A stretch of DNA of 38,325 bases from Candidatus Aminicenantota bacterium. Lineage in GTDB: Bacteria; Acidobacteriota; Aminicenantia; Aminicenantales; UBA4085. Within the stretch, counting starts at the first letter, position 1. Each line of letters starts with the position of its first letter. The notes under the pieces were generated by a model. The model did not search any database. It was not told where the DNA came from and saw only the letters and a list, made by a program, of their open reading frames with translations. Below are positions 1 to 38,325 of the stretch, in pieces. The stretch is from contig JAPKZG010000095.1 of the NCBI GenBank assembly GCA_026393895.1, positions 1-38,325 on the forward strand, in the 5' to 3' direction. A program made the translations under genes and the position numbers.

Positions 1-362
1 CGTGCCGCGACAGTTTTGCGGCGATGGGCCTGGTCCTGGAAGCCCTGGCGGCGGGCCGCAAACCGGTTTCCGCCCTGGTCCGGGCCCTCCCCCGCTACGT
101 CCTGCTCAAGGACCGGATCGAGGGATCGGCGGAACGGGCCCATCGTTTGATCAACATCCTCAAAAAACGTTATGAAAACACCGGGGTCGTCAATCTGCTC
201 GACGGGCTGAAAGTGGATTTCCCGGACCATTGGATCCATGTCCGTCCTTCGAACACCGAACCGATCATCCGGGTGCTGGCCGAGGCAAAAACGGAGGCCC
301 AGGCCCGCCGGGCTCTGGAGTCCCTCCGGAACGAAATCGCCGCCGGATGGAAAAAGATCTGA
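1..362 (+). CDS. Phosphohexomutase (phosphomannomutase/phosphoglucosamine mutase family), C-terminal fragment
   Basis: This is the 3' end of a gene that enters from the left edge; the frame is open from base 3 and about 119 codons are visible. The key motif is RPSNTEP (around base 240), the phosphate-binding loop of domain 4 in alpha-D-phosphohexomutases (usually RPSGTEP), followed by a typical C-terminal helix. The visible start CRDSFAAMG resembles the end of domain 3 (GRD-A-GM-LILEAL). The family moves phosphate between C1 and C6 of a hexose through a phosphoserine; that serine lies outside the window. The Asn in place of Gly does not separate phosphomannomutase from phosphoglucosamine mutase. 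nagA follows closely, so an amino-sugar role is plausible but inferred. Confidence 0.85.
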   Translation, partial: CRDSFAAMGLVLEALAAGRKPVSALVRALPRYVLLKDRIEGSAERAHRLINILKKRYENTGVVNLLDGLKVDFPDHWIHVRPSNTEPIIRVLAEAKTEAQARRALESLRNEIAAGWKKI

Positions 363-394
363 ACGCGAGGAAAGCAACCGAGGAGAAGAACGCA

Positions 395-1651
395 ATGTCC
401 AAAGCCGCCGGGCCGGCGAACCGGAAAAAGACTCCGTCGATCAAACGAAGAGGGCGCCCGCCCATCCCCCATACGCTGATCCGGGCCGGCGTCGTCCTCA
501 CCCCCGAACACGAAATCCGCAAAGGCGCCGTCCTGATCCACGGGCGCCGGATCATCGCCGTCGGCCGCGACAAGGAAATCGCCGAAGCCGTTCGGCACGT
601 CCACGATCGGTCCGGCCGGTTCGAGATGGACGTCGTCGATGCTCCTAATCTCGTCGCCGTTCCCGGCTTCGTCGACATCCACCAGCACGGCGGCGGCGGC
701 GCGGATTACATGGACGGGACGGTCGCGGCAGTCCGGACGATTCTCGAAACCCACGTCCGGAGGGGGACGACCTCGATCGTGCCCACGTTGATGACGGCTT
801 CGCGCCCCGCCCTTCGGAAGGCCATCGCCGCAGTCGACGCGGCCCGACCCCGGAGAAAAAAGGGGTCTGTATCGTCCTCCGAACCCATCGGGCCGGACAT
901 CCTGGGAATCCATCTGGAGGGACCTTTCATTTCCAAGGAAAGATGCGGCGCCCAGCCCGCCTCCGCCGTCCGGCGAATCGACGAGGCCGAAATCCGGGAA
1001 TATCTCCGAATTTCACGGACCCCGGTTCGTATCGTGACGTTAGCTCCTGAACTCCGCGGTGCCCCGGCCCTGATCAAGTTCCTGGTCCGGCGCGGGATCG
1101 TCGCCGCCGCGGGCCATTCCGATGCCGGTTTCGACGAGGCGATTCACGGATTCGACGCGGGGATCACCCACGGCGCGCATCTTTTTAACGCCATGCGCGG
1201 CTTTGAACACCGCGAGCCCGGGCTGGCCGGAGCCCTGCTTCTAAACGAACACGCCTCCGTGGAAATCATCGCCGACGGCCGGCATCTCCATCCGGCGACG
1301 GTTTTTCTCGTTCTTCAAGCGAAGCCGGAGGACAAGGTCGTCCTCGTCACGGACGCCACGCGGAACGCCTGCACCGGAAAAGACCCTCTCCAAACGGCCG
1401 AGGGGCGCCTCTATGGCAGCAATTTAAGCCTTCTCCAGGCGCTCCGGAACATCATGAATTGGAGCGGGTGGTCTTTGGAGGACGTCCTTCCCCTGGCGAC
1501 GATCAACCCGGCGCGGGTTCTGGGTCTGGAGAAAAGGAAAGGAGCGATTGTCCCCGGCGCCGACGCCGATATCGTTTTGCTTGACTACAAACTCAGAGTT
1601 CGCGACGTCTGGTGCGCCGGCCGAAGGGTCAATTTCTCCAATAAGCGCTGA
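395..1651 (+). CDS. nagA: N-acetylglucosamine-6-phosphate deacetylase
   Basis: NagA hydrolyses N-acetylglucosamine-6-phosphate to glucosamine-6-phosphate and acetate in the cytoplasm, for chitin or cell-wall sugar use and recycling. The 418-aa protein is of normal length plus a basic 20-residue N-terminal tail. Amidohydrolase landmarks are in order: HxH (H96, H98) opening the barrel, HLEGP with metal ligand E175, GHSD (H241), HGAHLFNAM (H262), and VTDA with catalytic D320. The C-terminal ATINPARVLGL segment and the return to the small beta domain are also typical. The ATG at 395 is chosen because AGGAGAAG lies just upstream (381-388). The frame is open further upstream, but that extension overlaps the preceding gene and is low-complexity Arg/Gly/Pro. 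A Lys/Ser-rich loop between residues 150 and 165 looks like a small insertion. Confidence 0.93.
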   Translation: MSKAAGPANRKKTPSIKRRGRPPIPHTLIRAGVVLTPEHEIRKGAVLIHGRRIIAVGRDKEIAEAVRHVHDRSGRFEMDVVDAPNLVAVPGFVDIHQHGGGGADYMDGTVAAVRTILETHVRRGTTSIVPTLMTASRPALRKAIAAVDAARPRRKKGSVSSSEPIGPDILGIHLEGPFISKERCGAQPASAVRRIDEAEIREYLRISRTPVRIVTLAPELRGAPALIKFLVRRGIVAAAGHSDAGFDEAIHGFDAGITHGAHLFNAMRGFEHREPGLAGALLLNEHASVEIIADGRHLHPATVFLVLQAKPEDKVVLVTDATRNACTGKDPLQTAEGRLYGSNLSLLQALRNIMNWSGWSLEDVLPLATINPARVLGLEKRKGAIVPGADADIVLLDYKLRVRDVWCAGRRVNFSNKR

Positions 1652-1679
1652 TTTTACGATATATCTTTTCTGTTTTTTC

Positions 1680-1708
1680 TTGACAGTACTCGGTTGCTGG
1701 GTTAAGGT
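1680..1708 (+). promoter_or_regulatory. Candidate sigma70-type promoter for accB-accC
   Basis: A perfect TTGACA (1680-1685) sits in the AT-rich 143-bp gap between nagA and accB. Seventeen bases downstream is TAAGGT (1703-1708), a weak -10 (3/6). Transcription would begin near 1715, giving an untranslated leader of about 80 nt before accB, which has its own Shine-Dalgarno. The -35 is convincing; the -10 is not. Confidence 0.4.
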
Positions 1709-1794
1709 ATTGAAGAATTTTTCAACATAATCTCGGGAAAATTATTAACACGAAGAAAATAAACAAGATGGACCAATCTTCTCAGGAGGAGAAT

Positions 1795-2262
1795 ATGGCT
1801 CCGAAAATCGACTTCGAAGAAATCAATAAAATCATCAAGCTTCTCGAGGATAAAAATCTGGCCGAATTCGAACTGGAAATCGAAGGCTTTAAAATCAAGA
1901 TCGGCCGGAATTACCCGGCTGCTTTCAATAACCGGCCATCGTTCGCCGGCGCCGGCCCGGTCGACGCTTACCCGGCCGCCGGAACCGGTCAGGACTCCGC
2001 CGCGGAAGCCAAGGGCGAGTCCCATGCCGTTCTTTCCCCCATGGTCGGGACATTTTACCGCGCTCCCTCTCCGAGCTCCCCCCCGTTCGTCGAAATCGGC
2101 GACGTGGTCAAGAAAAAACAAACCCTGTGCATCGTCGAAGCCATGAAGCTTATGAACGAGATCGAGTCGGACGCCGACGGCGTCATCAAGGATATTTACG
2201 TCGAGAACGGCAAACCCGTCGAATTCGGACAGAAGCTGTTTTTGATCGTTCCCCAGGCGTGA
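1795..2262 (+). CDS. accB: Biotin carboxyl carrier protein of acetyl-CoA (or acyl-CoA) carboxylase
   Basis: AccB carries the biotin that AccC carboxylates, so that a carboxyltransferase can form malonyl-CoA for fatty-acid synthesis. The 155-aa protein has an N-terminal acidic helix (residues 1-45), a Pro/Ala-rich linker (45-80), and a C-terminal biotinyl domain. The biotinylation motif EAMKLMNEI is intact, with acceptor lysine K118. The ATG at 1795 is preferred over one at 1768 because AGGAGG (1784-1789) is 5 nt before it and because it matches the usual AccB N-terminus. accC follows after 6 bp, the standard accBC arrangement. No carboxyltransferase genes are in the window, so use in another biotin-dependent carboxylase remains possible. 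Confidence 0.93.
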
Positions 2263-2268
2263 GGCGAG

Positions 2269-3618
2269 ATGTTTTCGAAAATTTTAATCGCCAACCGCGG
2301 GGAAATCGCCCTCCGCATCATCCGCTCCGCCAAGGAGTTGGGCATCAAAACCGTAGCCGTCTATTCCGAAATCGACAAGATGTCGCTCCACACGATGCTG
2401 GCCGACGAAAAATATTGCATCGGCCCGGCCAAAGCCCAGGACAGCTACCTGAACATCCCGAACATTCTCAGCGTCGCCGAGATTACCAAGGCCGACGCGA
2501 TCCATCCGGGATACGGCTTCCTGGCGGAAAACGCCCGGTTCGCCGAGATCTGCGAGACCGAGGGGATCACCTTCATCGGCCCGCCGCCTTCGATCATCCG
2601 CCTCATGGGCGACAAAAACCGGGCCCGCCAGGAAATGATCAGGGCCAAGGTTCCGGTCGTTCCGGGCAGCGACAAGATCCTCGAAGACGTCGCCGAGGCA
2701 AAAAAAATCGCCCAAAAGATCGGCTATCCCGTCATCATCAAGGCCTCGGCCGGAGGCGGCGGCAAGGGCATGCGGATCTGCCGTAACGCGAATCACCTCG
2801 AAGAACAGTTTCCGATCGCCCAGAACGAGGCGAAAAACGCCTTCGGGGATCCGTCCCTCTACCTCGAAAAGTATATCGTTGGGGCCCACCATATCGAAAT
2901 CCAGGTCATCGGCGATAAAAAGGGCAACATCATCGTCTTCGGCGAGCGGGAATGCTCCGTCCAGCGGAAGTATCAGAAGGTCATCGAGGAAACCCCGTCT
3001 CCGTTCGTCGACGAGAAGCTTCGCAAAAAGATGATGAAGGCCGTCGAAGATGCGGCCAAATACCTCGGCTACGAAAACCTGGGAACGTTCGAATTCCTGG
3101 TCGACGAAGAGAAAAAGTTCTATTTCATGGAAACCAACACCCGGGTCCAGGTCGAGCACCCGATCACGGAAATGGTCTACGGCATCAACCTGGTCAAGGC
3201 CCAGATCCGGGCGGCCTCCGGGGAAAAAGTCAATTTCCCCTTCGAGCTCGAAATGAAAGGCCACGCCATCGAATGCCGGATCAACGCCGAGGATCCGGCC
3301 ACCTTCGCCCCTTCACCGGGAACGATCGACTTCCTGGTCCTTCCCGGAGGCGAGGGGATTCGGGTCGATTCAGGGGCCTACTGCGGCTGGAAAATTCCGC
3401 CCACGTATGATTCGCTCGTGGCCAAGATCATCGCCTACGCGCCGTCGCGATTCCTGGCCATCAAGAAAATGCAGACCGCCCTGGAAATGACGACGATCGT
3501 CGGCATCAAGACGAACATCCCCCTCCATCTTATGATCCTGGCGAATACGGATTTCATCGCCGGAACGTACGACACCCAGTTTCTGGAGAAGTTCCTGGCC
3601 CGCAAAAACGGCGACTGA
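2269..3618 (+). CDS. accC: Biotin carboxylase subunit of acetyl-CoA carboxylase
   Basis: AccC uses ATP and bicarbonate to carboxylate biotin on AccB. The 449-aa length equals the family norm. It starts with the canonical [17 protein letters not shown]. The ATP-grasp glycine-rich loop ([10 protein letters not shown], about residues 158-167), the [12 protein letters not shown] segment (about 225-236) and the catalytic block [13 protein letters not shown] (about 288-300) are intact. The C-terminal biotin-carboxylase domain is complete. It lies 6 bp behind accB and is surely cotranscribed with it. Nothing suggests pseudogenisation. The gene is followed by a 208-bp gap containing two inverted repeats rather than by a classical terminator. 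Confidence 0.97.
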
Positions 3619-3694
3619 GTTTCTCGTGTTGCGTCTCGAAAATATCTTGCACAAATAGAGATCATTTCCTAAAAGCAACACCGCCGGGGAGTTT

Positions 3695-3729
3695 GTCCTC
3701 ATTTGACGTCGGGAGTGTCAAATGAGGAC
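3695..3729. repeat. Perfect 13-bp inverted repeat (hairpin) downstream of accC
   Basis: GTCCTCATTTGAC (3695-3707) pairs perfectly with GTCAAATGAGGAC (3717-3729) around a 9-nt loop. No T-run follows on either strand, so it is not a textbook rho-independent terminator. It lies between convergent genes and may still act as a 3'-end hairpin, or be one end of a short mobile repeat. The rest of the 3619-3826 gap holds a G-rich stretch and no gene. Confidence 0.6.
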
Positions 3730-3775
3730 TGGGGTTCAGCGAAGCGCCGAAGGGGGAGCTTGACTCCTCCTTGGA

Positions 3776-3828
3776 AGTGTCCCGTCTCTTCAGAAGATAA
3801 AGGCAAGGAACTTAAAAGACGGGACACT
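3776..3828. repeat. 12-bp inverted repeat overlapping the stop codon of the LecA-like gene
   Basis: AGTGTCCCGTCT (3776-3787) pairs with AGACGGGACACT (3817-3828) across a 29-nt spacer. The right arm contains the first two bases of the TAG stop codon (3827-3829, minus strand). AGTGTCC/GGACACT also recurs at the edges of the repeat blocks near 8.3 and 20.7 kb, which suggests one repeat family. No T-run follows either arm. Confidence 0.55.
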
Positions 3829-4342
3829 AGTTCCGGCGGTAAATGAGGACGGAGAACGCCCCGTCGTTGTCCCCGGTCACATTCTCGTTGGGGCCGAGGA
3901 GCAGCCGGCCGTCGGCCGGCATCCTGACCCGGCCGGCCTTCCCGATATAAAACACCGTGCCGAATTCCCGGACCGTTTTTTCCTTTGTCTCCGGGTCCTC
4001 GACGGTCGCGACATCCTGGAGGACCTTGCCAACGAGGCAGCCGAGGTTGCTCTCCGGAAGCGGTTGCTGCATGGTCCGGATCTTGATGCCTTCGGGGTCG
4101 CAATAAGCCTCGGGATTTCCGGTTTGAAGGCAGATCGTGCCGGTCGCCTCGAACCAGAACTCCTGATCCACAAGAACGTCGAAGCCGGCGTCCGTCCATC
4201 CGGACGCGCCGGAGACGCCGACCGTTTTCACCAGGGCATAGCCATCCGGCCGGTCGGAGCCGGGATTTTCCCTCCCGGGCCCGGGCGGGAGCCCGCTGAA
4301 AAAGCGGACCAGAACCAGGACGAGAGCGAACGCGCGGATCAT
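3827..4342 (-). CDS. Small secreted protein resembling the LecA/PA-IL galactose-binding lectin fold
   Basis: The 171-aa product has an N-terminal signal-like segment (MIRAFALVLVLVRFF) and one domain from about residue 35 to the end. Its order of motifs (SGWTDAGFDV, FEATGTICL, NPEAYCDPEG, LGCLVGKV, FYIGKAGRVRMPADGRLLLGPNEN, DNDGAFSVLIY) matches the pattern of PA-IL/LecA-like domains, in which the Asn/Asp-rich loop before the last strand binds Ca2+ and galactose. The ATG at 4342 overlaps the stop of the upstream monophosphatase gene (ATGA), so translation is probably coupled; the frame extends further upstream only within that gene. The sugar-binding role is inferred from the fold. It may act in the periplasm or at the cell surface. 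The stop codon lies in an inverted repeat. Confidence 0.65.
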   Translation of the reverse strand: MIRAFALVLVLVRFFSGLPPGPGRENPGSDRPDGYALVKTVGVSGASGWTDAGFDVLVDQEFWFEATGTICLQTGNPEAYCDPEGIKIRTMQQPLPESNLGCLVGKVLQDVATVEDPETKEKTVREFGTVFYIGKAGRVRMPADGRLLLGPNENVTGDNDGAFSVLIYRRN

Positions 4343-5118
4343 TTTTCCCGAAGTAGGCCGAGCATGGCCTGATGGATGAGACCGTTGCTGGCGCAGAGTT
4401 CGGGGACGTAGATGTCCGCCGGGCGGCCATGAAAATCCGTGAGCCGGCCGCCGGCCTCGGCGAGCACGACCGCCCCGGCGGCCGTGTCCCAAGGGTTGAG
4501 CTTCAATTCCCAAAAACCTTCGAACCGCCCGCAGGCGACATAACAGAGATCGATCGCCGCTGAACCGCACCGCCGGACGGCCTGAGCGGCCAGGAGGAAG
4601 CGGTCATGGGCGTCCATGTTGGTCCGCGATTCGCGGATGTCGTAGGGGAATCCGGTCGCCACCAAACTCCGACCGATGTCTCCGACGGAAGACACCCGGA
4701 TGGGGTCCCCGTTGAGGAACGCCCCGCCGCCGGCTTCCGCGGAAAACAGTTCCCCGTTCATCGGGTTGAAAACGACCCCGGCGACGAGAACCCCCCGGTG
4801 CTCCAGACCGATGGAAACGCAGAACCAGGGAAACCGGTGGGCAAAATTCGTCGTGCCGTCAAGCGGATCAATGATCCAGCGGAATTCGGCTCCGGTAATG
4901 TTCCGGAGCCCCTCTTCGGCCAGGAAGTCATGGCCGGGAAAAAGCGCCGCCATCCGGTCGTGGATCAGGGCTTGGGACGCGGTGTCGGTTTCAGTGACGA
5001 GATCGATCTCGCCCTTGAAGGAAACGGCGCCCCGGCGATGGTAGTCTCGCTCGAGGATGTCTCCCGCTTCGCGGGCGACGTCCCGGGCGGCCTCCAGATA
5101 ACGCGCATACTCGGCCAT
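4339..5118 (-). CDS. Inositol monophosphatase family phosphatase
   Basis: This 259-aa cytoplasmic, Mg2+-dependent sugar-phosphate phosphatase shows the full family signature: E68-E69 (LAEEG), the metal-binding DPLDGTTNF (D84, D87) and the second signature NPWDTAAGAVVLAEAGG (D211). Members dephosphorylate inositol-1-phosphate, histidinol phosphate, fructose-1,6-bisphosphate or PAP, and sequence alone does not separate these. It is the first gene of a two-gene minus-strand unit. Its promoter leaves only 8 nt before the ATG, so its mRNA is probably leaderless, which fits the absence of a Shine-Dalgarno. Its stop overlaps the start of the LecA-like gene. No inositol-metabolism neighbour clarifies the substrate. 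Confidence 0.93.
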   Translation of the reverse strand: MAEYARYLEAARDVAREAGDILERDYHRRGAVSFKGEIDLVTETDTASQALIHDRMAALFPGHDFLAEEGLRNITGAEFRWIIDPLDGTTNFAHRFPWFCVSIGLEHRGVLVAGVVFNPMNGELFSAEAGGGAFLNGDPIRVSSVGDIGRSLVATGFPYDIRESRTNMDAHDRFLLAAQAVRRCGSAAIDLCYVACGRFEGFWELKLNPWDTAAGAVVLAEAGGRLTDFHGRPADIYVPELCASNGLIHQAMLGLLREK

Positions 5119-5126
5119 GCCCGGGT

Positions 5127-5155
5127 ATCATAAAGCATGCCGGACGGTGATTCAA
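5127..5155 (-). promoter_or_regulatory. Promoter for the monophosphatase gene, predicting a leaderless mRNA
   Basis: Read on the minus strand, TTGAAT (5155-5150), a 17-nt spacer and TATGAT (5132-5127, 5/6) are followed after 8 nt by the ATG at 5118. With a start site 6-8 nt after the -10, the transcript would begin at or within a base or two of the ATG. No Shine-Dalgarno is present. Confidence 0.6.
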
Positions 5156-5168
5156 TATGATAAACTTT

Positions 5169-5197
5169 TTGGCCTTTCCCCCGTAATAGATTATGAT
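5169..5197 (+). promoter_or_regulatory. Promoter for the adaptor-ATPase-Yip1 operon
   Basis: TTGGCC (5169-5174), a 17-nt spacer and TATGAT (5192-5197, 5/6) precede the adaptor ATG at 5222 by 24 nt. A weak GAGG lies before the ATG. The promoter is divergent from that of the monophosphatase gene, within a 104-bp shared region. Confidence 0.5.
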
Positions 5198-5221
5198 TCT
5201 CATCCGGACGAGGCGTTTATC

Positions 5222-6454
5222 ATGAAAAAGAAGACAAAAAGGATTCTGATCATCGCCGGGACGGCCCTCATCGGCGTCGTCATTCTCCTCAACCTGTCGA
5301 GCCAAAGGGAAAAATCGATCAAGGCGACGGTCGAAAAAGTCGGCCGCAAGAACCTGACGTCCATCATCTCCGCCTCCGGCGAGATCAAACCGAAAAAAAA
5401 CATCAACTTGTCGGCCCAGATTCCGGGCCGGATCATTAAAATCGGCGTCCAGGAAGGCCAGGAAGTCAAACACGGCGATTTTCTTCTCGGCCTCGACCCC
5501 TCCCAATACGAAGCCAACGCCGACCACGACCGGGCCTTTATTCAAAGCTCCCAGGCGGAACGGATCAAAGTCGAGGCCACGCTGGCCAAAAACAAAAGCT
5601 ACTATGAACGGCAGCAGAACCTCTATGACAACCAGTTGATCTCCCAGGAACAACTGGAACAGGCCAAGGTCCAATGGGACATTTCCGAAGCGTCGTTGAA
5701 AGCCATCGACTTCCAGATCGACCAGGCGCGGGCTTCCCTGAAGAGCTCTCTGGATAATCTCTCCAAGACGGTTTTCTCCGCGCCGATTGACGGCATCATC
5801 ACGAGCCTCCGGGTCGAGGAAGGCGAAGTCGCCATCATCGGGACGATGAACAATCCCGGGACCGTGCTCATGACCATCGCCGACCTTTCGGTGATGGAAG
5901 TCGAGGTGGAAGTCGACGAAACCGACGTTGTCGGCGTCGTTCTGGGCCAGACTGCCGACGTCAAGGTCGACGCCTTTCCCAACCAGGTCTTCAAGGGCCA
6001 GGTGACCGAAATCGGGTCCTCCGCCCTGCAGAAATCCACCGTGACCTCGACCACCCAGGAATCCAAGGATTTCAAAGTGGTCGTAACCCTGGCTAACCCC
6101 TCCCCCGGGCTAAAACCCGGCTTGTCCGCAAGCGCCGACATCATCACGGCCCAGAAAGACAACGTCCCGGCCATCCCGATTTCGGCCCTGGTCGTCCGGG
6201 ACAAGGTCGCCGCGGCGGGCGAGCCCGCTTCGAAATCCAACGAAAAGACGGAGGAGGGCGTGTTCCTGGTCGAGAATGAGCGGGCCAAATTCGTCCCCGT
6301 TCAAAAAGGCATCATGGGAGAATTGTCGATCGAAATTGCGGCCGGGCTGACCGAGGGACAGACAATCGTCACGGGGCCTTACGACACTCTCCGGGTCCTC
6401 AAGGACGGGGATTTGATCAAACCGGAAGTTAAGAAGGACGAAGTCAAGAAATGA
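5222..6454 (+). CDS. MacA/HlyD-type periplasmic adaptor (membrane fusion protein)
   Basis: The 410-aa protein has one N-terminal membrane anchor (residues 8-24), then lipoyl-like half-motifs (SAQIPGRIIKIGVQEGQEVKHGDFLLGLD, about 64-92, and FSAPIDGIITSLRVEEGEV, about 184-202). Between them is a long Gln/Glu/Lys-rich alpha-hairpin (about 95-180); beta-barrel and membrane-proximal domains follow. That order is typical of adaptors that link an inner-membrane transporter to an outer-membrane channel, and implies a diderm cell. The ATG at 5222 is chosen because the hydrophobic anchor begins immediately; the upstream open frame runs through the promoter. The stop overlaps the ATPase start (ATGA). 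The expected MacB/FtsX-like permease is not in this operon. Confidence 0.9.
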   Translation: MKKKTKRILIIAGTALIGVVILLNLSSQREKSIKATVEKVGRKNLTSIISASGEIKPKKNINLSAQIPGRIIKIGVQEGQEVKHGDFLLGLDPSQYEANADHDRAFIQSSQAERIKVEATLAKNKSYYERQQNLYDNQLISQEQLEQAKVQWDISEASLKAIDFQIDQARASLKSSLDNLSKTVFSAPIDGIITSLRVEEGEVAIIGTMNNPGTVLMTIADLSVMEVEVEVDETDVVGVVLGQTADVKVDAFPNQVFKGQVTEIGSSALQKSTVTSTTQESKDFKVVVTLANPSPGLKPGLSASADIITAQKDNVPAIPISALVVRDKVAAAGEPASKSNEKTEEGVFLVENERAKFVPVQKGIMGELSIEIAAGLTEGQTIVTGPYDTLRVLKDGDLIKPEVKKDEVKK

Positions 6455-7152
6455 GCGTGCCTCCCGCGATCGTCATCAAGGTCGAGAACCTCTGCAAGAT
6501 CTACGATTTGGGGAAGACCCAGGTCAAGGCCCTCTGCGGGGTGTCCTTTGAAGTCAGGAAAGGGGAGATTCTGGGCATTATGGGCCCCTCCGGCTCCGGG
6601 AAATCGACCTTGATGAACCTGATCGGGTGTCTCGATACGCCCACGAGCGGCACGTACACCCTGAATGGACAACTCGCTTCCTCGATGACCGAAAACGACC
6701 TGGCCCGTATCCGGAACCGTGAAATCGGGTTCGTCTTTCAGGTGTTCAACCTTTTGCCGCGGGCCACGGCCTTCCGCAACGTCGAATTGCCGCTGATCTA
6801 TAAGGGGACGAAAAAGAAGGAACGGGAGACGAAAGTCCGGGCCGCTCTGGCCGAAGTCGACATGCTTGACCGCATGGACCACCACCCGCCCGAACTGTCG
6901 GGCGGAGAACGCCAGCGGATCGCGATCGCCCGGGCCCTCGTCAACGATCCGGCCCTGCTCCTGGCCGACGAGCCGACCGGCAACCTCGATTCCAAGACCG
7001 GCCAGGAAATCCTGAAGATTTTTCACAAGCTTCATACCGAAGGCCACACGATCATCCTCGTCACCCACGACCGGAATGTGGCCGAACAGGCCGACCGGAT
7101 CATCTATCTCCGCGACGGCGGACTCGAACGCGAAGAACGGAAAGGAGCCTGA
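6451..7152 (+). CDS. ABC transporter ATP-binding protein, LolD/MacB type
   Basis: This 233-aa nucleotide-binding subunit is complete: Walker A GPSGSGKS (45-52), Q-loop Q97, signature LSGGE (149-153), Walker B LLLADE (169-174), the family-typical PTGNLDS after it, and switch H206 (VTHD). The sequence belongs to the LolD/MacB/FtsE branch, which powers lipoprotein release or MacAB-type export through FtsX-fold permeases. It is translationally coupled to the adaptor upstream (4-bp overlap) and the Yip1 gene follows after 1 bp. No permease with the FtsX/MacB fold is encoded in the operon, so the partner must be elsewhere, or the Yip1 protein may be involved. Confidence 0.95.
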
Positions 7153-7153
7153 C

Positions 7154-7864
7154 ATGACCTTCCCGCAACGGATCCAGGGCGTTTTTTTCGAACCCGCCCC
7201 GACGATGGCCGACGTGGCCCAAAAACCGAAGCCGATCGCGGCGATCCTGATTCTCATCCTCCTTCTGACGGCCGTTTTTTCCTACGTCACGGCGCCGTAT
7301 GGCGTGAAAGACTACGTCGCGGGCATGAAGGACAACGTCAAGATCCAGGAGCGCCTGGGCAAGGAACGATTCGACGAAATGCTTGCCAAGATGGAAAATC
7401 CGAAGCCCGCGACGCTTGTCTTCCGATCGATCGTCGTCACGCCGGTCTTTACCGCGATCATCCTCGGGATCCAGGCCCTGTTTCTTCTGATCCTGGGACG
7501 GATATTCTCGTCGGAAGGATCCTTCGTTCCGGTCCTTTCCGTTTTTCTCCACGCCAAGCTGATTGACGGGCTGCTCGGCAATCTCGTCCGGGCGGTTCTG
7601 ATCCTCGTCCGAAAATCGGTGATCCAAACGACGACCAGCCTGGCCCTGCTTGCCCCGAAAGCGGAATTCACCTCCACGCCCTATATCCTCCTCAGCCAGG
7701 TCGATTTTTTTCAGCTGTGGATGTTCGGCGTGCTGGGTTACGGGCTCGCCGCGGTTTTGAAAATCCCGGTGAAAAAAGGGATGATTCTGTCCTACGCCTT
7801 TTGGGCGGTGAAGGCCGCGGTGAATATCGCCATCGGCTTTCTCGGCAAATCGTTCTTGGGTTGA
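7154..7864 (+). CDS. Yip1-domain family integral membrane protein
   Basis: The 236-aa protein has five hydrophobic segments: about residues 21-37 (AAILILILLLTAVFSYV), 92-112, 119-145, 185-201 and 210-232. The short N-terminus FxxRIQGVFFEPAPTMADVAQKPKP is the characteristic lead-in of bacterial Yip1-family proteins (the 'F..P..t...l...P' pattern before TM1). Function in bacteria is unknown. The ATG at 7154 follows the ATPase stop by one base, and the upstream frame lies within the ATPase gene. Placement as the third gene of an adaptor-ATPase operon suggests an accessory or structural role in the exporter, which is inference. No terminator follows; the repeat block begins about 60 bp downstream. 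Confidence 0.75.
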   Translation: MTFPQRIQGVFFEPAPTMADVAQKPKPIAAILILILLLTAVFSYVTAPYGVKDYVAGMKDNVKIQERLGKERFDEMLAKMENPKPATLVFRSIVVTPVFTAIILGIQALFLLILGRIFSSEGSFVPVLSVFLHAKLIDGLLGNLVRAVLILVRKSVIQTTTSLALLAPKAEFTSTPYILLSQVDFFQLWMFGVLGYGLAAVLKIPVKKGMILSYAFWAVKAAVNIAIGFLGKSFLG

Positions 7865-8115
7865 TTCCGTCCGGCCTTTCTTCCGGAAGAAGCGACTCCC
7901 CGCCGCCGGCGGTTGTCCCATTGCCGAAAACTCAATTCAATAGCAAACGACGCGGGCTAATCACAATGCCGTCGGCCTTCCCTCGCACCGAAGCGGTGGG
8001 GAGGACTGCAAAGCCTGCAAAGCCAGGAGAGAAGCCCTGAAAAGGAATGCCTTGCGAGAATCAAAATGCCCTGATACCCAAAGGGTATGTAGGGCGAGCA
8101 AAGCCTCGTGCCCAA

Positions 8116-8262
8116 CCTAAGACAAGTCATCGCGAAAGGCTTCCTTGCCCTGACTCCCAAAGGTCGTGTAGGACGGGGAAGCCCCGGAGGGGGAGCAGGG
8201 CAAGCCGTGCCATCGAAGATGCGCGGCCGTTGCCCGTTGCCCTCGCGCCAAGGGCGGGGAGG
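8116..8262 (+). repeat. 147-bp dispersed repeat, copy A (inverted relative to copy B)
   Basis: Aligned by eye to the reverse complement of 20912-21058, this stretch matches over 147 bp without gaps and with 11 mismatches (about 92%). It starts CCTAAGACAAGTC and ends AGGGCGGGGAGG. It contains no coding sequence. The absence of indels suggests a recent or actively homogenised copy. Confidence 0.85.
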
Positions 8263-8274
8263 GCCGCAAAGCCT

Positions 8275-8304
8275 GGAGAGAAACCCAAGAATGGGTTTCT
8301 CTCC
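8275..8304. repeat. Perfect 13-bp hairpin at the inner edge of the left repeat block
   Basis: GGAGAGAAACCCA (8275-8287) and TGGGTTTCTCTCC (8292-8304) form a perfect stem with a 4-nt loop. It lies 11 bp before the TTGACA of the next promoter. The same arms recur as GGAGAGAAACCC...GGGTTTCTCTCC at 20717-20786. No T-run follows, so terminator function is uncertain, although the hairpin could still stop or insulate upstream transcription. Confidence 0.7.
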
Positions 8305-8315
8305 AAGAGTGTCCG

Positions 8316-8344
8316 TTGACAGAGGCAAGGCCGAACGATAAATT
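8316..8344 (+). promoter_or_regulatory. Promoter for the DUF4388-miaA-hflX operon, predicting a leaderless mRNA
   Basis: TTGACA (8316-8321, perfect), a 17-nt spacer and TAAATT (8339-8344, 4/6) stand 6 nt before the ATG at 8351. There is no Shine-Dalgarno. The -35 is preceded by AGTGTCCG, the same sequence that precedes the -35 region of the polysaccharide operon promoter at the other repeat block. Confidence 0.65.
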
Positions 8345-8350
8345 AGAGAC

Positions 8351-9454
8351 ATGCCGAAGGAAAGGCCCGTAGAAGGAACGCTGGCGGAAACGCCGTTTCC
8401 CCGCGTCCTGTTCGACCTCTGGCGACAGGAACGGTCCGGCCGCCTTCTTGTCCGGAGCGAAAAGGGCGAACGATTTCTTTTTTTCGACAAAGGTCATATC
8501 CTCGTCGCCCAGACCGGGGACGATCCAAAGGATTTTCTCTCCGCCCTGGCCCGCAAAAAAATTTTAACCGGGGAACAGGCGACCCGGGTCGAGCGTTCGT
8601 CCGCGGCCCAGAACATCTCGCTTCTCAAATCGCTGAGCGAGCTCGGGTTGCTCGCCCCGATCCCTCTTTGGAGCCTGGCGGAATCCTTTTTCGTCCGGCG
8701 GCTGTTCGCCCTTTTCGACCGGGAGGAGGGCGATTTCTCCTTCAATCCCGAGATCGTTCTTCCGGGCGGCCATCGGCTCGGGCGGCTTCAAACGCCCGAC
8801 CTGATACTCGAAGGAATCCGGCAGATGCACAACGACCCCTTGGTCGCCCGTATCCTTCCGGGTGAGGAAGAGCCGATCCGCGTCTCCGCCCCGTTCTTTC
8901 TCCCCCTCCTGAAATTCGAACCTCCCGAACGCTACGCCCTCCAGATCTTGAGCGACGCGGCCTCCATCCGACGGTTTCAGGAACGGAGCGAACTCGGCGC
9001 CCGCGAAAACCGGAAAATTTTATTCGCCTTTTTTTGTCTGGGAATTCTATCGCCCGCGGAATCCTCCCCGTCAAAGGGCACTCCCGTCATCTCGCCGGGG
9101 GCGGAACAGGGCCGGATTCTCAAAGCCCTCAACGAAATATGCGCCTTCATTTTTAAATTCGTTTCCAAGGAAATCGGTCCGGTCGCCAGTACCGTCTTGA
9201 ACCGGGCCTTGGACGAGGTCAGGCCTTCCCTGGGCCCGATCTTCCAGAAGATGGCCCTTCAATTCGACGGACGCGTCGAAGTGGATGCCGCCCTCCGGCT
9301 GAGCGTCGAACATTTGCCGGAGGAGGTGTTTCGAACCATCGTCCAGGGATATGACGAGATCCTGACGGCCGAAGTGCTGGCGGTCAAAAAAACCCTGGGG
9401 CCGTCTCAGGAAACCGCCCTCGTGCGGAACCTGGAGAAAATCGGATGCGTCTGA
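8351..9454 (+). CDS. DUF4388 (PATAN-like) domain protein
   Basis: The 367-aa soluble protein opens with a DUF4388/PatA-N-type domain (residues 5 to about 145): the GTLAETPFPRVLFDLWRQERSGRLLV start, the FFDKGHILVAQTGD turn and the later FALFDREEGDFSFNP are typical. These domains occur in response-regulator and gliding or surface-related proteins of Myxococcota, Acidobacteriota and cyanobacteria, and probably mediate protein contacts. Residues about 150-240 are less conserved. The C-terminal 120 residues are helical and have no recognised family. No receiver domain or DNA-binding motif is visible. It heads the operon with miaA and hflX, from a promoter 6 nt before its ATG. The target process is unknown; the convergent polysaccharide operon is a speculative link. 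Confidence 0.7.
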   Translation: MPKERPVEGTLAETPFPRVLFDLWRQERSGRLLVRSEKGERFLFFDKGHILVAQTGDDPKDFLSALARKKILTGEQATRVERSSAAQNISLLKSLSELGLLAPIPLWSLAESFFVRRLFALFDREEGDFSFNPEIVLPGGHRLGRLQTPDLILEGIRQMHNDPLVARILPGEEEPIRVSAPFFLPLLKFEPPERYALQILSDAASIRRFQERSELGARENRKILFAFFCLGILSPAESSPSKGTPVISPGAEQGRILKALNEICAFIFKFVSKEIGPVASTVLNRALDEVRPSLGPIFQKMALQFDGRVEVDAALRLSVEHLPEEVFRTIVQGYDEILTAEVLAVKKTLGPSQETALVRNLEKIGCV

Positions 9455-9534
9455 GCCGCCGGCAAACCCTCGCCCTTCTCCTCCTGACGACCGCCCTGAC
9501 GGCCGTCCTCATCACCCGCCTTGCCGTCCTTTGA
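9445..9534 (+). CDS. Possible 29-aa hydrophobic micropeptide
   Basis: An ATG inside the end of the DUF4388 gene opens a 29-codon frame that ends 14 bp inside miaA. The product is a short basic stretch (MRLSRRQ), then one hydrophobic segment (about 17 residues), then ITRLAVL. It would bridge translation across the 66-bp gap between the two genes, either as a coupling peptide or as a single-span membrane micropeptide. It has no database-like signature and no strong Shine-Dalgarno, so it may not be a real gene. Confidence 0.25.
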   Translation: MRLSRRQTLALLLLTTALTAVLITRLAVL

Positions 9535-10447
9535 GCGAATTCTCGTTTTCATCGTCGGCCCGACCGGGGTCGGAAAGAGCGCCGTTGCCCTGCGCCTGGC
9601 GGAAGCGCGCGGCGGCGAGATCATCAGTTGCGATTCCATGCAGGTATATCGCGGATTCGACATCGGAACGGACAAACCTTCGCCCGAAGACCGGGCCCGC
9701 GTGCCCCATCACCTGATCGACGTCGCCGATGCGGGGACTCAGTTCAACGCCGCCGATTTTGCCGCCCGAGCCCTGGAGGCGATCACGGCCATCCGCGGAC
9801 GGGGGCGGCTCCCCCTCGTCGTCGGGGGGACGGGCTTGTATTTCAAGGCCCTGGAAGGCGGGCTTTTCCCGGGACCGGGACGGGACGAAGCCGTCCGTCT
9901 CGCTCTCGACGCCGAGGCGCAGATAAACGGCCCGGAGCGCCTCTGGGAGCGCCTGGCCGCCGTCGATCCTGAATACGCGGCCCGGACCGGCCGCCGCGAC
10001 CGGGTTCGAATCATCCGTGCTCTCGAAATCCACGTCCTCACCGGCCGGCCGCTTTCCGATCATTTCCGGCAGACCAAAAGCCGCCTTCAGGATGAAGATC
10101 TCATCAAAATCGGGCTGGACCGGCCGCGGGCGGATCTTTACCGGAGGATTGAAGAACGCGTCGACCGGATGTTTGAACGGGGTTTGATCGAGGAAACACG
10201 GGCTCTGCTCGCCCGAGGTGTGCCGGATTCGGCCGCGCCGTTCAAGGCCCTCGGATACAAACACGTCCTCCGGGTTCTCCGCGGAGAATTCGGTCCCGCG
10301 GAGGCCGCCGCCCTCACGAAGATCGACACCCGCCATTTCGCCAAACGCCAGATGACCTGGTTCCGGAAAACGGCGGACGTCCGATGGATCAACCCGGACG
10401 AAACCGACCCCGCCGAAATTCTCGACGCCGGGCTGGGAACGGCCTGA
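9521..10447 (+). CDS. miaA: tRNA dimethylallyltransferase
   Basis: MiaA transfers dimethylallyl to N6 of A37 in tRNAs that read UNN codons. The 308-aa protein has the P-loop GPTGVGKS (about residues 12-19), the ISCDSMQVYRGFDIGTDKP substrate loop, HHLIDV, LVVGGTGLY, and the C-terminal FKALGYKHV and TRHFAKRQMTWFRK motifs, so it is complete. The start is a TTG at 9521: no ATG or GTG occurs in frame between a stop at 9485-9487 and the P-loop. It lies just downstream of the DUF4388 gene and 4 bp before hflX, a well-known pairing (miaA-hflX, here without hfq). Confidence 0.96.
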   Translation: MPSFERILVFIVGPTGVGKSAVALRLAEARGGEIISCDSMQVYRGFDIGTDKPSPEDRARVPHHLIDVADAGTQFNAADFAARALEAITAIRGRGRLPLVVGGTGLYFKALEGGLFPGPGRDEAVRLALDAEAQINGPERLWERLAAVDPEYAARTGRRDRVRIIRALEIHVLTGRPLSDHFRQTKSRLQDEDLIKIGLDRPRADLYRRIEERVDRMFERGLIEETRALLARGVPDSAAPFKALGYKHVLRVLRGEFGPAEAAALTKIDTRHFAKRQMTWFRKTADVRWINPDETDPAEILDAGLGTA

Positions 10448-10451
10448 GCCG

Positions 10452-11714
10452 ATGATGAACCAAACCGTTCTTGTCCATTTGATGATCGGCTCCCGGGAGA
10501 AAATAGACGCGATCGAATCCATGGCCGAACTCGAGGATTTGGCCCGGGCGGCGGGCGCCCAAATCGTCCGGAAGGTTTTCCAGACCCGGTCCTCGCCCGA
10601 CGCCCGCACGTTCATCGGCGAGGGGAAAGTCGACGAAATCAAAACGATTCTGAACGAGACGGGCGCCGATCTAATTCTCTTCGATCAGGACTTAAAGCCG
10701 TCGCAACAGCGGAGTTTGGAACAGGCCCTGGACGCGCGGGTGATCGACCGGACCCAGTTGATCCTGGATATTTTCGCCCGGCGGGCCCGATCCAACGAAG
10801 GGAAAATGCAGGTCGAATTGGCCCAATTGAACTACCTTCTTCCCCGCCTGACCGGAAAAGGCAAGACGCTTTCGCGGCTCGGCGGCGGAATCGGAACCCG
10901 CGGACCCGGCGAAACAAAACTCGAATCCGACCGCCGCCGGATCGAAGCCCGGATCGCCCGGATCCGGCACGACGTCAAGGCGGTCGCCAAGCGCCGGGCG
11001 GGCCAGCGCCGGAGCCGGAAGGAAAGCCTTGTTCCGTTGGCGGCCCTCGTCGGATACACGAGCGTTGGAAAAACGACTCTGTTCAACCGCTTAGCCGGAG
11101 AATCCGCCTTCACCTCGCCCCAATTGTTCGCCACGCTGGATCCGCTCGTCCGGAGGACCTCGCTCCCCGACGGGCTGCCCTATTTTTTAAGCGACACGGT
11201 CGGTTTCGTCAAACGCCTTCCCCCGGCCCTTCTCGCTTCATTCAAAGCGACCCTCGAGGAGGTGCTCGAAGCCGACCTGATTCTCCACGTGGTCGACCTC
11301 TCCGCCCCGAACGCGGAGGCCCAGGCCAAATCCGTGGAGAAAATCCTGGCCGAAATCGGCGCCGGAGGCATTCCGAGCGTCCGGGTCAACAATAAAATCG
11401 ACCGCCTCCCGGACCGCCGCGCGCTTCTGGCCCGAAACGAAACCGCGGAGGGAGGGGTTTATCTTTCGGCCGCGACGGGAGACGGCCTCCCCGCCTTGAA
11501 AAACCGCATCCGCTCTTTACTTTTTCAAGGCCTCCGGTTATTTTATATCCGCGTCCCCCATAACCAGGAGGACATTTGGGCCTCGCTTCGGAAACGGTCG
11601 CTGATTCTGAAACGGCGGGAAGGGGCGGATTATCGTGAGGCCCGGATCATGGCCGATCCTTCGCAAATCATCGATCTCTCGGCCTATATCGTCGCAGGAG
11701 AACCGACGTGGTAA
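10452..11714 (+). CDS. hflX: Ribosome-associated GTPase HflX
   Basis: HflX binds the 50S subunit and splits stalled or hibernating ribosomes, using GTP. The 420-aa protein has the glycine-rich N-terminal HflX domain (TFIGEGKVDEI; LILFDQDLKPSQQRSLE), the linker GRGPGETKLE-like segment GTRGPGETKLESDRR (about 147-161), then the G domain: G1 GYTSVGKTT (about 199-207), G3 DTVGF, and G4 as NNKID. The C-terminal region has the usual short domain. A second ATG follows immediately, at 10455, so the exact start may be 3 nt later. It sits 4 bp after miaA and overlaps the start of the next gene. Confidence 0.95.
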   Translation: MMNQTVLVHLMIGSREKIDAIESMAELEDLARAAGAQIVRKVFQTRSSPDARTFIGEGKVDEIKTILNETGADLILFDQDLKPSQQRSLEQALDARVIDRTQLILDIFARRARSNEGKMQVELAQLNYLLPRLTGKGKTLSRLGGGIGTRGPGETKLESDRRRIEARIARIRHDVKAVAKRRAGQRRSRKESLVPLAALVGYTSVGKTTLFNRLAGESAFTSPQLFATLDPLVRRTSLPDGLPYFLSDTVGFVKRLPPALLASFKATLEEVLEADLILHVVDLSAPNAEAQAKSVEKILAEIGAGGIPSVRVNNKIDRLPDRRALLARNETAEGGVYLSAATGDGLPALKNRIRSLLFQGLRLFYIRVPHNQEDIWASLRKRSLILKRREGADYREARIMADPSQIIDLSAYIVAGEPTW

Positions 11715-13045
11715 AGAAAACGGCTGGAATGGTGGCGGCCGTCCTCGCCGCCGCCGCTTGCGCGACTATGACCCCGCCCGTAAATCCGACGATCTACCTC
11801 GAAAATCCGCCGGCCGAAATCACCGCCGGGCTCTCCCTCGACGACCGGATCGCCGTCGACAAAGTCTGGACCCTCCTCCGATTGGAACGGGCGGACAAGG
11901 CCGAAAAAAAGATCCTTCGTCTCGGGGAAAACCACCCGTTCTTCTGGACGGCGATGGGCTATGTCGCCCTCCTCCGCAACGAAATCGGCGCGGCTGAGGC
12001 CGATTTTCTCGGTTCCCTCGGCGTCTCCCCGGACGCAGTCACCTCCTATCTCGGGTTGGGACAGGTTTACCGGAGATGGGGCCGGAGAGAGGACGCCTTG
12101 AAATCCTACCTCGAAGTGTTGAAACGGGATCCTGAAAATCTCTTCGCCAGTAAAGAAGCGGACGAGTTGCGGACGGCGATCGTCGAGGGCTTGATCCTCG
12201 ACGCCGACGCGGCGACCCGGTCCGGAAAAACGGCGGAGGCCAAGGAGGCGTACCTCAAAGCTCTCGAATACGCCCCGAAACTTCAGATCGCCCACCTCTC
12301 GCTCGCCCGATTTTTCGTTCGGGAGAAAAATTACCCGAGAGCTTTGTTTCACCTTGGGCTCGCCTCGGAAAACAATCCCCTGGATCGAACCGTCCTCCGC
12401 GAGTACGCCGACGCGCTGTATCAAATGAACCAATTCTCCCGAAGCCTCGACGCGTATCAGCGCCTGCAGGCGCTCGATCCCGCCGACAAATCGGTCGCCG
12501 AACGCCTGAACGCCCTGAAAGCCCGGCTGGGAGTCGTTGATCTTCCCGACGAATACCGGGAAATCCCCGAACGCGGAGCGGTCGCCAAGGAAGACGTGGC
12601 CGCCCTGATCGGGGCGAAGTTCAACGACATCTGGATCGGGACCGCGATCCGGCCGCCCGTTCTCGTCGACATCTCGACCTCCTGGGCCCGCACCTTCATC
12701 GTCAAGGTCGCCGCCTCCGGGATCATGGAGGTTTATTCCAATCACACGTTCCAGCCGAAAAAAACGATGAACCGGGCTGAATTGGCCGAAACGGTCGTCC
12801 GTCTGATCGATTTCCTCAATAAAAAAGGCCGGACGATCGTCGCCCAAATTCCGGCCGAACGGATCAATCTAGCGGACGTGCCGCCGGAACATCCTTACGC
12901 CTCGCCGATCATCCTCGCCGTATCTTACCAGGTCATGGACGTCTTCCCCGACCGGACCTTCCGGCCGGGACAGCCGGTGACCGGAGCGGAGGCGATCCGG
13001 ATCCTGGACCTTCTGGCCGAATTGGCGAAAGAGCCGGGGAAATGA
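11708..13045 (+). CDS. Lipoprotein with TPR repeats and C-terminal S-layer homology domains
   Basis: The 445-aa product begins with a lipoprotein-type signal (KKTAGMVAAVLAAAAC, Cys at 18). Residues about 45-275 form at least four or five TPR-like helical pairs (for example YLGLGQVYRRWGRREDALKSYLEVLKRDP). The C-terminus has two SLH-like units: about 322-370 (MEVYSNHTFQPKKTMNRAELAETVVRL) and about 391-435 (MDVFPDRTFRPGQPVTGAEAIRIL). SLH domains bind cell-wall-linked polymers or peptidoglycan, so a cell-envelope scaffold is likely. The start is GTG at 11708 with AGGAG upstream, overlapping the hflX stop. Its stop overlaps the next gene's ATG. The combination of a lipid anchor with SLH modules is uncommon. 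Confidence 0.8.
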   Translation: MVKKTAGMVAAVLAAAACATMTPPVNPTIYLENPPAEITAGLSLDDRIAVDKVWTLLRLERADKAEKKILRLGENHPFFWTAMGYVALLRNEIGAAEADFLGSLGVSPDAVTSYLGLGQVYRRWGRREDALKSYLEVLKRDPENLFASKEADELRTAIVEGLILDADAATRSGKTAEAKEAYLKALEYAPKLQIAHLSLARFFVREKNYPRALFHLGLASENNPLDRTVLREYADALYQMNQFSRSLDAYQRLQALDPADKSVAERLNALKARLGVVDLPDEYREIPERGAVAKEDVAALIGAKFNDIWIGTAIRPPVLVDISTSWARTFIVKVAASGIMEVYSNHTFQPKKTMNRAELAETVVRLIDFLNKKGRTIVAQIPAERINLADVPPEHPYASPIILAVSYQVMDVFPDRTFRPGQPVTGAEAIRILDLLAELAKEPGK

Positions 13046-13653
13046 GCAAACCGAAAAATCCGGGAACGGAAGGATGGGTTTCCTCCATCGTCACCGTCCC
13101 TAACGTCCTCAGCGCCTTCCGCATCCTTCTGGTTCCCCTGTTCGTCTGGGCCCTTCTGGAGCGGCAGACCATCGAACCCCTCGTCATTTTCTTTATCGCC
13201 GGGATCTCGGACCTGTTCGACGGATTCATCGCCCGCCATCTGCATCAACGGAGCAAACTGGGCGCGATCCTGGACCCGGCCGGCGACAAGCTCCTCATGG
13301 CCGCGTCCTATATCCTCCTGACCCTTCCCCAGGTCGTCGGCCCCAACCGGATTCCGCTCGGACTGACGCTCATCGTCTTCGCCCGCGACCTGATGATCGT
13401 CGGGGGCGTTCTTTGGGCCTACCTGACGTTCGGGATTACGCCCGTGTTGCCGACGATCATCGGAAAACTGACGACGGCGTTCCAGGTCGGGACCGTTTTT
13501 CTGGTTCTCCTGACGAACCATTTGGGGAAAAAAGCCGGGTGGATGGTCGCGATTTACGGGATCACGGCCGCGCTCACGCTGGCCTCATGGATTCTTTACT
13601 ACCTGCGCGGCCTCCGCATTCTCCGGGAGCGCCGCTCTTCCAAACCGGTCTGA
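13042..13653 (+). CDS. pgsA: CDP-alcohol phosphatidyltransferase (PgsA-like)
   Basis: This 203-aa membrane enzyme has the exact CDP-alcohol phosphotransferase signature D57-x2-D60-G61-x2-A64-R65-x8-G74-x3-D78-x3-D82. Four to five transmembrane segments follow. Glycerol-3-phosphate is the likeliest acceptor, making phosphatidylglycerol-phosphate, as judged by similarity to PgsA (NVLSAFRILLVPLF at the N-terminus). Relatives that use other alcohols, such as cardiolipin synthase, share the motif. ATGA overlap with the TPR/SLH gene shows translational coupling. It is the last gene of this operon and ends 7 bp from a convergent gene, with no terminator visible between them. Confidence 0.88.
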   Translation: MSKPKNPGTEGWVSSIVTVPNVLSAFRILLVPLFVWALLERQTIEPLVIFFIAGISDLFDGFIARHLHQRSKLGAILDPAGDKLLMAASYILLTLPQVVGPNRIPLGLTLIVFARDLMIVGGVLWAYLTFGITPVLPTIIGKLTTAFQVGTVFLVLLTNHLGKKAGWMVAIYGITAALTLASWILYYLRGLRILRERRSSKPV

Positions 13654-13660
13654 CCGGCCG

Positions 13661-15139
13661 TCAGCCCATGGAGCGGTCGATAAAACCGCGCCGGAGCGTC
13701 ATCCAGATGATTTTCAGGTCCAGGGCGAAGGTCCAGTTCTGGATATAATAGAAGTCGTGTTCGAGCCGCTTCTCGATCGACGTCCCCTGCCGGAGGCCGT
13801 GGACCTGGGCCCACCCCGTCAACCCGGATTTCATCTTGTGACGGAGCATGTATTTCGGAATGTTGTCGGTGAATTCCTTGACGAATTCCGGCCGTTCCGG
13901 ACGCGGGCCGACCAGACTCATGTCTCCCCGGACAATGTTCACGAGTTGGGGCAATTCGTCGAGGCTGAATCTCCGCAGCAGCCGGCCGATTTTCGTGATC
14001 CGCGGATCGTCGGGCACGCACATGACCGGTCCGGTCGTTTTTTCGGCGTTCGTGACCATCGTCCGGAACTTATGAATGTTGAACCGTTTGCCGTCCAAGC
14101 CGAACCGTTCCTGGTGGTAGAAAACCGGCCCCCTGGATGTCGCCTTGATGATGATCGCCACGACGAGCAGGAGCGGAGAAAGGACCAACAGGGCGAGCCC
14201 CGACACGATGAAGTCGAACAGCCGTTTGAAAACACGCTTGGCGCCGCGGAGCGGGACTTCGTCGACCGAGATCACGGGAAACCCGTCCAAGTCCTGGACG
14301 TTGGCTTTCAAGGTCAGGAGCTGGAAAAGGTCCGGGATGAGGCGGACGCTGACCGGGTATTTGTTGACGACCTGGAGGGCTTCCAGGATTTCCGGGTAGT
14401 TTTTCAGCTCGAGGGCGACATAGACCTCCTGAATGCTCTGGGCCTCGATGGCCTTGCCGAGATCGGACACGGTTCCGATCACGGGAACGCCGCCGTCGAT
14501 CGGAACGTTTTTTCCGGCCGGCATGTGGTTGTCGAGAAAGCCCTTGACCACGAACCCGAGGTCTTTATACTGGAGCAACTTTTGGGCGACGGCCACGCCC
14601 ATTTCCCCCGCGCCGACGACCAGGACGTTTCGCAGGTTGAGGCCGCGGGCGAAGCGCCGTTTCATGAAAAAATAGATCTGGTTGCGGAAAAAGGAAATCG
14701 TGAGAATCACCCCGATGAAATAGACGACCAAAAAGAGGTGGGAAAGCTTCACGATTTTCATCCGGAACAGCGGCGCCGCACCTCCGGAGTAGGCGTTTAA
14801 ATATCCGGAAACGGCCATCACCACAAGAATCGTCAGGGCGGCGTTGACGGTGATGGAAAAGAAATCGTCGAATTTGGTCCGCCGGAGGCGGCTTTTATAA
14901 AAACCCTGAAGAAAGAAAATGCCGAGATGCACGGCCAGAAAAAGGGGCAGGATGACCAGATACGAGCTCCACGTCGGGGTTCCCTTGGCCGGGTCCACGG
15001 GGATGAAATACGAATGAAACCGGAAGGCGTAGGAATAAATGAACGTCGCCACGATGGCCAAGATATCGCTGGCCATGAAGAGGGCCGAAAGGCGAGCCTG
15101 GTATCTGCCGATCACTTTGAGTCCTTGAATTCCCGCCAT
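13661..15139 (-). CDS. Polyprenyl-phosphate sugar-1-phosphate transferase (WcaJ/WbaP type), initiating exopolysaccharide synthesis
   Basis: The 492-aa protein joins an N-terminal membrane part (four hydrophobic segments in residues 15-150), a Rossmann-like CoA-binding/NAD-like domain (NVLVVGAGEMGVAVAQKLL, about 166-184), and a C-terminal bacterial sugar-transferase domain from about residue 300. Catalytic-domain hallmarks are KRLFDF near its start, FYHQERFGLDGKRFNIHKFRTM, SLDELPQLVNIVRGDMSLVGPRPERP, and SGLTGWAQVHGLRG-like GLRQGTS. Such enzymes put the first sugar phosphate (glucose, galactose or similar) on undecaprenyl phosphate. It is the last gene of the minus-strand glycosyltransferase operon. 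Its start lies 28 bp inside the upstream gene; an internal ATG at 15076 is an alternative. Confidence 0.92.
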   Translation of the reverse strand: MAGIQGLKVIGRYQARLSALFMASDILAIVATFIYSYAFRFHSYFIPVDPAKGTPTWSSYLVILPLFLAVHLGIFFLQGFYKSRLRRTKFDDFFSITVNAALTILVVMAVSGYLNAYSGGAAPLFRMKIVKLSHLFLVVYFIGVILTISFFRNQIYFFMKRRFARGLNLRNVLVVGAGEMGVAVAQKLLQYKDLGFVVKGFLDNHMPAGKNVPIDGGVPVIGTVSDLGKAIEAQSIQEVYVALELKNYPEILEALQVVNKYPVSVRLIPDLFQLLTLKANVQDLDGFPVISVDEVPLRGAKRVFKRLFDFIVSGLALLVLSPLLLVVAIIIKATSRGPVFYHQERFGLDGKRFNIHKFRTMVTNAEKTTGPVMCVPDDPRITKIGRLLRRFSLDELPQLVNIVRGDMSLVGPRPERPEFVKEFTDNIPKYMLRHKMKSGLTGWAQVHGLRQGTSIEKRLEHDFYYIQNWTFALDLKIIWMTLRRGFIDRSMG

Positions 15140-16230
15140 AAGGCGGCGAGTCGGGTCTCCATCTTTGTCCGGAAAACGTCCCGGGAAAACGCCAGAGCCT
15201 GGGCGCGAAGAGAGGCCTTATTAAAAGTCAACCCACGGCATTTGTCAAGGACGGCGGCGAGGCCGGTGGGCGTCGATTCCTGGAAATAAAGGCCTGTTTC
15301 GCCGGGCCGGACCGTTTCCAGCACCCCTCCCCGCCCCAGGGCGACGACGGGAGTTCCGCACGCCTGGGCTTCGACGGCTCCTATCCCGAAATCCTCCTCC
15401 CCCGGCATGAGGAGGGCGATGGCCTCCTGGAAAAGACGGCGGAGTTCGGCCCCCTCCACGGATCCTAAAAATTCGACCGAAGGGCCGGCCGTCGCTCGAA
15501 GGGCCCGCATCTCCGGGCCGTCTCCGACGACCTTGAGCGGATATCCCCTGAGATTGCAGGCCGCGACGGCCAAATCGATCCGCTTGTAGGGAACGAGCGC
15601 CGTCACAACCAGGAAATATTTTCGCTCGGGCATGGCGGCGGGGGGAACGAAAAACTCGGTATCGACCGGCGGGTGGATGACTTCGGCCGGCCGGCGGTAG
15701 TATTTTTCGATCCGGCCGGCGACGGCCCGGGAATTGGCTATGAACCGGTCCACGCGGGCCGAGGAGGCCACGTCCCAATTCCTCAAGCGATGGATTACAG
15801 GAGGAACGATATATTTGGCCGGGAATCCCAGCCTTCCGGGGCCGAAATAGGCGAAATACTGATTCCAGGCGTATCGAACGGGGGAATGAATATAGGAGAC
15901 GTGCAGCGCCTCGGGTTTCGGGATGATTCCCTTGGCCGTGCAATGAGAACTCGAAACGACCAGGTCGAAATCCTGAAGGTCGAACAATTCCGCGGCCAGG
16001 GGAAAAAGCGGGAGGTAATAGCGATAACGCTTGCGGAGGAACGGCATCCGTTGCAGAAAACTCGTCCGGATGGTCCGCTTCTCGAGGTCGGGGATCTGGC
16101 TCCCGGGAAAATGGAAGAGCGTGTAAATCGGCGCCTCCGGGAAGATTTCCGCCAGGACCTCGAGGACCTTTTCCCCGCCGCGGCGGCCGGTGAGCCAGTC
16201 ATGGACAAGGGCGACCCGCGCATTTTTCAT
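15112..16230 (-). CDS. GT4-family glycosyltransferase (WbaZ-like)
   Basis: This 372-aa GT-B enzyme opens with ARVALVHDWLTGRRGGEKVLEVL, typical of a GT4 subgroup that acts in O-antigen and capsule assembly. The C-terminal half carries the nucleotide-sugar site: KYFLVVTALVPYKRIDLAV, KVVGDGPE, FLGSVEGAELRRLF, and the EX7E motif (EDFGIGAVE, within PGEEDFGIGAVEAQACG). Donor and acceptor cannot be read from sequence; mannosyltransferases are the best-known relatives. It begins 8 bp after the stop of the preceding gene and overlaps the sugar-1-phosphate transferase gene by 28 bp. A cytoplasmic or membrane-associated step in building the repeat unit is likely. Confidence 0.88.
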   Translation of the reverse strand: MKNARVALVHDWLTGRRGGEKVLEVLAEIFPEAPIYTLFHFPGSQIPDLEKRTIRTSFLQRMPFLRKRYRYYLPLFPLAAELFDLQDFDLVVSSSHCTAKGIIPKPEALHVSYIHSPVRYAWNQYFAYFGPGRLGFPAKYIVPPVIHRLRNWDVASSARVDRFIANSRAVAGRIEKYYRRPAEVIHPPVDTEFFVPPAAMPERKYFLVVTALVPYKRIDLAVAACNLRGYPLKVVGDGPEMRALRATAGPSVEFLGSVEGAELRRLFQEAIALLMPGEEDFGIGAVEAQACGTPVVALGRGGVLETVRPGETGLYFQESTPTGLAAVLDKCRGLTFNKASLRAQALAFSRDVFRTKMETRLAALWREFKDSK

Positions 16231-16238
16231 CGGGGAGA

Positions 16239-17381
16239 TTATAGCCCCTTCGCGGCCGCGAGGTCCAGATAAAGACGTTCGGTTTCGGCGACCATGCGTT
16301 TCAGGTCAAACGCCGGCGGAATCTCGTGGCGGGCCTTCTCTCCGAGCCGGCGGGCCAGGGCGGCATCTTCCAAAAGGCGCCGGACGGCGCCGGCCAAGGC
16401 GGCCGGGTCGGCCGGAGGGACAAGTAGCCCGGTTTCCCCGTCGCGGATGATTTCGCGGGATCCGTCGATATCCGTGGCGATGATGGGCTTGCCGAGCCCG
16501 GCGGCTTCGATCAAGACCAGGGGAAGGCCTTCCCAGAGCGAAGGAAGGACGAAAATATCAAAGGCGGACAGCAGATCGATCGCGTCCGGCCGCTCCCCGG
16601 CCAAGATGAAGTGGTCGGCCAACCCGAGCCGATCGATTTTGGCCCGGAGGCGTTTTTCAAGAGGCCCGCTGCCGACGACGACAAACAGCGCCCCCGAATT
16701 CCGCCGGAGGATCTCCGGGGACGCCTTGATGAAATATTCGACGCCCTTCTGCCGGTGCAGACGGGCGACCGTCCCGATCACGGGAGCGCGGAGCTTCAGC
16801 CGCGGACAGAGTTCGCCGATTCTCCGGCCGCGGTCTGAGTCCGGGGACGGATCGACGACCGCGACGCCGTTGCGGACGAGGCGCAGGCGGTCGTCCGGGG
16901 CCAGGCGGTATTTCCGAGCCTGGGCGAGGTCCGCCTCGGAGACGCATACGACCGCCGACGTCGCCCGGCTCAGCGACCGTTCCAGGCCGATGAAGATCTT
17001 CCGAAGGATGGGATTGCGGTAATGAAGATAATGGATGCCGTGAATGGTGTGGACGACGACCGGGGTCCGGGCGCGGCGGGCGGCCCGCCGCCCGAACAGG
17101 CCGGCGATTCCGCCGTGGGTATGAAGGATGTCGATTTTTTCGGAGGCCAGCAGCCGGGCGAGGTCCCGGCCGAGGCCGGTTGACGGTTTTTTCTTGAATT
17201 CCGCCGGATGAAAGGCCAGCCCGAGTTTGCGGACTTCGTCCTCAAGAGGGCCGCCGCTTTTGGCGCAGACCGAAACCTCGAAACGGGTCCGGTCCAGATG
17301 TCGGGCCAACGTCAGAAGAACGGCCTGACCTCCGCCGAGCGACGGCTTGTCGATCATTTCCAGAACCTTCAGCCGGTTCAC
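16239..17381 (-). CDS. GT4-family glycosyltransferase
   Basis: The 380-aa protein has the two Rossmann-like domains of GT-B enzymes. The N-terminal part contains LGGGQAVLLTLARHLDRTRF and the DILHTHGGIAGLFGRRAAR segment (acceptor side). The C-terminal part contains VIGTVARLHRQKGVEYFI, LFVVVGSGPLEKRLR, the EX7E motif EGLPLVLIE in SLWEGLPLVLIEAAGLGKPIIATDIDGSREII, and GETGLLVPP. It overlaps the preceding GT2 gene by 4 bp (ATGA), which shows tight coupling. The specific sugar is not assignable. Confidence 0.88.
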   Translation of the reverse strand: MNRLKVLEMIDKPSLGGGQAVLLTLARHLDRTRFEVSVCAKSGGPLEDEVRKLGLAFHPAEFKKKPSTGLGRDLARLLASEKIDILHTHGGIAGLFGRRAARRARTPVVVHTIHGIHYLHYRNPILRKIFIGLERSLSRATSAVVCVSEADLAQARKYRLAPDDRLRLVRNGVAVVDPSPDSDRGRRIGELCPRLKLRAPVIGTVARLHRQKGVEYFIKASPEILRRNSGALFVVVGSGPLEKRLRAKIDRLGLADHFILAGERPDAIDLLSAFDIFVLPSLWEGLPLVLIEAAGLGKPIIATDIDGSREIIRDGETGLLVPPADPAALAGAVRRLLEDAALARRLGEKARHEIPPAFDLKRMVAETERLYLDLAAAKGL

Positions 17382-18268
17382 CGGTTCCCCTTGCCGGATT
17401 TCAACAATTCACGGTAAGCGGTCCACCGGGATCGTCCCTCTTCGCCCCGGAACCGGCCGATGAGTTTTTGAAAGCCGAGATTCCCTCGAAGGTAGGCGCG
17501 CAGGAGTCGGAGCGATCCGCGGGAGGCATGCTTTCGGTAGAAGGCCCATTGACTTTTCCGGTATTCGAAGCGGCTTGCGGCCGGGCGTATTCCGGTCGTC
17601 GCGCTGCCTTCGTGAAAAACCCGGGCGGCCGGGACGAAGAGAAGACGTCCGCCGGCCGAGCGCATCCGGACGCAGAGATCGATGTCCTCGAAATAGAGGA
17701 AAAACCCCTCATCGAATCCGCCGGTCGCTTCGAACGCCGAGCGCCGGCAAAGAAAGCAGGCCGCGCTCAGCCAGCCCGCTTCACGGGCGGCCGGATGCCG
17801 GCGAAGCCTCCTCTTGTAAAAGGGATTCCAAATAGTTTTTTGAACGAGCTGGCCCAAGAAATCGACCCGGCTGCCGAAAGAAACCTGGACCTTCCCCTCG
17901 CTCGGGAAAAGAAGCGGCCCGGCCGCGACCGCCCCGGCGTCCGGGCGGACAGCCGCAAGCAAGGCCGACACGGCCCCGGGTTGAAGGATCGTATCGGTGT
18001 TCAAAAAAAGCAGGAATTCCCCCGACGATTCCCGGACGGCCCGGTTGTTCGCCGCGCCGAAACCGAGGTTTCCCGCGTTCCGGAGGATCCGAACGGATGG
18101 GAAGGCGGTTGCGACGTCCTCGATTCCGCCGTCGGTTGAGGCGTTGTCGACCAGGATCACTTCAAGCGGAATGTCCGGGGGCGTCGCCAGGACGGAATCC
18201 AGGCACGGCGTCAGGTTCATGCGGTCGTCGTAATAAACCAGGATCACGGAAAGGAGGGGGGCGTTCAT
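17378..18268 (-). CDS. GT2-family glycosyltransferase (rhamnosyltransferase-like)
   Basis: This 296-aa inverting GT-A enzyme shows VSVILVYY-like LLSVILVYYDDRMNLTPCLDSVL, EVILVDNASTDGG, RNAGNLGFGAANNRAV, LFLNTDT (the DxD position, here N-T-D), and GWLSAACFLCRRSAFEATGGFDEGFFLYFEDIDLCVRMR. That order is typical of dTDP-rhamnosyltransferase-like GT2 proteins, but the sugar is not proven. The 4-bp overlaps at both ends (with 16239-17381 and 18265-19506) place it in the middle of the polysaccharide operon. No membrane segments are obvious. Confidence 0.88.
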   Translation of the reverse strand: MNAPLLSVILVYYDDRMNLTPCLDSVLATPPDIPLEVILVDNASTDGGIEDVATAFPSVRILRNAGNLGFGAANNRAVRESSGEFLLFLNTDTILQPGAVSALLAAVRPDAGAVAAGPLLFPSEGKVQVSFGSRVDFLGQLVQKTIWNPFYKRRLRRHPAAREAGWLSAACFLCRRSAFEATGGFDEGFFLYFEDIDLCVRMRSAGGRLLFVPAARVFHEGSATTGIRPAASRFEYRKSQWAFYRKHASRGSLRLLRAYLRGNLGFQKLIGRFRGEEGRSRWTAYRELLKSGKGNR

Positions 18269-19506
18269 CCGCGGCCGCTGTCCCCTTCCCGGTCGCGGAG
18301 GGAGGCGAAGAGAGGGCCCTCCCGGCCTGCATCCGACGACGGAGGGACAAGAAGCGTCCGGCCACAGACGTCCAACAAAACCCGCTCCACACCCTTGACC
18401 TGGCGTTCGATCGAAAATTTTTCCCGGACCGTCCGGAAACCGTTATCGACGATCGCCGGCCAGCGTTCGGGATGATCAAAAATCTCGGCCAGCGCCTCGG
18501 AAAGAACGTCGGCGTCCCGGGAATCCGCCAAAAATCCATTTTCCCCGTGCCGGACGATTTCGGTCAATCCTCCGGCCCGGATCGCTAGAACGGGAACACC
18601 AGCGGCCATCGCTTCCAGCGCCGCCCGGCCGAACGAATCGACGACCGAGGCGACGACGACAACGGACAAGGTCTGGAGGACTTCCACAAGGTCGGAGCGA
18701 AAACCGGCAAAATAGACGCGGCGGGAGAGGCGGTTCAGGCGGACAAGCCGCCGCAGGTCCTGTTCGTACCGGGAATCGGCGGAAGCTCCGATGAAGATGA
18801 GTTTCAAGTCCGGATACCGGTCCGCAAGCCGGGCGACGGCCTGGAGAACTTCCTTCTGGCCCTTGCCCGGATACAGTTTCCCGATGACCCCGATCGCTCG
18901 AGCCCCGTCCTCCAGCCCGAACTCGGCCTGGACGATTTCGCGGAGTTCCGTATCGGCCGGGCGGATGTCCAGGCCGTTATAGACGAGAACGATTTTTTCC
19001 GAATCGGGGAAAGCCGCCCGTGTCCCCTCGGAATTGACGATCACCCGGGCTGAGTGATCGAGAATGAACTTGGTCAACGCCCGGGCCCCGCGAAAGTAAT
19101 GGAGAAAAGCATGGTCGCCGTCGAGGATTTCATGAATCGACCAGACATGAGGAAGGCCCAGGCGGCGGGCGGCCAGGGCGCCGCCGAACGTCGCGGCCGA
19201 ATTGGAAAAGACGACCTCGACGCCCCGGTCGCGGGCGATGCGGGCGATCCGGCGCACGGCCCGCCGATTCAACACCCAGGCCGCGGGCTGGCGCCAAACT
19301 CTCCTCTTTTCCGTCACCCACCATTTCATCGGGACGACCTCGATAGGAACATTCGCTTTTTCAGCCGCCGGGCCGAGCGGGCCGGGCCGGGGGATGATGA
19401 GCGCCGGAGCGAACATCTTCCGATCGAGGCGGCGAAGAGTTCCGAGAAGCCAGAGTTCGGCGCCGTTGAGTTCGGCCGAATGGGAGACAAACAAAATTGA
19501 AATCAT
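18265..19506 (-). CDS. GT4-family glycosyltransferase with a non-canonical EX7E motif
   Basis: The 413-aa GT-B protein contains ISILFVSHSAELNGAELWLLGTLRRL at the start, a 'WSIHEILDG' acceptor-side segment near residue 125, and the C-terminal donor domain: RAIGVIGKLYPGKGQKEVLQAVARL, LIFIGASADSRYEQDLRRLV, VYFAGFRSDL, and GENGFLADSRDADVL. The usual EX7E pair is D-x7-E here (DSFGRAALE, in SVVDSFGRAALEAMAAGVPVLAIRAGG). An Asp at the first position is found in a minority of GT4 enzymes and may change donor handling. It overlaps its neighbours by 4 bp on both sides. Confidence 0.86.
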   Translation of the reverse strand: MISILFVSHSAELNGAELWLLGTLRRLDRKMFAPALIIPRPGPLGPAAEKANVPIEVVPMKWWVTEKRRVWRQPAAWVLNRRAVRRIARIARDRGVEVVFSNSAATFGGALAARRLGLPHVWSIHEILDGDHAFLHYFRGARALTKFILDHSARVIVNSEGTRAAFPDSEKIVLVYNGLDIRPADTELREIVQAEFGLEDGARAIGVIGKLYPGKGQKEVLQAVARLADRYPDLKLIFIGASADSRYEQDLRRLVRLNRLSRRVYFAGFRSDLVEVLQTLSVVVVASVVDSFGRAALEAMAAGVPVLAIRAGGLTEIVRHGENGFLADSRDADVLSEALAEIFDHPERWPAIVDNGFRTVREKFSIERQVKGVERVLLDVCGRTLLVPPSSDAGREGPLFASLRDREGDSGRG

Positions 19507-20639
19507 GCGCGTCCCACCGTTTCTTGATAGAAGCCGAGAGTGGTTTCGGCGGTCCGCCGCCAGCGGAAAAGTCCCGCCTGTCGGCCGCCCCGGATACGCA
19601 AGGTGTCTCGCAACGGGCCGTCTTCCATCAACCGGAGAACCGTTTGGGCGATGTCCTCCGGATCTTCGGGTTTGAAGTAAAGGGCGGCCTCGCCTCCGAT
19701 TTCCGGAAGGGCCGAAACTCCGGAAACGGCGGCCGGCAGACCGCAGGCCATCGCTTCGAGCAAGGGAAGGCCGAACCCTTCCGCGTACGACGGAAAAACC
19801 AGCGCGGATGCGGCCCGGTAAAGGGCCCGGATTTCAACGTCCGAAAGATACCCCGCCCGGCGCACCCAGGATTGAAGCCCTCGTTTGTCGATCGCCTGTC
19901 CGATCCTCTCCCGGTCGTCGCCGGACCGGCCGGCTAAAACCAGCGGGATGCGCCCGCGTTTTTCATGAATCAGGGCCAGCGCTTCGATCAAGGCCGGAAC
20001 GTTTTTGCGCGGCTCGAGCGCCCCGACAAACAATAAAAAGTCCCCGGGCAGGTCAAGCCGGCGCCGGATTTCTCCGGTCTCCTCCGGCGTCGAGGGTTCC
20101 TCAAAGATGCGATTCAACCCGAGATAGGTCACCTTGATTTTTCCGGCGTCGAGGCCGAACCGGTCCTGGATCGCCCGCGCACTGTATTCCGAAATCGTGA
20201 CGATGCCGTCGGCCGAGCGGAGGGAGTTTTCGGTCTTTCGGAGGAACCGGTCCCGGGCTTCCCGGTCGGCCTTCGCGGGCTCTTCCATGAAGAACAAATC
20301 GCAGACCGTGACGATCGCTTTCCCGGACGCGGGTAGACACAGCGGCGTGGGCGAATGGCTCAAGTCAAGCCGGCCGCCAAACACCCGGTCGAGCGTCGGG
20401 CGGCCGAACATGTCCCAGGCCGCGTTGACCGCCCGGACCGGCCAGCGCTTGTCGACAAATTTTAATTTCGCGAACGGAGGGACCTTGGCGCGCGGGAAAC
20501 GGTCTTTAAAGGACGCCGAAAAAAGACAATATTCGTTGTCCCGGTCGAGCGCGGCCAGTTCGAACAGGAGGTTTTTGAAGTAGACGCCCACGCCGGTTTC
20601 CTGCTTAAGGAAGGGACGAATGTCGAAGCCGATGCGCAT
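19503..20639 (-). CDS. GT4-family glycosyltransferase, first gene of the polysaccharide operon
   Basis: The 378-aa protein starts MRIGFDIRPFLKQETGVGVYFKNLL, characteristic of the GT4 group containing mannosyltransferase-like enzymes of surface-polysaccharide loci. The donor domain shows GDFLLFVGALEPRKNVPALIEAL, LVLAGRSGDDRERI, GYLSDVEIRALYRAASALVFPS, EX7E as EGFGLPLLE, and AALYFKPEDPEDIA. It is the promoter-proximal gene of six on the minus strand (20639 to 13661). A strong promoter puts its -10 only 8 nt before this ATG, and no Shine-Dalgarno is present, so translation is probably leaderless. The downstream start overlaps its stop by 4 bp. Confidence 0.9.
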   Translation of the reverse strand: MRIGFDIRPFLKQETGVGVYFKNLLFELAALDRDNEYCLFSASFKDRFPRAKVPPFAKLKFVDKRWPVRAVNAAWDMFGRPTLDRVFGGRLDLSHSPTPLCLPASGKAIVTVCDLFFMEEPAKADREARDRFLRKTENSLRSADGIVTISEYSARAIQDRFGLDAGKIKVTYLGLNRIFEEPSTPEETGEIRRRLDLPGDFLLFVGALEPRKNVPALIEALALIHEKRGRIPLVLAGRSGDDRERIGQAIDKRGLQSWVRRAGYLSDVEIRALYRAASALVFPSYAEGFGLPLLEAMACGLPAAVSGVSALPEIGGEAALYFKPEDPEDIAQTVLRLMEDGPLRDTLRIRGGRQAGLFRWRRTAETTLGFYQETVGRA

Positions 20640-20647
20640 TTTTTATA

Positions 20648-20676
20648 AATGTATGACATCCGTACGAATGTGTCAA
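20648..20676 (-). promoter_or_regulatory. Promoter for the polysaccharide operon, predicting a leaderless mRNA
   Basis: Read on the minus strand: TTGACA (20676-20671, perfect), a 17-nt spacer and TACATT (20653-20648, 4/6), then 8 nt (TATAAAAA) and the ATG at 20639. Just upstream is AGTGTCCGTCC (20689-20679), the same sequence type that precedes the DUF4388 promoter at the other repeat block. Confidence 0.65.
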
Positions 20677-20714
20677 TTGGACGGACACTATTGAGGGGGG
20701 AAACCCTGACACTA

Positions 20715-20788
20715 TTGGAGAGAAACCCTTTTCGAAGCTTTGCTCGTCCTACGCGAGCTTTGGGAGCCAGGGCTGGGTTTCTCTCCAA
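20715..20788. repeat. 74-bp element with 14-bp terminal inverted repeats
   Basis: TTGGAGAGAAACCC (20715-20728) and GGGTTTCTCTCCAA (20775-20788) are perfect inverted repeats. They enclose a diverged copy of the GCCCTGACTCCCAAAG...GTAGGAC module, in reverse orientation (20745-20772). The arms are the same sequence as the hairpin at 8275-8304. This is the inner part of the right repeat block. Confidence 0.75.
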
Positions 20789-20839
20789 CGGTCCGGCGGA
20801 ATGTCCCGCCGTCCCTGCCTCTCATCCAATGTAGCCTTA

Positions 20840-21075
20840 TCCCATGACTTATCTAAGGCAGTACACATTGTGATTTGCGCGCGGTATTCCCTATTATTGT
20901 TCCCCCTAAGGCCTCCCCGCCCTTGGCGTGAGGGCAACGGGCAACGGCCGCGCATCTTCAAACGCGCGGCTCGCCCTGCTCCCTCTCCGGTGCTTCCCCG
21001 TCCTACACGACCTTTGGGAGTCAGGGCAAGGAAGCCTTACGCGGTGACTTATCTTAGGCGGGACACACTTCGATT
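20840..21075. repeat. Right composite repeat block (gene-free)
   Basis: The 524-bp space between the polysaccharide operon and the M20 gene holds no credible gene. Besides the two elements listed separately, TGACTTATCTAAGGCAGTAC with ACATTGTGATT (from 20844) recurs as TGACTTATCTTAGGCGGGAC with ACACTTCGATT (from 21044), a diverged direct repeat about 200 bp apart that flanks the 147-bp unit. GCGGGACAC and ATGTCCCGC also occur as scattered ends. Confidence 0.65.
20912..21058 (-). repeat. 147-bp dispersed repeat, copy B (inverted relative to copy A)
   Basis: The reverse complement of this stretch matches 8116-8262 over 147 bp with 11 mismatches and no gaps. Four of the mismatches cluster in one 5-bp spot (RC of about 20950-20960). 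The two copies face each other across 12.6 kb. Confidence 0.85.
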
Positions 21076-21108
21076 CACGGGAAAATGATGGGGACTCCCC
21101 CCTCTTCC

Positions 21109-21137
21109 TTGCGTCCGGGAGCGCGGAATGCTATAAA
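21109..21137 (+). promoter_or_regulatory. Promoter for the M20 peptidase gene
   Basis: TATAAA (21132-21137) lies 17 nt downstream of TTGCGT (21109-21114, 3/6). A leader of about 20 nt with AAAGGAG (21151-21157) then precedes the ATG at 21164. This gene therefore has conventional Shine-Dalgarno initiation, unlike its leaderless neighbours. Confidence 0.5.
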
Positions 21138-21163
21138 GGATTTTCGCCGCAAAGGAGACCCTG

Positions 21164-22204
21164 ATGTCCTTCGCTAAAATCGCCGAACGTCTCGATCTTT
21201 ACCGGGACGAGATGATCGACCTCCAAATCAAGCTCACCTCCATCCCGGCCGTTTCCCCGTCCTCCGGCGGCGAAGGCGAAGCCCGGAAGGCGGAATTTCT
21301 CCTCAAATACTTGAGGTCCTCCGGGATAACGGATATCGAGGTCATCAAAGCGCCGGACCTCGAGGCCCCCGCCGGTTACCACCCCAATATCCTGGCCCGT
21401 TACCGCGGCCGGAGCTCGGTCCGAACGATCTGGATCATGACCCATATGGACATTGTCCCGCCAGGGGAGTTGTCCCTCTGGAAGGGCGATCCGTACAAGC
21501 CCTGGGTCGAATCGGGAAAAATCTACGGACGCGGCGTCGAAGACAACCAGCAGGACCTGATCGCGTCCGTTTTCGCCGTCAAAGCCTTCCAAACGCTCGG
21601 CCTCACGCCCGCTTACGACGTCGGCCTGGCCATCGTCGCCGACGAAGAAACGGGCAGCACGAAGGGGATCCCCCACATCCTGAAAAAATCGACCGCCTTC
21701 CGCAAGGGCGACCTGATCATCGTTCCCGACGCGGGCAACGCGGACGGAACGGAGATCGAAGTTGCCGAAAAAAGCATCCTGTGGCTGAAATTGAAAATCC
21801 TGGGCAAACAAACCCACGGATCGACGCCCGAGCGTGGGATCAACGCCTTCAAAGCCGCCTCTTATCTCGCCGTCAAGCTCGACCGGCTCTACCGCGCTTT
21901 CCCCGAAAATAATCCTCTCTTCGAACCGCCGATCTCCACGTTCGAGCCGACGAAGAAGGAAGCCAACGTCCCGAACATCAACACGATCCCGGGCGAGGAC
22001 GTGTTCTATATGGATTGCCGGATTCTCCCCCACTACCGGCTCGAGGACGTCGACGCCAAGATCCGGGCGGCGGTGCGCGCCGTCGAAAAGAAATTCGGCG
22101 TGACCATCATCACCGAAGACATGCAAAGGGCCAAGGCCGCCCCCCCCCCCCCCCCCATGGTCGGCGACGCCAAGGTCTTCGCCCACATCATGATGCAGGA
22201 CTGA
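21164..22204 (+). CDS. M20-family metallopeptidase/deacylase (ArgE/DapE-like) with an apparent C-terminal internal deletion
   Basis: The 346-aa product is a two-zinc M20 amidohydrolase. Visible residues are H94 and D96 (THMDIVPP), bridging D127 (GRGVEDNQQ), catalytic E161-E162 (ADEETGS) and D189 (VPDAGNADG), plus the lid domain (QTHGSTPERGINAFKAAS). Family members run to about 400-410 aa and carry a GGGT-rich segment and a final zinc-ligand His about 15-25 residues before a GDAKVFAH-like end. Here RAKAAPPPPP is joined directly to MVGDAKVFAHIMMQD at a 17-C run, so about 65 residues, including that His, are missing in frame. As written it should be inactive. It is either a real deletion or an assembly collapse. 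Neighbouring amino-acid transporters suggest peptide or acyl-amino-acid breakdown. Confidence 0.85.
   Translation: MSFAKIAERLDLYRDEMIDLQIKLTSIPAVSPSSGGEGEARKAEFLLKYLRSSGITDIEVIKAPDLEAPAGYHPNILARYRGRSSVRTIWIMTHMDIVPPGELSLWKGDPYKPWVESGKIYGRGVEDNQQDLIASVFAVKAFQTLGLTPAYDVGLAIVADEETGSTKGIPHILKKSTAFRKGDLIIVPDAGNADGTEIEVAEKSILWLKLKILGKQTHGSTPERGINAFKAASYLAVKLDRLYRAFPENNPLFEPPISTFEPTKKEANVPNINTIPGEDVFYMDCRILPHYRLEDVDAKIRAAVRAVEKKFGVTIITEDMQRAKAAPPPPPMVGDAKVFAHIMMQD
22140..22156 (+). repeat. 17-C homopolymer inside the M20 gene
   Basis: Seventeen consecutive C bases encode most of a Pro run and mark the exact point where M20 homology jumps to the C-terminal end. No comparable homopolymer exists elsewhere in the window. 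It is either a slippage-prone tract or a sequencing/assembly artefact. Confidence 0.9.
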
Positions 22205-22237
22205 GCCGGGTCCGGCCCGGGCGAACGCGAATTATTT

Positions 22238-22657
22238 TTATATCCGACGGGATGATTCAGGATTTTTCGTTCCGGCCCGCGGTTTTTCTCCATCCGTCCA
22301 TTTCCTCCCGCCCACGGCGCCGAGCGGACTCAGAATCGGAATGATCAAGAACAGGTGCCACCAATGGAGCCCGCTGTTTTTAAAGCCGCCGTATGAACTG
22401 ATCATCCAGGCTGCCAAGGTAAAAAAAACGAGGTAGAGCGGAAGCATGAGTGTCCAAAACGGCTTCGCCGGATGTCGCCAGGGCGAGAAGACAAAGACGA
22501 AGAAAACGGCAATCAAAAATAAGATCAGGCCCAGAACACCTTCGACCGTCTTCCTTTGAAAGAGATAAATCACCGCGAGGACAACGACCCAGAGAAACCC
22601 CCACAACCAGCTGCCGATCCATCCGGCTTTTTCGCCGGTCCTTTTTCCGTCGGCCAT
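22238..22657 (-). CDS. Unrecognised membrane protein with four predicted TM helices
   Basis: The 139-aa protein has hydrophobic segments at about 12-32, 37-57, 67-87 and 98-115, a short Lys/Glu-rich N-terminus and a hydrophilic, charged 24-residue tail. I do not recognise a family. The start at 22657 is supported by GGAAGGAG a few bases upstream and by a promoter further up. It is a single-gene unit, convergent with the M20 gene (33 bp apart) and divergent from the APC permease. The function is unknown. The base composition matches its neighbours. Confidence 0.7.
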   Translation of the reverse strand: MADGKRTGEKAGWIGSWLWGFLWVVVLAVIYLFQRKTVEGVLGLILFLIAVFFVFVFSPWRHPAKPFWTLMLPLYLVFFTLAAWMISSYGGFKNSGLHWWHLFLIIPILSPLGAVGGRKWTDGEKPRAGTKNPESSRRI

Positions 22658-22714
22658 GATCGACTGCTCCTTCCCCGTCTAACGTCGTCTGAATCGCGTC
22701 GCGCGAGTTTTAAA

Positions 22715-22742
22715 GATATATCCGGATTCGGCGCTCTGTCAA
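22715..22742 (-). promoter_or_regulatory. Promoter for the unknown membrane-protein gene
   Basis: On the minus strand, TTGACA (22742-22737, perfect) and TATATC (22720-22715, 4/6) are 16 nt apart. A leader of about 50 nt containing GGAAGGAG precedes the ATG at 22657. Confidence 0.5.
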
Positions 22743-22783
22743 CCGGTTCCGGCGCCCCGGAACCGGCGGCGGCGCGGCCTGAA

Positions 22784-22813
22784 TTGACAGGCCGGCAGGA
22801 AATCCATTCTAAT
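22784..22813 (+). promoter_or_regulatory. Promoter for the APC permease-gltS unit, predicting a leaderless mRNA
   Basis: TTGACA (22784-22789, perfect), an 18-nt spacer and TCTAAT (22808-22813, 5/6) stand 6 nt before the ATG at 22820. There is no Shine-Dalgarno. It is divergent from the promoter at 22715-22742; the two -35 boxes are 41 bp apart. Confidence 0.65.
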
Positions 22814-22819
22814 ACGCGC

Positions 22820-24190
22820 ATGCCAACGCACGACCGAAACCCTTCCTCGGCCGCGACACCATCTAAAGAGCTTCCCCGGGTGTTGGGCGTTTTCAGCATT
22901 GTTGGGATCGTCGTCGGGGCCATGATCGGCTCGGGCATCTTCATCAATCCACCCAACGTAGCCAAGGTCGTCGGTACGCCGGAGCTCATCATGGCCGTCT
23001 GGATCGTCGGCGGCATCTTGACTCTCTTCGGCGCGTTGTCACTGGCCGAACTTGGCGCGGCCCAGTCCCAGGCCGGGGGGATTTACGTCTATCTCCGCGA
23101 GGCCTACGGGCCGATGATCGCCTTTCTCTTCGGCTGGTCGCTTTTTATCGTCATTGAATCGGGAACGGTGGCCTCCCTGGCCGTGGGATTCTCGACAAAG
23201 TATCTCCCCTATTTCATCGACCTTACGCCCCTCCAGGCCAAGGCGGTTTCGATCGTCCTGATTCTGATTCTGGCCGCGGTGAACATCACCGGCGTACGGC
23301 GGGGCGCAGGCCTGATGAACTTCCTGACCAGCATCAAGTTCGTCGCCCTGATCGGCATGTGCGTCCTCGTCTTCCTTTTCGCCAAGGGGAGCCCGGGAAA
23401 TTTTCTCTCAAAGTCCCCGGGGTCCGAACCGGCGGGCGGCCTGATCGGCAATTTCGGCGTCGCCTTGGTCGCCGCTCTCTGGGCCTACAAAGGATGGGAA
23501 AGCAGTTCTTACAGCGCCGGAGAAATCCAAAATCCGCAAAAAAAGCTTCCCCTGGGAATGCTCGTCGGCACCGCCTCCGTGGTTTTTCTTTATGCCGTCG
23601 CCAACCTCGCTTATCTCTACGTCTTCCCGGCGTCGGAAATGGCCGAATCCAAGCACATCGCCGCCGACGTCATGCAGGCCGCGGTCGGTCCGGCAGGCGC
23701 CTCGATCATCGCCTTCATCATCCTGATGTCCATCACCGGAACGGCCAACGGCCACCTGTTGACGGCGCCCCGGGCCTTCTACGCCATGGCCAAGGACGGG
23801 TTCTTTTTCAAGCCCATGGCCAGGGTCCATCCCCACTTTCTCACCCCCCACGTCTCGATCATCGTTATGGCCGTCTGGGGGTCCGTCCTCTGCACCATTG
23901 GGTCGTTTGAACAGCTCTTCTCCTTCGCCATGTTCGGGTACTGGATCTTCATGGGCCTGGCGGCCGCCGGGGTGATCGTGATGCGGAAGACAAAGCCCAA
24001 CCTGCCTCGGCCGTACAAGGCCTGGGGCTATCCGGTCACGTCCGGCCTGTTCATCCTGGCCATGGCCTTTTTGACCGTTAATTCGCTGATCCAGGCCTTC
24101 TGGAATTCGTTCGCCGGCCTGGGCCTTATCACGATCGGAATCCCGGTCTATTTTTACTGGAAATCCCGGCGAAAAAAAACCGGCGACTGA
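22820..24190 (+). CDS. APC-superfamily amino-acid permease
   Basis: The 456-aa protein has about 12 hydrophobic segments. The first carries VVGAMIGSGIF, the unwound TM1 substrate and ion site of APC transporters; TM2 has GGILTLFGALSLAELGA. The loop GWESSSYSAGEIQNPQKKLPLG is also diagnostic. This group (LAT/AdiC-like) moves amino acids by symport or exchange; the specific substrate is unknown. The ATG at 22820 is preferred because the promoter's -10 ends 6 nt before it; the frame extends upstream to 22556, but that part is low-complexity and overlaps the divergent gene. gltS follows after 25 bp and is probably cotranscribed, forming an amino-acid uptake unit. Confidence 0.92.
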   Translation: MPTHDRNPSSAATPSKELPRVLGVFSIVGIVVGAMIGSGIFINPPNVAKVVGTPELIMAVWIVGGILTLFGALSLAELGAAQSQAGGIYVYLREAYGPMIAFLFGWSLFIVIESGTVASLAVGFSTKYLPYFIDLTPLQAKAVSIVLILILAAVNITGVRRGAGLMNFLTSIKFVALIGMCVLVFLFAKGSPGNFLSKSPGSEPAGGLIGNFGVALVAALWAYKGWESSSYSAGEIQNPQKKLPLGMLVGTASVVFLYAVANLAYLYVFPASEMAESKHIAADVMQAAVGPAGASIIAFIILMSITGTANGHLLTAPRAFYAMAKDGFFFKPMARVHPHFLTPHVSIIVMAVWGSVLCTIGSFEQLFSFAMFGYWIFMGLAAAGVIVMRKTKPNLPRPYKAWGYPVTSGLFILAMAFLTVNSLIQAFWNSFAGLGLITIGIPVYFYWKSRRKKTGD

Positions 24191-24215
24191 CCGGACGGCC
24201 GAAAGGAAAATCGGG

Positions 24216-25448
24216 ATGCTGAACCTCGACCTCATCCAAACGGTCGCCTTCGCCGGGATCGTTCTTTTCATCGGTTATGCGCTCTGCCGATGGATCCGGC
24301 CGCTTTCCCGGTATAACATCCCGGCGCCGGTCGTGGGCGGTTTGCTGGTCGCCTTCGCGGCCCTGATCGCCCATCGCTATGGGACGACTTTGTTTTCGTT
24401 CGACACCACGCTCCGCGATCCCTTGATGATCGCCTTTTTCACTACGATCGGGTTCGGGGCCAGCTTTTCCCTTCTCAAGGTCGGCGGGCCGCAGGTCGTC
24501 CTTTTCTTCGTGATCGCCGCCGTAGCCGCCGTTTTTCAGAATATCCTCGGAGCGGGGATCGCCGTCCTCTTCGGACTCCATCCGCTGTTCGGCGTCCTCA
24601 GCGGTTCCGTGACCCTGACCGGAGGTCCGGCGACGGGGCTGGCCTTCGCCCCGTTGTTCGAGCAGGCCGGCGTCAACGGCGCGGCGACGATCGCCATCGC
24701 CGCGGCCATGTTCGGGATCATCTCCGGAGGGTTGATGGGTGGGCCGGTAGCGACGCGTCTGATCGAGCGGAACAGATTGAGGAAGGCCCACGCTCACAAG
24801 GGAGAAACGCCTGTCGTCATCGCCGAAGAGGTCGTGGAGGACAAACTGTCCGAAGCCAAAACGACCGCCCCGGGCGGAGAAGACCAGGAGGCTTTCGTTC
24901 TTCTTAAAAGCCTGGTCGTTCTCCTTGTCGCCATGTGGATCGGGTCCTGGGTGAGCAAGGGGTTCGCCGCATTGGGGATCACCCTCCCCGCCTATATCGG
25001 GGCCATGTTCGTCGCCGCGATCATCCGGAATGTCGACGATCTCACCCATTGGATCGGCTTGTCCCAGCGCACGCTCGACGACCTCGGCCACGTTGCCCTC
25101 TCTCTATTCCTGGTCATCGCCCTCATGACACTCAGACTCTGGGAGCTGGCCGGCTTGATGCTTCCCCTCTTCATCGTGCTTGTCGGCCAGGTGATCCTGA
25201 TCACGATCTTCTGCCTCGGACCGGTGTTCAAGTATATGGGCAAGGACTACGAAGCTTCGGTCATGTCCGGCGGATTTTTCGGCTTCATGATGGGGACGAC
25301 GGCCAACGCCATGGCCAACATGAAGGTCCTCGTCGACAAATACGGCCGGGCGCCACGCGCCTTCCTGGTCGTCCCCATGGTCGGGGCGTTTTTCATCGAT
25401 TTCGCGAACGCCCTCATCATTACGGTCTTCATCAACATCATGAAATAA
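24216..25448 (+). CDS. gltS: Sodium/glutamate symporter
   Basis: GltS imports glutamate with Na+. The 410-aa length and two-halves topology fit: about 10 hydrophobic segments, with a charged cytoplasmic loop (about residues 190-230: RLIERNRLRKAHAHKGE and a Glu-rich stretch) between the halves. The two reentrant-loop motifs are present: GSVTLTGGPATG in the first half and GFMMGTTANAMANM in the second, corresponding to the family's GGxxG elements. A Shine-Dalgarno-like AAAGGAAA precedes the start at 24216. It probably shares the permease promoter. It ends 65 bp before the convergent AGCS symporter gene. Confidence 0.93.
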   Translation: MLNLDLIQTVAFAGIVLFIGYALCRWIRPLSRYNIPAPVVGGLLVAFAALIAHRYGTTLFSFDTTLRDPLMIAFFTTIGFGASFSLLKVGGPQVVLFFVIAAVAAVFQNILGAGIAVLFGLHPLFGVLSGSVTLTGGPATGLAFAPLFEQAGVNGAATIAIAAAMFGIISGGLMGGPVATRLIERNRLRKAHAHKGETPVVIAEEVVEDKLSEAKTTAPGGEDQEAFVLLKSLVVLLVAMWIGSWVSKGFAALGITLPAYIGAMFVAAIIRNVDDLTHWIGLSQRTLDDLGHVALSLFLVIALMTLRLWELAGLMLPLFIVLVGQVILITIFCLGPVFKYMGKDYEASVMSGGFFGFMMGTTANAMANMKVLVDKYGRAPRAFLVVPMVGAFFIDFANALIITVFINIMK

Positions 25449-25464
25449 AGCGCGGAGAGAGAAT

Positions 25465-25507
25465 CCGGAAACTATTTCGCGACGGGCTCCAGGCGGCCTG
25501 TTTCCGG
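25465..25507. terminator. Possible bidirectional hairpin between gltS and the AGCS gene
   Basis: CCGGAAAC (25465-25472) pairs with GTTTCCGG (25500-25507) across a 27-nt loop, between two convergent genes. A short T-rich stretch lies nearby (25514-25520, inside the AGCS stop region). The loop is long and the T-run poor, so terminator function is only possible. Confidence 0.3.
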
Positions 25508-25513
25508 CCCGGG

Positions 25514-26980
25514 TTATTTTTGGGCGGCGTCCTCGGCCTCGTAACGGCGGCGGATCGCCGTCCAGATGCCGGCGTTTTTGATGCCCAATTTTTCCGGGTC
25601 GAAATACAAATGCTTAGCCTTCCGCTGGGCCTCGTAATCCTTCAACGTGGCCAAGCCGACCTTGGTCAGCAGGAGGATGGCGATGATGTTAAGCCAGGCC
25701 ATCAAACCCACGCCGATGTCGCCCATAACCCAGGCCAGGTTGGTCGAGCGGATCGCGCCGAAGAAGGTCATGCCCAGCAGGAACACCCGGGCCGCCTGGA
25801 TGGCCAGCGAGCTTTTCTTCTTGAACAGATATGCGACGTTGGATTCCGTGTAAAACGCATAGGCCATCAGGGTCGTGAAGGCGAAAAAGAAGAGGGCGAT
25901 GGCCACAAAATAGCCGCCGAATCCCTTGATCAGAGTGTCGATGCCCATCTGGGTCCAGACGGGGCTCGCTTCGACGCCGGGAATGTTGTTGACGATTTGT
26001 CCGCCCTTCCCGTCGGCGACGTTGTACATTCCGGTCAAAAGAATCATGAAGCCCGTGGCGCTGCAGACGAACAGGGTGTCCACGTAGACCGAAAACGCCT
26101 GGACCAGCCCCTGCTGGGCGGGATGCCGGACTTCGGCCGCGGCCGCGGCCTGGGGCCCCGTGCCCTGTCCGGCCTCGTTGGAGAAAATGCCCCGTTTGAC
26201 TCCCCAGACGATCGCCGACCCGACGATTCCTCCGAACATGGCGTTGGCCCCGAACGCGGAGCTGAAGATCATTCCCAAAACGGACGGCAGGCGCTTGATG
26301 TCGAGAATGATGATGATGATCGCCATGATCACGTAGCCGATGGCCATGAACGGAACCATGAGCTCGGCGGCCTTGCCGATGCGTTTGACTCCGCCGAAGA
26401 TGATCAGGGCCAGCAGGGCGCTGATGATGATTCCCGCAAGGGACGGGGTCAATTTCGGAAATACATTCTGAAAAGCGATGGTGATGCTGTTGGATTGGAT
26501 GCCCGGAAGCAGAATGCCGCAGGAGAGGATGGTGACGACGGCGAAGATGACGGCGTACCATTTTTGGCCCAGTCCTTTTTCGATGTAGTAGGACGGGCCG
26601 CCGCGGTAAACGCCCCCGATTTCTTCTTTCCAGACCTGGGCCAGGGCCGACTCGATATAGGCCGAACCCGCGCCTAGGAAGGCCAGCATCCACATCCAGA
26701 ACAACGCCCCGGGACCGCCGACGCTGATGGCCGTGGCCACGCCGGCGATATTGCCCGTCCCGATCCGGCCGCCCAGGGCCATGGCGAACCCCTGGAACGA
26801 CGAAACGCCCTTCTGGGACGAGGCGCCTTTCCAGAGCTGGCCGACCATGTCCTTGATCAACCGGACCTGGAGAAAGCGCGTCCGGATCGAGAAATAGATT
26901 CCCGCGCCGAGGCAAAGGACGACGAGGGGATAACTCCAGACGTATCCGTAAATCAGGTCCACCAGTTTCTGCAGGTTCAC
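25514..26980 (-). CDS. AGCS-family sodium:alanine/glycine symporter
   Basis: The 488-aa protein matches AGCS (AlsT/DagA) carriers: GAGIYFSIRTRFLQVR near the start, GVSSFQGFAMALGGRIGTGNIAGVATAISVGGPGALFWMW (about 59-98, the family signature), YRGGPSYYIEKGLG, and GIFSNEAGQGTGPQAAAAAEV. It has about 9-11 transmembrane segments. It imports alanine or glycine with Na+. The start is GTG at 26980, six nt after a strong CCTCCTCGG-complement Shine-Dalgarno (GAGGAGG). Its promoter at 27025-27053 leaves a leader of about 40 nt. Single-gene unit, convergent with gltS. A 32-bp piece of this gene occurs again at 29179-29210. Confidence 0.95.
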   Translation of the reverse strand: MNLQKLVDLIYGYVWSYPLVVLCLGAGIYFSIRTRFLQVRLIKDMVGQLWKGASSQKGVSSFQGFAMALGGRIGTGNIAGVATAISVGGPGALFWMWMLAFLGAGSAYIESALAQVWKEEIGGVYRGGPSYYIEKGLGQKWYAVIFAVVTILSCGILLPGIQSNSITIAFQNVFPKLTPSLAGIIISALLALIIFGGVKRIGKAAELMVPFMAIGYVIMAIIIIILDIKRLPSVLGMIFSSAFGANAMFGGIVGSAIVWGVKRGIFSNEAGQGTGPQAAAAAEVRHPAQQGLVQAFSVYVDTLFVCSATGFMILLTGMYNVADGKGGQIVNNIPGVEASPVWTQMGIDTLIKGFGGYFVAIALFFFAFTTLMAYAFYTESNVAYLFKKKSSLAIQAARVFLLGMTFFGAIRSTNLAWVMGDIGVGLMAWLNIIAILLLTKVGLATLKDYEAQRKAKHLYFDPEKLGIKNAGIWTAIRRRYEAEDAAQK

Positions 26981-27024
26981 GCGAAACCTCCTCGGACGGG
27001 ATGAAGCGAGGAAAACAAGAGGCC

Positions 27025-27053
27025 ATTCTATGAAGAATGCCGGAGGCGGTCAA
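27025..27053 (-). promoter_or_regulatory. Promoter for the AGCS symporter gene
   Basis: On the minus strand, TTGACC (27053-27048, 5/6), 17 nt and TAGAAT (27030-27025, 5/6). The leader of about 40 nt contains a strong Shine-Dalgarno (GAGGAGG) before the GTG start. Confidence 0.65.
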
Positions 27054-27102
27054 TCGAAATTATCGATGCGCCGGCCCGGATTCGTCCCGCGGGATCGCTT
27101 TG

Positions 27103-27131
27103 TTTTGAACGGGGCCGAAATATGTTATTAT
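27103..27131 (+). promoter_or_regulatory. Promoter for the first sulfatase-family gene
   Basis: TATTAT (27126-27131, 5/6) ends 7 nt before the TTG start at 27139. The -35 is poor: TTTTGA at 17 nt spacing, or TTGAAC (27105-27110) at 15 nt. The layout again predicts a leaderless or near-leaderless mRNA, here with a TTG start. Confidence 0.4.
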
Positions 27132-27138
27132 CAGCCCC

Positions 27139-29127
27139 TTGAAAAATCATAATCTTCGCCGTTTTCAGCGGACGCTTTTTCCCGTCCTGGTCCTGGCGGT
27201 ATTATCGGTTCCGGTCTGCCGTCCGAAATCCGAATCGAATCCCGTTGCATACCGTTTCATCGACGGGCTGACGAACGCCGGCGTCGTCGAGAGTCCCTTG
27301 AAAAACCCGGAAACGGCCGGCCTCGGGGATCGGGCCTACCCGGTCAATTCCTCCGTCATGGCCGAAACCGGAAGCGGCGAGGCCGCCTTCGGTTTGAAAC
27401 GCAAACTGAACCTGGGCTTGATGGAAACGGACATTCTCTTCGCTCCCCCCTGGAGCGAGTTCAAGTATCGGCTCCCCATTAAAACCGAAGGAGTCCTGGA
27501 TTTCGGGATCGGGATCGTCCGGGACGCCCACGCGGCCGCCAGATCCGCCGGAGCCGAAAATCCGTCCGGCGGCGTCAAATTCATGGTAATCCTCGAAACG
27601 GGCGGCCGCAAAAAGGTCCTTTTCGAGCGTCTTCTCAAACAGCCGGAAGCCCGGAAGTCCCGGACGATCAACCATGTCCGGCAACGAATTCCACTTCCGG
27701 CGAGGAAGGGAGAGGCGACGCTGACGCTCGTCACTTCCGGCGCGTCCGACGCCTTCGCCTACTGGGAGCATCCGGTCTTTTATGTTCCGGAAAAGACCCC
27801 CCTGAATATCATCCTCATTTCCGTCGACACCCTCCGCGCCGATCACGTGGGGACCTACGGGTACGACAAGCCGGTGACTCCCCGGATCGACGCCCTGGCC
27901 GCCGACGGCGTCGTCTTCGAAAACGTCTATTCGACGGCGCCGTGGACGCTTCCCGCCCACGTCTCCATGTTCACGGGCTTGAACTGCGTCCAGCACCGCG
28001 TCTATTCCGAGCATGACCGGATGGACCCCCGGACCACCACCCTGGCCGAAATCATGCGGGGGCGGGGATACGCGACCCGGGCGATCACGAGCGGCGGTTT
28101 CGTCAGCTCGATATTCGGATTTTCCAAGGGATTTGACGAATACCACATGGACCAGGCCGATATGATGGATGCGAGCCAGGCCGCCAAAACCGGGTACGAC
28201 GCGGCCCAATGGATCGAAAAGAACGCCGACCGGTCGTTCTTTCTCTTCCTCCACACCTACCAGGTTCATTCCCCCTACAAAAGCCCGAAGCCCTACCAGA
28301 CCATGTTCCTCCGGCCGGACGCGCCCTGGACCAGAGTCGACGTTACCAATATACTCGGCGGGCAGGGGGGCGTTTATAAACCCCTCAGCGAGTCCGAACG
28401 GGCCAACATGATCGCCCTCTACGACGGCGGCATCCGTTTCACGGACGAGACCCTCGTCCAGCACGTCGTGGACGCCCTCCGCCGGCATAAGCTCTACGAC
28501 CGGACGATGATCATCGTGACCAGCGATCACGGGGAGGAGTTTTACGACCACGGCGGCTGGACTCACTCCCACAGCGTTTACGACGAGATCATCCGCGTCC
28601 CGCTCGTCATCAAAATGCCGGGGTCGGAATGCCGGGGTCGGCGCTATTCCTCCATCGTCCGCCTGATCGACCTGATGCCCACGGTTCTCGATGTCGCCGG
28701 CATCCCGTCCGAGGAACTGTCCATTAACGGCGAGAGTCTCCGGCCCGTCCTGAGGGGAAAAGAGACGGGCGATCGCGTTTTCCTCGCCGAACTGGCCGAA
28801 AATATCCTCAACTGCCAGATTCCGCAACGCCTGGCTCTCAACTACGGACGCCGCAAAGTCATTTTGAACCGGGCGTTCACTCCGGAGCAGCTGGAGTTCT
28901 TCACCGCCAAACCGCCGTCGTTCCCCCCCGTCGAGCTCTACGACCTCGCCCGCGATCCCGGGGAACAAAAGAACGTCATCGACCGGCCGGAAGACGCCGC
29001 GAAAGTCCGGGCCCTCGTCCAAAAAGCCCGGGAGACCGACCGGCTCATCCCCAGAAGAGAGGGCAAGGAATCCAAGATCGACAAGAATTTGGAAGATCAG
29101 TTGCGGGCGTTGGGATACATCCGGTAG
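27139..29127 (+). CDS. Sulfatase/alkaline-phosphatase superfamily lipoprotein, copy 1
   Basis: The 662-aa protein has an N-terminal export signal ending at a Cys (VLSVPVC, residue about 27, a weak lipobox), a beta-rich N-terminal domain (about 30-220), then a sulfatase-fold domain: metal-binding SVDTLRADH (D230), the nucleophile region [10 protein letters not shown] (T270) and TSDHGEE (D463, H464). In canonical sulfatases the nucleophile is Cys or Ser in C/S-x-P-S-R, converted to formylglycine. Here the position is Thr in T-L-P-A-H, so it is not an ordinary formylglycine sulfatase; phospho- or sulfo-transfer by Thr, as in LtaS/EptA-type enzymes, is possible. TTG at 27139 is the only start codon between a stop at 27106 and the signal peptide. 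Copy 2 follows. Confidence 0.85.
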   Translation: MKNHNLRRFQRTLFPVLVLAVLSVPVCRPKSESNPVAYRFIDGLTNAGVVESPLKNPETAGLGDRAYPVNSSVMAETGSGEAAFGLKRKLNLGLMETDILFAPPWSEFKYRLPIKTEGVLDFGIGIVRDAHAAARSAGAENPSGGVKFMVILETGGRKKVLFERLLKQPEARKSRTINHVRQRIPLPARKGEATLTLVTSGASDAFAYWEHPVFYVPEKTPLNIILISVDTLRADHVGTYGYDKPVTPRIDALAADGVVFENVYSTAPWTLPAHVSMFTGLNCVQHRVYSEHDRMDPRTTTLAEIMRGRGYATRAITSGGFVSSIFGFSKGFDEYHMDQADMMDASQAAKTGYDAAQWIEKNADRSFFLFLHTYQVHSPYKSPKPYQTMFLRPDAPWTRVDVTNILGGQGGVYKPLSESERANMIALYDGGIRFTDETLVQHVVDALRRHKLYDRTMIIVTSDHGEEFYDHGGWTHSHSVYDEIIRVPLVIKMPGSECRGRRYSSIVRLIDLMPTVLDVAGIPSEELSINGESLRPVLRGKETGDRVFLAELAENILNCQIPQRLALNYGRRKVILNRAFTPEQLEFFTAKPPSFPPVELYDLARDPGEQKNVIDRPEDAAKVRALVQKARETDRLIPRREGKESKIDKNLEDQLRALGYIR

Positions 29128-29178
29128 GGGAAAGATCCAAAACACGCCGGATTGATCCTCGGCCTTCTTAAAACCCGC

Positions 29179-29210
29179 CCGCCCAGGGCCATGGCGAATC
29201 CCTGGAACGA
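29179..29210 (+). repeat. 32-bp relic of the AGCS symporter gene between the two sulfatase copies
   Basis: Thirty-one of 32 bases match 26769-26800 inside the AGCS gene, in the same orientation. Nothing around it codes. The simplest reading is that the sulfatase gene was duplicated together with upstream sequence reaching into the AGCS gene, and most of that was later deleted. The rest of the 158-bp gap (29128-29285) holds no gene. Confidence 0.8.
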
Positions 29211-29273
29211 ACTCCCCGGTTCCGGCCGCCGCATCCGGCCAACGACAGAATTTTTCACCGAGCTCGATCATGA

Positions 29274-29279
29274 TACAAT
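29274..29279 (+). promoter_or_regulatory. -10 box for the second sulfatase-family gene, predicting a leaderless mRNA
   Basis: TACAAT (5/6 match to TATAAT) lies 6 nt before the ATG at 29286. The matching -35 position (29251-29256, TTTTTC) is poor. No Shine-Dalgarno is present. Confidence 0.5.
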
Positions 29280-29285
29280 ACGCCG

Positions 29286-31268
29286 ATGACAATCCGAAAA
29301 TTTTTCGCGCCGGCCGCGGCCGTCCTGATCCTGGGAGTTTTCCTCTTTCCGGCCTGCCGTCCGAAACCCGGGTCAAATCCCGTCGAATACCGATTCATCG
29401 ACGAGTTGACGACCGCGGGCGTCGTCGAGAGTCCCTTGAAACACCCGGAAACGGCCGGCCTCGGTCCACGGGCTTTCCCGGTCAATTCCTCCGTCATGAC
29501 CGAAACCGGAAGCGGCGAGGCCGCCTTCGGTTTGAAACGCAAACTGAACCTGGACCTGACGGCAACGGACATTCTCTTCGCCCCTTCCCGGAGCGAGTTC
29601 AAGTATCGGCTCCTCATCAAAACCGAGGGATTCCTGGATTTCGGGATCGGGATCATCCGGGACGCCCACACAGCCGCCCGATCCGCCGACCCTGAAAATC
29701 CGTCCGGCATCGTTAAATTCATGGTGATCCTCGAAACGGGCGGCCGCAAGAAGATCCTTTTCGAGCGTCTTCTCAAACAGCCGGAAGCCCGAAAGTACCG
29801 GACGATCAACCATGTCTGGCAACGGATTCCGCTGCCGGCGCGGCAGGGGGAGGCGACGCTGACGTTCATCACTTCCGGCGATTCCGGCCCCTTCGCTTAC
29901 TGGATGCATCCGGTCTTTTATGTTCCGGAAAAGACCCCCCTGAATGTTATCCTCATTTCCGTCGACACCCTCCGCGCCGATCACGTGGGAACCTACGGGT
30001 ACGACAGGCCGGTTACTCCCCGAATCGACGCCCTGGCCACCGACGGCGTCGTCTTCGAAAACGCCTATTCGACGGCGCCGTGGACGCTTCCCGCCCACGT
30101 CTCCATGCTCACCGGCTTGAACTGCGTCCGGCACCGCGTCTATACCGAAAATGACCGGATGGATCCCCGGACCACCACCCTGGCTGAAATCATGCGGGAG
30201 CGGGGATACGCGACCCGGGCGATCGTCGCCAGCGGTGGTTTTATCAGCGCGAGATTTGGATTCTCCAAGGGATTCGAAGAATACCGCATGGACACGGGCG
30301 ATCTCTCCAACGAGACCCAGGCCTCCAAAGCCGGCCAGGATGCCGTTCAATGGATCGAACAGAACACGGACCGATCGTTCTTTCTTTTCCTCCATACCTA
30401 CCAGGTCCATTCCCCTTATAAGAGTCCCGAACCGTATCGATCCATGTTCCTCCGGAAGGACGCCCGCTGGAAGAAATTCGACATCATCGGAGACCTCGGC
30501 GGCCGGGAGGGGATATTCACCCCCCTCAGCGAGTCCGAACGGGCCAACGTGATCGCTCTCTACGACGCCGGCATCCGCTACACGGACGAGACCCTCATCC
30601 AGCCCGTCGTGGACGCCCTCCGCCGGCATAAGCTCTACGACCGGACGATGATCATCGTGACCAGCGATCACGGGGAAGAATTTTACGACCACGGCGGCTG
30701 GAGTCACGCGCACACCGTTTACGACGAGCTCATCCGCGTCCCGCTCATCATCAAAATGCCAAGGTCGGAATTCCGGGGGCGGCGCTATTCCTCCATCGTC
30801 CGCCTGATCGACCTGATGCCCACGGTTCTCGATGTCGCCGGCATCCCGTTCAAGGAGCTGTCCCTCAACGGCGATAGTATTCGGCCCGTCCTAAGGGAAA
30901 AAGAGACGAGCGACCGCGTTTTCCTGGCCGAACTGGCCGAAAACATCCTCGATAATCAGATTCCGCGCCGCCTGGCCCTCAACGACGGGCGTAACAAAGT
31001 CATTTTGAACCAGCCCTTTTCCCAGGAGCAGATGAAATTCTTCATCGTCAAACCATCGCCGATCCCCCCCCTTGCACTCTACAACCTCACCCGGGATCCC
31101 GCGGAAAAAACGAATGTCATTGACCGGCCGGAAGACGCCGTTAAAGTCCGGGTCCTCGTCCAAAAAGCCCGGGAGACCGACCGGCTCATTCCAAAGAGAG
31201 AAGGTAAAAAATCCAAGATCGATAAAAGCCTGGAGGATCAGTTGCGGGCCTTGGGATACATCCGGTAA
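29286..31268 (+). CDS. Sulfatase/alkaline-phosphatase superfamily lipoprotein, copy 2
   Basis: The 660-aa paralogue is aligned end to end with copy 1 at roughly 80% identity by eye, and higher in the catalytic half. The signal peptide is clearer ([10 protein letters not shown], lipid-type Cys at about 23). All catalytic positions are kept: [19 protein letters not shown] (T267) and TSDHGEEF, again with Thr instead of formylglycine Cys/Ser. Differences cluster in the loop around residues 330-345 and the end of the catalytic domain, so substrate range may differ. A terminator follows at 31287-31308. Both copies are in frame and intact, with no sign of decay, so both are probably used. Confidence 0.86.
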
Positions 31269-31286
31269 GTGAAAAATCCGACACGC

Positions 31287-31308
31287 GCCGGGACGACCCC
31301 GGCTTTTT
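31287..31308 (+). terminator. Rho-independent terminator after the sulfatase pair
   Basis: GCCGGG (31287-31292), loop ACGAC and CCCGGC (31298-31303) form a 6-bp GC stem followed directly by TTTTT (31304-31308), 19 nt after the stop of copy 2. It is followed by the 14-bp palindrome CCGGCCGCGGCCGG (31315-31328), which sits at the end of the convergent small gene. Confidence 0.75.
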
Positions 31309-31330
31309 CAAGACCCGGCCGCGGCCGGCA

Positions 31331-31549
31331 TTATTTTTCGGTCTTCTTCGGCTTGAATTTGACGATATAGACGACGCCGATCACGACGAGCAGGACTCCC
31401 CACCACACGCCCGCGTGCAACTCGCGTAAAACCACGTGATGCTTGAACGGAACAATCAAGTCGTAGATCCCTGCCCCGAAGATCAAAACGCCGTAAACGG
31501 TCAGGAGCAGTCCGATGAAGTACCAAATCGAGATCATCTTTTTTTCCAT
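31331..31549 (-). CDS. 72-aa two-helix membrane protein, partner of the SSS symporter
   Basis: The product begins MEKKMISIWYFIGLLLTVYGVL and has hydrophobic segments at about 7-29 and 48-65, with a Lys-rich C-terminus (KFKPKKTEK). The ATG at 31549 is chosen for AAGGAGC upstream and because the extended frame runs back into the symporter gene. It starts 11 bp after the symporter stop, so the two are cotranscribed. I know of no named family. Small two-helix partners accompany some SSS transporters (for example DUF4212-type subunits), so an accessory subunit is a reasonable inference. Confidence 0.65.
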   Translation of the reverse strand: MEKKMISIWYFIGLLLTVYGVLIFGAGIYDLIVPFKHHVVLRELHAGVWWGVLLVVIGVVYIVKFKPKKTEK

Positions 31550-31560
31550 GGGCTTGCTCC

Positions 31561-33246
31561 TTACCAGAAGATGATGTTCAGGACGATGAACACGGCGAAG
31601 ACGACCCCGGCCCAGAAGATCGGCTTCTGGGTCAGCTTCAAGTGTTTTTCCGAGGGCAGGACCGTGCAGCTCCGCACCAGGCCGTTGAGTTCGCTCTCCG
31701 GCTTGGGGTTGGTGAACAAGCTGACTATGATCGTGACCGCGGCACAGATCAGGCAACTCCACAACGCGCGGTACATGTTCTCGGCCATCGCTTTGGCGTT
31801 CGGCGACAAGGCGATGATCCGCAGGGCCCCGGGATCAACCTTGACCCAGGCCCACATGCCAATGGACGAGACCGTCCCGGCCAGCAACCCCCAGAACCCG
31901 CCGGCCGACGTCGCCCGCTTCCAGAGCATGCCGAGCAGGACCGTGGCGAACAGCGGAGCGATGAAAAAGCTGAACAGCGCCTGGACATAGTCCATAATGC
32001 TGGCGAATTGCATCACCAGGTAGGCCGTCCCGATACTGACGAGGACCCCCAGGATCGTGGTCCACCGCCCCACCTTGACGAAATGGCCGTCGCTCAGCTG
32101 TTTTTTGCGGAGCGGTTTATAGATGTCGTAGGTCCAGACCGTGGCGAAGGCGCTGACGTTGCCGGCCATGCCCGACATGAATCCGGCGATCAGGGCCGTG
32201 ATGCCCAAGCCCAGGAGACCCGGCCCGAGGTAGCGGGCCATCATCAGGGGAAGGATTTCGTTAAAGCTGTGGCCCCCTGTGGCCACGGCTTGCGCCTCAC
32301 CCACCAGGCCGGGCAGGACGGCCAGGCCCAGAAGGCCGGGGAGGATGACGATGAACGGGACGAACATTTTAAATCCCGCGCCGATGATCGGCGCCAATTT
32401 CGCCGAGCGCAGGTCCTTGGCCGCCAGCACGCGCTGGACGACAAGAAAATCGGTCGTCCAGTATCCCATGGAAATAATGGCGCCCAGGCCGAAGACGATG
32501 CCCGTCCAATGGATGCCCATCGGGTTGTCGGAGAACGACCCGATGCTCCGCCAAAGGTGGGTAAAATCACCTTGAAAATTCTGATGGATCTTGGCGACCA
32601 TCTTGCCCCAGCCGCCGGCTTCGATCAGGCCGATGATGGGGATAAGCAGGGCGCCCAGCCAGATGAGGACGAATTGCAGGACCTCGTTGAAAATAGCCGA
32701 AAACAGCCCGCCCAGGGCGACATACACGCCCACCGTGATTGACGAAACCCAGATGCTGAAGTGGATGTCCCAGCCAAGGACGACCTTCATCACCAGGGCC
32801 ATGGCGTACATATTGATGCCGCTCATCAGGATCGTCATGAATCCGAAACAGACGGCCGACAGGCTTCGGCTGGAATTGCCGAACCGGAGCTGCAGGTAGC
32901 CCGGAACGGAATGGGTCTTGGAGATGTAATAAAACGGCATCATGATGATGGCCAGAAAGAGCATCGCCGGGATCGCCCCGATCCAGTACCAATGCGTGGC
33001 CAGGATGCCGTACTGGTAGGCCGAGGCGGCCCACCCCATGAGTTCCAGGGCTCCCAGGTTGGCCGCGACGAAGCTCAAGCCGGCGATCCAGGCGGTCATC
33101 TTCCGGCCGGCCATGAAAAAGTCGTTGCCAGTCTTCGTGAAGCGCTTGAGGTAAAACCCGATCGTCAGAACGACCAAAAAATAAATGGCGACAATGGCGG
33201 TATCGACGCCGCTCAACGATACCAACGTTCCGGGGTTCTGCATCAT
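31561..33246 (-). CDS. SSS-family sodium:solute symporter (probably sugar-type)
   Basis: The 561-aa protein has about 14 hydrophobic segments. Family features are the N-terminal DTAIVAIYFLVVLTIGFY, NDFFMAGRKMTAWIAGLSFVAANLGALELMG, the TM2-TM3 region, and the central ALIAGFMSGMAGNVSAFATVWTYDIY (the SSS signature region, about residues 356-381). The C-terminal helix and LNIIFW end resemble vSGLT-type sugar symporters, but substrate is not proven. Two adjacent ATGs (33246 and 33243) are possible; AAGGAG favours 33243. It has its own promoter at 33334-33362 and is followed by the 72-aa membrane gene. Confidence 0.92.
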   Translation of the reverse strand: MMQNPGTLVSLSGVDTAIVAIYFLVVLTIGFYLKRFTKTGNDFFMAGRKMTAWIAGLSFVAANLGALELMGWAASAYQYGILATHWYWIGAIPAMLFLAIIMMPFYYISKTHSVPGYLQLRFGNSSRSLSAVCFGFMTILMSGINMYAMALVMKVVLGWDIHFSIWVSSITVGVYVALGGLFSAIFNEVLQFVLIWLGALLIPIIGLIEAGGWGKMVAKIHQNFQGDFTHLWRSIGSFSDNPMGIHWTGIVFGLGAIISMGYWTTDFLVVQRVLAAKDLRSAKLAPIIGAGFKMFVPFIVILPGLLGLAVLPGLVGEAQAVATGGHSFNEILPLMMARYLGPGLLGLGITALIAGFMSGMAGNVSAFATVWTYDIYKPLRKKQLSDGHFVKVGRWTTILGVLVSIGTAYLVMQFASIMDYVQALFSFFIAPLFATVLLGMLWKRATSAGGFWGLLAGTVSSIGMWAWVKVDPGALRIIALSPNAKAMAENMYRALWSCLICAAVTIIVSLFTNPKPESELNGLVRSCTVLPSEKHLKLTQKPIFWAGVVFAVFIVLNIIFW

Positions 33247-33333
33247 GTTCTCCTTTAGGTGGGGATCCGGGTGTTTCCAGAAGCGCCCGGAAACGGAAAA
33301 GGATGCCGGACTTGAAAAGGCATTTCGCCCGGT

Positions 33334-33362
33334 ATCTTATTCAGGCCGGGGGCGATTGTCAA
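33334..33362 (-). promoter_or_regulatory. Promoter for the SSS symporter unit
   Basis: On the minus strand: TTGACA (33362-33357, perfect), 17 nt and TAAGAT (33339-33334, 4/6). The leader of about 80 nt contains AAGGAG just before the ATG. This initiation is conventional rather than leaderless. Confidence 0.65.
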
Positions 33363-33423
33363 TCCTGATTTTTTTAGCGTTATCGTTAACTATTGGCCTT
33401 TTCCGAGCATTTCGCCGGAGACA

Positions 33424-33442
33424 GGGGGCGGGTCCCGCCCCC
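33424..33442. repeat. Strong GC hairpin between the sulfur operon and the SSS gene
   Basis: GGGGGCG (33424-33430) pairs with CGCCCCC (33436-33442) across a 5-nt loop, 59 nt downstream of the DsrE2-like stop codon. No T-run follows on the minus strand, so it would not be a classical terminator, but it could end or protect the sulfur operon mRNA. Confidence 0.45.
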
Positions 33443-33500
33443 AAAAAGGAAGACGGACCACCGCTTCCGCGGCGTTCCTAATCGGCGGAAAAACAGCGCC

Positions 33501-33968
33501 TTAGGTGAAGATGATGTGGCCGCCGGCCGCGATCTCGTAGAACTTTCCGACATTGATGATCGAATCCACCTGGGGGCAGAAATCCTCTTTTTTCAGCTTG
33601 AACATGTCGACCGTGGCCTTGCAGGCGTAAAGCTTGCAGCCGGCGTCGGCGACCATCTCGATGAATTCGGGGACCGGCGGGATGTCGATCTTGTCCATGG
33701 TCTTTTTCATCATGGACGTCGCCATGGCCGACATGCCCGGAAGCAAGCCCAGGATGCTGGCCATGTGCATTCCCGGATTCCCGACCGTAGCTATTTTGAT
33801 TTTGCCCATTCTTTTCTTGACAATCGCATCCAGGCCGAAGAAAGTGAAAAAGAGGTTGGCTTCGATGCCCTCCATCCGGGCGCCGTTGGACATGATCAGG
33901 CCGGGATAGACGCCGTCCAAGCCCCCTTTGGAAATGATGATCGAGACTTTCTTGATTTTTTCGTTCAT
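33501..33968 (-). CDS. DsrE/DsrF-like family protein (DsrE2-like)
   Basis: The 155-aa protein has the DsrE fold pattern: KKVSIIISKGGLDGVYPGLIMSNGARMEGIEANLFFTFFGLDAI, then a Met-rich middle (about 66-92), then VPEFIEMVADAGCKLYACKATVDMFKL with Cys at 111 and 116 and a further C131. This resembles the DsrE2 group, small proteins that move sulfane sulfur or act on persulfides. It is the last gene of a three-gene minus-strand unit, 31 bp after the TusE/DsrC-like gene, behind an AGGAGG site. Its Cys pattern suggests it can hold a persulfide at C116; this is inference. Confidence 0.82.
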   Translation of the reverse strand: MNEKIKKVSIIISKGGLDGVYPGLIMSNGARMEGIEANLFFTFFGLDAIVKKRMGKIKIATVGNPGMHMASILGLLPGMSAMATSMMKKTMDKIDIPPVPEFIEMVADAGCKLYACKATVDMFKLKKEDFCPQVDSIINVGKFYEIAAGGHIIFT

Positions 33969-33999
33969 GGTTCCTCCTCGTGCGATCGGCGCGTGGCCG

Positions 34000-34317
34000 T
34001 CAGACGCAACCTTCGGGCTTTTTCAGACCGGCGATCTTGGCCGCCTTCTTAACGGGGCCGCCGGGAAACAGTTCGTAGAGCTCCTTGGTGGTGATGACCC
34101 CGGACTTATTGAGCCGGCGGATGCTCGGCGCCTGGCCGTTCTCCTTGAATTCCTTCTGCATGAACTCGACGACCTTCCAGTGGGCCGGTCCGAGTTCGGC
34201 GATCCCCTCTTCCCTGGCGACGGCCGAGGCGATCTCCCGCGTCCATTGGGAAAAATCGGTCAGGTAGCCTTCGGCGTCGACGTCAACCGTCGTGGCCCCG
34301 TAATTTTTTTGCGGCAT
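34000..34317 (-). CDS. TusE/DsrC/DsvC-family sulfur carrier protein lacking the second Cys
   Basis: The 105-aa protein ends KKPEGCV, so the invariant penultimate Cys (C104) is present. DsrC proteins that work with sulfite reductase have a second Cys 11 residues before it; here position 93 is Ala (KKAAKIAGLKKPEGCV). The rest (GYLTDFSQWTREIASAVAREEGI, LGPAHWKVVEFMQKEF, RLNKSGVITTKELYELFPGGP) is typical. Single-Cys members include TusE, which passes sulfur toward 2-thiouridine, so a sulfur-relay role is more likely than dissimilatory sulfite reduction. It has a strong AAGGAGG site and lies between the SQR-like and DsrE2-like genes. Confidence 0.9.
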   Translation of the reverse strand: MPQKNYGATTVDVDAEGYLTDFSQWTREIASAVAREEGIAELGPAHWKVVEFMQKEFKENGQAPSIRRLNKSGVITTKELYELFPGGPVKKAAKIAGLKKPEGCV

Positions 34318-34348
34318 GGCGTCCTCCTTCGTTCCGGCGTACGCGGTT

Positions 34349-35605
34349 TTATTTTAAACCGCCCGGCGCATTGTCCGGGCGTTTCTTACCGGCCATATTC
34401 ATCCGGGCGGGGACAAACGGGATCTTCCGGCCGCGAAGCAGCATGTGCCAGTAGACCCAACGGAAGGCCAGTTTTCCCCAGTGATTTAACCGGCTGGGCT
34501 TGAGCAGCGGCATCGGGCCGATCACCGGGAAGGGAAACCGGCCGGGCAGCGGCTCGGTATCGTAGTTGAAATCGATCAGGATGGCTTTGCCACGGCCCAT
34601 TTCGACGAAGCAATTGGAATGGCCGTCAAAATCCGGTTTGAGTTCCTTTCCCTCGATCGCCCGGAGGAGATTCTCCACCAAAATTTCCGATTGAAAATGG
34701 GCGACCGAGCCGGCTTTCGACGTCGGTAAATCGGTCGCGTCGCCGAGGGCGAAGATGTTTTCGTATTTTTTCGAGCGGAGGGTGTTCGGGTCGGTCGGGA
34801 GGAAGCGAAATTCGTCGCCCATCCCCGAACGTTCGATCATCTCGGAGCCCATATTCGTCGGGACGGTAACGAGGAGGTCATAGGGAACCTCGCGGCCGTC
34901 GTAACAGACAATCTTGCGGGCCGCCGCGTCGATGTGTTCGGCGTTGAAATCCGTCACCATCCGGATTTTTTTCTTTTCGAGGAGGTTCCCCAGCACTTGC
35001 GAGGCGACCGGCTTGGTGAAGGCCCCGGAAAGCGGGGTGACATAGACGATCTCGACCTTGTCGCGCTTTCCGTGGCGACGGAGACATGCGTCGCAGAAAA
35101 AAGCGAATTCCAGGGGAGCAACGGGGCACTTGATGGGGGTCTCGTTGACGTGGACAACGATCGTCCCTCCCGGGAACGTCTTGAGCTTCGCGGCCAGGGC
35201 TTCGGCTCCATCCGGCGTGTAGAAGTCGAAGATCGTCTCGCGCCAACCGTCGAGCATCCCGGGCGTTTCGGAGGGGACGATCTCCGCCCCGGTGGCGACG
35301 ATCAGGTAGTCGTATCCGACGTTTCGCCCGTCTTGCAAGATCACTTCGTTTGAGCCCGGGTTGATCCGGTCGATCTCGGTGACGACGAACTCGACCCCTT
35401 TCGGCAGAAACTTCGATTTGGGTTTGAGAATGGTTTTTTTCGTATAGAAGCCGAAAGGAATGAACAGGAACCCCGGTTGGTAATAGTGTTCGTTGTCCCG
35501 GTCGATGACCGTGATTGCCCACTCCTCCCGGGGGAGGCGCTTCCGGAGGTGGTTGACCATAACGGTCCCGCCCGTCCCGGCCCCGAGAATGACGAGTTTT
35601 CGCAC
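34349..35605 (-). CDS. FAD-dependent oxidoreductase of the sulfide:quinone reductase type
   Basis: The 418-aa flavoprotein begins MRKLVILGAGTGGTVMVNHL, a GxGxxG FAD site at residues 8-13. It has a second dinucleotide segment near 147, ATGAE near 104, FALGDATDLPTSKAG (286-299) for FAD, and cysteines at C160 (KCPVAPLEF), C171, C174 and C332 (NCFVEMGRG). C160 and C332 lie where SQR enzymes carry the two redox Cys; the third Cys of type I SQR is absent. Members oxidise sulfide or persulfide and pass electrons to quinone. A GTG at 35605 is chosen over a TTG at 35683 because the promoter lies between them and AAGGA precedes it. It heads the sulfur operon. Confidence 0.85.
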   Translation of the reverse strand: MRKLVILGAGTGGTVMVNHLRKRLPREEWAITVIDRDNEHYYQPGFLFIPFGFYTKKTILKPKSKFLPKGVEFVVTEIDRINPGSNEVILQDGRNVGYDYLIVATGAEIVPSETPGMLDGWRETIFDFYTPDGAEALAAKLKTFPGGTIVVHVNETPIKCPVAPLEFAFFCDACLRRHGKRDKVEIVYVTPLSGAFTKPVASQVLGNLLEKKKIRMVTDFNAEHIDAAARKIVCYDGREVPYDLLVTVPTNMGSEMIERSGMGDEFRFLPTDPNTLRSKKYENIFALGDATDLPTSKAGSVAHFQSEILVENLLRAIEGKELKPDFDGHSNCFVEMGRGKAILIDFNYDTEPLPGRFPFPVIGPMPLLKPSRLNHWGKLAFRWVYWHMLLRGRKIPFVPARMNMAGKKRPDNAPGGLK

Positions 35606-35654
35606 GTTCCGATCCTTGACGCCCGGCTTGGAGGATATCAAAATATCCTTATAA

Positions 35655-35683
35655 ATATTATCGGTTTCCTTGGCCGAAATCAA
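35655..35683 (-). promoter_or_regulatory. Promoter for the sulfur-handling operon
   Basis: On the minus strand, TTGATT (35683-35678), 17 nt and TAATAT (35660-35655, 4/6). A start near 35648 would give a leader of about 40 nt with AAGGA before the GTG at 35605. The -35 box includes the rejected TTG codon. Confidence 0.5.
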
Positions 35684-35730
35684 GAATTTTCAAAGGCCAA
35701 GCCCCGGGGAATATCGCCCCTCCCTCGAGG

Positions 35731-37725
35731 CTAATCCCTCGGGAACCAGACCCGCATCTCGCCCGGGCCGCGGTTGGCCCAGGCGTAATAAGGGATCAGG
35801 ACGACGTCCCGAACCTTGGCTGCGCCCAGCCTCATCGGGGCCATGATCATCTCTCTCTTCAGGACTACAACCCCGTTGAGCAGATCCGGTTGGAATTCGG
35901 CCGAAAACCGGGCCCCGTCCATGATCGACAGATCGAGGACGTGCCCGTCGTTGTCGACGGCTTCGGCGCAATACACCAGCGGGCCGCGTTGGAAGGCGAC
36001 CCGGCCGGAGTCGGCTTCGACCGCATCGTTCGCGACGACACGCCGGACCGGCATCGGGAGCGTCAATTCGACGGCGTCCCCTTTCTTCCACGTGCGGCGG
36101 AGGACCGCGTATCCCTTCTCGAGTTCGATTTTAACCGCCGCACCGTTGACCGCAAGCACCGGCTTCTCATCGTTTTCGTCGAGGAAGCGGTAAAGGTCGG
36201 TCGGGACGGGTTCGTTCCGGGCCCAGCCGGGAATCCGGACCAGGAGTGCGAAGGCCGCGTCCTGGTCCGGCGAGACGGTGATTTTCACCGACCCGTCCCA
36301 AGGATATTTCGTCTCTTGGGAGAGGGCGACCTTCGTTCCGACGATTTCCGCGGCCGCCGTATTGGAGATGAACAGATTTACATATAGCGAATCAGCCCGG
36401 ACGGCATAGACGTATCCGGGGACGGAGGGCAGGAACCGGGTGACATTCGGCGGGCAGCAGGACACCTCAAACCAGGGCGACCGGCCGACCTGGCCCTGGT
36501 AGAGTTTCGATTTTCCGTCGGCCTCGAGCGGATTCTGGTAAAAGAACGACATCCCGTCCAGCCCTACGCCCGAGATCAGCCCGTTGTACATCACCCGTTC
36601 GAGGACGTCGGCATATTTCGCCTCGCCGTGGAGAAGGAAGAGCCGCTGTTGCCACAGGGCGTTGCCGATGGCCGCGCACGTTTCGGTGTAGGCGGTCCGG
36701 TTGGGCAGCTCGTAAGCGTCGCCGAACGCTTCGGAATCGGCCCGCGCCCCCACTCCGCCAGTGATGTACATCTTCTTCCCGACGACGTTGTCCCACAGAC
36801 GGTCGATGGCTTTAACATATTCCGGGTATCCGCCGAGGGCGGCCATGTCGGCCATTCCGGCGTACATGTACATCGCCCGCACGGCGTGGCCCACGGCCTC
36901 GTCCTGTTGGAGGACGGGCTTGTGGTTCTGCAGGTACTCGTCCGAGTTGTAGACGTTGAACGGGTCGTCCGGGCCGTATTTTTCGCCCTGGAAATAATAT
37001 CCGCGTTCGTCGAGGAAGAATTTCGCCAGGTCAAGATAAGCCCGGTTGCCCGTCACGCGATAGAGCTTGCTCAGGCCGATTTCGATTTCCTGATGGCCGG
37101 GGAACGCCCGCCGTTTGCCCGGGCCGAACGTGTTCAGGAGAAGGTCGGCGTTCTTGACCGCGATGTCGAGAAACGATTTCTTCCCCGTCGCCTGGAAGTG
37201 GGCGACGGCGGCCTCGTACATGTGGCCGACGTTGTAGAATTCATGGCTGACGCGGAGGTTGGACCACCGCTCCGCCCCGGCCCCGGGTGCGGGATTTTTC
37301 GGGTCGATCGTCCGGTTGGTGAAAAGATAGCCGTCCGACTCCTGGGCCTTGCCGATGATGGCGATGAGGTCGTCGAGCGTTGCCTCCAGCTTCGGGTCGG
37401 GCTTGATCATCAGCGTGTAAGCCGCGCCTTCCATGACCTTGAACACATCCGAGTCGTTGTACCGCTTTCCCTCGAACGGGCCCTTCATCAAACCGGCCGC
37501 CTTCCGGAAGTTGTCCACCCGCCCGGTCTCTTCGTTCTTTTGGAGGGCGAAGGGGACGGTCACGGCCCTGTTGGTTTCGATTTTCGGGGCCCAGAAGACG
37601 TCGTTGACGTGAACGGACGTGAATGGAACGGGCCGGATGGGATAGTCGGAGTCGGCCTTCTCCGCGCAACATATCATCGGGAACGCGGCCATTAAACACA
37701 CTGCACCCAGGATCGTTTTTCGCAT
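35731..37725 (-). CDS. GH127-family beta-L-arabinofuranosidase, secreted
   Basis: The 664-aa protein has a signal sequence (MRKTILGAVCLMAAFPMICC, possibly lipid-type), an (alpha/alpha)6-barrel and C-terminal beta-sandwich regions. GH127 (HypBA1) uses a Zn-bound Cys nucleophile with a C3E site; here E348 and C350 lie in TETCAAIGN, and C423-C424 in SCCPPNVTR, which matches that arrangement. The enzyme removes beta-L-arabinofuranose from plant cell-wall or extensin glycans. The ATG at 37725 has GAGGAGG upstream; the longer open frame would include no signal peptide. The GH51 gene lies 95 bp upstream on the same strand, so the two are probably cotranscribed in an arabinan/arabinoside unit. DUF1680 is the older name of the family. 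Confidence 0.92.
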   Translation of the reverse strand: MRKTILGAVCLMAAFPMICCAEKADSDYPIRPVPFTSVHVNDVFWAPKIETNRAVTVPFALQKNEETGRVDNFRKAAGLMKGPFEGKRYNDSDVFKVMEGAAYTLMIKPDPKLEATLDDLIAIIGKAQESDGYLFTNRTIDPKNPAPGAGAERWSNLRVSHEFYNVGHMYEAAVAHFQATGKKSFLDIAVKNADLLLNTFGPGKRRAFPGHQEIEIGLSKLYRVTGNRAYLDLAKFFLDERGYYFQGEKYGPDDPFNVYNSDEYLQNHKPVLQQDEAVGHAVRAMYMYAGMADMAALGGYPEYVKAIDRLWDNVVGKKMYITGGVGARADSEAFGDAYELPNRTAYTETCAAIGNALWQQRLFLLHGEAKYADVLERVMYNGLISGVGLDGMSFFYQNPLEADGKSKLYQGQVGRSPWFEVSCCPPNVTRFLPSVPGYVYAVRADSLYVNLFISNTAAAEIVGTKVALSQETKYPWDGSVKITVSPDQDAAFALLVRIPGWARNEPVPTDLYRFLDENDEKPVLAVNGAAVKIELEKGYAVLRRTWKKGDAVELTLPMPVRRVVANDAVEADSGRVAFQRGPLVYCAEAVDNDGHVLDLSIMDGARFSAEFQPDLLNGVVVLKREMIMAPMRLGAAKVRDVVLIPYYAWANRGPGEMRVWFPRD

Positions 37726-37820
37726 CGCATCCTCCTCATTTCCTGATTCAAACGGCCCTTCCGCGGTTCCAGCCGGCGTCCGACCGGACACCTTTTTTCG
37801 ACCGGCACCGCCCCGACTTT

Positions 37821-38325
37821 CTACCGAACGGCGACCTCATAAAGGGAAACACTCATCGGCGAACAAACGAGCGTCGAGCCGAACGGGGCGGCCGCCGTTT
37901 CCACGACCTTCACCTCCGGCTCTTTGCCGGGGACGTTTTTCGACATGGGGTCGGTCCCGGTGATTACATACAATTTCGCCGTTGGCGCAAGCCGCGCACC
38001 CTTAACCGAAAGCGGCAGGCGCTGCGGAACGTTCGTCGGGTTGACGACCGCGACGGTTAAAACCTTTTTCCCTTCCTTCCAGGCCGCGGCGACGTCCAGG
38101 GGCGCGGGCGCGCCGCTGACCTTCGCCGGGATCGTTCCGTAATGATTCCGGTAGAGGGCGAGTACCTGGCCGGTCGTGTCCAGGACCGCCGCCGTCTTGT
38201 TCGTCTTGATCGCCCCGATCACGTTGACCGTCTGCGCGTAATTGGCCATGAAGATCATATCGCTTTGGCGGGCGTATTCGTGCAGCCCGGCGGCGATTCC
38301 CAGGGCATCCTTGAGAAAATACCGC
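37821..38325 (-). CDS. Alpha-L-arabinofuranosidase, GH51 type (C-terminal part; N-terminus outside the window)
   Basis: The gene runs off the right edge; the 3'-most 167 codons are visible. ALGIAAGLHEYARQSDMIFMANYAQTVNVIGAIKT is the hallmark of GH51 arabinofuranosidases near the end of the catalytic barrel. The remaining 110 residues form the C-terminal beta-sandwich (KVLTVAVVNPTN through SMSVSLYEV-like LYEVAVR). GH51 enzymes release alpha-L-arabinofuranose from arabinan and arabinoxylan. The catalytic acids are mostly outside the window, so activity cannot be judged here. Together with GH127, this suggests use of arabinose-rich plant glycans. Confidence 0.88.
   Translation of the reverse strand, partial: RYFLKDALGIAAGLHEYARQSDMIFMANYAQTVNVIGAIKTNKTAAVLDTTGQVLALYRNHYGTIPAKVSGAPAPLDVAAAWKEGKKVLTVAVVNPTNVPQRLPLSVKGARLAPTAKLYVITGTDPMSKNVPGKEPEVKVVETAAAPFGSTLVCSPMSVSLYEVAVR

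Follow-up and report, generated by a model that had tools for sequence, protein, structure and literature searches.

An M20 family metallo-hydrolase gene in the window (the whole contig C16 of 38,325 bases, from a bin whose 106 contigs total 2,957,221 bases) lacks a conserved catalytic segment precisely at a run of 17 C, in a frame that stays open. This loss most likely reflects a mistake of assembly in a gene that is otherwise ordinary and conserved, and new biology is improbable. We consider it likely that the organism has a normal M20 hydrolase of full length (about 408 residues) and that the contig was falsely joined inside this gene.

The gene lies on the forward strand at 21164-22204, and its open but truncated frame encodes 346 residues. 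The protein matches PRK13983 (NF010589, an NCBIfam equivalog), with residues 4-330 aligned to model positions 3-331 of 409. It resembles this ArgE/DapE-like family up to model position 331 but leaves positions 332-409 unmatched and does not reach a whole-model match; the nearest relative covers positions 3-408 with 554.3 bits. The score of the window protein is 434.7 bits against a curated cut-off of 333 bits, which means, as far as this can be tested, that an automatic annotation would probably call the gene intact, as the initial annotation had claimed. The motifs HxD, GVEDNQQ and DEETGS, which we take to be the earlier metal-site motifs of M20 hydrolases, are all present in the window protein together with the dimerisation domain; residues 200-309 cover M20_dimer almost in full (model positions 1-104 of 107). 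The Peptidase_M20 domain is covered from model position 2 to 113 of 206, and from 2 to 205 in the relative. Scanning the window for Rfam families and tRNA genes returned no match.

The nearest relative belongs to the same genus, at about 82% identity, with collinearity over 13 kb; its protein has 408 residues (the loci L009 and L051 are one contig). Its sequence reads GCCG, 8 C, 195 nt and ATGGTCGGC; in the window GCCG is followed by 17 C (22140-22156) and then directly by ATGGTCGGC. The nine C by which the window exceeds the relative stand for the 195 nt (65 codons) expected here, a net change of -186 nt or -62 codons, in frame. At the protein level the 65 residues of the aligned relatives become three prolines, which bears out the earlier claim that about 65 residues are lost exactly at the 17-C run. 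The blastn comparison with L051 gave collinear blocks on either side of a break at window positions 22147/22156 and L051 positions 3484/3679. Within the gene, the stretch collinear with the relatives runs from 21164 to 22147, where the blastn block stops, and takes in the run's leading 8 C, which is the tract state in L051. The final 15 codons (MVGDAKVFAHIMMQD, Met included; 22157-22201) agree with the nearest relative in 43 of 45 nt, and 14 of the 15 residues match in the comparison with the relative. For these codons the initial annotation had given the right count but had quoted a string of only 14 residues.

Judged by these alignments, the join is local and connects the correct neighbours, because both of its sides are collinear with L051 and with G001:C150, a 13.4-kb contig collinear with window positions 13364 to 26671. 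A join of unrelated places is ruled out by the same collinearity. Within the collinear 13 kb, no other compared gene shows an internal length change of more than one residue; this comparison took only frame pairs with more than 60% identity and 150 bits, and the 139-codon frame at 22238-22657 beside the gene was not among them. The 14 gap residues of the permease frame are confined to its open leader, which precedes the conserved part. The rest of the M20 gene is under purifying constraint (dN 0.114, dS 0.613 by NG86 against L009). This constraint, together with the matching final residues, makes an old pseudogene unlikely in appearance. Inspection of the relative's sequence by eye showed no direct repeat at the ends of the break beyond one C, and a deletion by direct-repeat slippage was rejected on this ground.

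The site was compared with the best 80 of 199 loci (L051-L130), the window's own copy (L008) being left out. Among these 80 loci, 53 are recorded as Candidatus Aminicenantes by a hand count, and the nearest as Acidobacteria bacterium. Exactly 65 residues occupy the site in 76 of these best 80 loci. The segment is present in L092 too, but in a second, frameshifted frame, and in L078, L106 and L109 a contig edge interrupts the gene. The M20 ortholog of L092 is split by the frameshift after DETGSE, its remainder being intact in another frame; the contig of L109 stops within the same gene a few codons before the C tract. The short form occurs in none of the 80 loci, the best of the 199. The initial annotation had named close relatives with the same short form as the sign of a genuine variant; no such form was found among the loci examined. 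A set of 99 loci was composed of the 80 and 19 more (L009-L027), many of which are contigs already in the 80 (e.g. L009/L051). Duplicates included, the site holds exactly 65 residues in 95 of the 99 aligned loci, against three in the window. The segment was counted from the alignment, since a motif search, which gave 79 of 99, overlooked motif variants. The motif could be located in 81 of 99 loci (duplicates included); their C runs at the site range in length from 2 to 8, and the maximum of 8 occurs in the nearest relative and in L103. By a hand count the gene is present, whole or partial, at an identity of at least 57% in 53 of 58 relatives.

The lost 65 residues include GIGGGT and the TAHQPNE histidine, as had been predicted for the GGGT-rich segment and the final ligand histidine. 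Both are absent from the window protein and present in six aligned relatives and in the consensus of 95 rows. Across the 95 complete aligned rows the histidine and most of GIGGGT are conserved at a level of at least 95% and the remainder at a level of at least 80%. In a comparison with solved structures the TAHQPNE histidine aligns with the HQVDEY histidine of DapE chain 7uoi. We take it to be the last metal ligand, which in Haemophilus DapE is numbered His349; a literature search on DapE His349 found no paper. Judging from these motifs the protein, if made, should be inactive. At E values up to 10, a search of the bin for the lost segment gave the final 15 residues as its sole match, and the idea that the segment sits on another contig of the bin was rejected at this threshold.

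The suggestion that the assembler had bridged a hard GC region was not supported. In the nearest relative the lost segment has a GC content of 63.6%, compared with 60.1% for the window, and its folding is ordinary when compared with shuffled sequences (z values of -0.18 and -1.30 for the two strands). The GC content of the segment is 65.6 to 71.3% in six further close relatives. These values do not support a hard GC region or a hairpin in the lost part, and apart from the C tract we found nothing that marks the segment as hard.

The run itself is far outside the distribution of its own genome. The C/G runs of the window comprise 49 of length 5, 13 of length 6, two of length 7, one of length 8 and the one of length 17. 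The next longest run is 8 C at 31064-31071; no further stretch of at least 8 C or G exists in the window, in agreement with the earlier statement that it has no comparable homopolymer. On both strands of the bin there are 12 sites with at least nine C/G (nine of length 9, one of 10, one of 12 and one of 17); the search pattern required a non-C base before the run, and runs at the extreme edge of a contig would escape it. A plain search of the bin for 12 C gave the same two places as the pattern search. From at least nine (12 sites) to at least ten (three sites) the number falls fourfold per base; extrapolated from these few sites, a 17-base run would be expected about 0.0002 times in the bin. 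When up to three mismatches are allowed, 17 C matches the bin 34 times: nine of these matches belong to this site, three to the 12-C site and 22 to C-rich sequence with three mismatches, contig ends not having been compared one by one. The second-longest C run found, 12 C at G000:C31:16173-16184 (L044), is located in an open frame of 505 codons, close to its end. By eye, judged on the bin's sequence alone, the other bin runs in long frames are read through without visible loss.

Long C/G runs also occur in related assemblies. Ten genomes of a 59-genome set, our own included, have a C/G run of at least 14. Ten runs of this length were found in relatives; five of them come to within about 105 nt of the end of their contig, and some are degenerate, like read tails. 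Of the 297 genomes in a phylum set, 57 contain a run of at least 15; 27 such runs were fetched from further genomes, one from each, and for 14 of them a contig end is no more than about 220 nt away. A G-run followed by a C-run within 20 nt was found in 12 of the 297 genomes, the reverse order in six and both orders in four; the matches number 198 and 27, respectively, but they overlap and are not independent. The G-then-C order is the geometry expected from two facing G tails. Such adjacent pairs occur in L159, L163, L176 and other phylum genomes, in the middle of contigs or at their ends, and one of them bridges an N gap (L176). None of the 12 genomes with the G-then-C order shares the class of the window. 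The pairs in the phylum assemblies look like poly-G tails incorporated into assemblies. G is unlabelled on two-colour instruments, and two papers report poly-G stretches from these (PMC8002175, PMC12527978); the first states that the effect is not clearly visible in its plots. Literature searches on poly-G in metagenome assembly and on Aminicenantes with a homopolymer gave nothing relevant among the papers listed.

The false join could have come about as follows. The right side of a local gap may have carried a C tail, corresponding on the minus strand to a G tail as from two-colour dark cycles; alternatively, reads may have stuttered at the natural C tract. Assembly or gap closing would then have joined the tail to the tract, and the intervening sequence would have been dropped. 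The natural tract would have seeded the join, the 8 C of the relative being the likely landing place. A run of 17 bases is shorter than the usual k-mers, so the join would require a gap closer or an overlap step.

We favour the false join because the break falls on a tract that has 8 C in a relative of the same genus, because 17 C is far out of line with the other runs of the bin, and because the 65 residues are kept in nearly all of the 80 relatives and the short form in none. The constraint on the rest of the gene, the lack of a repeat at the ends, the stable length of the other compared collinear genes and the poly-G/C tails in related assemblies all argue in the same direction. Like the poly-G tails of two-colour Illumina reads, the run in the window is a G homopolymer (C on the opposite strand) that coincides with missing sequence; contigs of some relatives end in such runs. 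Here, however, the run is in the middle of a contig, clean and single, and adjoins the counterpart of the relative's C8 tract. Several observations count against the false join. The bin itself (G000) has no G-run/C-run pair, and no second clear tail was seen in it. Among 17 mid-contig runs elsewhere (five of the ten relative sites and 12 of the 13 mid-contig loci in L156-L182, L176 with its N gap being excluded), inspection by eye of each sequence alone revealed no clear second case of a gene cut in this way. The reading frame is kept, which has a chance of 1/3 for a random join. The shortness of the run relative to the usual k-mers, the absence of the window's class among the 12 genomes with the G-then-C order and the unclear poly-G effect in the plots of PMC8002175 also weigh against it.

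The initial annotation had left the choice between a gene killed by slippage and deletion and a false join, and both of these survive the analysis. A real, recent deletion in the population is the less likely of the two, and we regard it as possible but rather improbable. Under this explanation a deletion next to the C tract removed 195 nt, slippage lengthened the tract to 17 C, and the gene would be dead in an open frame because GIGGGT and the last metal-ligand histidine are absent. Long C tracts do slip in living cells, and the preserved frame, the correct and local flanks and the lack of a second poly-C/G artefact seen in the bin are all consistent with such an event. On the other hand, it requires two events, the deletion and a gain of about nine C, and the relative's sequence has no direct repeat at the two ends. 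The wide presence of the gene in the relatives and the lack of a short form in the 80 best loci also speak against it, and, given the constraint on the remaining gene, only a very recent loss would fit.

It is far less probable that the short form is a real functional variant, in which the protein, with its dimerisation domain and a large part of its catalytic domain, works without the last ligand, or in which the C tract acts as a phase-variable switch. The open frame and the nearly complete M20_dimer domain fit this idea. The incomplete Peptidase_M20 domain, the strong conservation of the histidine and GIGGGT in the 95 rows and the lack of the short form in any examined relative do not. Homopolymeric contingency loci are phase-variable poly-C tracts, and the window resembles them in having a long C tract within an open frame. 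However, the conserved segment is absent from the window and the lost residues are encoded in no frame of the tract, so that switching cannot give a complete enzyme at any tract length; moreover, the longest tract in the 81 loci is 8. Equally improbable is a non-catalytic M20 homolog of one Aminicenantes-like lineage that is made and keeps its dimerisation domain, the last catalytic segment having been lost at a C tract that is still slipping.

A 27-nt element, TCCTACRCGASCTTTGGGAGYCAGGGC, occurs in the window at 8147-8173, 20747-20773 and 21001-21027. The latter two copies precede the M20 gene in a stretch that is not alignable to the nearest relative. The element is dispersed in the bin, with 25 matches at up to three mismatches; the pattern read backwards gave none.

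The gene illustrates that an open frame can clear a curated family cut-off without its catalytic end, and annotation based on families would miss such a loss. A screen for C/G runs far beyond a genome's own distribution at gaps in family matches could reveal similar places in other assemblies.
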